Shown here in pieces: positions 1-64,000 of a stretch of DNA of 64,000 nt. Origin of the DNA: Branchiostoma lanceolatum (lineage: Eukaryota > Chordata > Leptocardii > Amphioxiformes > Branchiostomatidae). The position numbers and the translations under genes were made by a program. The notes beneath the pieces are model-generated. The model saw only the letters and a list, made by a program, of their open reading frames with translations. It made no database searches and was not told the DNA's origin. The stretch spans positions 8,286,501-8,350,500 of the forward strand of contig NC_089724.1 in assembly GCF_035083965.1 (NCBI RefSeq), given 5' to 3'. Each line of letters starts with the position of its first letter. Positions within the stretch are counted from its first letter, which is position 1.

Positions 1-1962
1 CCGGAGGGGAAGTGGGGACCTCCAAGTTGCACGGCAGACTGTGTGGAGTGTCACTGGCCACAAGGAATCTGTGATGACGAGACCGGGCAATGTATCTGTT
101 TCCCAGGATTCGGCGGACTAAACTGCGAAACACGTAACTATATAAAGTTTTTGTTGTTGTTGTTGTTGTTGAAGATAATTGACATTGAAAAGAACACACA
201 TAGAAAAAATACAATTATTAGAAAGCACTATCCTGAAGGGGACGATATGTTCGAAATGGTCCGTGACGTTATCTGAGACTAATGCCAATGGGATACGAGC
301 ATTTACCACAAACCGATTTAACGCTGCAGAAGTTTTAGAAATTCTATTGAAGCTTCCATACTGTGATATGTGGTCGCCTGATACACCACGCGACAAACGT
401 AGCCCAATTGTACAGTTTCGGAAATATTGATAGCGTACATAGTGCGCAACTAAACAAGGAATTTGGTACCGTTGTCCTTGTCTAACCACAGCAATGCGAT
501 GCCGTCATCCATTCATTTAGTGCTGTATGTCCATTCTATTTTTCATAGTACGTTGTTGTAAGCAATAGACCAACAAGCACAGCTTGAGTAAATGAAACCC
601 ATCTTTTTGATTTTTCTGTGCCAGTTTGCCCCTACGGTTACTTCGGGGACTCCTGCATCGGCCGTTGTTCTGGTGGGTGCCTGGCTAAGTTGTTCTGTGG
701 TCCGGATCCCATAGGATGTAGATGCTACCCTGGCACTAAACCTGACCCTAATAGCATCAAACCCTGCGATGATCGTAAGTCCTTCTTTGGTAGCGCTTTG
801 TTTTACTCCATAGAGTCAATTGTCAAAGGGAATAAAGGCAATATGCTGATAAACAGGGTGGAGTAGTTGTAAAAAGGTTTGTTGGGTGCCAGTTTATTTG
901 GTGTCGATTGTACATATACATACGATAGATTCATTTGAAGTCAAGGTCCTTTTTTCGTTCCTGGTTCCGTAATATCATATTTGTCCGTTCTATGGTGGGA
1001 GTATTTTTATGAACCATTTCTAGAACCATTTTGGTAACTAATTTGCACTCGCATGAAAAAAAAAAAAAATAATCTCCTTGTCGTATAACTTAAGGCCTGT
1101 TTTTGTTGCAGAGTGTTCCGACGGTGTATACGGCCCAGACTGCCTGTACACGTGTGGTCACTGCGCCGGGGGGCACATTAAGTGTCACTACCGGACCGGC
1201 AAATGTAGTAGTGGCTGTACAGCCGGTTGGGAGGGAGAGTCATGTCATGATGGTACGACAACCCCGTAAGACATTTTTAGTGATGGTGATGATGATGATG
1301 ATCACAGGTTTATTCAGCAATCAAACAAATACAGGCCTCATCACAGTCATAAGGCTTAATTAACAGGCTTGTTTACGAAAAGACACGTCACAGCATTCTT
1401 CGGAATTAAAATCTTAACAGCATACTATCATATTATATATATCATATATAATTTCACATTTTCATTGTGAAAATCATATTAACAGGCGCAAACTATGTGA
1501 CTATGTCCAATACGTCGTTAGTAGGTGGTTTACAAATGATTGAACCAAGGATCGTTGCAACTTGATCAATTCATAGCTAATTAGTAAATAAATAGATGAA
1601 TGAATTGATATCTGTTTAAACAGCTCATCCATCCCATGAATATATACAATCAAGTCATGTGGATTTTATATGGAGATCTTCATTGACACAGCGACTTTCG
1701 TAAGGTCTAAGGCACCTATTCATACAAGCATTCAAATGGATACAAATGAATTAACCTGTACATTAAGGTATATGAAGCATGATCCAGGTTCTTTGTGTAA
1801 TGTATACTGTACATATGTTTGTACTGTTTACTCATGTAGACAAAGATGAGTGCAGTTTAGGGACGGACAACTGTGAGCAGATTTGCAACAACAATCCAGG
1901 AAGCTTCACCTGCTCGTGCAACGAAGGGTACAGGCTGTCAAGCAACGGATGGGATTGTATAG
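1..1962 (+). other. EGF-like module block of the polycystin gene (four exons)
   Basis: Four cysteine-rich exons each encode one EGF-like unit: 1-133 (six-Cys EGF ending CFPGFGGLNCE), 625-774, 1112-1252 (YGPDCLYTC start) and 1840-1962. The last carries the calcium-binding EGF pattern DKDECSLGTDNCEQ with the NPGSFTCSC turn. The last three exons are phase 1-1 (symmetric), typical of shuffled EGF modules; the first is cut by the window edge but also ends in phase 1. These modules sit extracellularly, upstream of the PKD repeats. Confidence 0.85.
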
Positions 1963-4900
1963 GTATACCAGTCGTTCCTAACGGCTTGTGATAGGGATAT
2001 ACTGTGTCCAACATCATGTTGTTTACAATAATCCAAACCTGATTGATAGAATTTATATATTTTGCCTAATCAATGGCCAGATAGGTTTAATGCAGGATCT
2101 AGGTGGTAGTTTTCCATTGATTTCGTACATGTGTTTTTTTTTCTGCCAGGCCATGTTGATTTGATTATATGGATGAATCCGCGCGCGCATTAATTTTCGT
2201 CCATTTCCAAAAAAAAAAAAAAAAGTTTTGACCATACTGTAAATCATGCATAGCAGCTTCAAATTGAAAAAATAATATTTAGGAAAACGGATACTTAGGT
2301 CGTAGAATGACAACGTCAAAGAAGAAGATGTGAAAAAACAAAAGTGAAGAATCTGTTATTCGGTATACCATACATGTGTGTTTTTGTTCATCCTTCCTCA
2401 CCACGTAGATTTCATAATGAAGGCAACTTTGTTTTTGCCAAACTTTTTTTTCGCACGCTCGCAGCAGTTTTGAGGTTCCCGGATGATGTCATGTGATCAA
2501 ATCAACATAGCCTTATTAGGTTATTACATGACGCTATATGTTACGTTCCTTTCTAGGTATCCTGACATCCCTCACCATTGCGGCAACCCAAGCCGAACAT
2601 GGCGGAAACTCCGTCACATCTGATGATGCAGAAACCGGCTACCTTGCTGCAGACCATAACATCACCCTTGTGGTTTCCCAAGTAATTACAATTCAATCTT
2701 TGTTGAACAAACTCGCAGACATGCTGAGTCTTTGTAAGAATTTTTATGTTGTGACAAAATTTTGGTAAGCACTTCTGTTCAGCTTATGCACTTATCCATT
2801 ATCAAACATTTACAAATAAGCTAAAATATATGATATATACCATTAAAACATATTCACATTCATTAACAATCACGTCACATTATCAATTTAGTACGTTAGA
2901 GGAGACGTCTGTGTCGTTTAGTCGCGGTACAATGTACCGGTAGACATAGCTGATAAGTGAATCTGACAACATGTAAAGTATTGATTAACTAGTGTTCACC
3001 AGTTCAACGAGGTAAGATATTGGTGATTTTTTGTATCTTGAAGTCCGGCAATATGGAACGTCGAATTACCTACTTATTCTCTTTTGCAGGCTTTTTTCAG
3101 ATCAAATTATCAAAAGTTAATTTTGATGTTCTTGTTTTTTTTTCGTGATAATGAGTTCAATCCAAAATATTATACAAACAGTAGATACTGATTATCTTTT
3201 GTGCCATAAAGTTTGTATATGCACTGAATGAGAAGGTGGTTTATACCAGTTGACAAAGGAACATGATTATGTGTTGTCCCCGTTCTGAAACAGAGTGTAT
3301 TTTTTGACATAAAACGCCAGAGTATATATAGGCTTCATGATATGATCAGTGATAATGTTTATTAATGATGTAGACGACTAATTTGTGACACCTTTGCGAT
3401 GCTAAGTAATAATGGCAACATGAGACTCTGTACACGTACTGTGGACCTAGGTTGACCTGTTTTCATAAGTAGGTGTTAATGTTTTTAAAGTCACAAGATG
3501 GTAAGAGTCTACAAATGGTAATTTGTTACTTGTGTAGGTACTAAATAGCTTGTTTTTTAAAAGTACTACTTGTATGATAAGTACACAATTCAGCCTGTTA
3601 ATTTTTTTTGCCTGTTGGTTGCCATATAGATATTTTATCATTAAGATTACTAATGATTGATAATGATATTTGATAATAATCATAATAATGATGATACTGA
3701 TAATAATGATAATAATGATAAAAATGATGATAATGATAATAATGATAATAATGATAATGATAATAATGATAATAATGGTAATAATGATGATAATAATGAT
3801 AATAATGATAATAATGATAATAATAATGATAATAATAAACCTTTCAATGTCGCCAGATGGTACAACAACTCTCTGATTAATTCCCGTCGAATTCTAGGTT
3901 ACGGGAGACATAGAGTCTTCTTCGTGGACTTTAGATGGCGTCGACACGCCGACCGTCTTCACGTTACCAGCAGGAGTCTACAGCGTCACGGGTAACGTCA
4001 GCAACGAATATTCAAACCAGACGAGGCAGATGACATTCACTGTTGTTGAGTGTATCCACGGGGTGTATCTTTTCCACGTGGGAACGGAGGGTGAGCTCCC
4101 GGACAATGTGTCCCCACCTACCGGCTACGCCGTGTGCCAGTACCCCGTCAGGTTCCTCGTCCTCGTCAAACAGGTCGGTTACAACGCCTCTTACACCGTC
4201 AACATCGGCGACAGCACCAGCTTCGAGATTCCAACCCTAGTCAATTACACCCAAGCTGGCAACATGACTCTCTACGAGCACCTCGTACCTTACAACTTGT
4301 CGGACTATCAACTCTACAACTTTACACACACATTTCTGGACAGAGAGATATCCAATGTGACAGTTAGGGGAGAGAACGTGGTGTCAGTCGGAGTTTCGTC
4401 TGTCCTCATGACAGCACAGTGGCCTGTGACTAGTATCTACGTTCCTGATTTCGGCTTTGAGACGTATCCAGAACCTGTGGTCTTCGACATCTATTTACTG
4501 GACACCCAACTGCCTACAGATGTGTACTACCACGCGTCATATGGCGACGGAAACAGTGGTAAGTGTCGTAACAGATTTAACCTCTTCCCCGCTGCCTAAC
4601 TCTGTAACCGGTAGAGAATGGGGTACCAAACTTAACTTCGGTGTGTTAAAGGTTAAGAATATATGTCATATTGTGATTTTCTGCACGCGTTCCCTCCCAC
4701 GTTTTAAACAATGGTATACCAACTAGTGTCACTAATGCAGATGATCTTTTCTTCGTATGTTTCTTGATGAAAAGACACGGAGATCTACGTCGGTAATGAG
4801 TACAGTCCCAGTCATCCAAGGTTCACCGTGACACACTTATACATACCCGGATCTTATGTGAGTCACATCACGGTATACAATAAGGTAGGTCGTAATGATT

Positions 4901-7900
4901 GTAATACAATTGATTTTTTTAACATTTATCATAATGTCATAGAAATACTCCTTAAGGTTCCTATCATGGCTAAATTGGCATTGTGACTCTCCTTTGTTTT
5001 CTCATGAAGCAATAACTGTAATTGTATTGTATTTTGGTAGCTGGGAATGAAATGATTCTAAAAATGATTTGTTGGACCATATAGATGACGTCATCAAATT
5101 TCTTTGCCCCTAATATTTTCCACCACTTTTTTTGCAAACTGCTGAAAGGTTTCTATGTTTCCATGTGCATGATGATCAAAGCTTTAAACATACGTTCGCG
5201 CATCTTGATATGATTGTGTGGTTATACAAAGTGACGCGTTTTCCCGTCAGGTGAGCTCAACTGATGGTACAATATACGTGACGCAGGATTTCCAGTTCTT
5301 CGTTATGAACATCACGGCGTACTCTAAGTTTTCTCAGGTAGAAAACGGTCAGGTGCTGTATCAAGGTGAGTAACATTCACTTAATCCCCACTCTCACTGG
5401 GCCCGCGGCACGCTGGGGGTGTCGCTGCACCCGATCGAATTGACAAATCACTCAACGAATTTCATCGACAAAAAACGAATTCTTTTTAAGCTTTGTGTGT
5501 TTTGTGGTCTTTTTTGTCATATTTGTACGTTTTGAATGATATTCCATTATAAAGTCAAGGGTAACACAAATCCAGTTTAGGACGCAGCGACGCCGCCAGC
5601 GTGCCGCGGGTCCAGTGAGAGCGGGACTTTACGGAAAGCTAGTGCATGTTGCGTTGACAAACCTGAATCATACAACTGTTACTGGTACTGCAAACGCCAT
5701 CCTACAACGGTCTGCCGTTATGTAAGAGCTGAAATTACTGAATGTTTTTCTTTCATTAACGCATCGAACCGTTGCGACCACCAACAGTGTTCTCCATCCA
5801 GCTTTCTCAAATGACCAGTTAAAACGAATTCCTTCGGGAACATACATGTATGATGATAATAATCTTTATTGCATATTCATTCCCCAGTAAGATAAATGCA
5901 TAGATGACCATACATTTTGTAAAGGAATAATAAAACGTTAACATAATAAATACAAAGCACTATGTAAATGTTCGACTGTACCGTCTAAGTTCTGGCAGCT
6001 TCTTCTCTCTTTTTAAAACACATGGCGACATAATAAACTCTTTGCCCATTTCATAAACATTTGTGCATGACATTAAGTACTTAAAAGTATCTTACATCTC
6101 TTGTCAAGCTCAATTGATTTGAACAGAGATTGACGCTCGTTTTCATATAATACATAATCTAGTAAGAAATGCGTATAACACCTTTTGAATGTGTGTACTC
6201 CAGGAGTATACAGAGAAGGACAGGGCCCTTATGAGAGCGTGTTTCCAGGACCTCCTCTTCTCATGCCAGTGGAGTTTGAGTACGAAGTTCCACAGGGGAC
6301 GAAAGACGACGTGCTTCAATCTTCGTAAGGGCGTCATTCAAGCAATGTTTTAGACTTGTTATCAACAACCAGAATGGTTTATCTTCAAAGTATGCTGATA
6401 TTTTGTTTATCTATTTTGAGGAAATGTGATCAGAAGGCTTTGCATATCAGAGACTTATACTAGCCCATATTGTATCAGTACATCAGTAATTAGAATGTCT
6501 ATTTTGTATTATGTTTAAATAGTTGTTGGCATACATTGTACCGTGTACAATTGTCTTGCAATAAATATGTAAAAGTTCTTCCATAATAATCAGCCTAGAA
6601 TTGAGGTGTTAACAATTCGCTTTTCCCTAGAACTATCGTAGAGTGGCTAGCAACAAGTACATTAGAGCATCCTTTCTCATTAGATATATAGCTTTGAAGA
6701 ACGCTCGCTTTCAGTGTAATATAACCAATTGCGGACACGCCGAGGGCCTAGCTCCGAACCTGGTGTGTTCCGTTACCTAGAAGTTTTTGGATTATGCGTT
6801 TGTCTTTTTGTCAGGTGGTATGTGGACGACGTTTTGATACCGGACACCATGAATCTGTCTTACACGTTTAACCACCTGGGGTCATTTCTGATCGATGCTG
6901 TTGCCGTCAACCAGTATTCCTACATGATCGGGGAATTTCAGGTGCGATTATTAACTTTTTGTACTTTTCTAAACGGTCGCGACATTTGATATTGCTTCGA
7001 GTATGCCGAAAAAGGGCAAACCAATAAGAAACATTTTAATGAAATGCATGAAATGGAATAAACAATGTATCGGTAAAAGCAGAACCAGTGCTTACGAAAG
7101 TATTTCTAAGGAAGGTTAACAAAATTCTTTATACTACAAGCTTTACTGACACAACAAAAGGACATGCGGCGACTTAATCTACATACAAGTATATAAATGA
7201 TTCAACATGTCGAGTTTAACGTGACTTACGCTACTGGTTCTAATGTCTAAATGTTCTCTGATATATTTTCCTACTTGTTAACAGTAAGGGTTTCTTCTTC
7301 TAGAATTGTTTCTTCTTCTACATTCTTCTTCTAGAATGTAGTTGAATTTATCTGTAGAATGGAATCAAATTTTGTTAAGCAAGCGGAAAGAAGGTTGAAC
7401 AGCTTTGAGCGTTTACTGACCGTAGCTATAAGAAGCTGTGAACAAAACATTACATGGCAATTTTTCATTGGACAAATACCAGTGATCGTTCCGTTTATTG
7501 TTCAGGTGGACGTGTACGAAACAATAACGGACCTTTTCATCGCTAATAACGGCCCGGTGTACATCGGAGATCTCACGTACATCTGCGTGTTCGCCAAAAC
7601 CCCGGGAACAGCTAGTACTTATGTGTTGCAGGTGAGTACTATAACGATGCTAGCGTTTTTGTGACGACATATCTTAAATATTGTAGTGATTATAGAATAT
7701 ATACTGTAAAGGCAGAAATGTTTGTGGAGACTTAATTTCGAGGCAAGGAGAACATGGAGTGTTCGCGGTGAGTTTCCGTTTGAAACAATGGTAGTGCTAC
7801 AGTCACACAATGGAACGGCTTTCGCGGTGGTAAAGAGCTCACCGTGAAAACCGCGAACATAAACCGCGAATATTTTTGCATATGTAAATTCTAAACTTAG

Positions 7901-10900
7901 ATTAGTATGTGAACGTTTATGGCTTGTATTCAGCCCTACAATTATATAGACTAACGACGGCATGCACATTGATAGCTATTACAATTGCACAATTGCGTCA
8001 TATGAAAGATTTAATGAATGATTTTATTGCACAACAATTGTATCAGTGATAGTATCTGGCAATGTATAGATAACATAAGTTACAATATAGGTCTGTTTTT
8101 CAACAATTCTAATTACTACATTACTATATTGAATAACACCTACGATAATTACTAAACAGGACTATTGTAAACATCGCCAAAAATAGTTAGTCAAGCAACT
8201 GGATAAGATTTTAAAACATCCGCTGTCTTTCGTCAATGACTGAAAAATAGCGTAAATTATGCTGTCTAAAAAGTCTGTCTCAAAATCTTATCCAGTTGCT
8301 TGACTAACTATTTTTGGCGTATCTTATAACCTGGAAGTCTAACCTTCATCAACATATTGTAACTGACATCATATTGCGTTTGTCTAGGCTACTTTGCGAC
8401 GTGTAGTAGCATCGTTACAAGTCTGACGTTCACAATTTCTCCCCAGTTATTTGAGGGGGATCCGAACCCAGTCACCATTGATTCACCAATCAAAAACGAC
8501 ACCTTGCTGTCAGAAGTGGAGCGCATATTCCAGACGGTTAACTTTCCATTCAGCCTCTCAGACATGCACATGACGCTTCACTCATTCCTGTATCCTTCCG
8601 CCGGCACATACCACGTCAGACTTGATGCGAGCAACGCCATTTCTACCGGCTTTTCCGAAACCGCCGCCACCGTTCAGTTGATCCCTTGTTTCAAGCCGGT
8701 TGTCCACATTAACGATGGAGGAACTAGCTCACCTACACATCCAACACCTTACAGAAGAGACCAAGACATCGACTTTTTCGTCAGCATCCAACTAAATTGT
8801 CCAGGCGTCAAGCAGAGGACTTTTGAGTGGAAAGCCTACGAAATGTCAGAACTTCAAATGATTCCGCAACCTGCTAACGAAATCCAGCTCAACGTAGAGA
8901 TGGCGAACGGAACTAACCAGATCATTTTACCGAAGCACACCATTGGTTATGGACGCTACATCCTCGCGTTCTATTTGACGGAAATAAAGCTCGAGATTCA
9001 CGAAGGGCACGATACGGAACCGGAAATTAGTAACTCAGACTTCACATGGTTCGAGGTCGTGGAGAGTCCCATGGTTACGAGAATCTCTGGCGGTTCCTTA
9101 CTTTCGACAGGTAATTGCACGTTTTCTCTCTACATGAATGAATGAATTGTTTATTCATGTAAAACTTTGCAGCCTTGTGGCTGAAGTACGTTTTACTTAC
9201 ATTAGTTTGAAATAATACTATCATACAAAAACATATCAATTTCACACAAAACGTTAAATATTCCGTAGTATTGAAATGACACTATAACTAACAAAGACAT
9301 CAGATAATGTGGTTGATTTGAGCAGTCGATTGCGTTGCAGTTGCAACATGTCATTTTTCCTTGCACAGCAGTGATGGTACTGGGCTATTTTGATACCGAG
9401 TGGTACGGCAGGGTGCTAGATGCATACATAGTCACTGGACGGTTGCCTGTAGCTTTCCATGAGAAGGTTACAATTCTTTGTTTACTAATTAAAGAGACGT
9501 TTTAACGTTAGATTTCTGTGGTAGTGTATACAAATGTACAAAAGTACATGTACATCAGTTTACTGCCTGTTACTTTACATAGAAATGTTGCAATTGAGCG
9601 CTTTTGAAGTAATGTTTCAACGTCAAATTTCCGTGGTAGTGTATACAGATGTACAAGTGTATGTCTGTGTATTTTGTTCTATTTTGAAGGCTGGAATTCG
9701 ACGTTCAAAGTGAACGCCTCCGGTTCGTACGACCCTGACGCCCCCGTGTCTGAAGCTACCAGCGACCTGACGTTCAAATGGCAGTGCCGACATGCAAACG
9801 AGACCTTCCCTGATGACTCTGACGACGAAACAGCAGGTAATAGCCTCCGGTCTTTATCCTTCAATAGCTCATGTATGAGTTTGTGTCGATGATTTCTACG
9901 ACAACGGCAGGTGCCTTCTTTATTAAATTGACCTGGTCAGGAAGGATGAGTAAACACAATGACTATGGTAAACAGAAAAATTGATTCTTCATTTATGTTC
10001 TTTCAAAACATCTTTCACTTTGGAATTGACCTAAACATTCTACGACATTAGTACCAGTTTTCTGATTTTTTTTTCTCGATTAGAGCATGTACCTTTTCAT
10101 TTTGCAGCTACTTTTCACGATTTGCATTATGGCAAAAAACTGTTTTAGCCGAAAATTGATGTCATCCATATAATCAAATCAACATGGCCTCCGTGATATG
10201 TCTGCCAATCTCTCTCATAGAGGTAGTTTCAATCATGCAGAGATTTGAATGCTCTTTTACTTAAGCGACTTATGTCATTCTAGGAGGATGCCTAGGACTC
10301 ATAGGTATGGTCTGGCCAGTGCAGAACAGCTCTGATCCTGTTCTAGTTGTTCCAGCTATGTCATTGGAGGGTACGTTGTTTCCCATGCATATTAGGGGAA
10401 CGGTTGATTTGTTTGCCTGTTTCAAAAGAAACCTTATGGGGCTGAATGTATATTTCACGATATAACAGCAGCTAAATGGTACGTTTCCCATGCATATCAT
10501 GAGAAAGCTTGCCTTGTTTACCCGTTTTAAAAGAAAACTTCTGGGATTGAATATTTCACGATTGAACTTCATATGATTGTTGATTAGGTGACCGTAGTCA
10601 GTTGTGTTCAATAGCTACTTTCACGATGTGAAAATGTTGACATGAAATACAAATTGAGATGTATCATTTTGATCAATTTTCTTTACGCTGGCATGCTTAT
10701 CCAGCGAGAACCAACATGCGATTTTGTTTAAAGCACGTTAAATTTCATTTTATCTCACACAGTAACATTAATATTACTCCATGACAACTATCACATTTAT
10801 TTTCAGGTGGGAAAACCTACGTATTCAGACTCACTATGACCAAGCCTGGTAGACCTTCAGACAATTTTGCAGAGAAGACCATCGTTGTTTTACAAGGACA

Positions 10901-13900
10901 CCCTCCCACTCTGGAAGGAATCTGGTAATAATGACAATTCTATATAAACTTTTGGATAGCATAGCGTAGCTTTTGCGTACAACGTAGTCATGCCTTACAT
11001 TCTTCGCAATAAAGAAATACGGTTGGTATTCACCCCTTTCTCGTCGTCTTTTTTTAAACCTTAAAGTTAACAGTCATGAAGAAATGCCTGCACCATCATT
11101 GGTACAAATCCGCCAAACTTGGGAGTTGCAGTTGATAAAATGCAAAAGTCTTTCCACACTGTAAAAATTTTCAAAATATTTACAAATGTGTTCTGCAGTA
11201 ATAAGAATCTAATTACTTTGAATCGCTAAAGAAAAATGTTGGAATGATATCTGAAACATCTGATATTTCCATATTGTAATCCAGTGGGATAAATGGAATT
11301 TTTTATTCTTTAATTTCCTGGATGACTAATTGATATTTACAAACGTGTCCTTCAGGTGTTTGCAGAACTGTGGCCGGTACTTGAACCCGTCGGAGCGTCT
11401 GATAATGAGCGGTAGATGTATGGACTGCACCCCTGAAACCCGCCCTAGGTACCTGTGGAGTCTCGTACCGGAACCGGGGAGCAGTAAACAGACTATAGCC
11501 TGGGGTACAGAAACACTCACGGGCAGGAACAAGGCGTTTCTGTCCGTGCAGGCGAACACGTTTCAGGTCGCGGAGTTAGCGGAAACATTCACCTTGCGAA
11601 TCGAAGGTGGGTATGCTGGATAATAAGGTATAAGTGACCATGAAAAAAACCTGTTTATTCATATTGTTTTCAACCTAAGGATGGGTTGATGAAGGTTAGA
11701 CATCCAGGTAAACAATTCTAACTTACATTTCAAACTCTACTACTGGATAAATTACGGATATTATTTCCGGACGTTTCGAGTGACATCCATCACTCTTCTT
11801 CAGCTTCACTAAAAAGAACTAACCAGTACTTATTTACATTAACTAGAAAAAAACGGTTTTACATGGCAAAATCACACAGTCAGTTACTGACGCTGAAGAG
11901 GAGTCACGGATGTCACTCGAAACGTCCGGAAATGATATCCGTAATTTATCCAGTAGTAGAGTTTGAACTGTAAGTTAGCAACCTGATGATGTTTACGTGA
12001 TGCAGCTTTAGCTGCTGCCTTATAATACTAATTTAAAAGCTGTGTTGACCAAGAAATCACTTCAGGAGGTTGCACATCGCTAGTCAATGATTTATCTTAA
12101 GAAAACCTCAAGATGCTTGTCATGCCTAATAGTGACACAGAGATTTTCACAATAATTGTCCTTCCAGTTTTCAGCTGGAGTGGAGCGTCTGCCTTCGCTC
12201 TTTACAGCTTCACCACTAACGCCCCTCCAACTATTGGGACGTGTGCGGTCGTTCCGGATACCGGGACCGTAATGGAAACACTGTTTCAAATCAAATGTTC
12301 CGGATTTATGGACGACAACGTACCTTTGAAGTACCGCTTCTTTGCCATCATCGGGGAAGAGAAATCCGAGACCGGAGAATCGTCACAGGGTAAGAGAGGA
12401 TGTTACATTTTTTGGCACTTGACGAGAGTTTATTTGTGTGAACATGTTTGTATTGGTAAAGATTGTTGTCTGAAGTTTCAGGTTTAGTGTGTTCAACTGT
12501 ACATTTCGCCATTGGGTAAAGGGATCGGACATGCGCCTTCAGCAAATTATTCTTGTCATACCATATCAATTATTTCCAGCATATATATTAGATCATTATA
12601 TTTTGTTATAAGTAAGTGAATTATGTTTTGTTGTAAGTTTGTATTCTTATCTTTTCACTTTTATGTCTTGTGTATATATGTTTAGTGGTGGCGCTAATAT
12701 ACGTTTGTCAACTTGATTGCGTCACCGCTACGTCTGTAATCTCTTCTCATTGCATTTGTAAAATAATTGTGAAAAATTGAAGGTTATGTTTTCCAGAATA
12801 TGATTTACCAACACAAAGGAACTTTCATGCTCATTATAATCATGGTAAACTAAAATGGCAATACCTCCACCCCCTGACAGGTAGTATGGTATATTACGGT
12901 ATGGACAGCAAGTCTCCACCAATATACCTGCCTCTTGGTGACAAGAACAAAAACTACCTGGTCACCATCGTCATCACAGTCTCTGACACCGAAGGGGCAA
13001 GCTCAAGGACAACTACAACGGTTCAGGTGCGTTATGCACGTTGTTAGATTAGCCCAGACTCAGTGATGCATGCACTGGTATATGTCAATCACTATATCTA
13101 CACAAGTGATGAGGGATACTGACATACGCTAACTGGCATCATGTTTCAAGTTGAGAAATAGATTGAATAAAGGATTTATTAAACTAATACACACGACTAC
13201 AAATTGAGAAGCTACTAGGAGCTTTCAGATGACATCCGCCATCTTTCAGCGCAGCTATCAGAGGTGTCACGTGACATAGGTGTCAAAGGTCACCCAGGTC
13301 ACGTGACTGGACGAGAGAGTTGTAGACTCGGAGGGAGTCTGTGGCGTCCTTGGTCACGGTTGAGGGACGGAGAGCGGGACCTGATGTGCACAGCTTCCTT
13401 GACTCCCCGTTCAAACCATCTGCTTTCTCGGTCAAAGGTGGTGACCTTCTTCGTTGGTTGGTGTTTGTAAGTCTGCATGTGTTGTGCAACCGGAGAGGAA
13501 TCACGCTTGTGCTCTGAAATCCTCTTTTTGAGGGCCCTTTCCATCTCGCCCACATACTGAGCATCACAGTCTTCGCATGTGAGATGATATACTACGCCGC
13601 ATGTGTCGTCCGGTTTATCCTTGTCCTTAGGAGCAACCAGGAGCCTCCTGATGGTGGTGTGGGGTGTACTATGGACAGCCACCCCTGTTTTCCTGATCTT
13701 CCTGGTGAGAAATAGATTGCTCTCCAACTCAAAGAATTGACTTACCGGAATTTTCGACCGAATCACTCGGTCTTCCTAAGCTGTCTGACCCAGATGCTGT
13801 GGACACGTGCCTCTTACGCAGGCGTGACGTCAGCAATGGGTCAAAGTTTGTTGGAAGTCGGCATCGCCCCCCCCAGAAGTTTTCGGTAAGTCAATTCTTT

Positions 13901-16900
13901 GAGCTGGAGATCAGTTTATTACTAAGTTTGAAACATGATGCCAGTAAGCGAACTGTTTATCTCTCATTGTGTAAGTTATTAACCAACTCAGGCGAACTTT
14001 CATGGTATCATGTACGTTGCTGAAAAAGAAAATCTCACAAAACAAATAGAATGTATCACTATTCAGTGTCTACCCGTAGGTTAACCAGCCTGAAGAAATG
14101 GAGGACACGGCGATTCTGCTGGCAATAAATACACTACTACACTACTGTTATCAGTTTTGCGGCTGCGCTGAAAAATAAAATAACAAAAAAAGGAAAATTT
14201 ATCACTATTTAGAATATTTGGTGTCTATCCGTAGGTTAATGAGCCTGAAGAAATGGAGGACACGGCGACTCTGCTGGCTAACACGGACTCTGAGCTGAGC
14301 GGTCTGCTGGAGGCAGGAGACACCAGCGCCGCTGTGGAGATCGTCAACATGGTCACCTCCGTCATCAACGCCAGGGAGGACACAGGAACCGCGAAACAGG
14401 AAGAGGAGAAGAAGCAGGTGAGATAAGGCCATGTTGATTTGATTATATGAAAACATCCGCCGAGCGCGCAATAATTTCATCCGTTCCCCAAAAAAGTTTT
14501 CGACCATATTGTAAATCGTGCAAAGCAGCTGTAAACTGTGTAAATATATATCGTTACTTGCACATATGGAGCAAATGTTGAAAAACGATACTAATGTCAT
14601 AGAATGCAAACACCAATTTCAAAGTCAAAGAAGACGACATGAAGAAGTGAAAATGAAGAATCTATTATTTGCTATACCATACTCTGGGTGTTGTGTGTCA
14701 GTCATTTGGTCAACCTTCCTGACCACGTAGATTCCATAATCATTGTAATATTTATTCGCACGCTCGCATCAGTTTTGGGGTTCCCAGAGGATGTCATCCA
14801 CGTAATCAAATCAACATGGCCTAATGTTTTACAAGACGTTTGTCTATCTGCTTTTGACTTAATATCAACAATAACACACAGTTGTGTCCTCTGTTTCTTT
14901 CTGATCATGTTCAACGCCAAAAAAGTATCATAATGTGACATATTCCAGTTACGCGGAGTACTGGTGGATAGTCTGAACAAGCTCCCGATCCAGACGCTCG
15001 ACAACCTGCGGCAAACGTCAGCCGCCATGGCGCAGGCTACGGAGAAAGACGAGGAGCTGTCAGAGGATGCTCAGGTATATGTCAGGAAAGGGAAGGGAAT
15101 CACCACCACCACCTTTACCACAGCTGTGTTCTTCAATGTTCATAATTATAAAATCTAAGATGATACATGAACTAAAACAAATATCAATTTTTTTTTTCTC
15201 TCGCGCCACCGAAACAATTGTTTCTTTTGATTTGGTGTATGTAAATCTATGGTAGTTGGTGGCTCTAATGGCACAGAACGCTAACATTTACACTACACAT
15301 TGCAGAAGCCAAATCTAATATTTCACGGGATTTATAAATGATCAAACTTTTCGCATTGCCTCCTAGGTTTCTGCTGCTTCTAAGATAGAGGAAATGGCGT
15401 CGTTTCTACAAACGAAGACACAGGAGGGCACAACAGGCGGGGCTGAGGTACAGTCAGCTGCCCAGGTCCTTGTTGCAGGCGTGGCGAACATTGTGAAGGC
15501 CGCCGCTACGAAGGCACCGAAGGAGGCTACAGAAACAGATGCAGAAGTTGCTGTGCGCACTACAATGGTCTTCAAGCTAAAAATCAAATTTTTGTGAGGA
15601 GTTGATAAAGGAAAAAAAGGCATTGCGTGAGAAATTACTATTTGTTGATATGTTTACGAAATAGTACATAACAGATGTTATAGAGATAGAAATCTATTTT
15701 TCATACGTCTCGCAGCAACAGTTCTAAGACATACATGTTTAATCTCAGGAAAAACTGTCCATTTAGGCTGTGATGTTCCAAATCAAAAACAGAAAGACGA
15801 TGAAGAAAGATTTAATGCAGCTGTAGGACGTTTAAACAACTGCAGATGCAGAAACTAGTAGATGATGATGATGATTGTGCCTAAAACAATCTCATACACA
15901 TATATATATATATTTACTACTGCAATGCTTTCTGTCATCTTCAATTTCAGCCCAGCGTATCAGCATCCTCCTCCACAGTGATGAAGCAGTCCCTGAAGGC
16001 CATAGCTGAGGTGCAGGAAGCCATCCTCAGTACGAAAGCCCCCGGAGAGGAACCCACGGTCCTGTCTACCCCAACTCTTGCCGTCATGGTGCTGCGAGAA
16101 GAACGCTGGGATTTTAAAGGAGGCGTCAAGCTGCAGGAGAGTCATGGCAGCTGGTTCTCACTTCCGACCGGAGAAAACCTCTTTGACGATGACAGCATGC
16201 GGTTTGATCAAGTCATTGACATGCACGTAAGTGTTTCATCTTTTACCACCGGTGCACCAGGATTGTCTTTGTCCAAGTAGTTGCTAAGCTATATTTGGGC
16301 ATGGCCGGGCCCCGGGATCTTTTTAACTCGAAGTCCCGGGACCCGGTAACAGATAGACACCGTAAGCTAATCATGAGAACACTGTGAGGTACCCTCTCTC
16401 CCCCCCCCCCCCCCCCTCCGGTTTCCGGCAGTCCACCGGAAACATCGTGGCTTCGGGACCCGACCGGGGCTACACCCTCTACGTACATATACTGGCACGG
16501 TGGCACCGGTACAAATGTGACCGAAGCATAAGGAAAGCTCTTTTGAGCAAAATTAGAATTATCTTGAAGTTCATAATGTTTTGCTTTCACAGATGAATCA
16601 TTTCGACAACAATCCTTACCAATGGGCTGCTAATGTCAGTCTGGAACAGAAGGTCGCTTCACTGGACTTCAGCTCATTAGGTGACCACATCCCCGCGCGG
16701 AAACTGCCGGAGAAGATAGACATCGCCATCCCACGTGACAGCAGCTGGGACGTCTGGAACATCATCAAATTGCCAAACGATATCTTTGGGATTAAAGCGT
16801 TCATTAACTTCAATGTCTCTGCCCAATACGTGAGTTTGTATTTTTTCTGTCTATTTGTAAGTGATTCATTTAGCTTAAAACTCAGGCAATTGTTGAATCT

Positions 16901-19900
16901 ACCATATCATGTATCATTTAATCATCCGTTCGTAATTCTTATATTTCCCTCTCTTTACCCTGTATACGGGAATGGGGGAAATATATTGTTTTTGCTGGCG
17001 TGTTGTGCTTCTTCTTTCTCAATTATTTCTTCTGTCAAAAAAAAACAACAGCTGTATGGTGGCAGCTCTATTAATGCAGAAACTTATATTTCACTTACGG
17101 CAAATGCTACGGATGTCATATTGGAGGTGTAGTTACCTTTGAGAAAGGTGAATGCAAGTGAATGTACATTGTGCTAATGATGATCTCATTTGCATTATTT
17201 CTGCAGAAATTTTATATTTCCCTTTCCTACAGATATCATATTGGGTGTATGTGTAGGTTCCTTTATGAAATGTGAATACAATGGAATGGGTGTTATGCTA
17301 ATGAGGACATATTTTGCATATGAATATAAATGTTACAACCGAACCATTCTTGTTCGTGTCTCAATGATGTACGAACATAAGTTTTAGAGAAACAAAGCAT
17401 ACTGATGACACACACAACTCACCGTTTGCATCTTTACCCATTAGGAAAGCCACGTGGTCAATGTCCTTGTAAGGCCATCCATCCCGGACGCTCAGGTGAC
17501 CCTGTACCTTCGAGAGAACTCAAATCCAACCTACAGCAACTACACAGCTGTTGGAAACCTTCCGCTCGAAGTTGATTACGCTGTTGAGGTCGGTGCGGGC
17601 GGAAACATCACGGCCGATCCCTACCTATGGCAGATCGGCGTGCTGAACTCGACGTCCCCTTACTATCTTGGCATCACCTATAATGAATCAGGTACAAGTA
17701 AGAAATGAAATTTTGGATCTTTTTTATGAGCTGCGCATGTTATGCCTGTAAAGTAAGTTTAAATTCATAATTACGGTGTACAAAATGTATTTTTATTAAT
17801 ATAAGCTAAAGGTGTGAAATGTATATCACACAATATGATCTATGTAAATAATGCATCTTTATGGCGGGAATATAATGTAGAAACTGTGACTGTAAACCAC
17901 GTAGATTGCGATTAAGTATACATAATGGTACATGGGCTGGTACAAATTCAATTTAGTCTGTTGAATATTTCAAATACATTTGTAAGACATCGTTTATCAT
18001 AATCTCAATCGTCCAGGTCTTGATAGTCTGTTACTTTCCATGTTTGTGACAACTGATGGCATGTACTGATTTTGACAGCATTGGACGCTGCTGCTGCTGA
18101 AGAGAATCTGGTGCTGGAGCTGATGATGTTCTCCACTACTTGCCTCTACTTCAACGAGACGTCGTCAGCGTGGGAAGACGAGGGGTGTCAGGTAAATAGA
18201 CCTACTAGTCCTGAACACATTTCAAAATGTTACTGTCACCGTCGTATTGAGTCATGATCAAGAAAAGACGAATAAAGTCTCATGATTTTTTTTTACCTGT
18301 AGGCAACTCGAATGAAGACCAATACAATGGTATGCAAATCATGCAGATTAGGATATGATTTGCGTAGTGTGAAAGATTTACATTTGAATTGTGCTAAATG
18401 ACTTTCATACTCATTACAAATGTAACTCGGTTCGAGAGGAACAATTGCGCTCGGTCTAATTTGCATAATCAATGACGAAATTGTGTAACGCCTTGGTGGT
18501 AGATGGCGGAATATTTGTACTAGTGACACGTGGAGGTTAGATAAAGGTGAATATCATCAGACATAAATTACGTGAATTTGGCCATCCCTTGCACATTCAA
18601 TTAATTAGAAAATGATATAATAGCATCCTGATATTTGCAACGTACGTAATTTACAATGTCTAGATCTTGAATTCACATGGAATATTCTGACAAGAGACTT
18701 CGTAACAAGTTAAGGTTGCACTAAGGCATTAAAAATGAGGGAGATTTCATATTTGTGACATAGTTATGTAGATTGGGTTATTTTGTCGTATATTATACAA
18801 ATTAGGTCATTTCCAAAGAAAGTTACCACAAAATATTGTTTGAACAATGTATGGTATTGTTGAACACTTGTGCAATATCTATGGATACCACTGATAGTTA
18901 AAAATTAAACTGTAATCCTCACATTTTGCTCAGGTCGGACCACTGACCACGCCTAATCGCACACACTGCATCTGTGACCACCTGACTCCGTTCGGCTCCA
19001 AGTTCTTCTTCCCGCCCAACAAAATTGACATATTGGCCTCTCTGATGAAGTTTAAGAACTTGGCAGACAACCCGGTTGTCACCATCGTCGTGGCCGTCAT
19101 CCTCGTCCTGTACCTCATGGCAGTATTCTGGGCCCGAAGAAAGGACAAGGAAGACGAAACCAAAGTAAATCTATTTATTATATTTCAGTTGGTAGGGGAC
19201 GGATGTTTACTGTTTAGCAGACGTATTGCAGACCTTTGCATTGCAATATTTTTGGCGAAGCCTCAGGGGCGGAGCCTTTAGTATAGTACTACGATGGATT
19301 TGAAAATATTATAGGAGTTCCACGAAAGCATTCCCTATGGAATTTTTTGTGTGTAAAGTGTATACATTCTACCGGGGTGCACATTTTTCGTTTACTTAGG
19401 TTGAGACTATGGCATTACATGACCTTGACCCAATGGACATGTATCGATATAACGTCACCATCATCACCGGATTCAGGAGACATGCTGGGACGACAGCCAG
19501 TGTCAGCCTCCGTCTAATTGGAGAGGAAGGTAAGATTGTTTCATCCTCTCTAGATCTATCCTCCTCCTTTACCTCAGTATATACTGCATCTCCGCAACTG
19601 CACCTTATATAAATGGGTTTCGGTTGTATTTTCTATTATCAATGATTTCAGTGCAAGGCACATAGATATTTCAGTAGGTTTAGTCGGAAATTTGGTGGTT
19701 GACATGCCTCAAATGTTCGAATTGATTCTTAGTTAATGAATAATGCTTTGGTGAGAAGGGGCTGTACGCATGGAGGTTGCTCGTACAGCCCCTGTTGGAG
19801 CAAGTGCGGTTGGAACGCCATAGATGAATCAATCCGTACGTCGTCATTCTACGACAGACGAGAGTGAGACCCACATGGTGTCAGACCCGGTGGGCGACAG

Positions 19901-22900
19901 GACGGTTTTAGAGCGCGGCTCCATCGACTCTTTCCTCGTCACTACCCGGGACTCTCTGGGCGACCTGAGAGAGATCATGGTCTGGAACAACAACGGTGGC
20001 AGCAACCCGTCCTGGTGGGTTGGTGTCACTCCATCTGCTTGTTTTTGTTTTGTTTTGTTTTTCGTGTAGCACGATTTCTTCCGGGTTTACCATAAGGCCA
20101 TGTTGATTTGATTATGTGAATGACACTCTCTTGGGACCACAAAAATGATGCGTGCGTGCGAATAAAAATGTTTGGCCAAAAAAAGTTGCCTTCATTATGA
20201 ACTCTACGTGGTCAGGAAAGATGAACAAAACCAAACACACAGAATATAGTATACCGGAATATAGATTGGTCATTTTTGTTATTTGAAAACTTCATCTTTG
20301 ACATTAGAATCGACTTTGACATACTACTTGTACAATATTAGTATCAATTTTCCGAAATTTCTTTCTTCTTGTCAATTTACAACATGTCTTTTCTCATTTT
20401 GCAGCTGCCTTGTACGATTTGCATTATGGATTTTTTTGGGAAACTTACGAAACTTGCTGCGCATATGTGGATGTCATCCATATAATCACATCAACATGGC
20501 CTTTTATATATTTGTGCTAAACCCTATAGTTCTTTTCGTAACGTATAAGCGATTGGGTTGTGAATGGTGATTGTTATTTTGTCTTCAATCTTTTTTTAGC
20601 AATATCGAAGGCATAATGGACTAGGCTCTGAATTCTGTTCTTGATTTAATCATATCTTATTCTTTTAGACTATCATCAATTATTACTTCCTTGAGAAGTT
20701 TCCGTAAAAGAGACGATTGAGCAAATTGTCTATAAAAAACCCACGAAGATGCACAAAATGGCTGTTCCATTAGAATTCAACATTTTTCTCATCTTCCTTC
20801 TCTGCCAGGTTTCTAAGCCGTATCATGGTCCAGGACCTGCAGACCAAACAGCGATGGTACTTCATCTGCAACAGTTGGCTGGCTGTGGACATGGGAGACC
20901 AAGAGGTACGCAAGTGCTGGTTCATTCAGAATCTGTTATACGTATAGGCATTGGTGTTCAGGTTCGGATCCAGGTCCAGAGGGTCAGGTTCAGGTTCGGA
21001 CTTATAATCCATGCCATATTCGTGCTAGATTATTTTTTCGGTTACGTGTACAACTGCGTGCTGCTGTAATAAGCACAAAAACTCAGTAATAAACACAAAA
21101 CATCAAAACGCAAATTTACGATATATGGAAGGTTTAAGATGCATGCTTAAGAACATCAAAAGGAGGAAATAAGCAAGATATTGTTTTTTGCAAGTCCGGA
21201 ACTGGTTCCCGACGTTTTGCTTTTTGGGACTTGAACCTAAACGTTTCTCGTCCAGTTCAAGCACCGGGGTTTAAGTACGCAGCACTAATGGACATAGGTT
21301 TAGTTGACGAGAAGCTTGAAAGGTTTATCTTAACATAATTCCAAGGTCTTAAACATAAAGCTCACTGTTGATGATATATTCACTTTGACGAAATTTGATC
21401 TTTACTTCAACACAAAGCAGCTATTGCCTACCTCAAATTTTCAGTCGTACTACGCTAACCCTCTTCAGGAGTGATTGGAATCACTCCCAAAGAAGGTCGG
21501 CGTAGTAATTTGAGGTGAGCAATATTTGCTTTGTGTACATGTTGAAATAAAGTTCAACAACACAGATGAGCTTTCATGCTAATATATTCACCTTGTATAT
21601 TTCCTCAGGTTGAGAAGCACATCTGCGTGGCAACAGAAGCGGAACTCCACCAGGCGTCCACCCTGTTCGCGACGAAGGCTGTGTTCGCCCTACAGGACGA
21701 TCACCTCTGGTTCTCCATACTTGCACGGCCTGCACGAAGCAGGTACTTTCGTGACAATTTTAGAGACTATGTATTGTATATGGTTCTTGATGATTCGACA
21801 AGGTTCCTTTTATTGGATTTGATGGAAAGGTGTGGTATAAAAATATTTTGCAAGGTGTAGCCGTCGCCTTAATTGTTCGACTGAGTTCAACCTCCAACGC
21901 CATGCATATCATTTGTATCTCATTTGCCTTCGAAACAAACAAGGGAAAATATTGCGCTTTTTGAGCCCGTTTTAAAATGTTAAAATGACTTCCCGGCTGA
22001 ATTATCACATAAACAATATCTAAATCATAAGGAAAAGAACCTCTAGAATCGACAAAAAAGGATATTTGAACAACAACTTTTCAGCTTCATTTCACAAGGT
22101 CTTTAAGAAAAAAATATGCCTATACTACGCTCACAGCACACCATATTCATTACAAATAGTTTTAAGTTTTTGGCGACTCCTCAGGGGCGATCCTAATGGT
22201 AACTTTTTCGTGTATTTGTGTCTTCCTCCAGGTTTACCAGAGTGCAACGCCTGACCTGCTGCGTGTCCGTGCTACTGTGCCAGATGCTGACAAACATCAT
22301 CTTCTACGGCACAGGGGACGAGGCCCCCGGGCAGGACATGAACATCGGCGGCTTCCGTATCACGTGGAAAGAACTGGTGATCGGCGTCGAGTCGGCTGTC
22401 ATCGCTTTTCCCATCAATTTCGCCATCGTCGCACTCTTCAAGTATTCAGCAGAGAAACCGGAAAGGGAGAAGAATGAGGAGCGTAAGCGGTGCAGCTGGG
22501 CGTGGAAGTGCTGTTGTAAAGGTGCTAATAGCGAGAAACGTCGCCCCAGGACAAAATCTGTGCCAAAATACGGCAAGAAGGAGACATTGGAAGATCCCGA
22601 GAACGTCGCCGACCCTGAAAATGTGGTGATTGAAGCATCTGATGGCGATGCGACCCCTGGCGACCATGTCAGACGGGTTCACCGCAAGAAGAAGAGCCTG
22701 AAAACAAGGATCAGAAGTTGTTGCTGCTGGTTCTCTCCCAGGTTGGTAAATCCGTAACAATGGAACCAAACTTTTGGGTTCATGTAAGACCTCACAATAT
22801 GATGGCTTCTGTAATTGCTCGTCTATTAAAGGGCGGGATATTGCGTTACCCCGTAAATTTGGTCTGTATAGATCCGATCATCCGAGTGAAATAAATGTTT

Positions 22901-25900
22901 AAGACGAAGTGTAAGAACACCTTTACTACTAGTATTTCTTACATATATATGCCGCAAAATGATGATCCAAGTGAAGGGGAAAATTACCAGCAGCCTTTAA
23001 TTCAGCCTCTATCTTTTTGATTTGTGATTTACTAAAGGTGATTATTTTCTGTTCTTGCACTAAGCGAGCCAGACTCTGAACTGACCGAGGAGGAGAAAGC
23101 TCGGTTGTTTGTCAAAGGCAGGGACAGGTGCGAGTTGCCGTGGTGGTGTGTGTATGTCGCCTGGATTCTGGCGATCCTCGCATGTCTTACAGCAGCATTC
23201 TTCACTCTCCTCTACGGAATGGCGTACGGAAGGCAAAAATCTATCGACTGGCTTGTGTCAATGATCATTGGCTTTCTGCAGGTAGGCATATCTCTGACTG
23301 TACTCAGCGTTTCCAAGATCAGAACATCCAGATCGTCCAACAAAAACGATTGTCAACGAAATATGCCTTATCTAATGCCACGGTCATAATTGAATAAAGG
23401 GGCGGGTCGGGTAGTTTACCGGCTGACTTCGGCGGCAACTAGGCTATTTTGGGGCGCGGCCAGGCCCCTAGAAGTTTTTAACACAGAGTTAAAATTAATC
23501 CAGGACCCGCCTACGAATACGTGCCGTGAGCTAATTATGAGAGCACAGAAAGTTACCATGCTGGTGTCCGGCAGTCCACAGGGACAAATTTGAGGCTTCG
23601 GGGCTCGGCTGGGGCTACACACCCTACGTAGGGGCACCGGTGCAAATTTGAACGTAACAGGAGTCGTGTTTCTTCCTAGGGAGTATTTGTACTGCAACCA
23701 CTGAAGATGCTTTTCATCGCTGCCATCGTTGCTGTGATTATCAAGAAGCTGGATGAGGAAAGCTGGGAGCCGATCGTGCCTGAGAAGCATCTTGTTGGTG
23801 AGTTTTGTTTGCTTTTTGTTCAATTTTACTTATGAAGAACTTAACGGATCTTAACGCTTAGCGTGACAACCGTTACGAACGAAAACTAACATAACAAGAC
23901 TGGCAATGATAAAAAGACATTGCCATGGCGACAGTGGTTGTTGTTTTAATTTTTACTGTACCCTGCTTAGGGCACAGTGATAGGTGGTGCTGTTCATACA
24001 GGATTTCTAACGAAAAGGGCTGACGGGTACCTGTTCTACTGGACAAATACACACACAGACACGCACACAGACATGCACACACACAGACAGCGACAGTTCC
24101 ACTAGATTCTACCAGACAACATCGATTTCATCACAGCCTGATCATGACAACTGAAAACAGCCCACGGACCGGGTTCCCACCATACAAAATGACTATTTTA
24201 CTCTGATAGGACTGCTGTTTACATGAATAACATGTTAGGCCAAATCTACACAAATTTTAACATCATAGTCCACTTACCAACAGACACAGCATACACCATG
24301 CTTGTTCCCTGAACTATAGAACTAAGTCCTCTAGAGCGTGAATGGCCGCGGATGTTAGCTAAGGATGGAATGCCAGGATGGAATGCCAGGATGGAATGCC
24401 AGGATGGAATGCCAGGATGGAATGCCAGGATGGAATGCCAGGATGGAATGCCAGGATGGAATTAGAGTCCCACTGGAATACCAGGCACACCAGTCATAAA
24501 GGAATTTGCCAGTAATTCTTGGAGCCCTTAATGAAATGCCAGCCTGGGAATCTTAATCCACAGAAATGTTGTTGTGTAAAAATGTGTCCCATGTGTTCTT
24601 GGAAGTGTACAGGATTATATCACCAAGATAGTGGCATCTTATCAGCAGGATAATCATCTAGTACAACTGGCTTGCTAAATTTCCTTGCGACAGTGAAATT
24701 TTCCATTGATCGATCTGGCTTGGACATGTTCCCAATGTCATGAATGAGGTTAATGCCCTGTAATTAATCTGCTTGTATAGGTAACTGAAGCAGCGTGTGC
24801 ACAATCGTTATCAGTACAGAGTTGATGCAGTTATGATGACCTGTTCCCCGAAGAAAGACATTAAATCTTACAGTTGTAAGGACCAGCATTAGGGCGTCCA
24901 AAAACATTGTAACAGCCACACATTGCTTTAGAAAAGAGCAATATTACTGTACAGCTGAGGTCTTAAATGGGTCATGTATACATAAGCCTGGCACATCTGG
25001 TAGACAGATGTAGCTTCCTGTCTAGGTTATCTAGGAGGAATGCCCCGAGGGAGGCTTTCTGTCTGACTAACATTCCTAACATTCTTATTGTCTTAATATG
25101 CCTATGGACACATGCCTGTACAATTCCTAGAATAGTTGCAATCTGCACACAATACTATATCATTTGTCTCGCCCCTGAGGCGTCGCCAAAATCTGACAGA
25201 ACCAAGAAAACACGAGAGCGTAGTATTCGTTATTTCTCTATAAGTATTAGGGATTCGTTTTTTGAGTATGCTTTGTTTCATGATTCCACAGATAGCGAGT
25301 CGTGGACTTCCTTGGACATCCAACAGTTTCGTAAGGATCTGCAGAAGAGACGAGAGGACCCTGTGTACAAGCCACCGCCTCCGAAAGACTTGGAGAAAGT
25401 CAGAGCAGCAAGGAAGAAGAACGACGCCATGTTTTTCATAGTTTATGAGACTGCGTCCTTCATGCTCTTTGCGTTCCTGATACTGACTATCGCACACACG
25501 ATGGTGGATCCCAACGCCTTCCACCTGGGAACCAACACGCATGAGACGTTCTTGGGAGATGTAGAAGAGGTAATGCTTTTCTGAATAAAAGTTGAACTGT
25601 AATTTCCAACACAAAAATCGGACACCCAAATTTCGACTGATCAGCTCCAGTCTTTGTCAAGGAATGAGCAATCCACTTCTTCTGTGACGTCACATTTGAT
25701 CCACTTCTCACAGAGTCACGTGTGATCTATCTCCATAACGTGACGTCACAGAAGCAGTGAATTGCTCGTTGTAGTTGATCAGTCAAAACAAATGGCTAAG
25801 TCCAATTTTTTATGTGTTGGCAAAATAGTTCAACTTTGATTCAGAATGACTTCTACCAACACAGATGAACTTTCAAGTGAAGGTAATGCTTTTGATGTGT

Positions 25901-28649
25901 CCCTTTTCGAATTCTGCGATTACGACTTTAATATTTGCCTTGGGTCTACAATCCAAAACATACTTTAAGTTTTGATAGCCAATACACACAACAGACTAGA
26001 ATTACAAGAAGTCTACATGTTTGAATTCCACTCATGAACAACAAGTAGCGTGAACATTGTATCTTTGACCAGCTGCAGGGTGTTACAACTGTGACATTTG
26101 TTTCAACAGATTCAAGATCGCTATGATGTGTACTTGTGGTTGGAGGAAGAGATCTTCATGAATCTGTACGACTTCGACAGTCCTTTCACAGCCGATGGGC
26201 AGTCTGTCGTGGTTGGATCCGTCAGGATGCGGCAAGTGCGCGTGTCAACAGGTGAGTGGACACCAACTTTACCATGTAATAACAAACAGCATGATACGCA
26301 AAATGACAGTAATGCTTCGGTCCAAATTGGAAAAAGGGGCTCCGCTTGGTAGTTCACGGGATATCTTTTTGTTGCTTTTTCGGGCTCAGACTTAGATTGA
26401 ACGCGGGACCCGGTAACAAATAGACATCGTGTGAGTACCTTGTGCACCCCCGGTACCTGGCAGTCTACCGGGACAAAGTCATGGCTTCGGGCCCGGCCGG
26501 GACTACAACCCCGACCAGGACCGGTGCAATTGGGACCAAAGCATTACTCAAGCAACTGGATAAACTGTTCCAAAATTCAGGTTGCTTGAATAGCTGTCAC
26601 CTTCTTTTGTGTCTTAATACCTGTATGTATTATGTGTCATCGACAAAACAGCTTGATACATTCCTTGTTCGCTTAAGTGTTTAAGGTTAGACACTGTTTT
26701 CCAAAATCTTAGCCAGTTCCTTGAGTAACTATTACTCTCCAAGCAGAGGATGGGTTCCGGCAGGTTTTTGACTTGTTTTTAGGCGTTTTTGTCGGCCTTT
26801 CTACTTTTTCATTTTTTTTTCTCTATAAACCCAACGTTTATAGAGACAAAAAAAAGATGAAAAAGTAGAAAGGCCGACAAAAACGCCTAAAAACAAGTCA
26901 AAAACCTGCCGGAACCCATCCTCTGCTTGGAGAGTAAGTAACTATTACCTTGTGTAACATATTATCCGCATATCTAACCTTCATCGACAAAACAGCTCGA
27001 TACATTCCGTGTTCGCTAAATTTGTTATATTAATTTATATTAATATAAAGCTTTTAAGGTTTAAAACTACTGGTGGGACTACAGATCAATGTTAATGTTA
27101 CTTACTATATCATAACTTTCGTTATTCTACTTCAGATCTACTATATCCTTATTGAATTTCTATCCTCTTATTGAATACAGAAAAATGTACTGCACGGAAC
27201 AACGGCGTGATGGGCACCAGACTTCTATCGCTCTACTTCGACTTCTGTGGCGAGGATTACACCAGTGATAACGCAGTGACAGAACACTTTCTACCCGGCT
27301 GGGTGAACGCACCGAAGACGGCAAACTTCACCCCGGACACCTCCAGCCCGTGGGTCCACCAACACACAGACACCGTATGGCTGTCATCAGGGTACGGTAC
27401 GGGCAGGTACGTGGCAGATTTCAACGTCAAGACAGCAAATGCCTACTTCCAACTGTATGACCTCGAAGACTTGAAGTGGATCGACGGACAGACCAGAGCA
27501 GTGTTTATTGACTTCATGGTCTACAACGCAAATGTGGACCTGTTCTGTCTAGTTTCGGTTCTCATAGATACACCGGAGACTGGAAATGCACACTCGGCGT
27601 CAACTGTTCGAATGATACGGCTCTACCAGTACAGACACGCTATAGACACGGTGCTACTGATATTTCAGGTAGCCTACACTCTCATGACAATCTACGACAT
27701 CTACTATGCTGTGCGAAGAATTTGTACTCAAAGATGGGCGTACTTCAAGGATGTTTGGAATCTTCTGGATTTCTTGATTATTTTCCTTTCCTTGATAGCT
27801 TTCGCTGCCTTCGGTGCTCGTATGATACTGACGTACCAAGCTCTTGCGAGTTTTAGGAAGAACAAATCTGCCTTCCTGAACCTAGTGCCTGTTATTGTTG
27901 CACACGAGGTATTACTGGCTGTTGTTGCAATCATCGCTTTTATAGGATGTATGCGGTGCTGCAGGCTGCTTCGTGGCAACAACAGCCTCTACCTCATCGA
28001 AGCAACCTTCAAACGGTCCATGGCGCCGTTGATGTCACACGGCCTCATGATAGTGATCATGATGATTGGGTACGCTATGTTTGGAAACCTCGCCTTCGGC
28101 CGCCAGGTTGAGTCGTACTCATCCTTACCCCGAGCTCTCGTCACAGTTTTGAACTTTGCCATCGGGGCTTACGAGATGGATGACTACATGGCGTCACCGG
28201 CGATGGGTTCAGTCTTCTTCATCAGCTTCATCTTCTCCATGGGGTTTATCCTCCTGAACTTCTTTGCTGCCATCATGATGGACATCTTCGCTGCGGAGAA
28301 GGAGGAGTTCGAGGTACCGAAGGAGGGGGAGATAGTGACGTACACGATCGAACGCGTCAAGTCCATTTTGGCATTAAAAAAAAGCCGCCGTGACGACGAT
28401 GATGATAAAGATCTTTCTGGATTAAACCTCCTAAGCTCTCCGCTAATCCGAAGAAGGGGAAGAAATCTCGGCGTGGGCATGAGTGAATACTCGTTCGACG
28501 ACGTTGAACAAGGCTCACAGCCCTCACCGTCCGCAGAAAGTCTTGGTTTTGAGCCAATGTTGGATTGGCCTCCGAGAGGCACTCGTTTCAGAAATGTGAG
28601 CACAGTACACATAAAGAAAGACAGCGATTTACGACACAGAATGGTATGA
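1..28649 (+). CDS. Polycystin-1-like receptor/channel (EGF-PKD-REJ-GPS-PLAT-TOP), 5' truncated by window edge
   Basis: Spliced gene read from GT-AG sites with continuous phase. Exons: 1-133, 625-774, 1112-1252, 1840-1962, 2557-2681, 3898-4558, 4775-4884, 5251-5365, 6204-6324, 6815-6941, 7506-7631, 8447-9110, 9690-9836, 10284-10370, 10807-10924, 11356-11606, 12168-12389, 12881-13026, 14235-14417, 14949-15074, 15367-15552, 15951-16226, 16593-16829, 17445-17691, 18079-18191, 18934-19164, 19400-19529, 19858-20014, 20809-20905, 21609-21742, 22232-22741, 23065-23281, 23680-23797, 25292-25569, 26110-26251, 27181-28649. They total 8418 nt (2805 aa plus stop), which supports the chain. The domain order matches polycystin-1/REJ-family proteins, large surface receptors that pair with TRPP channels. 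The donor at 15552 is a weak GTGCGC and the least certain junction. The PKD1, PKD1L1, PKD1L2 and PKD1L3 subtypes cannot be separated by eye. The start codon lies outside the window. Confidence 0.93.
2148..2513. mobile_element. TIR element family A, copy 1
   Basis: Ends are AGGCCATGTTGATTTGATTA and its inverse ATCAAATCAACATAGCCT. No coding capacity; ~366 bp, within a polycystin intron. Internal sequence (CACGTAGATTTCATAATGAAGGC) is shared with copies near 14426 and 20095. Read as a MITE-like non-autonomous DNA transposon. Confidence 0.8.
3658..3838. repeat. ATA/ATG-type (GATAAT)n microsatellite
   Basis: About 180 bp of imperfect GATAATAAT units ending about 60 nt before exon 3898-4558. Confidence 0.9.
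5386..5627. mobile_element. TIR element family C, copy 1
   Basis: The ends are inverse of each other (TCTCACTGGGCCCGCGGCACGC and GCGTGCCGCGGGTCCAGTGAGA, each split by one mismatch). The core has TTTGTGTGTTTTGTGGTCTTTT and GATATTCCATTATAAAGTCAAG, shared by five other copies in the window. Confidence 0.8.
8175..8319. repeat. Hairpin element family E, copy 1
   Basis: Arms of about 38 nt (GCCAAAAATAGTTAGTCAAG... and inverse ...CTTGACTAACTATTTTTGGC) around a ~65 nt loop. The arm piece CAAGCAACTGGATAA recurs near 26550. Confidence 0.75.
9444..9656. repeat. Tandem duplication in a polycystin intron
   Basis: The block from TGCCTGTAGCTTTCCAT to GTGTATACAAATGTACA (9444-9541) recurs diverged at 9564-9656, period about 120 bp. 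Confidence 0.7.
9926..10190. mobile_element. TIR element family A, copy 2 (5' truncated)
   Basis: It keeps the right end (TAATCAAATCAACATGGCCT) and internal 'CTGGTCAGGAAGGATGAGTAAA' sequence found in copy 20095-20502, but the left terminal repeat is missing. Confidence 0.7.
11719..11977. repeat. Inverted-repeat element in a polycystin intron
   Basis: About 85 nt arms (TAACTTACATTTCAAACTCTAC... GACGTTTCGAGTGACATCC... and inverse) flank a ~90 nt loop. The GACGTTTCG..TGACATCC block also occurs in related form near 32860 and 13230. Confidence 0.8.
13165..13925 (-). mobile_element. Penelope-like retroelement relic with GIY-YIG domain fragment
   Basis: A minus-strand open frame at 13766-13299 (155 codons) encodes 'CGVVYHLTCEDCDAQYVGEMERALKKRISEH'-type sequence (split here as CGVVYHLTCEDCD and AQYVGE...KKRISEH). 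This matches the GIY...QYVGE...R..EH pattern of the GIY-YIG endonuclease at the C-terminus of Penelope-like reverse transcriptases. No reverse transcriptase domain is present, so it is truncated. Next to it, 13727-13756 and 13880-13908 form an inverted repeat (AAAGAATTGACTTACCG). It sits in a polycystin intron, opposite to the gene. Confidence 0.7.
14054..14123 (+). pseudogene. Relic duplicate of the start of polycystin exon 14235-14417
   Basis: The stretch repeats the acceptor and first ~14 codons of the real exon at 14235 (CCGTAGGTTAA.CAGCCTGAAGAAATGGAGGACACGGCGA, shown here in parts). It differs at a few bases and then breaks off into unrelated sequence without a good donor. It lies about 155 bp upstream of the real exon and would compete as an acceptor. 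Confidence 0.7.
14426..14822. mobile_element. TIR element family A, copy 3
   Basis: Terminal repeats AGGCCATGTTGATTTGATTA and TAATCAAATCAACATGGCCT delimit 397 bp. The left end begins only 8 nt past the end of exon 14235-14417, so the element abuts the donor site. Confidence 0.8.
16288..16520. repeat. GC-rich dispersed repeat family B, copy 1
   Basis: It contains GGGACCCGGTAACAGATAGAC, a poly-C tract, GGCAGTCCACCGGAAAC and GGCTTCGGGACCCGACCGGG. The same order of blocks recurs at 23398-23660 and 26333-26545. No coding content. Confidence 0.65.
19400..20905 (+). other. PLAT/LH2 domain of the polycystin gene
   Basis: Exons 19400-19529, 19858-20014 and 20809-20905 encode a PLAT domain. It starts 'YRYNVTIITGFRRHAGTTASVSLRLIG', continues with 'DSFLVTTRDSLGDLREIMVWNNNGGSNPSW', and ends 'RIMVQDLQTKQRWYFICNSWLA'. 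PLAT follows the first membrane helix in all polycystin-1-type proteins and is an intracellular lipid/protein-binding beta sandwich. Confidence 0.92.
20095..20502. mobile_element. TIR element family A, copy 4
   Basis: Terminal repeats AGGCCATGTTGATTTGATTA and ATAATCACATCAACATGGCCT delimit 408 bp. Internal sequence is in the reverse orientation relative to copies 1 and 3. It lies in the intron splitting the PLAT domain. Confidence 0.8.
21402..21555. repeat. Inverted repeat in a polycystin intron
   Basis: CAACACAAAGCAGCTATTGCC...TACTACGC and the inverse GCGTAGTAATTTGAGGTGAGC...TTTGTG form a ~150 bp imperfect hairpin. Confidence 0.65.
23398..23660. repeat. GC-rich dispersed repeat family B, copy 2
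   Basis: Diverged copy with CGCGGCCAGGCCCC, GAGCTAATTATGAGAGCAC, CCGGCAGTCCACAGGGACAAA and GGGGCACCGGTGCAAAT in the same order as copy 1. Confidence 0.6.
24362..24463. repeat. 13-bp minisatellite
   Basis: Seven full units of AGGATGGAATGCC plus a partial eighth, essentially without variation, in a polycystin intron. Confidence 0.95.
25575..25855. repeat. Inverted repeat in a polycystin intron
   Basis: AAAGTTGAACTGTAATTTCC and the inverse near 25840-25855 (AAATAGTTCAACTTTG) bound the stretch. Internal TGACGTCAC motifs occur in both arms (25685 and 25742), giving an imperfect hairpin of about 280 bp. Confidence 0.6.
26333..26545. repeat. GC-rich dispersed repeat family B, copy 3
   Basis: Copy with GCGGGACCCGGTAACAAATAG, GGCAGTCTACCGGGACAAAG, GGCTTCGGGCCCGGCCGGGA and ACCGGTGCAATTGGGACC. 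Confidence 0.65.
26544..26948. repeat. Family E element carrying a nested perfect hairpin (family D, 26736-26937)
   Basis: The outer element has ACTCAAGCAACTGGATAAAC at 26545 and an inverse end near 26705-26730. Inside is a ~200 bp palindrome with ~95 nt arms starting TCTCCAAGCAGAGGATGGG and ending CCTCTGCTTGGAGAG. The 11-mer GTAACTATTAC occurs immediately on both sides (26725-26735 and 26938-26948) and reads as a target-site duplication. Confidence 0.8.
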
Positions 28650-29253
28650 TCTTAGTGGTAGGCAAAGTTACACTTTAAGTGTGTAAAGTTACGTTTAGAT
28701 TAGGTGTACTTGATTGTCAGTCTTTAAAAGCTCATATTTCTGAGCCATGTCGATTCCTATGATGAGGTGAAGCGAGAACTAGATTTAGTTTGGTAGTCTC
28801 AATTTCAATTTCATTATTATGTTAGTTGAGGATGAAATTGCACTTTTCAAAGTGAAGTCTCGCGATGATAGTGCATTTTTTGATAGAAAAACTTAATTTC
28901 TCTTAGTACTGATACAAAAATAGACAGTGTAGTTGAGCACATGTTGCTGTGAAGGCTTTCCTGTTTTCTTAATATGTATTGCTGAACTTTTCAATGAATC
29001 AAGAACATGTTAAGCTCCATGGCGTTATATGTTGCCATGTTAACGATGACTTATTTGGAGCTAGTAAATATAGATTTGGTATAATTGTCATGTATGTAAG
29101 GTTTACATGTTTTTTGTTTACTATGGCATACTTGAAATAATGTATTTGTTGTAGTAGCTGGAACGTAAATGGTTTACGTAGAGAGATAAAGTTTTGTTTT
29201 AGGTAATAGAAATATCTACTTTCCTCTTTTACCCACAACTTAAACTATAAGCA

Positions 29254-29259
29254 AATAAA
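29254..29259 (+). terminator. Probable polyadenylation signal AATAAA of the polycystin gene
   Basis: A canonical AATAAA lies about 600 nt past the TGA stop in an AT-rich stretch with no other coding signal. The region 28650-29253 is therefore read as 3' UTR. Confidence 0.55.
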
Positions 29260-29405
29260 TATGAACAAGTGTTATTAATTTCTCTATGTGTAACATTAAC
29301 ATAACTGTACAATATCCCGCCTAAACCCCTTTTGATTTAAAACAACACAGTCAAGTTCTTGAAGACAAACAGAGTACTGAAGCGTGTGTGGACATGTCAG
29401 ATTGT

Positions 29406-29411
29406 TTTATT
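29406..29411 (-). terminator. Probable polyadenylation signal of the astacin gene
   Basis: TTTATT on the + strand (AATAAA on the minus strand) lies about 55 nt past the astacin stop codon. Together with the signal at 29254-29259 it implies two convergent transcripts ending within about 150 bp of each other. Confidence 0.55.
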
Positions 29412-29466
29412 TCATAACGAGTTTATATCTTTGATTATCAGTGAACGTTCTGGCGCCCGGTTGCCC

Positions 29467-32400
29467 TTAGGCGCAGCCGCCCTCGAACAGCATGACGTCA
29501 TCAATGGCGCTGTCACTACGCCAGCCCGATCCCCTGACGGCCTCGAAGACAACCTGTGACGGCAATAGGCGGAGGGTTGGAAATGATCTTAGTTTCTTTG
29601 CTATTGGCTTTCTCGCCATGCATTTTTTTTACTAATCTCCAAGCAGATCTACACGGGGCAAAATCGTAATGTCAGCCAGAGAAGCTCCAGTCAGGCCCCG
29701 TAGAGCTTCTTTGGTTAACATTACGATTTTGCCCTGTGTAAATCTGCTTGGAGGTTAATTTTGACGTTTTTTTTTCTTCTTTTGGTAGTAGCTAGACTGG
29801 ATTACATAACGTCTTGTTTACGACGCGGTCACATTTGTCGTAGGTCGCCGTACGACTTAGATTTTTCTGTATCTGTATATCTGGTATAACAACCCTTCTG
29901 CGTAACATACCAGCTCCCCAAGTAGCAGCATCTTCTAGCAGGCTGTCACAAACAATCGCTAAGGATCTAAAACAGCCTTTTCGATAACACTACAGCTGAC
30001 TTTAGTACGATACATGCACGATTGTCCCAAGAATGCCCTCAGCTTGCGATCATACGACTTTGATGTTCTTTGTCTGTATAGCCGGTGTAACCACTATTCG
30101 GCATAACACACCAGCTTCGCAGGCAGCATCATTTTCTCTCTAAGATCCTTTTCGGTAACATGTACAAGACAGCTGGCTTTAGTACGACACATCATTATCC
30201 CAAGAATGCCTGAATTAGTTTGCGATCTTAAGACGATCTGCTATACGAGTGTGGCCGGGTCCTTACCTGGAAGTCGGCGTCCCCAGCGACGTTGAGCTGT
30301 CCCGTCAGCCAGTTGTTGCCTTGGTTACCGGTCACGCTGAAGTCAGGTGTGCCGAGGACGGAGTTTCCGTCAATCACGTACACATTCAACGTGCCAGTTT
30401 CTGATGGGACAAGTGATATAGGAGAGGAAACAGTTACGATCTAATGGCGCGCAATTACAAGGGTTTTGTAATCCGTTTGCAATGTAGAACCAGTTGTCAT
30501 CTAAACGAGACGGGGATAAATATGAAACTAGACATCTGTTTCTTTGGCGAATGAATACATATTATTGTATGGTTGTAATCACAGTGATCTCCAAGAGCTT
30601 TTGGTTCTCAATTATCCTACACAAAGAATATATATGCTTACACACTCAGCTAATTGTCACGTTCGATGACTAATAATATAATATGAATATGTTGTTCACC
30701 TAGACAGATTCCATATCTGCACAAAGCATAAATCTGAACATTGTATATATACAAAACCTATATTTTAGGTGATAAAACGTATATACAATGGTGTGAAAAA
30801 GCGCCTCACCTGTTCCGTACATGTGGTACTGGAACTGCAGGCAGAAACCGGCAGGGCTTGCGCTCTGAGTCGGTGTGCGCAGGCGCGCGGCGTCTCCCGG
30901 GGAACGGGGGCTGGACGTCTCGATGAACATGTAGTGACCTTGAGTTAGATTGAAACAGAGAAGAAAAATTTTATGTTTTGCAATGCTATACGTTTCAAAA
31001 TTTTTGTAGGATATTTTTTTACCCAGACCAGTCAGGCATCGTCTTGGGAGCGACATATGATTTGAGGGTCCTCTAACCTTTACTCCCGACGTAAAGTCAG
31101 TATGGCACAGCTAACTTGTTTGAATGTGGAGTTATACTCCCATCCCACTAGGACGGCGCTCTCACCTCGCGGTCTTTGCGACCTAAAATTTCACAGAGTG
31201 CTCAAAGAATTTCATGGATAAATATTCTAAACGCTTTGTGTGTTTTGTTGTATTTTTTGTCATACTTTTACATTTTGCATGATATTCCGATTATGAAGTT
31301 AAGGGTTACACAAATCTGATTCAGGTCGCAGCGAAAGCGCAGAGCGATCGCTGTCTAGTGGCCTTAGGTAATGGCAGGTTGAAGTACTGACCCGAGCCGG
31401 AGACGTCGTTGGTAGGTCCGGTGGAGCTGGAGGGAGTGGCGCCGGTTTGACGGGTCCAGTCGAACTGGTCATCGCTGTCCTGGGTAAAGCCACACTCGTC
31501 CGCGTCAAAGGTACAACTGAAGGCCGTCGGGACTAGACAGACACGGAAGAAAATAATCCATCAAGACCTTATACATATATAGAAGGAAAGCTTGCAATGT
31601 CAGACGTTCTCCTCACACAAAACACTATCAGGAACTATAGTTGTTGCTATCCTACCGGCAACAACGATAACGAAGTAAAAGGTATATACTTTATGACCAT
31701 CTTTTCCAGTTTTGGACAAGTCGTCACGGCATAGATTGAGAGCAATTTCAATGAAAAGGGTATAACAAACCATAAATCTAGGATACTACTAAGCTTGGTG
31801 ACATGCTATACACCCACCGGTGGTGTATTGGATGACATAGCCCTGTCCATTGGCCGAGGCGTCAGTAGCAAACTCGATCAAGAGGCGGTCTCCCGAAGAG
31901 GTGATGGGGGCCGGTTGGGTCGAGCCACACAGGGAGGCGAGCACGCGGGACGACGTGTCCGCACCATCGTAAACCTGAAGAAAACAAAAACTATAATTAT
32001 TGCGCACTGCACACAATACTATACCATTAGGCTCGCCCCTGAGGTGTCGCCAAAAAACAAACATTTATTTCTTGTTACTCAACGGGATCAGGTAGACCAA
32101 CGTCCATCAAAACTATTTAAAAGCAGTTAAGTCAATAAGAGAGTAGCTGCACGTAATTGCATCTAGCTATAGGTTCATCCAAATGCAGAATGTGGAACCG
32201 CATCTGTAAGCAGCGACACCTATAGCTGCAGTGCAGTGTGAACCAGCCAAAATTGCCCCGAGGAAGGTGACAGATGGTCACCGAAACGAATAAAACGCTT
32301 TGTTGTGTACAAAGAGTCTTTTTATTCTGCATTCGGAAATTAGTCCGTCAAACCTCTTTATATACGGAGATATGTTACGCGGTCGGTCTATTCTGCTCTG

Positions 32401-35400
32401 ATAACATGCATCAAAATACACGCAAGTGTGATGTATGATGTATGCCGTATCTTATGTGACTTAATCTATTTGACTAAAACTTGGGTAAACTGGATCTAAC
32501 CTTAAGAACGTCATATCCGCATGAAGCATGATCTTCCACATCGAACACCTGGAAGTTTAGGGTGACGGTGTTGCCGGCTGTGGCGTTCACCAGGTAGCGG
32601 CATGTGGCAGCGTCCAGGTAGTTCCCGGGGTACATGGGCGAGGTGATCTCTCCGACAGAGCCGCCGAAGTAGTACTCACCACAGTCAGGGTGGATTCCAA
32701 CTATGATCGACAAACAGAAAGACGTGTTATTGTGAGTTTAAAAAAAACGCAACTTTAAAACAATAATTGCCAGACAAAACTAAGCTAGTGATTGAAAAGA
32801 AAAACGTGTTGCTAATGGTAATGCTAATCAGGAGCTGATGTTGTTCGCTCGCTCACTGACGAAAGACAGCGGATGCTATCCGAAACGTCCGACCGTTTCC
32901 AAATTTTTATTTTGAGAAACTGATCCCTTGCGTAGGCTTGTGATAGTTTTAGCTATTCAATCCATCCTAAGAGCTTACGCTACACATGAATGGTTTGATT
33001 CTGTGCTAATATTGTATACTACGAGAAGGTTGTTATTACATGTTTATTCTTCAGTTTATCATTTTTCTTCTTGAGTTGTAAGTAACAGTACCTTGGCAGG
33101 GCCAGGGACAGGTTTGTGTCTCCACGCTGGGTCCCGTGCAGCCGTTCGGGTCAGAACAGAAGCGCTGGCGGGTCTTGGTGCAGGTGTCGTCACACGGGCT
33201 CCATTCGGTCCAGTCACTCCAGCCAACAGGCATGTCTGGGCAGAAAGACATACAAAAAGATATCAAAACCGTAAGTTCCGCTGCAGTACCTTAGAAAGCC
33301 GATAGGAAGGCCTTTATCGAACTTCTCGACCCCTAACCACATATCAGATATCATCAGGATCCATTTACGGCTTCTCGAATTATTACACAAACGGCACCAA
33401 AAGCATAACCTTCTTGCCAAAGGTAAAAATTATAGCATCAATATTTCCAAAGGATTGTGATGGTATATATACTTCAAGCCTACAACACTTATATGTAAAG
33501 GTTTGGAGATTTTATTCTTTGACGTGAAACGGGTGAGGGGATTGACGTCCCCACCGAGAACAAAAATGTATTAATCGAAAAGGTCATCTCCTCTTTCTTT
33601 CAATTTGTTCGTTTCTGTCAGTCTGTCTCCTTTTATCTATAAAATACCCGATTTGAAAACCTCTCTACTCACGGCAGCTGTACAGAGTGTTCAGCTTAGC
33701 CACGTCGGTGTCGCTGAAGCCGGTCCTCTGACCGAGAGAAGGCGCCCCGCTGAGCCGGGCCACGATGGTGGGACTCCCGTTGGAGCTGAAGGCCGTGGCG
33801 CTGTAGTGCATCACGGAACCGTAGTCATAGTCCTCACCAAGCCCCGACACGTCAACCTCAGAGTACCTGTTGAAGTTGTGCTCCTTGCCTGTTCAACGGC
33901 AATACATGACGGTATGATCGATGTTAAGGCACGGGACGCAATTACGGCTATTGGACGGAGTATTTATCTTGTATACTATTTAAATATATACTATACAAGC
34001 TAAATACTTCCATTCAACCGAAGCCTAGACAATATAATATACAGGAATATGCGCCCTACAAGACTCGTGGCTAGTGATGCGTTGCGAAGTGACACCAACC
34101 GATATGAACAGACTTGACAAGCGCATGTTATGTTGATTTGTTCATGTTCAAGGAGGAACTACAAGTATGGCAAGAGTATAGCTCAGTCAAGTAGTCAAAG
34201 GAAAGCTACGCTTAGAATTGAAACGCCTACAGTACTCTGCTAAATATACCCCAAACCGGCCCAAAGTTAAGTTCGTACTTGTTTCACATGTCAGTCATAG
34301 CTCTGTGATCTGTGATCATCTATGTTTGAAACTCGCATCGTGGCAACGGCTACTCACCTAGATGATTGAATTATGTGCCGTCACGGATCTATATTTCCCA
34401 ACCAGTACGAATAAGTGCTTTTCAAGCTGGCTTTCCTGAGAATGGATGTCAAGGAAATTTCTGAATTCAAAGCCCACTAACTCACCAATTCCCTTCGCAA
34501 AAATTCCTTGAAATCCATCCCCAGGAAAGCCAGCTTGAAAAGCATCATTCATACTGATCATGATTTACTTGAGTTAACAATGACCCACCGTCCTGAATGT
34601 TCTCCCACTGGATGATGACCCAGTCGTCCCGGTCGAAGCGGGACTGCTCGTGCCAGAAGCCGGCGGCGTGCATGAACTCGTGGATGGCGATGCCATTGTA
34701 GACGCAACCGTTCCCGAGGGACAGGTCCTGCCTTCCGCCCTGCACACCCACGTAAGACCAGCACCTGCAACAGAATTTGAACAGTTTGTATTTATTCGTG
34801 TGCCGACACAATAGAAGAATGAAAGACCTTTATTGCACGTTTATGCTCTGATGAGCTAAGTACAGGTCATGGTGACAAGCAGAAGAATAGTTACAGTGAT
34901 AACAGAAATTTGAGATCTAACTACATCTAAATACTAATTTTTATACCACTATGTACATGTTCAATTTCTTCTCGCTTCTTAAGGCAGTTGTAAGTGAATA
35001 AGCATGTGGCCGGTGTACAAGGTACCTCTTGCAGGTAGCAGAATAAAGGTGCACGAACTCACTATCCGCAAGAGCCTGAGCGAAACCACTGATAAAGGTG
35101 CGCATTCACCTTTTTTGCCCTTCCTTTCACACTATGATGAACTCAAATATACAAATAAACAAAAACCGGTGCAATGGCCTAGTCAGTAGAGCGTTCGCCG
35201 TACACACGGTAGGTTGTGAGTTTGATCCCTGGCCATACCAAAGACTTTAAAAATCGTACATATTTCTTTCTCTGCCTATCACTCAGCATTTAGAAAAGAG
35301 TATGGTAGTTAAACACACATCACTACAAGCAGACCAGCCCCTGCTGTAGAGACTTGCACAAATGTGTGGCCCAAGGGCTATAGAAATGGAGATCGGCGCC

Positions 35401-38124
35401 ACCAAGACGTCTTAGCAAGACGCATGGGTCAGTTTGACTTTAGCTGATCCGTAATTTATAGATCGCGATAAAACGCCGTAGGCTCAAACTCACCAAATGT
35501 CATCAGCAGGATGATATTAACCCTTAAGCTCCCAGTTCCAGTTTTATCAGGAATACAGAAACATGCCTTGTGTGCTAGGCCCCGTTATAACCGGGATAGG
35601 GTATTCCCCAGAAGAAGAAAAACAGTTTTGTGTGCGTGTATGCCCGAAGCCCGTGAGTTAGGAGAATTAGGGCCGCCGGCTGTTTCGCGGTTTCGTGAGG
35701 GAGGTCAGGGGTCAAACATTTTTGATTTTTACTTGACTGAAAAAGCTGGCAGCTTAAGGGTTAAGATGAAGTCGTACCCTGATCCCTTCTGGATGTAGAG
35801 GTAGTCCGTCTCGGTAGTCCTCGGAACGAATGAGATGCAGGTTCGGACCTGGTACTCATCCATAGCCTGCTGGATCGTGTTCTGTTCCGAAGCCGCTATA
35901 AGAAAAGCATGACATTGTTACCCCAACACATTTAGTAACATAATTACATCATAGTACGTGATACCGATACCCCGAAAGTGAAAAGATACACCCAAACAAA
36001 TTTCCAACCCAACGTACTCCGGCCCAGTGTAATCCCCTCCTGTATTTCTAAACTGGGCTGTTGTATACCTTGGGGTGCATGGTTACATGGCGTTGTGTGA
36101 ACCGCGAGATATACTTAGAATCAATAGTTTGTATTGTTTACTTTAAGTAACTCTTACAGAAGTCTCCAGCCTTGAGCTGGTAAGGGATGATCTTGGTCGC
36201 CCAGACCATGGAGACGTCACGGATCCCGTTCCTAGAAGTCTGTGTAACAGGGCAGGAAAAATCTGATATGTTTTCTTTATACTTCTTCTCCTTCAGTTTC
36301 TTAGCTGACAGCATTGTAAGATGATTCAACGTATTTTTTTCATTGCATCAAAATGACACACAGTTTACACAGTATTTACTGACCAGTTTCTGCTTCATCA
36401 ATTTTTGTTCGAACGTACGGCCGTAGTACAAACATCATCACAGCAGGCGAGGTATACAATTATCTCCTCAGTTAAGTTGTGGACTTTCTTACTGGCAGAG
36501 TGAGTAATGTAATGGTCGTCTGGTCAAGTGAGGTCTTGGTGTATTTATATTGATATGCTTACCACAGTTTGCGGGATGTCACCCTCAAACATGTTTGTGT
36601 CTGAAGAAAAAAAACAATATTTGTTTAAAAAAAGAATGCTTCCTACTATATGAAAAAACATTAAGAATTAGAAAAAAAAGACTGTTATGGTCACATGAAA
36701 AATAATATATTGAAGAAATTTTAAATCCTTTCTTGGCATGCTACTTTCCCGATTTAACATCAGAGATTTATCAGCTCGGGGCATGCAAAGGACATCAGCA
36801 AATCCGATTACAATACTTTGAATGCTTTAAGTCTATGCATGTTAATGTAATAATATCTCCAAGACTCACCACTGTTGGCTGATAGAATCTTATCCATCAC
36901 GGTCTCCTCTGTAAAGAAAAAAAGACTTGTTGTAAAAGACGTCCTATGATGTGAGATTTTATCTTCTTATATTTTCTAAAACCAGCTTTTCCAAGTCGGG
37001 ACAAAGTATGTATAGCGACGTGAAGGAATTGAATTTCCAGATGTATGATTAATTGTGCATCACCATGTTTTCATGACCTTAACACGTATCACCTTAACAC
37101 TTATCAAGCACTTAGAGGTATGTACCCACATTTATACTCCCATTATAGAACAGCGCGACGGCTACGATTTGTAACATGCGAACCAAATTTGCTCCAACAG
37201 ATGTTGAAGAGACGGACAAGTGGTCCTCTCGGATGTTTTTACAGCCATGCCATGTTATAAAACACTAAAACAACTACTCTACAGCCAGAGATTATATTTC
37301 ACCATTACATCGTCTATGCAAAATAGCCACCCTTGTCTGAAGCTACTAGCCAATGGATACTGTACACGTTGTATGTACATGTAACGTGGGTGAAAGAACA
37401 ATATTGTGCCTAACAAGTTTTTCGTACCTGTACGGCCCCTGACTTCCTGCAAACCGGCATCATGGCCACGTACAAGATTTGAAGAAGATTGGATTAGTGA
37501 AACAATGGTAACGAAGTAAGGCAAAACAAAGCAAAGCAACTAGGCATATCTAATGATCTGATGCATGTCACAATTTGTATTTATCTGTTGTTAAAACAGT
37601 ACACGGAATATGACATTATTTGTAAACTTGCCACAGATTTACCTGAATTCACAGGATTAGATAAGACCTGGGCAATGTGTTTCAAGAAAGGAAAACTTTG
37701 GGAAATGACTCTAACTGTAGTAGTTTACTCTTTTCAGACGCCAAACATGTCATTAAGATGTCACATGTCATAAAACCTACGCATTACAGAAAAAGTGGGA
37801 TCGTTCGTCTTCCGCTGTCTCGGAAAAAGAAGTAGAACATACTTGCACGGGCAAGAACTTGCAATAAACTTCCTATTAAAACTACGTTTAGCACTTTCGA
37901 GGTATTAGCGATGATCGCACACAGACGCTGATTGTACATAAACAGTACTGCTCAAAATTACAAATATTATGTGTTTTGATTATGTTAACTTATAGACATA
38001 CCTAAAACACACAGATTGGCTATACATGCATTTTTTAACACGTTGAAGAGGCACCTACCATGACAGGAAGACCTGTACAATGCACAGCCAGAAAGGCCAC
38101 GGCGAAAACTGCCCAGATGCCCAT
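29467..38124 (-). CDS. Secreted astacin (M12A) metalloprotease with TSP1, CUB and MAM domains
   Basis: Fourteen minus-strand exons, 5' to 3': 38124-38059, 36906-36870, 36600-36563, 36239-36158, 35895-35778, 34764-34589, 33888-33673, 33235-33092, 32700-32501, 31974-31818, 31532-31392, 30938-30810, 30400-30267, 29553-29467. Total 1725 nt, 574 aa. Residues 1-18 or so are a signal peptide (MGIWAVFAVAFLAVHC). The prodomain holds FEGDI, whose Asp42 is the aspartate switch of astacins. The catalytic motif HEFMHAAGFWH is residues 142-152 and the Met-turn SVMHY is 197-201. TSP1 (WSDWTEWSPC) is about 249-292, CUB about 296-411, and MAM about 412-574 ending FEGGCA. The zinc ligands and Met-turn are intact, so an active extracellular protease is expected; substrates are unknown. 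To keep frame, exon 2 must use the second AG of an AGAG acceptor; a missed small exon is the alternative. Confidence 0.92.
29637..29753. repeat. Hairpin element family D, copy 2
   Basis: Arms CTCCAAGCAGATCTACACGG and its near-inverse, about 36 nt each, around a ~45 nt loop. The outer 11 nt (CTCCAAGCAGA) equal those of the 26736-26937 hairpin, so they share terminal sequence but not core. Between the converging genes' ends and the MAM exons. Confidence 0.75.
29860..30232. repeat. Tandemly duplicated dispersed repeat in an astacin intron
   Basis: Two ~190 bp copies share CTGTATA.C.GGTATAACAACC..., ACCAGCTTCGCAGGCAGC, CTTTAGTACGA and TCCCAAGAATGCC. A third partial copy is at 45515-45602 (GTATCTATATAGCCGGTACA, ACACCAGCTTCGCAGGC). 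Confidence 0.7.
31137..31372. mobile_element. TIR element family C, copy 2
   Basis: It has the shared core (CTTTGTGTGTTTTGTTGTATT, GATATTCCGATTATGAAGTTAAG) and GCGCTCTCACC/GAAAGCGCAGAGCGATCGC ends. It lies about 20 nt beyond the donor of the MAM exon 31532-31392, inside the intron. Confidence 0.7.
34412..34547. repeat. Hairpin element in an astacin intron
   Basis: GCTTTTCAAGCTGGCTTTCC and the inverse GGAAAGCCAGCTTGAAAAGC bound a ~135 bp hairpin, with arms continuing into ATGGATGTCAAGGAAATTT and its near-inverse. Confidence 0.8.
35160..35444 (+). mobile_element. tRNA-derived SINE
   Basis: The head has an A-box-like TGGCCTAGTCAGTAGAGCG and B-box-like GAGTTTGATCCCTGG with tRNA spacing, but no closing acceptor stem. 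It is followed by a non-tRNA body (CAGACCAGCCCCTGCTGTAG). Lies in an astacin intron. Not a functional tRNA by eye. Confidence 0.6.
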
Positions 38125-38230
38125 GATTGTCGTTACAGTCGACCTCAACACGGCAATTTGCTGGAAAGAAGTAACCTTACGCAGCAGACCCAAACGTTCC
38201 TTTTATACTCTTTTGTCAATGCATAATAGC

Positions 38231-39029
38231 TAGCCTCATTTGCAGGCCTCTAGGCGGCGCTGGCGATAATTTTTTTTTGGGAGCGCTGATTCACGATTTT
38301 CAACTTATCGGGGGAGTCTTTTGTGGGTCCGCCTTTTTACCGGAATACTCCGGAATGTACCGGAATACACCGGAATACCAATAAAGGAGGGTAAAATATA
38401 CCAGAATACACTATGCTTTGATGAGCTAACATCACAGGTTGCTGTATTTTGGCATGAAATAATGTTTTAATGGCGCAGGGAACTGGAAACTACGAATGGC
38501 AATGGGCGATGGCGACGCGGCAGGCGACATGTTAGTTTTCATAATTTGCGGATAAAGTTTTTTTTAAAGCGGGGTCACAGTGAGAAATAAAAAAAATCGA
38601 GGAGAAATTTCGGAAATGTTCAATGAGTTAACATCGCAGGCTGCTGCATTTTGGCATAAGATAACGTATATATGACCCTGGGAACAAGAAATCACTATAG
38701 ATTACTTGGCGATCCTGATAAACAAACATTGTAAACCGTAATAAATAAAAAAATGGCGCCTAGCGCCTGGCCGGGTCGCCATCGCCAGTAATTTCTAGTG
38801 ATATCTTGTTCCCTGGGCCAAAAAAAAAAAAATATTTCATGCCAAAATACAGCAGCCTGTGATGTTTACTCATCAAAACATATTGTATTCCGGTAGGTTG
38901 CACCCTCGTTTATGGGTATTCCGGGGTATTCTGGTGTATTGCGGTAAAAGGGCGGACCGAGTATTGGAGTACAGCGCTCCCCCCAAAAAATTATCGCCAG
39001 CGCCGCCTAAGGGCCTGCAAAGGAGGCTA
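38231..39029. mobile_element. Foldback element (~800 bp) with ~300 bp inverted arms upstream of the astacin gene
   Basis: The left arm begins TAGCCTCATTTGCAGGCCTC; the right arm ends in the inverse GGGCCTGCAAAGGAGGCTA. Matching internal blocks in mirror order are the GCGGCGCTGGCGATAAT tract, several CCGGAATAC repeats, CATCACAGG..GCTGTATTTTGGCATGAAAT and GGCGATGGCGAC. The arms have diverged from each other. No coding frame. Confidence 0.8.
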
Positions 39030-39750
39030 CATAACAGCATTCTTACAGATAAGAGCTGAGAGGTAGTGTAGGAAATGAGGGTGATCACTCAACAAGAAGT
39101 CTTGAGTGTTTTTGTTGTTTTATGTTTATTGCAAACAGACACTCTGAAGTGCTGATTTTCCCAGGACCTGTCCTTAGATACTCTACAATAAAACGTAAGC
39201 ACACTTGTGTAAAGCCGTTAGCGGGGGGTTATATGGTATCATATGCATACAGTGACTTACAGTCCCATCCACGTTGAGTGTATAGATTCCACAATGATAC
39301 AAGGTAAGATGCCAGAACGTCACTGAAAGGCGTATCAATTCCGAACTCAAACTTCTTTTAACGTCTTTTAATTTTAACCATGGAAGACTCTACTCTACCT
39401 GTAGAATGGGTGCACCTGACGTGACGTCAAAAACAAGAAATAACTTTCTAAACAATATACTGGTGTTTTATAAATGTTTATTTCAAATTGTGATTGATTT
39501 CAAGATCTTTTGTGGTGATATGCCGATGAGCTTAAGTTCCATTTGCCGTATTCTCACATATATGGTACTTGAAGATGTGGTGCGCTCAAATGAGTGGCCA
39601 TATCACGACTTGAAGAGGCTTCTACTTAAAGTTGAGCAAACAAAAAACGTCAAGAGGATTTGCCGAAAGATCCGGAATCTACGGCTTTAGTTCAGATAAG
39701 ATAAATCAATTATATAACTGCGCCAGATGCCTTTTCCCTCATCTCAGAAT

Positions 39751-40006
39751 AGTCTTATCTCGTAAAAATGACGTCAAGTCAGCATATTGAAAGAAGAAAA
39801 AGGTATTTTATCATCTTAATACAAAAACACTATTTTGAGGTACATTACTTTTTTGTAAGATATGACTTCACACCAAGTAGTCTTAGCTCATAAAAACGAC
39901 ATCAAGACATCATGTTGAAATAAGAAATGTCTTTTTATTGTCTTATTACAAAAACACTTTTGAGGTACAAGATTTTTTGTAAGATATGACTTCACACAAA
40001 GCAGTC
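39751..40006. repeat. 128-bp tandem duplication in the spacer between astacin and DOMON genes
   Basis: AGTCTTATCTCGTAAAAATG...GTAAGATATGACTTCACACC repeats from 39879 with modest divergence. The rest of 39030-40672 shows no gene; it holds an AAAC repeat and possible 3' UTR of the DOMON gene. Confidence 0.8.
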
Positions 40007-40341
40007 TATTGTAGTGCGCTTTAAGTTAAAACAAGGACCAAAACCTCGTATATACAAACAGTCTGTCCAATATATCATCCCAGCTACGATAGTCTCAGCA
40101 AAGGCATCGACTTATAAGCATAGAGGCTCAGGCTAACACGAGATAACGTGACGCATGCGTAATGTGAGGTTACCCGTCATGCATCAGTGCATAAGCATGC
40201 GCAATGTATGGTTACCCATCATATATGATAGCACATGTAAACTACAAAGTGGCTTATACAAAAAGGACCAACTGCACTTAAATTATAAATAATTCGAGCA
40301 CATCAGGGCTATGGCAGGATAAAGCAACATAATAAAAGCAA

Positions 40342-40375
40342 GCAAGCAAACAAACAAACAAACAAACAAACAAAC
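40342..40375. repeat. (CAAA)n microsatellite
   Basis: GCAAGCAAGC followed by seven or so CAAA units, downstream of the DOMON gene stop. Confidence 0.9.
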
Positions 40376-40672
40376 TTATATGTATGATATTGTGGATTTC
40401 AATGTATTGTATTGTGTGGGGGAGGGCAACATGTAAAGGTACGTAAGCGCCTGTTTTGCAATCACCTTCACTTTGTGAAAAACACTAATCAACAATTGAA
40501 CAAATGAACAAACAAACAAACTGAGGTATTTCTCGATCACCCTTTCATATACACAGTTAATTGTGGCCACCTTAAATTTGACAAAATCTGTTCTTCTAGA
40601 TATGTTACTATTCATGGTTATCACCTAATGCATGTACATCTACATCGACTAAGTTGACGAGTGGACGGCCTT

Positions 40673-42424
40673 TCATTCTCCCCGCCACAGCGTAAACGTT
40701 GTAACAGCCAACAGGGACAGGAGCAGTGCCCAGGATACGGACAGCACACCGGAACCGGAAACTGCACAGAGAACATGGGAAAATTAACATGGTTTGATGG
40801 CTTACAATACCTCCTCCTGAACTTAGAAAAAATACTTTTCATTACTTCACTATTATTATTTTCATATGTGCAAATGAATAAAACGAACAGATATGGATAA
40901 TGCATATGCTCTCTAAAGATATACGTGAAGTGCATTGTATCATATTTCCGTTTAGCACATGTAAGATACAAGTATGTGTCTTAAAACATTATGTATCAAT
41001 ACCACGGCAAGAATGTATGGTACTGGGTATTCATTCATACAGCAAAGAAGTTACTGAAAGAGCATTGAAACATAATACCTTGGGTTCTTAGAATTGTTAA
41101 AAACATGACAACTCCCTACCGCAGCGAGCGATGCAGATCTCATTGACAGAGACGATGGGCGTGGCCTCGTGCCTGGTGATTGACAGGTCGTCCTGATTGA
41201 AGGTCCCACCTTGCGCGAAGAACATGTGAAGACAGTTGTCGGCAAAGGACAGATCAGAATCATCACCTAACGGGAAGAAAAAAATAGAAAACATATTGTT
41301 ATTTACTTAATATCGTAAAAGAACCAACACACTTATCGTGAAGAGTGGGGGTGATCCGGTGTGCTTGGCCAGAGCGCGAGCCGTAGCGAAGCCGCATTGC
41401 ACTACCACTTCCACACAGGCAAAGCATCAAGTTTTACCTCAACTGAGGATGACTTCTTTACCTTTACTTTATGAAAGATAAAGAAGAAACAAATACAGGT
41501 ATCTTTTACATATAAAATATATCACAGTCAGGGCTTAAATTTTTTCTAGCGTATGCAAACCTTCCAATTTCAAAAAAAGTCAAATGTAAGTTGACGACCA
41601 TAGTGCCCTATTGTTGGGACAAATAAATAATTATCAAAACAATGGACAAAAAACAACACAAGAAAGACGTCTGTAAGGAAAGTCAATGTTGCACCTGTTG
41701 CCCGCGCACGTGTGAATTTGATGCGAAGGACTCCGTCTACGTACGAGCCTTCCTTCCCTTCCAGGTCGTCAGAGTCGTCCACATCGACACCTGAGGTTGA
41801 CTTGGTGGACAGCCACCTGTGGATGTGAGGGGGGTTACATTATACATGGGATTTTGCTTTTATCTAAAAGGTGATGAAAGGCAGAAATTAAAATGAAACG
41901 TCTGAAACTTTCTATAAAGAGACGTGTATGAAAAACGTAACCCCAGGTGGATAGGTTACAGAAAAGAAAAGGACTGTCTTCATATTGCACTTTAAAACTA
42001 CTCCGCTATGTAGTAATCCAAGCATTACGATGTTTTCCTTATGTTTTCCCTGTTTGTGTCTCTTCGGATACATTATCAGTGTTAGAAGCAGGGCTATTTA
42101 CGATACTCCTGGAAGATATATGTCATCTGTTACCTGTCCGTGATGGTCACAGTCCCGTCTTCGTTCCACCATCCCACAACTGCATCAGCATCGGTCTAAC
42201 AATAAAACAAGAAAATAGTACCATACATTTACAATGACGAAAAAGCTATGATTTCATCTGAATCGAACAGACAGACCTGGGCACGTGAATAAGAACGAAC
42301 AAAGCAAGACCTCAAAACATACTATGAGGAAGTTAAATAAAATTCAATCTATACCACGGGATAATCGGATTTTATTTTCCACCTGATACCTTTCATCAAT
42401 TAAGGAAATGATTGGAATAATTAT

Positions 42425-42503
<79 letters not shown>

Positions 42504-45500
42504 CCGCCATCATCATCATCATCATCATCATCATCACCATCATCACCACCATCATCACCATCATCATCATCATTATGTCAACCAACCATGGACTGATCTG
42601 TGGAGAAGCCGAGCCCGATCCAGCGGTCGCTGGTCTGTCTGCCCATCACGTCGAACATGATCTTGTCGGTGGTCTCGTCGTACCACCAGCTGGCGGAGTA
42701 GTCACAGGCCGTGCCCTGGCAGCCGTCCGGACTGCTGTAACTACCCAGGCACTCTGTGGAGCCCGAGGGACTGTCCGGGTTCTCTGGAAATGGAGACAGG
42801 TGTAGGTATAAGTTTGGTATATGGTTACAGAAGCATAATGACCTTGTATAGGATTACCATCATGTAGATGTATAAAGTTTATTTGCCAGTTCATGCCCGA
42901 AGACAAGAGACATACACGTGGCAATGGACAGTGATTGACATCGTTGTAAGTGACTTATCTAAATAGTAGTGTTGGCTATATCTAGACAAGTTGGGTTTGA
43001 CATCCTTTGGAAGCAGAGAAAGACAAAAAGCCCCACTTTCTCTAAGAGGAAAGTTGACTTTCTGTGAATGTGAATCCGTGAATGTGAGAAAGTTCTGGTG
43101 GCTTCTTTATTAGATGCTTCCCTAGTTTTTTTTTTTTAAGTAGGTTTCAAAACATGACAGCCTTAGTAGCTCTTAGTTTGATTAGCGAAACATCAGGAAA
43201 ATATACTCACCGAAAAAGTTCATGGTAAGTGCGCCCCTCTGCGTCTGCGCAGTGCCGTGGTACTTGAGCTCGTCCGGTTGGTAGTAGGCGTAGTCGCTGA
43301 CTGCGCATGTCTCGATGGCGGAGTTTGGCACGTGACTGTACCCGCCCGGTTCCTGACCACGTGCCCAGATCACGTGCATCGGTAACATGTCGATACCGTG
43401 GTCCTGGGACTCGTCAGCTGAAGCAAAAAGAACAACTTATAGAAAAAAATATTGACAAAATGTAACATACCCATGTCCGTTTTCACACATACTCCACTGC
43501 CATACACCATCCTCAAGTCGCTGACGTCATCAACAATAAAATTCATATCATGCATGCCTGCAGAAAAAACCCGGCCTGACTCAATCGTGAATTTGGGCCC
43601 CGGTCAATCCAACGTGGGATTAAGTTTGAACCCGGGCTAACTATGAACACACAGGCAGACCGAATATAGTGCCTCCACTTTCAAGGAAGCAAATGAGGAC
43701 CGACGTGCAGACCTCTGACCTATAACGTAGTACACTCAATTACTACTAACGTACTCAATTCCTTGTAAAAATCAATTGCTATTATATAAAAGAATTTAAA
43801 AACTAGGTAACGTTTTATTTACGTATACAAATAGAACACCTAGGAGTCAGGTTTATGGCGTCGGCCTACTCTGTTTTTGTCGCGCGTTTTCACTTTGCTT
43901 CTCGGAGCCCACCTCAATAAAGCGCGTAACATACATTGATTTAGATAGTCATCATGTAACAACGGAAGTTTAAAACTGTCCGACCCACCGTGGAGCTTCT
44001 TCCTGAACCTGGCCGTGACGACGCCGTTCTCCTCCTTGGCGACGGCGGCGGTGAGACTGTCCCCTCCGCCGTCCCCGTACCACATGTCCCTGCGGGGCGT
44101 GGAGCGGTCCCGCGTGTAGCAGTCATCCACCCGGTACACGTCCCCGCGGGTCACCACGATCACCATGTCCGTACAGTCCATGGCGTGGAGGGAGTCGCCG
44201 CCTGCAGATGATGTAGGGATAAAGTTGATCATCAATCAATCAGTCAAACTTCATTGCACAACAAATGTAACAGGTACAATGTATGACAAGTTCTTTAAAG
44301 AACTTGTCATACATTGTACCTGTTACAAGACATATGTGGCATAATATGCTTTTTCTTATTTGAATGGCTTGCCAACAAGTATCTGACATTCATCGTGCAG
44401 TCAAAATTACCGAAGCGCTTACGAAATCAATTTTGAAAAGACAGTGAAGCATGATATCCTTATTATAGGAATATCTTGTGCCTAGAATAGTTCCAAAAGT
44501 TATGAACAACGGTTCGATGTGTAAATTATTCACTGGCCGGCATGCCCTCGACTTATGTTCTGAGGATGTTGATAAATTACTGAAGAAGTTGAAGAAAGTT
44601 GTAACATAAGAAGTCTTGTTAATTAGACAGAAGCCGCAATATCTAGAGAACTTGTGATAACTTTTATTCGTACCGTTTTCCGGCTCTCCCTCCGGTTCCG
44701 CTTCCGCTTCGGCAGTGCCCTCCGGTTCACTTTCCGGTTCTGCGGTGCCCTCTGGTTCCGCTGTGCCTTCCGGTTCCGCTGTGACTTCCGGTTCTGCCGT
44801 AGCTTCCGGTTCACTCTCTGGTTCCCCTGTGGCTTCCGGTTCGCCTTCAGGTTCAGCCTCGGGCTCAGCCGTTGCGCACTGGTCAGGGACGATGGACTCG
44901 GCCTCGGGTTCGGGCTCGGCCACAGACTGTCGCGTGTACCGCCGAATGCTCCGCGTAGACCGCTGGCTCTGTCGGTAAGACGGTTCATGGTTTACACATG
45001 TATTGGTTTTGTTTAAGATATTAAATATATTAAAGCATGATGTGCGGCGATGTGACAATATTACAAATTCAAAAGGGAATGAAGATGGCACACTTGAAAT
45101 GGTCGAATTCTTATGTACTGCCCAGGCCAAGAAGACCACTTAGGCGACCGGTAATATCTCACCGACTCAGGTCTTTGTCTACAGTCAAAGTTTGTCTTAT
45201 TGGGGAAAACTATGTAATGGGGTATTAAAAAGTGGACACATTGACCAGGTTACAGTACGTATTTAAAAAAATTTTTTAGACTGGTCTCGTTACAAAGTAA
45301 TGGGGGAATTATGGGGCTATGATAGTTACCGTCACGAAAGGCTCCTCTTCCTCCGCCCTCGCCGGTTTGACACCCTCATATCCAGCGTAGTTCACCGGAA
45401 AATCCCGACATGTGGCAGTTAGACCTACAGGATAGTAGCAAACGTGGGTGGGAGATGGTTGGGGGAGGTAAAGAGACACATAAACGCATTATGGCCGTAA

Positions 45501-48500
45501 GGCAAACATTTTATTCCAAAAGTTTCTCAATCTGTATCTGTATCTGTATCTATATAGCCGGTACAACCGCCATTAGGCGTAACACACCAGCTTCGCAGGC
45601 ACGCGGCACGGAAGCAGCTGGTTGTATTACACCGAACGGTCTGTTACACCTAGTCTTTGGATATCTGACTGTAACCGTTCTTTAAAGCTACTTATTGAAG
45701 ATGTTCCTACAGTACTTGATGACAACGAGTTCCATTCTGCTATTGTTCTCGGAAAATACGAATTTTTGAACACATCAATCCTTGGCTGATGGTTCATGGC
45801 TGATGGACAATGGTTTCGCTATGTTCAATATTCTAGAGATGGGGCAACAGCACCACACCGTCGTCTTTCTACATTGTACTGTGATTGCCAACTTTAGGTA
45901 CACAAACAGCACGGCAATAGGACGATTAAAGGACGTACCTGAGGGTCTCCACCCTACGGCCACCCAGCCCATCCCCTCCGCCTGCACCAGCACTTCTATC
46001 TCACCCGAGCTCTGAAAAATGGCGTGAGGTGACATGGTTGGTTATTGTAGACGAGAAAGCCCATATCTTTCATATTCATTTTGGCGTACGGAAAATACCT
46101 GTCGGCGGAAGCTATCCTGTCAGCGGTAACATTTCTTGACCAGCGTATTTAGAAAAATCACGTTAAGGGTATACCTGTAAGATTGGGTTGAGACACACAT
46201 ATTTTTCTAACATTTGGATTCTACTTATCAGTATCATAATCTATACGACAACAGATGTAAAAGACAGCATACAATCATTGTAAACATGGCAGATGTGATA
46301 AGCAAGTAGTACCTGCAGAATCTTCCAATAGAGGTCAAACCCATCCGTCAGCTCCCTGTGAAAGTAGTCGCCTGTGTCGACGTCAGTGGTTGTGATGTCA
46401 GAACCTGTTAGGTGAAAATGACATCACAAGAACTTTACTTAGTTACGGTCAGTAAGTGCTGTTTCTGCACCTGGACAAGTACCAAACAATTTTTCAGTTT
46501 GTGATGATGCTGACCATCAAAGCATCAAGGACACTTACTTGAGGAACAGGTCTCTCCGAACCAGCCGGCCTCGCAGAAACATCTGTTCATGGGGTAGTTC
46601 GTCATCGACACTTTCACACACACGGCGTGGTCACCACAGTCAGCGTCTGTCTCACAACCGTCTGGCAAAACAGAAAAGACAATAGATCACTTGCCAATCA
46701 CGTCGGCCATTTTGACTTTCCGGAAGGTCAGCTCGGGGTCATGCACCAAAACGAGGCTCCAGTTGGTGCTCCCAAATGGCCATCGTAATTGGCAAGAGGT
46801 CTATTGATTAGTTCCGCCGGGTAAAGTTGTGATTCTTCAACCAGCGACTAGACTACAGCAGAAAGAGGACGAACGGTGAAAGAATTAGAGGGTTGCATAT
46901 GTGTGGAGCAGAGGTGACTTGGTACTTCCGCGGAAGATACGTATACGACATACTCGCAGGCAGGTATGTACATGTATGTAAATTTGCAGTCTTACCTCGC
47001 GTTGGTAACCCGAACTGATGGTAAATCATCGCTGTTCTGTACGTCACCAAGGACGTTCGTAACGTGGGTAAAATATGTCCTATATCGTATCAAGTCACTA
47101 ATCTTAGTTAATTTCGTACTATTCAATCAAGTTATTTCACAAGTAAATATGTACATTCCCGTACCTCTGAACTGACACCTGTCTCCAGAGTACAGGTGTT
47201 CGCAGGTGCAGGTTGAGCCGTCGTCGCTGCAGGTGCCGTGTCCAGAACACCTGGCAGCGTTACACTTGTCTCCGTCAAATATGGTAGCGGCTGGGAAAGG
47301 ACAATCATTAGTCAGAGAATTTCTCGCATGGTTCAGAACTCGAAGTATATTTTTCAAATCTATACCCTAATGCGGACAAACAAAAGAAGCAGATAAACAT
47401 TTTGGAACAGAGTGAAGCCATATAAAGGCGTCTAATATCCCCTTTCCACTAAAGCTGAGTGACCAAAGATTTGAGACGTCACTCAACGAAGTTCATACAT
47501 AAAGAACGATTTGTTGTTATGTTTTACGTGTTTTGTGTCTTGCATCATAATCCACTTATGGCATAGCGGGTTACACAATTCCAATTTTGGTCGCTGTTCG
47601 GTCGCTCAAGGATCGCCCTCTAGATCTAGAGGAAAGAAGTTTTGATGGGAACTTTTCAGTCACGTACCGTCATCTACGGTGACGTCAGAGCAGCTATGGA
47701 AGACGTAGTCGCCACCGCCGGCTGTTGTCCACTCTGCCGCCTGGCGGGTCAGACGGAGAGTGCAGTTCACGCACGCTGTGCTGATTTGCACGGTAAAGTT
47801 CTGTCTCCTGGTTGAGATGGAATGAAGATCAGATCAGTGTCAACTGATCAATTATTGTTCATGGCAATTTATGACCTTCAGTATTTCTAAGTTGTGGTCC
47901 TTTGTAGCCATAGCTTTAAAGAAAAACTTGTCATTCTTTTCGACGTAGAATGTTACCTATTCTCAAAACATTGACCCCAATACAGAGGGCAATATTTTAG
48001 CATAACCTATTCTAATTCTGGTATAGCCTATCTAAACTTTTGATGAATGAGGCATTAGAATAGCTTGTCCATGTATAACATGCATACACATTTCTACAAG
48101 TTATTTACAAGACCGGGTGTATTTTACATATGCATATACTAGTATACGTATATTCAGGATAGTCTTCATAATGGATATCTCCTATTCCCTTGAAAATATA
48201 GACCCCTAAGATTTCGTGCGGGCAACTCACGTGGCGTCGTCTGCTCCCGTGTATCCATGCCCGTCATCAGGAGTGAGCAGGGTGGGGCTCTGGTCATCCT
48301 CACTCGTCAGAAGCTCGATTCTGAACCCGCCCTGTTGTAAAACATTGATAAGCACTACACACGAAATGAAGCCCTGACAGTAAAAACAAAGTATTCCGTA
48401 AAACAACCATCAATCTAGCAATTAAGTATACAGTTACAGACGTTGTAGATGAGTAGCACTACGATCTTATTCAAACATAATGCATTGTTAAAGTGTTCAA

Positions 48501-49622
48501 ATCTACTTTCAAAGCACTTAAGAGAGAAAATAAAACAACCATATAGCTGGGAGTGATTTTAAGGGTAAAGGGAGTACTGTGTATGAGTGGTTTATGCACA
48601 TTAGGAATGAAGGAATGAAGGATTAAAGGAATGAAGGAATGACGGACTAACGGAATGAAGGAATGAAGGATGGAAGAAAGGAAGGGAGGAAGGAAGGAAG
48701 GAAGGAAGGAAGGAAGGAAGGAAGGAAGGAAGGAAGGAAGGAAGGAAGGAAGGAAGGAAGGAAGGAAGGAAGGAAGGAAGGAAGGAAGGAAGGAAGGAAG
48801 GAAGGAAGGAAGGAAGGAGCAAGGGGTGAATTTTGTTTATAATATCTGCTTGTCTTACGGTGTGAACGTAGGCTTCGTGCCACTCCACGACTATATCAGT
48901 GTTCAGGGGCAGGTATGTGATCTCCGGTGGATCTGCAACATTGAAAGAATACACGAAATATATATATCAATTTTGTCTTTTACAAAAAGGACACTAGCAG
49001 TGGTGTACCAACAAAGATTGCAACACTTGGTATATGACCTACAGGTAATTCATAAGATTGGTACCACAATCAGATACGTATTGTGTTTTACGTGTATTGT
49101 AATCATAAGAATGTACGTTTTGTGTTTATGAAGCCAGAGAAAATCGATTAGATTTTTCTAATCTAATGGATAGATGATAACAAACAATTACTACCAAAGG
49201 CACATGTTGACCTTTCAGTCCATGACAGAAAACCTAAGGTTACAAGTGAAAACATGCACATGTGTATCAACCTGAACAATGCAATGGCTAGGCTAGGGTC
49301 TAGGGCAAAACAAGACAATAACATTACACCAGCAAAATGCCCTTGTCCGTGACTCCCTCGCCTACTGGAACACTTGTCGGAGATTCCAATAATTTTCTTG
49401 AGATTCCGATTATGTTCTGTGCTACATGTATATTACACAGGTGCAAACAGTTTACGCCCGCTTACCCGAAGAAGCCATGCCACAGGGATCCTGAGTCCCG
49501 TGCACGTTGTCCAGAAAGTCGAAGTCGAACCAGCGAGCGGGCGGGAAGGTTAGCCGGACGTGTCCGTGAACGGTGACGACAAGCCATGCCAGCACTACCC
49601 ATGTCCTCACTGTTATCGCCAT
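40673..49622 (-). CDS. Surface protein with N-terminal histidine-brace (LPMO-like) module, two EGF, two DOMON domains and hydrophobic C-terminus
   Basis: Seventeen minus-strand exons: 49622-49466, 48932-48859, 48331-48231, 47807-47668, 47290-47165, 46661-46539, 46404-46313, 46011-45939, 45424-45330, 44968-44674, 44201-43989, 43417-43211, 42783-42587, 42195-42134, 41816-41695, 41266-41120, 40761-40673. Total 2313 nt, 770 aa plus stop, all phases consistent. Residues 1-20 are a signal peptide; cleavage after Gly20 would expose His21 (HVRLTFPPAR). Residues 21-157 resemble histidine-brace copper folds (His76 in YVHTGGFRIEL; Cys123, 126, 150). EGF-like modules are 158-199 and 200-240. DOMON-1 is about 250-565, interrupted by a Glu/Pro-rich insert (about 328-425). 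DOMON-2 is about 576-741 with candidate heme ligands Met631 and His706. Residues 742-770 (VSGSGVLSVSWALLLSLLAV...WRGE) suggest a GPI signal or one membrane helix. The gene structure is secure; the copper and heme roles are inference. Confidence 0.88.
42426..42573. repeat. (CAT)n microsatellite next to a DOMON exon
   Basis: About 145 bp of ATC/CAT units, mostly perfect, ending about 13 nt from the donor side of exon 42783-42587. Confidence 0.95.
44265..44327. repeat. Perfect ~60 bp palindrome in a DOMON-gene intron
   Basis: GTAACAGGTACAATGTATGA and onward to TTCTTT is followed at once by its exact inverse, AAAGAACTTGTCATACATTG and onward to TTAC, with no loop. Confidence 0.85.
44674..44968 (-). 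other. Glu/Pro-rich repetitive exon inserted inside DOMON-1
   Basis: This exon encodes a basic start (SQRSTRSIRRYTRQ) and then about 80 residues of degenerate AEPEGE/PESEPEATAEP repeats. The exon is in frame (phase 0 in, phase 1 out) and lies between the halves of a DOMON domain, so it would form an exposed acidic loop. The DNA is a degenerate GC-rich repeat and probably varies in length. Confidence 0.75.
46683..46806. repeat. Short hairpin element in a DOMON-gene intron
   Basis: TAGATCACTTGCCAATCACG and the near-inverse CGTAATTGGCAAGAGGTCTA bound the stretch, with CGGCCATTTT/AAATGGCC inside. Confidence 0.65.
47437..47632. mobile_element. TIR element family C, copy 3 (diverged)
   Basis: Core of the family (GTTTTACGTGTTTTGTGTCTT, CATAATCCACTTATGGC) with shortened ends CCTTTCCACTAAAGCTGAG and TCGCTGTTCGGTCGC. 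In an intron of the DOMON gene. Confidence 0.6.
48671..48816. repeat. (GGAA)n microsatellite
   Basis: About 36 near-perfect GGAA units, with diverged GGAATGAA units just upstream. It ends about 40 nt into the intron after exon 48932-48859. Confidence 0.95.
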
Positions 49623-51360
49623 GGTCCAGTCCTTTGGAGAAATTTAAAGATCTATGTAAAATCTACACACAGCACAGTTTGGAAACATAAATTTTATCAA
49701 TCATATCCCCATTAGGCCCCCATTCCACTAGACGGCGACCAAAGCTGAGTGAGTCACACAAAAGAAAACTGCCGGCATTTCCCTATCCACACAGAATTTC
49801 TGCAATTGTTTTGGGACAACCCACCAACAAAATCAGCCAGGGTGCTCGTAGCACAAAAGCTCGATCATAACAAACGAGGTTCCACTCTAAAGGAAAATAA
49901 ACCAAGCTTTCACTTGATATATTACATTATGGTGATCGTTACTAAACAAAGGAAGTATGATCAAGCAAGGGAAATATCGACGCATTTTCTTTCGCGACCT
50001 ACTCACATAATGAACGTACGAGCATACCAAACGGGATATCATTGCACAAGGCAGTATAGTCAAGATATATTACAATGCATTTAGTATTCAATTATATATG
50101 ATCGAGCAAAATCAAGTTTCCGAACGTTTTGTGCCAAGTTCAGATACATTGAACTTAGTTCTGTTGGCTGATAGTTTGTTTTTGTCTTAAAACACATAAA
50201 ACGCTGTGTGACATCGATTGAAACGATAAATCATGCGTCGAATATGTAGTACGTTTTAAACAATATATATTTCCTGGTCCATGCAATGATTATCCTTCTG
50301 CGATACCGAAAAGTATTGCATACGTACCAACGTCGCTTGCGGACGGGTTAGACGCACCTTGTTCCAGCTCTGACATTCACCAAACAAAATACCCCTTTAA
50401 CTATGAAATATGATAGGGGTGAACCAGTAAGCGAAGAACCCACATTTGTATTTCCATCCCCTCTTAGTCTGTTAATAACATATAAACTTGAAATCAGTTC
50501 CATGTCCAACATAGCAAGTGCATTTGGCACTTTGATCGTCATCCACAATACTTGTTGTGAAACGTAGGATATATATTTAGGACCCTTTGTCTAAGTTAAA
50601 TGGTATATCCAACCCAAATGCAGGCCATTCTACCACCACAGACGTTGGCCTTTCGCACGCCCCGTCAATTAGTGAAACGTGTAGAGTTCCGTTCTAAATT
50701 GTGCCGGCGTCTTTTATTTACTGTAAGCGGAGCAAAGATGCTGACTTTTTGAGATGTTTATCTGACCACTTGAAGAACAGGTGGCGCCTATTTGCATACC
50801 TGGGAATTGACTGACAGTTTTCTTTGTTCCGTTGTAGTGTCCCCTTACGTTTGTGATTGTAACTGTCTCGTGGACGGGGGTGTCGAGTTAACACTGGTCA
50901 TGGTATTTTTCAAGGTCGGGTCATGTTATTGTTCTACATTTCTCCAAAATTGGCGATTAATGAAAGAAAGTAAAGCCTTTTTTCAAACCAACGCAGGGTC
51001 TCGTGAGCTTAAAGACATATAGACTGATTTTTCCAAAGGGGGCTATTTTTTTTAGTCTAAAGCGAGATTAGTATGACTTTCTCTAACATTTGAGTAACAG
51101 AAGGAACAGAGGATCTGTTTTGCACATTGCAGACGCGTGATTTGAAAGACGTTTTAATCTAGAGATGTTATCGTAATTGACTCAGCAGTTTGAACGGGTC
51201 AGGGTGACAGGTTGTTGAGGTGACCTGTCAATCGTGCCACAGGAGACTGGTTACGAAATGACTGATCAGGCAAAGGAGTAGGTGTCCTTCCCGATGTGAG
51301 TGGTTCAAAACCTACAGTCCTATGACATGCTATGTGGGAACATGGGGCAATTGTCGTATT

Positions 51361-51480
51361 GATCACCTGAGTTAGTGTCGAATGACAGCCGCTCCAGACC
51401 CATGCGATTTAGCCCCGCTTATTGTGCGCTCCTCGCAATTCAGACCGGCCTGGCTTCGAAGAGAGAGTAGTTGGTCCATC
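51361..51480 (+). mobile_element. SINE tail fragment
   Basis: GATCACCTGAGTTAGTGTCG and AATGACAGCCGCTCCAGACCC match the tail of the SINE at 57885-58235. The tRNA-like head is missing. Confidence 0.5.
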
Positions 51481-54246
51481 CAATAACAACAACAAACCTT
51501 TATTATTAGCTATACGTCTAAATCTGCCCTACTAAGAATCATATCTTAAATAATCTTAAAAAAGTGACAATCATAAACTCACAACGAAAAAAATATTGAA
51601 TGCCGAGCCAGATGTATCCAAGAAAGGGTCTCTTTTAAACATGACTCTTTTTTATCACCTTAAGTGACATTTCTGTTATGTTTTCAGGACCCCGCACCTA
51701 AACCAGCTCATCAGGATATCGCGAGATACAATTCAATTAGGCCTGGACGCGTAGGTAATCACTTGTTAGCGTGTTACGTTTCTTGTAGCTACTGTTTCCT
51801 TTCATCAGAGACTCGAGCAGAACTAATTCACTAACACCTAACCTCTATTAACATTAATCCGCCGGTTACATAAATCCGTCTCTTTGAAAAACAGTGGGTT
51901 TGAGAGATCTCTAGTGCAACATCCCCCAGGTATGCAAAGTTTAGATATACAGGAATGCACTATACTGGGAAACTTTGAGTTGGAGATATGTTTCGATGTA
52001 TCTTTTCAGGGTGGTGGAAATATGTACCCTGGCGGTATTATGTTAAGTGGATGTTAACTCGAAACTCCTCCATTCGTATTTCGTTGTGTTGTGTCCGCTA
52101 CACCAACGATATTTCTGTCCTTAGACAAAATGGCGCCAAGCAAATAGCTCTACTTGTGGTTGTTGATATTCAGTATTACTTAGATCTGGCGCCAAGCATG
52201 TCAATATTGAAAATAAACGTCCATTTGATCTTTCTTCGAGTGTAGCTCTTACCCGGATTTGACATTGAATATGCACTAAACGCATTGCTGAATTCGTACG
52301 GTACGAAAACAAAGCGTGATGACTAAGAGGATAAGAGCATCTCCTGTGCTTGATCAGGGACTTCCATTTGCGTCATGAGTTAACGCCTAATATTTATGCA
52401 CTGCTAGGTAAAGTACGGGTAGGTTATTAATAAGCTGTTTCCGGTCGCCTGGAAGTCACGGTGGCAATGAATTCGCACGATAATGACATATGTGCATGTT
52501 GTGTTGGCACGAAGCTGTCATCTCGAAGGTAATGGGCGGATTTAATTCCTTTTCATGCACATTTTCTACGCCGCATGATTTTTCACTAGTTGGTCTGAAT
52601 TTAACGTCTACCTACCCAATATATATAATCAGTATATTACAAAGACAATGAGTCAATATACATCTTGTACAACCGAATACCAGGGTTAATATAAAAATGA
52701 ATTGGAAGGTTCTTATGTTTCTGTGCTTCAGTTGTAGCTAGAGCATCATCGTATGCTACTATTACACGTTTATGTGTATGCAGATACAAGGAGTGATTGG
52801 ATCAGTACAAACAGTAAGTTGGAATGACAATTATGGACATACACTGTAACGCTATGCCAGTGGCAAATAGACATTGATATTGATTCAAAAGCTATTTGTT
52901 TCTTTCTCGATCCGGGCTATTTTTGTCCTCCACACAACAAGTCAGTTTCTTCTTGGACCAAATTTCCAACGGCGCAGATCAAGAAGCGAGCGTCACTGTA
53001 TGCAACACAGTCAACATATCACAAACCTAGAGAAGTATAGAAAGTAGAAAAGTGAGAACAAGACGTTTGCTAACCTGATGTCTTGACCAACACCCGGTTG
53101 TACGTGCCTAACTGTTAAACACCGTCCGCTTCGTAGAATGTGTACGGGCAGAACTGGCACAAAGGGACGCACCAACCAACACGGCTGTTTTAACACCGCG
53201 CATAGATCCGTATTAGGACGGCGCCTTTGATGTTATTGTAAGTGGAGGGCATGTTGCAAACTTCTCGTGTTTAATCAGTTGGCGAAGTCGCGTAGGTGGA
53301 AGTACTGACGACTTCAGCGTTGGATACGGACCATGCCATTGCCATAGAGGCGTGCTATGAGGCTTCCTAATCTTTTTGTTTTCTTCTCTTCTTTTGATAC
53401 TATCCCCCCGTTTTTCTGCCCATAACGACAAGTTTCCTTAAACCTACCTACTCTATAGCTACATTTTTTTTCATGAATACTTACCTTCGTTCCTTCCCTT
53501 TCCTTCAATTTTGCCCGGTTTGTTAAACACCTACAATGATTGGAATTTGAAAAAAAAGCTTCTAGAACTTAAGTGGAATGTTCCAAAATCGATTCAAAAG
53601 GTGTGACGGTATCATATAGCACCACACAAACACTCCATACGGACTGTGTAGTCACAACACCTTATTGACTAACACCTTATTGACTCCTACGGAATGACAC
53701 TTATTTTCACCAGAACGGATGAAAAAGCCCAAAGTGGATATTTTTGTTGGAAAAAATGTGGAGTCCACGTCAGGTAATCTGACTCAAAAAGCAGATTTTA
53801 GCTTTGTAGGGACTAAAGGGCTGTCTTTAAGAGGTTAACAAGCGTTTTGTTTTGCCAAAACATATTTTTGAAGGATAACGTTCGACAGTAGGCTGTGTTG
53901 TCTTAAAGTTGTCAAAGCAAAGTGGGGCTTTGTCGGGACCCTAGACCTTCCCTTGTGAGAACAATGCCGTTGTTTTATAAACAACATATTCCTAAAATCA
54001 AAGGATAGCTTTTAGTCTGGCAGTGGGTCGTGACCATCGTGTTGTTTGACGGGTAAGTTGTTAAGAATACGGGTAAACGTTTTAACTCAGTAGGTATGTA
54101 CCAATACCGTGGGATCTGCCGGATCCTGGTCGCTCACACATACTGGTGCGTCTCTCACCAACTAGCCTGTGTTTCACAAGCTCTTACTGTCCGGGACTGA
54201 CTGGGCTCCCTCCCGACAGCGTGTGGCCCTTCACCTCTAAATCTTC

Positions 54247-54440
54247 GCCCTTTTGTGGCGTCGTGGTGGCACAGTGGCAGGGTGTTTGGCCCAGAACCCA
54301 GAGATCCTGGGTTCAAATCCGGGGTCCCCTGATTTGTCTCGTTGGCGTTGTGCCCTTAATTGGGAAAGGCACTTTACACGACTTTCCCAACTTCACTCAT
54401 GTGAAAATGAGTACTTAGCTCGTACTTCTAACGTCATGTG
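54247..54440 (+). mobile_element. tRNA-derived SINE
   Basis: A-box-like GTGGCACAGTGGCAGGGTG and B-box GGGTTCAAATCCGGGG precede a body with AATTGGGAAAGGCACTTTAC and ACACGACTTTCCCAACTTCAC. That body is shared with the element at 57885-58235. Intergenic. Confidence 0.7.
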
Positions 54441-55034
54441 AGAAGGGCTATATCTAGCGCATCCCAGCTCATGTTTTCACGGGAAATAGGCTACTACGCA
54501 CTTTGCGCGCGGCCCGACGTACGTCTTGCATGCGACCCGACTTACAAAATCATTACGAAAAAACGACACCGCTTACATCAACAATACTCCGCCTACTTAT
54601 TGGGAAATATCTTCGCCATCTCTCTATTCAGTTTCCTTTTCATAGATGTTACCAATCACATGTTAGAGCATTACAAAGCTGCGCGTTGAATCGCCGTCCG
54701 CCACCATCGCGGCCCCAAAAAATGGCTCGAAAACAACGTCGCCAGACGGAAGCGATGTTTACGTTGTTTTCTTTGGTCGGTTTTCTTCTCAACAAACACT
54801 TGAAGACCCAATTTTTTGTGTTTTATGAAGTTATATTTCTTATGTGTATGATAGTTGTATATCTGCTTGGCACAGGTCGTATATTTAGGCGCCGGGCCGT
54901 CTATAGCTAGCTACGCAGTGAAACTCTACTCAGCGTTGCCATCAATATTGTCAACATACTATTCTCGACAAAACAAGAAATGAATACGACACATATCTTT
55001 TGAATGCAAATAACAATTATGTGCATGAACTTGG

Positions 55035-55040
55035 TTTATT
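55035..55040 (-). terminator. Candidate polyadenylation signal of the NIT-cyclase gene
   Basis: TTTATT on the + strand (AATAAA on the minus strand) about 350 nt past the stop at 55386. It is a plausible signal; a farther one cannot be excluded. Confidence 0.35.
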
Positions 55041-55385
55041 TACCTTCCTTATGAGCATTGTTATTGGACACAAACACGGCGTACTTATGCATAATAAGAT
55101 CACTAAAAAATCCGTCACATGTTATAGGGCGCGTCATAAGTTGGGGCAACCCCCGTTATGGGTATGAATGTGCAATGAATGTTATTGATAACTATATCTG
55201 ACCTTCTCCGTCCAGGTTGGTTGCGTCATACTGTTTCTGTACGTATTAAATTACACTAATATAGGGTTCGACTTGATATAGTCCTCCCATACCTTCAACA
55301 TGACTATGTCTACATGTCCGAGTAATATGTGTCCTCTGCTGATATGTCACACTATTGTACCCGTGACGGTACAGCACTGGCAGCT

Positions 55386-57107
55386 TTACTTTCCGTTGAC
55401 GGAGACAGCAAAGCTGCTGTAAGAGGTCACCATCTTGGAGGATGTCTTCGACAGGAGCCAGAAGGTCTTTGATCCCTGGAAGATATGTGATGTGTCAATC
55501 AAACAGTTGTTTTACGAAGAGAGTATCGTGAAAACTAGCTTCACTCTTTGTTCAATTTAAATTAAGCTTAAGCGTTATAAAATTTCACATGTGGATTCCC
55601 TAATTTGAAATCCTCTTTGCGCCTCTTTGTGCAAATTGATTTTCTATATTTGAATATATATGTATATATGTCCCTCCTTAATACGATCCTATTCTGTTAT
55701 TACCATTCTATCAGTTTTTTCATGCAAGAAGTATGAAGGGTGCTGGTTTTAGTTCTTTCCACAGTTGTGCAATGGTTCTGGAAGTTGGAACACTGAATAT
55801 GAACCTCCCCGTTGCTATGGAAGTATCTTTTCCTTAGCAACGGTTGCCATAGAAACATGCCAGGCACTTTCAATGGTCAGAAAATGAACACTGTCCAGCA
55901 ACTTTCATCAATCTAGATGTCATTTGGACAAGTATTATACAAGTTATTTCGGGGCTTATTCATCTAAAACATTTGCACAAACTTGCATAAATAGCCCTAG
56001 AACCACGGTGTTCCACCTGGAAGATAGTACCCCAAGCCTTATAACTTGATCGAGAGACACAAATTCTATGGTACTGGGCTAAATATGTACGAAAGGGTCC
56101 CCCGAAAGTACGAAATGGAACGAAATGGAACGAAATGGAACGAAATGGAACGAACCGGTAATAGAACAGCACGTACCTTCATGCCTTTTGGGGTGTCCGT
56201 CCGCGGCACAGTTTTGTACAGACCAGTCAACATCAGTTCGTCATTGGTCGCGCTGGAAATCTGTATCTTATTTCCTGTGTTGTGTAAGACCAATGATCAG
56301 ATTGTAAGGTAAACAGACATTAATTGATAGTAAATCCCAATTTTACTGCGAATCAATGATAATCAAAAATTAATCGATAGTAATATATACATGTAGGTGG
56401 GTGTATTTTAGAGAATGTGCAAAATGATGTAAGGCCCCTTTTGAAGTACACGGTGATCACGCTGCGCTCTCGCTGCGATCTAAATCGGATTTCTGTAAGC
56501 CTTGACTTCATAATTGAAATATCATGGAAAATGTAGAAGTATGATTGAAAAGACAACAAAACACACAAATCGTGAAATGATTGGTTTTCTATCTAGTATG
56601 AAACTCGTTGAGCGCTCTGTTAAATTTTAGGTCACAGAGAGCGCGCGGCGAGAGCGCCGTCGTAGTGGAGTGGGGGTGTTAGTCATCGTGAGTGATACTG
56701 TTCATGTCAGTTACAGAATACGGATCTGCCTTAAAGAACCTAATGTTGATATCTCCCAGCAGTAAACGTTTACATTGCACAAAACTGAGCACCCTGTGCC
56801 CAAAGGATACATGAAACGTGCTTGACATACCTTCACTGGTTGTCTCCAGGCTCTTGGCGGTGGTGACGGTATCTCCGAACACCTGGTACCGAGGCCGCTT
56901 GTATCCCACAACTCCCGCAACACACGGGCCTGGAGAAACAAGCACAACATCCCGAGGTTAAGAGACATATGTAGTTTAGGACAAAAGGTGGTCATATGAG
57001 TATCTACATGAAATATCATATATCCGGAATAAATTGTATATATACGATCATCAATTCATATCGGAAATGATATTTCGTATTTCGTATATATGTTGAACTA
57101 GAATGCC

Positions 57108-57192
<85 letters not shown>

Positions 57193-60100
57193 GTATTAAT
57201 GCCGATGCGGAGCTTGATCTTACAGGACACGTGCACGGGGTCGAATACCTCGGCAGCTGACAGGAAGTCCAGGGCCAGGGAGGCGATCTCGCCCACGTGC
57301 TGGTCGTCATTCGCCTTCGGCAGTCCCGACACGACTTCGTACGCACCTCCTGTGTAAATAACAAGGTATCATAAAGCAGCAGATGCTATTGGTAGAACGT
57401 TAGAACGCAAAGAAAGCGGGTGGTCAGAAAGAAAACTACGAGAGCTAATGATGCTCGTGATGAACCGGACAAAGTGGAGAGACTTGAAGAAAGACTGACT
57501 GCAGCTGCAGGGTGTTCAGACTACTGCAGCAGCAGAACACAGTGGACTTCTGATCTTGTACGAATACATATTAATAATACAAATATATAACTGGCCATAC
57601 TACCATATTCTATAGGGGAAGAGCTAGCAATCCCTCCCTGTACAAATATACCCTGCTACAGAAATAGCAAGGAAAGTTGCTGACCTATGTGCCACAGCCC
57701 ACAGGGTACAAGGTGGATAACAACGTTGCTACCATATCTTTACAAAAGCCCAAATGAGCCACTGGCAACTGCATGTCTAAAGTTTGGAGTTACTAAACAA
57801 AATTTGCATGATCGATGGTTCTCGAGTTGTTTGAAATAACACCATGTGAAAGTGGATAATTATGCAAAGCCGGTCGCTGGTTCAGTGGGGTCGTGTGGGG
57901 TAACGGCAGAGCGTTCGGCTCAGAGCGAAGTGGTCCCGGGCTCGAATCCTGCTATGTCACCCATCTTGTGCACTAGGGAAGGGACTTAACACGACTTTCC
58001 TCACTCCACCCAGGAGTGAATGGGTACCTGACTTTGGTTGGGGAAGGCTGTGTTGAGGTCACCTGGTGGCGTCGAATGGCAGCCGCCCAGGCCCTTGCGA
58101 CAGTTCTACAAAATGCAAGTGTGGAGCAAATATGTACCTGTTGCCCATGTGCATTATGTGATTGTAAACCCTGCACCAATTCAGAGCTAGAAAGGCTGCC
58201 AATGCTAATTGCACCGGTAATTTTTGATGAATAGAAACCTTCATTATTATTCATTTCAGGATCTGACCTGCGCCGTCCAGTTTGGTGGCGTCATACTGGT
58301 CGATGACGGAGTCGAAGGTGTGGTAGAGGCGGTTCAACAGGTCAATCAGCTGGTTGGACGAGAGCGAGGCTGAGACACGAGCGAACCCGACGATGTCCGA
58401 GAACATGATCGTAACCTGAAAAACGATCGACATCTTTCGTCAGATCACGAAGAACGTAGATACTCGAGAGGAGGACAATTATTATTTTTGACACAGTGAT
58501 AATGAGATACAATACCGTAAATGCAGAAATGTTCGCAGTGGTTTTATTTTCACTGTTTTCGAGGTAAGCTCTTCGCCGCGAAATCAAAACCACCGCGTGC
58601 TTAAATGCATTTACAGTATCTATAAGTATACGTTGATGAAGGTTAGTGATTTAGGTAATGAGATACGCTAAAACCAAAAACATTTACTTTAGCAACTGGT
58701 TAGAATTTGGAAATTTCAAAGTTTTTCAATCTTATCAAGCTGCTTGTGGAACTGTTTTTGGCATATCTATAAGTTTGATAGCACAAGAATGAAGTTTACG
58801 CTTACCATGTCGAAGTGTTTAGGGGGCACGGCTTTGTTCTTCGTCATGTCCTGTGCAATGGATTTGGGGAAGATCTGACACAAGAGTTGCTCCGCCCTTT
58901 GTCGTTCTTCGTGGAGCTCCTCCGTCTGTTCGTTCAGACGGGAGGCGAATGACTGCGTGTCGTTCGCCATTCTGTAGATCCCGGATGTGATCAAGAGACT
59001 GGCAACTAACACCAGGACCAGAACTACGATGTCCACGGTCACTTCGGTGCTGCTCTTTTGCACTTGGTCGTCTGAAATTTGGATGATCTTTTCTGCGATG
59101 TGTTTCTCCACTGTACGGAAGATGCTGATGTAAGTAGTCATGTTGTCGAACCACTTCAAACCTTCCTCAATAGCTGGCGAGATTTTCTCGTTCTTGAGTA
59201 TCACCTCGCGCATGCGCATGATGTTATCTTGGAGCGTGGTGTTCTGGAAATCTCTGTCAACGATGGCGACAGTCTGGGGAGAGTACCATTGTGCTGCATC
59301 GAGGTACGACTGCCCTCTGAACCTGGCCTCATGGTACCGCTTTTCGTCTTCACTGGATAGACCTCCTTTCAACAGGAAGAAAAGAATTTTAAGACAGTAA
59401 ATCCTCCCAATATTTCATAATTAACATTTGTAAACAGTGTGGAGTAAGCAGATGTGCCGTACCAGGAACATTCATTGATTGATTTGTAAAGCCCCCCTCT
59501 CACTGGACCCGCAGCACGCTGGTAGCGTCATTGTGTCCTAAACTGGATTTGTGTTACACTTGACTTTATAATGGAATATCATTGAAAACGTACAAGTATG
59601 ACCAAAAAGACAACAAACCACACAAAGCTTAAAAAGATTCCTTTTTTGTCGATGAAATTCGTTGATTGCTTTGTCAATTCGATCGGCCGCAGCGACGCCG
59701 CCAGCGTGCCGCGGGTCCAGTGAGAGGGGGGCTTAAGGCCCCCGTTCCGCTAGACGACGATCGCACTGCGCTCTCACAGCGACCGAACTTGAATTTGTGT
59801 AGCCCTTGACTTTATGATTGGAATATCATGCAAAATGTATACAAGTGTGACCGGAAAGACAAGAAAGCACACTAAATATAAGAAGATTCGTTTCTCATCT
59901 GTGAAATTCGTTTCGCGCTCTGTCAAATTCTACGTCGCAGCGCGATCGCAGCGAGGTCGCCGACCAAGTGGAATAGGGGTGTAATGAACCCATATGCCTG
60001 AAGGATAAAGCCGGTTATGAGAGAAGAAATCTTAATATTTTCAACCCTGATTATCAAAGCTGCAGGACCATACATGAAATAACGCCTCCTACCTTTTGCA

Positions 60101-62153
60101 TAGTAGACGCTCCCTACAGCTCTTTCGAGCCCGATATAGTCTTTACAAGTCAGCATCATGTGATAGGCCACCGCTGTTGTCCACAATTTGGTCGAGTCAC
60201 CTTCGCGTACCAGATCCCCAACGTGCGACAGGAAAAACACGTTGATGTTTGTGTAGAATCTGTGAAATATTGTAAATTGCCTTGCTTTATATTTTATGGT
60301 AATCAGAAGCTGAGTATTTGATATGGACATTTCGTGAGAGAAGTCTGTTTTTTTTTCTTCAAAATTTGGAAAACGCATTTTAGTTCACTCACTCAATTTG
60401 TTGGCCGAATGTCGTCTGATTGGCCAGGAGGACCTTCCTGTTGTCCCGGATGTAGCTCTGCAAGTTTTCCCGACTGTGGAATTGCGGTGGTGAGTCACGC
60501 GACACCTTCGGCCACTTCTTGAGAGCATTCAGTGCATCGTCCGTTTCATCGTACATCTGTTAAGGATGGGTGAAAGATAAATTAACAATAGCGTAAATCC
60601 TTGCAATAGTAAAAACAACATTCATTGTGCTTAATTGCTGTAATCTTACAATTTTACAATGATTGACGCACTTAAGACCTTGTGCTAAAACTGTCGCATT
60701 AACTACGTACGGACACTTTTGCATGGGGGTACGGACACTTTTGGACGGGGGTAGTACGGACACTTCCGCACGGGGTACGGACACTTTTGCACGGGGTATA
60801 TTTATACGGACACTTTTGCACTGGGGTACGGATACTTTTGCACTGGGGATACGGACACTTTTGTACGGGGGTACGGACACTTTTACACAGGGGTACGAAC
60901 ACCTTTGTGCGGGTTACGTATACAAAACAAATCAAACAAGAGTTCCACGACCTCATATTCATACAAATGACTTATACATTTACATAATATATGCTTGGTC
61001 ATAAACACCTTTATCTAACTTACACATGTTGCGATATTGACAGTCCTATAATTTTCCAATCAGATGAAATGTGGTGTTTTTGCGTAAATTATGCAAATTA
61101 GGAATTTATTTGCATGATTGGTATCTGTTGATGCTCCACTTTCCATAAACTACATGTTACATGTAGTTGAGTCTGATAATGGAAAACACTGCAAATATAG
61201 ATTTTCCTCATTAGCTATGCAAATTAAGTCACAATTAGCATACTTTACACTTCATTATGTATATCTCTGTCTAAGCTACCTGCATACTAAATTTCATATT
61301 GACAGTCCTATAATTTTCCAATTAGATGAGATATGGTGTTTTGCATCAATTATGCAAATTAGGAATTTATTTGCATAATTGGTATCTGTTGATGATCCAC
61401 TTTCCATAAACTACATACGATTCATGTATTTGAGTCTGATAATGGAAAACACTGCAAATATAGATTTTCCTCATTAGCTATGCAAATTAAGTCCTTATTA
61501 ACATAATTTGCACTTCATTGTGTATATCTCTGTCTAAGCTACCTGTACACTGAATATCATGGAAATCCGTTGTTCCTTTGTTCAGTTATTCTCCTTAGAA
61601 GATTTTCACGATAACGCCCCTGCAGTTCCAGAGCAAGCTGCTAGGGGGCCCAAACCCACACCATGTCTTCATTACACCACAAGCTATCTGCCACCAAAAA
61701 ATCAAGACTACAACACGTCCAGGTCTTTGACTCTTGATAGCATTTTTGCGCTAGCAAGAGTCAAATGCATTTTTGCGCTAGCAAGAGTCATGTCCTCACC
61801 TTGATGAGTCGGTCGTACACCGTCGGGTCGCCGCCCGAGCTCAGGTACAGTGCCGTCGTGCCTCTCTCCGCCGCCACCTTCACAGCGATCAGACCCTTTT
61901 GAGTGCTCAGGGCGATCTCATCGGAGATCTTCTCACCAACTGCCTTCTCCGTTTGCGCTTCTTGGAGATAGATGCTGTTCTGGATGAGCATCCCCAAAAT
62001 GAGGACCCCTACGAGCCCGAGGATCCTTAAGATCTTCAGGCTTTTGGATTTCTCGGAAATGGCGTCAACTTCGCTGGGTTCTTTGTTTTTACTGTTGAAA
62101 ACGTCCTGGACTCGTGAAGTGCTCCAGACCTTCTTTTTGCCATTCTCCGCCAT
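55386..62153 (-). CDS. Membrane NIT-domain nucleotide cyclase homologue with degenerate catalytic residues
   Basis: Nine minus-strand exons: 62153-61800, 60556-60393, 60259-60093, 59365-58806, 58415-58268, 57349-57191, 56929-56831, 56274-56177, 55475-55386. Total 1839 nt, 612 aa plus stop, phases consistent. The start is the ATG at 62153, followed by a basic cytoplasmic segment. Membrane helix 1 is about residues 41-62. A NIT (nitrate/nitrite-sensing type) ectodomain spans about 70-330 ([22 protein letters not shown]). Membrane helix 2 is about 337-359. A signalling helix follows ([19 protein letters not shown]), then a class III cyclase domain from about 410 to 575 ([25 protein letters not shown]). 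Metal Asp422 is kept, but the second metal Asp is Gly466 and the Asn/Arg of the catalytic helix are Thr540/Ser544. NIT-guanylate cyclases are known in invertebrates; this copy may be catalytically weak or dead. Confidence 0.9.
56431..56680. mobile_element. TIR element family C, copy 4
   Basis: AAGGCCCC start, GCTGCGCTCTCGCTGCGATC, core CTTGACTTCATAATTGAAATATC and AAAAGACAACAAAACACACAAA, and a closing GAGAGCGCCGTCGTAGTGGAG. Reverse orientation relative to copy 1. Intron of the NIT-cyclase gene. Confidence 0.75.
57107..57190. repeat. (CA)n microsatellite forming the 5' end of a NIT-cyclase intron
   Basis: About 42 CA units end exactly at the donor of exon 57349-57191, so on the minus strand the intron begins GTGTGTGT. 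Confidence 0.95.
57885..58235 (+). mobile_element. tRNA-derived SINE
   Basis: Head GTGTGGGGTAACGGCAGAGCG and B-box GGGCTCGAATCCTGC precede a body GGGACTTAACACGACTTTCC. The tail GTCACCTGGTGGCGTCGAAT and GGCAGCCGCCCAGGCCCTTG recurs partly at 51361-51480. In a NIT-cyclase intron. Confidence 0.7.
59488..59733. mobile_element. TIR element family C, copy 5
   Basis: Flanked by GCCCCCCTCTCACTGGACCCG and its inverse; core matches copies 1 and 4. Directly abuts copy 6. Confidence 0.8.
59735..59983. mobile_element. TIR element family C, copy 6
   Basis: Starts AAGGCCCCCGTTCCGCTAGACG and ends GTCGCCGACCAAGTGGAATAGG, with the same core. Two family members lie end to end in one intron. Confidence 0.8.
60709..60920. 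repeat. ~21-bp tandem repeat
   Basis: About ten degenerate units of TACGGACACTTTTGCACGGGG, in a NIT-cyclase intron. Confidence 0.9.
61039..61562. repeat. 262-bp tandem duplication
   Basis: GACAGTCCTATAATTTTCCA begins both copies (61039 and 61301). Both contain ATGCAAATTAGGAATTTATT and CTCATTAGCTATGCAAATTA. First intron of the NIT-cyclase gene. Confidence 0.9.
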
Positions 62154-63654
62154 GATGAAGACTGTTTGCTGCAGCTATGGGAGAGCGCGTGTGATGTTCT
62201 AATACTGAATAATTTTGAAACGTCACGTTATACTTTATAATGTTGTATTGCGGAAGGACCTACATACAGAATAGGGGTGTACGAGCCAGTGCAAGAAAAG
62301 TGGGTTTTCTTGCAGTTCCTATCACATCCGTTGTTTGTAAGGAACGCAGACGATCAAAGAATGCTAAAAAAAAAACAGTCAACGTACAATGTCGTCAATA
62401 GGTAACATGAGACAGCACATATACATATGGCATATCTTAGTGGTATGGACCTTTAATTACATAGCTAACACTGCACGAAATGGCCTCGTATCCCGGCGTA
62501 TACGTACAGGGATTCCTCCGGAAATATTCCATATCCCGGTGCGGATTTAGCGTTTCCGATATAATTAACGGATACGCTAAATCCGCACCGGGATATGGAA
62601 TATTTCCGGAGGAATCCCTGTACGTATACGCCGGGATACGAGGCCATTTCGTGCAGTGTAAGAGACTGTTGCGAAAGCCATTACCTTCTGTTAGACTTTC
62701 ATTACATAAAATCTATGATTCATACAGATGTTTCAATTCCCCGAAGACCTCTGTCACGAAGTATTGTTAATGGATTGTATCTAAATAACGACCTTCCCGT
62801 ATGACAGACTTTTAATACTTTAATCTGGCTGTGAGAATCTCGCCTTTACGTTTTTACACCTGAAGTGGGGGCATGACAAAGCCTTGACAAATTCATGGCA
62901 GTTCCTTGTAAATTGCAGTAAGAATAAAACATTGTTGATGTTTATTTACACCATATCTATCCTATCATAGTAAAAAAATACGATGTTGCTTAACTCTATA
63001 CAATACGCTAGTATGGATATTGATTAATCTGGAAGAAGTTGTCGTTCAACAGCTCTTTCTAGAATGTGTCTTTTGTCCTTTTGAAAATGATATACGTATC
63101 ATACGTTTTCTTAAATATAGTAATGATATAAAGGTTATCTGCAAAGCACAAATATCACTGCACTTTGATGTGAACTTCGCTCTGCAATGCGAACTTGTGA
63201 AGACACTGCTGTCACCTCGCCGAGGATGAGCCGAACTGAACTATGATAAATACCAACTGATGTGATTTCTGATGGAATACCAATTTGATGTTATCGTTAT
63301 GAAGAGTACACCAGACCCTAACTGACGCACGTGAAATCACAAGGGACGCCGACAGCTATCTTCTAAGGACATGTGTGGGATTCAAGTCACACGCAACACG
63401 CTATGTATGATAGGGGATATTTCGTGATGTATTACTCCAGAGGAAAGTCTCACCTGAGCAAGGTGACATATTTGCTCCTGGTTAGATAAAAACGCTTCTT
63501 GATGAAATAAACAGGCGAGTTCAAATTCATTCATGTTGCAGGGCCTTACTGCAAAGCATAAAAATGACAAAATAAACAAATAAGATAATACTTTAACTAT
63601 GTACTTCTTATCAACAATGTGTATGATTGTATGTCCTGTCAGGTTCAATTCAGT
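62154..63654. other. 1.5 kb spacer upstream of the NIT-cyclase gene
   Basis: It contains the palindrome at 62468-62661 and otherwise no recognisable gene. The part nearest 62153 is the likely 5' UTR/promoter of the NIT-cyclase gene; the part nearest 63654 is the 3' UTR of the next minus-strand gene. Confidence 0.5.
62468..62661. repeat. Near-perfect large palindrome upstream of the NIT-cyclase gene
   Basis: About 84 nt arms (CACTGCACGAAATGGCCTCG ... GGTGCGGATTTAGCGT and inverse) surround a ~20 nt AT-rich loop. The arms are almost identical, implying recent origin. Either strand reads MASYPGVYVQGF-type peptide, an artefact of symmetry. Confidence 0.85.
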
Positions 63655-64000
63655 CTACAATCTTGTCTCTGTGGAGGCTTGCTCATGAGGGTAGTCCAAG
63701 GAGCGATCTGAACTAGTAGCACAGTCTCTGGTCTCAATGTCTGTTGCTGGTCTGTAGTGAAGAAGGCGAATCTCGTATTTTGACGACCTCTCCTCACTCT
63801 TCCAGCCACACACGCGACGAAAGAAACTTCTGCTTTTGTGTGAGGACTCGTCGTGTGGTTTTCCATAGATTACCGCCTCTGCTTGTTCTTCGCTGCCATT
63901 TCTAGACAGTGAAGCAGAGTTATCCCTGATTAGAGAGGAAAAATCACACATTTCTCCCTCTTTGGGGACAGTGGATGGCACATCTTTGATGAATTTTCTT
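63655..64000 (-). CDS. 3'-terminal coding exon of an unidentified gene running off the right edge
   Basis: The minus frame is open from the window edge (RKFIKDVPSTVPKEGEM...) to a TAG stop at 63655, about 114 codons. It is polar, with Ser/Glu/Arg clusters and a short hydrophobic-basic patch SFFRRVCGWK, as in a cytoplasmic tail. Codon usage looks coding and the frame is closed only by the terminal stop. I do not recognise the family. It could be the tail of a receptor or channel whose body lies beyond 64000. The exon's 5' limit is unknown. Confidence 0.5.
   Translation of the reverse strand, partial: RKFIKDVPSTVPKEGEMCDFSSLIRDNSASLSRNGSEEQAEAVIYGKPHDESSHKSRSFFRRVCGWKSEERSSKYEIRLLHYRPATDIETRDCATSSDRSLDYPHEQASTETRL

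What the first reader, a model, noticed from the sequence alone, without database searches (positions are those of the whole stretch)
40673..49622. LPMO-like module fused to DOMON (cytochrome-type) domains in one protein
In fungi the DOMON-fold cytochrome of cellobiose dehydrogenase (AA8) passes electrons to LPMOs. Here a putative histidine-brace module and two DOMON domains are encoded in one chain with EGF spacers and a C-terminal anchor. If the ligands hold, this would be a self-contained copper-heme redox protein on an animal cell surface. I know of no described animal system of this type, but I cannot search.
Basis: inference. Interest (0 to 1): 0.88.

Follow-up and report, generated by a model that had tools for sequence, protein, structure and literature searches.

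The report
Likely animal copper-brace and heme protein
One animal gene appears to encode a cell-surface protein that starts with a copper-gripping module related to bacterial and fungal copper proteins and carries two domains of a kind that often holds heme, so copper and heme chemistry may be wired together in a single chain.

Summary
A 17-exon minus-strand gene (49622 to 40673; 16 of 16 introns GT-AG) encodes 770 residues: signal peptide, a module starting with histidine, two EGF-type units, two DOMON domains, hydrophobic C-terminus. The first module belongs to the histidine-brace (LPMO) fold group. Its only curated matches are the bacterial SCE4755 family (E 1e-7) and BIM1-like copper acquisition (E 6e-4), both below cut-off. 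A profile of 43 bacterial relatives scores it 40.4 bits; the best of 2000 shuffles scores 7.6. His1 is kept, and His56 aligns with His91, a copper ligand of the animal LPMO TdAA15A. DOMON2 keeps Met and His where heme ligands are expected; DOMON1 keeps the Met, its His is uncertain. A copper-heme protein in one chain is likely, not proven. A true LPMO is one option only: fungal Bim1 binds copper but is not redox active (PMC7529816). I prefer heme-driven reduction of brace-bound copper for uptake; catalytic oxidation is the main rival. Animal proteomes could not be searched, so how widespread the architecture is stays open.

The parts
40673..49622 (-). whole gene, 17 exons, 770 aa
   Evidence: spliced model, 16 of 16 introns GT-AG, phases consistent
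49563..49622 (-). signal peptide, residues 1-20, predicted to end VHG before His21
   Evidence: read by eye; His21 falls in the column of the first His of the bacterial relatives. No signal-peptide program was available
47668..49562 (-). histidine-brace module, mature residues 1 to about 137 (exons 1-4)
   Evidence: NCBIfam NF043005 E 1e-7, Pfam PF20238 E 6e-4, bacterial profile 40.4 bits
49560..49562 (-). codon of His1 (mature), first copper ligand candidate
   Evidence: H in 42 of 43 bacteria, the other contig is cut; starts of a few rows were trimmed or extended by script
48862..48864 (-). codon of His56 (mature; residue 76), second copper ligand candidate
   Evidence: H in 43 of 43; aligned with His91 of TdAA15A, a copper ligand by PMC5823890
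47699..47701 (-). codon of Phe127 (mature; residue 147), axial position candidate
   Evidence: column is Tyr in 43 of 43 bacteria and Tyr184 of TdAA15A
47165..47290 (-). EGF-type unit 1 (exon 5)
   Evidence: six cysteines; Pfam EGF models below cut-off
46539..46661 (-). EGF-type unit 2 (exon 6)
   Evidence: six cysteines; Pfam EGF models below cut-off
43211..46404 (-). DOMON1 (exons 7-12), interrupted by an insert in exons 9-10
   Evidence: Pfam DOMON 58.0 bits with exon 10 left out
44674..45424 (-). exons 9-10 with their intron: 390 coding bases, phase 1 at both ends, with an acidic Glu-Pro repeat linker in exon 10, inside DOMON1
44179..44181 (-). codon of Met433, candidate heme ligand of DOMON1
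   Evidence: aligned with Met631 of DOMON2
43257..43259 (-). codon of His550, uncertain candidate heme ligand of DOMON1
   Evidence: position only; the alignment does not pair it with His725 (three residues off)
41120..42783 (-). DOMON2 (exons 13-16)
   Evidence: Pfam DOMON 94.0 bits
42587..42589 (-). codon of Met631, candidate heme ligand of DOMON2
   Evidence: in S-x-D-x-x-M, the first part of the motif of heme DOMONs of CYBDOM proteins (PMC10691727)
41169..41171 (-). codon of His725, candidate heme ligand of DOMON2
   Evidence: 94 residues after Met631; 93 in Drosophila CG8399
40673..40761 (-). exon 17: C-terminal hydrophobic stretch (residues about 746-765) and short charged tail
   Evidence: mean hydropathy 1.93 over 19 residues; transmembrane or GPI not resolved

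Best explanation
The gene encodes a secreted, membrane-anchored copper and heme protein. The N-terminal histidine-brace module captures Cu(II) outside the cell through His1 (amino group and ring) and His56. One or both DOMON domains hold a b-type heme through Met and His and act as an electron relay. Electrons that reach the heme (from ascorbate or a cytochrome b561 type partner, both inferred) reduce the brace copper to Cu(I), which is then released to a Cu(I) importer such as CTR1. This is the Bim1 idea of surface copper capture with the missing reductant built into the same chain. Shown: gene structure, domain order, family relation of each module, presence of most of the ligand residues. 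Inferred: anchoring, metal and heme binding, electron transfer, and the copper uptake role.
For: Gene model. Module related to BIM1-like and SCE4755 proteins with real homology. His1, His56 and four cysteines kept, and His56 in the column of a known copper ligand. Bim1 is GPI-anchored, binds copper, works with the Cu(I) importer Ctr1 (PMC9258870, passages), and oxidises ascorbate very slowly or not at all (PMC7529816, passages), so a dedicated electron donor would make sense. A DOMON heme is proposed to pass electrons to extracellular metal in CG8399/SDR2 (PMC10691727, passages). Met-His spacing of DOMON2 is 94 against 93 in CG8399.
Against: The match to BIM1-like is below Pfam's cut-off (20.7 against 27). 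The third Asp ligand of X325 could not be placed in this module. The modelled bacterial relative resembles true LPMOs: the first 24 Foldseek rows are LPMO-fold entries and X325 is not among the 50 rows shown; the sequence profile also finds AA15 and not X325. Neighbours of bacterial relatives show no copper-uptake pattern (20 ORFs, 4 of them without any Pfam match; one weak metal-binding motif). His550 of DOMON1 is not paired with His725 in the alignment. No cytochrome b561 match is in this protein, so the source of electrons is unknown.
Confidence: 0.4

Rival explanations
1. The first module is a working oxygenase (LPMO or peroxygenase) and the DOMON hemes feed it electrons, as AA8 cytochromes feed fungal LPMOs, to cut or modify a surface or food polysaccharide.
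For: Bacterial relatives pass the LPMO_10 cut-off (23) in 3 of 3 tested (34.0, 28.2, 29.9 bits; 3 of the 43 sequences held). A profile of the window module with seven bacterial ones finds the animal LPMO TdAA15A at E 1.7e-4, and one bacterial module alone finds it at 0.0053. The modelled relative has the LPMO fold. Phe127 sits at the axial position. The AA8 domain is needed for PDH and CDH to drive LPMOs (PMC5960967, passages).
Against: The window module itself matches no LPMO model and alone finds no solved structure. No carbohydrate-binding module matched. Bim1 does not cleave cellulose and is not redox active (PMC7529816). Tyr54 stands two residues before His56, where TdAA15A has Ala89.
Confidence: 0.27
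2. A surface adhesion or matrix protein in which the modules are kept for binding, with copper or heme absent or not functional.
For: EGF units and an anchor are common in adhesion proteins (general knowledge); some DOMONs bind sugar, and that of DBH neither sugar nor heme (PMC10691727, passage). The module has lost some residues nearly fixed in bacteria (Leu-Pro motif, Met, Tyr), and the His of DOMON1 is uncertain.
Against: Most residues that would hold metal (His1, His56) and heme (Met433, Met631, His725) are retained.
Confidence: 0.2
3. Two neighbouring genes: a secreted brace-EGF protein and a separate DOMON protein.
For: No transcript data here.
Against: Only 134 bp separate EGF2 from the first DOMON exon; the open frame around that exon holds no ATG (46241-46423); five of five module borders are phase 1 introns and the frame runs through. 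A distant upstream exon with its own start is not excluded.
Confidence: 0.06

Closest known systems
Fungal X325/Bim1 (Cbi1), Pfam PF20238
   Same: histidine brace with N-terminal His, surface anchoring in Bim1; window module matches the Pfam model along its length
   Different: score below cut-off; Bim1 is GPI-anchored and not described with heme domains in the passages read; Asp ligand not placed here
SCE4755 family polysaccharide monooxygenase-like proteins, NF043005 (found here in bacteria titled Myxococcales, Deltaproteobacteria and others)
   Same: best curated match (E 1e-7); shared His1, His56, Glu52, Arg61, four cysteines
   Different: 32.1 bits against a cut-off of 75; no DOMON found in 44 genomes that hold them, though the control was silent; function untested as far as I know (recalled)
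AA15 and AA10 LPMOs (TdAA15A, PDB 5MSZ)
   Same: brace histidine column and axial position align; modelled bacterial relative has this fold
   Different: window module matches no LPMO model; Phe instead of Tyr184; Tyr54 where TdAA15A has Ala89
Cellobiose and pyranose dehydrogenases (AA8 cytochrome with AA3_1 or AA12)
   Same: DOMON-type heme b domain on a secreted redox protein; AA8 drives LPMOs between proteins
   Different: PMC5960967 (2018, passages) lists AA8 in three fungal protein types, none joined to an LPMO; PMC3620520 (2013, passages) also mentions unknown modules; here a brace module and DOMONs share a chain and no dehydrogenase matched
CYBDOM proteins SDR2/FRRS1 and insect CG8399
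   Same: animal DOMON with Met and His heme ligands; proposed extracellular metal reduction
   Different: they have a cytochrome b561 domain; none matched here, and this protein has a copper-type module instead
Dopamine beta-hydroxylase
   Same: animal protein joining a DOMON to copper chemistry; the DOMON1/2 profile finds 4ZEL at E 0.0043
   Different: different copper core (recalled), DOMON without the heme ligands (PMC10691727, passage; Leu in the Met column)

Membership tests
BIM1-like / X325 (PF20238) | score over Pfam's gathering cut-off (27 bits) | tested here: not met
   20.7 bits for the isolated module, match over 1-136; no match when the whole protein is scanned
BIM1-like / X325 (PF20238) | histidine brace residues: mature His1 and an internal His | tested here: met
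   residues present and aligned with bacterial relatives and TdAA15A; binding itself untested
BIM1-like / X325 (PF20238) | Asp as further copper ligand on a Gly-rich loop | tested here: inconclusive
   Asp88/Asp89 lie in a Gly-rich stretch but no X325 sequence or structure could be aligned
SCE4755 family (NF043005) | score over the family cut-off (75 bits) | tested here: not met
   32.1 bits, E 1e-7: a relative, not a member
Catalytic LPMO (AA9-AA17) | match to an LPMO family model | tested here: not met
   no LPMO_10 or AA9 row for the module at E up to 10 (filters drop most matches above 0.1); 3 of 3 bacterial relatives tested do match LPMO_10
Catalytic LPMO (AA9-AA17) | His brace plus Tyr or Phe at the axial position | tested here: met
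   His1, His56, Phe127; that Phe is usual in AA10 is recalled
Catalytic LPMO (AA9-AA17) | oxidative cleavage of a polysaccharide | not testable with these tools
   needs enzyme assay
DOMON (PF03351) | score over cut-off 32.7 bits | tested here: met
   58.0 (exon 10 left out) and 94.0 bits
Heme-binding DOMON / AA8 | axial Met and His | tested here: inconclusive
   Met631/His725 fit in spacing and in part of the motif; Met433 fits by alignment, His550 is not aligned with His725
Heme-binding DOMON / AA8 | match to CDH-cyt PF16010 over cut-off 27 | tested here: not met
   14.0 bits, DOMON2 only
CYBDOM | cytochrome b561 domain after DOMON | tested here: not met
   no such match in the 770 aa

The most novel reading that the evidence does not exclude
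A self-contained copper-heme oxidoreductase on an animal cell surface: DOMON hemes pass electrons within one chain to a histidine-brace copper, which either activates oxygen or hydrogen peroxide on a glycan or delivers Cu(I) to the cell. It would be the first natural fusion of a histidine-brace module with heme b domains that I know of (recall, and the paper searches named in Tried and rejected).
Probability: 0.35. Interest if true: 0.85.

Novelty: new variant of a known kind. Interest (0 to 1): 0.64.

Why it matters
How extracellular Cu(II) becomes Cu(I) before use is called unclear (PMC8867124, start of abstract in the listing), and whether X325-type proteins have redox or electron-transfer roles is open (PMC10952591, passages). 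A natural fusion of a copper brace with its likely electron donor would make both questions testable on one recombinant protein. It would also mean that histidine-brace proteins of animals go beyond AA15 LPMOs.

Tried and rejected
Direct searches with the window module found nothing in solved structures, plasmids or, as confirmed relatives, viral contigs. DOMON2 found nothing in solved structures or plasmids, and DOMON1 and DOMON2 no confirmed relative in viral contigs. Alignment A1 found no relative in viral contigs. DOMON in 44 genomes holding SCE4755 proteins: 0 of 44, but the control was silent in 14 of 14, so absence is not shown. Flanking genes of bacterial relatives (20 ORFs picked from those listed) gave mixed functions: three MTHFR, others a protease, RecA, luciferase-like and so on, 4 of 20 without a match and one weak metal-binding motif under cut-off; neighbourhood does not inform function. 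Animal proteomes and transcripts could not be searched. The species is not identified; the gene neighbours look animal.

Full report
What is there. The minus strand between 49622 and 40673 holds a 17-exon gene. I set the exon borders by reading and joined them by script: 16 of 16 introns are GT-AG, the frame runs through, and the product is 770 residues. Exon GC is 0.599 and third-position GC 0.706 against 0.384 in introns; introns are 134 to 571 bp; an in-frame stop lies upstream of the ATG, which sits in CCATGG.

Architecture. Signal peptide (1-20, by eye), brace module (21 to about 157), two EGF-type units with six cysteines each, DOMON1 with an acidic insert, DOMON2, and a C-terminal hydrophobic stretch. 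The introns at the module borders (4, 5, 6, 12 and 16) are phase 1 in five of five; 10 of all 16 are phase 1, so this alone is only weakly unusual (252/4368, about 0.06, worked out by hand). It is the pattern expected if modules were brought together by exon shuffling, and it fits a single gene. Exons 9 and 10 together are 390 bases with phase 1 at both ends and place a Glu-Pro rich insert in DOMON1 shortly before its candidate heme Met; they could be skipped without breaking the frame.

The first module. Scanning the whole protein gives no Pfam row there; the isolated module matches BIM1-like (PF20238) at E 6e-4, 20.7 bits, cut-off 27, over residues 1-136, and the NCBIfam SCE4755 family at E 1e-7, 32.1 bits, cut-off 75. 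To obtain real relatives I used baits typed from recollection plus the window module (alignment A1); the scan of bacterial genomes gave 12 loci. A search with the NCBIfam model in the phylum of one of these genomes (that of Paraliomyxa miuraensis, L005) gave matches in 40 of 282 genomes, 39 over the cut-off, with loci fetched for at most 30. The BIM1-like model rang in 7 of 95 genomes of the same phylum, 6 over its cut-off, and 7 of 7 places overlap SCE4755 matches. From the loci fetched, 43 distinct domain sequences remained after identical ones were dropped.

Is the relation real? A profile made from the 43 bacterial sequences scores the window module 40.4 bits; the best of 2000 shuffles scores 7.6. 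With only the 31 sequences that came from the NCBIfam model searches, and not from the scan whose query held the window, the score is again 40.4. In the alignment, the window keeps His1 (42 of 43 bacteria; one contig is cut), His56 (43 of 43), Glu52 (42 of 43), Arg61 (42 of 43), Asp88 (41 of 43, alignment uncertain there) and the cysteines at 27, 103, 106 and 130. It lacks the Leu-Pro motif and a Met fixed in 43 of 43, and has Phe127 where 43 of 43 have Tyr.

Link to LPMOs. A profile of the window module with seven bacterial ones finds the animal LPMO TdAA15A (5MSZ) at E 1.7e-4. It puts the His56 column on His91, which binds copper together with His1 in that enzyme, and the Phe127 column on Tyr184, the axial residue (PMC5823890, passages read). 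The window module alone finds no solved structure; one bacterial module alone finds 5MSZ at 0.0053. Three bacterial relatives tested match both LPMO_10 (over cut-off in 3 of 3) and BIM1-like (over cut-off in 1 of 3). An AlphaFold2 model of one bacterial module (L011; 11 sequences, mean pLDDT 71.3, so of middling quality) finds LPMO-fold entries, some under old names such as CBM33 and GH61, in the first 24 of 50 Foldseek rows shown, best E 8.9e-5, query-normalised TM-scores 0.34 to 0.49. So the module belongs to the histidine-brace fold group, between BIM1/X325 and LPMO_10, without being a member of either by cut-off.

The DOMON domains. Both pass the Pfam cut-off. PMC10691727 (passages read) reports that heme DOMONs of animal CYBDOM proteins keep a Met in S-x-D-x-x-M-G-x-D and a His 93 residues on in CG8399. 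DOMON2 has S-T-D-Q-S-M-T-D-A-D, a partial fit (no Gly, the last Asp one place late), with Met631 and His725, 94 apart. DOMON1 has Met433, aligned with Met631. Its His550 lies 117 on, with about 22 residues inserted between, but the alignment does not pair it with His725; it is three residues off. A profile of the two DOMONs finds dopamine beta-hydroxylase at E 0.0043, with Leu in the Met column. Heme binding is therefore likely for DOMON2 and plausible for DOMON1. CDH-cyt gives only 14.0 bits for DOMON2.

Mechanism. I think a DOMON heme reduces copper held by the brace. Two outcomes are possible. In the copper uptake reading, the module works like Bim1: PMC7529816 and PMC9258870 (passages read) describe Bim1 as an anchored copper binder acting with Ctr1, which oxidises ascorbate very slowly or not at all and does not cleave cellulose. 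A fused electron donor would supply what that system seems to lack. In the oxygenase reading, it works like an LPMO fed by an AA8 cytochrome (PMC5960967, passages read). The window module's match to BIM1-like and lack of any LPMO model match make me favour the first, but the bacterial relatives, the AA15 profile hit and the modelled fold pull the other way, so confidence is moderate. Neighbours of bacterial relatives (20 ORFs) did not decide it.

What is known. PMC5960967 (2018, passages) lists AA8 in three fungal protein types, none joined to an LPMO; PMC3620520 (2013, passages) says AA8 also occurs with CBMs or unknown modules. My paper searches on BIM1, LPMO, X325, AA8 and DOMON showed no brace-DOMON fusion in the listings, but the library lacks most subscription papers and the lists were cut. 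Parts are known; I found no description of the combination in one animal chain. I rate it a new variant of a known kind.

Limits. No animal proteome, transcript or second species was searchable, so conservation is unknown. The species is not identified; polycystin-channel and guanylate cyclase matches nearby fit an animal genome. Anchoring, copper, heme and electron transfer are inferences from sequence.

Noticed in passing
window 57054-57368 and 58770-59414, minus strand: Pieces matching guanylate cyclase catalytic and HNOBA models over cut-off and NIT (nitrate and nitrite sensing) just under it (24.8 against 24.9), possibly one NIT-type guanylate cyclase gene.
   Followed up: partly
window 3898-28646, plus strand: Polycystin channel models match over cut-off at 27156-28646; PKD, REJ and GPS pieces upstream are under cut-off; together consistent with a polycystin-1-like gene.
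   Followed up: partly
window 13302-13775, minus strand: GIY-YIG match below cut-off (19.1 against 22.6); possibly a remnant of a Penelope-like element (recalled, not tested).
   Followed up: no
window 42427-42575 and 48690-48818: Simple repeat arrays (ATC type in intron 13, GGAA type in intron 2) inside the gene, seen in the sequence.
   Followed up: no
window 44674-45424: Exons 9 and 10 form a frame-neutral cassette with an acidic repeat linker inside DOMON1, shortly before its candidate heme Met; possible alternative splicing.
   Followed up: partly
L022, L011, L036 modules: Bacterial SCE4755-type modules match both LPMO_10 and BIM1-like models, so this family may link X325/BIM1 to LPMOs (3 of the 43 sequences tested).
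   Followed up: partly
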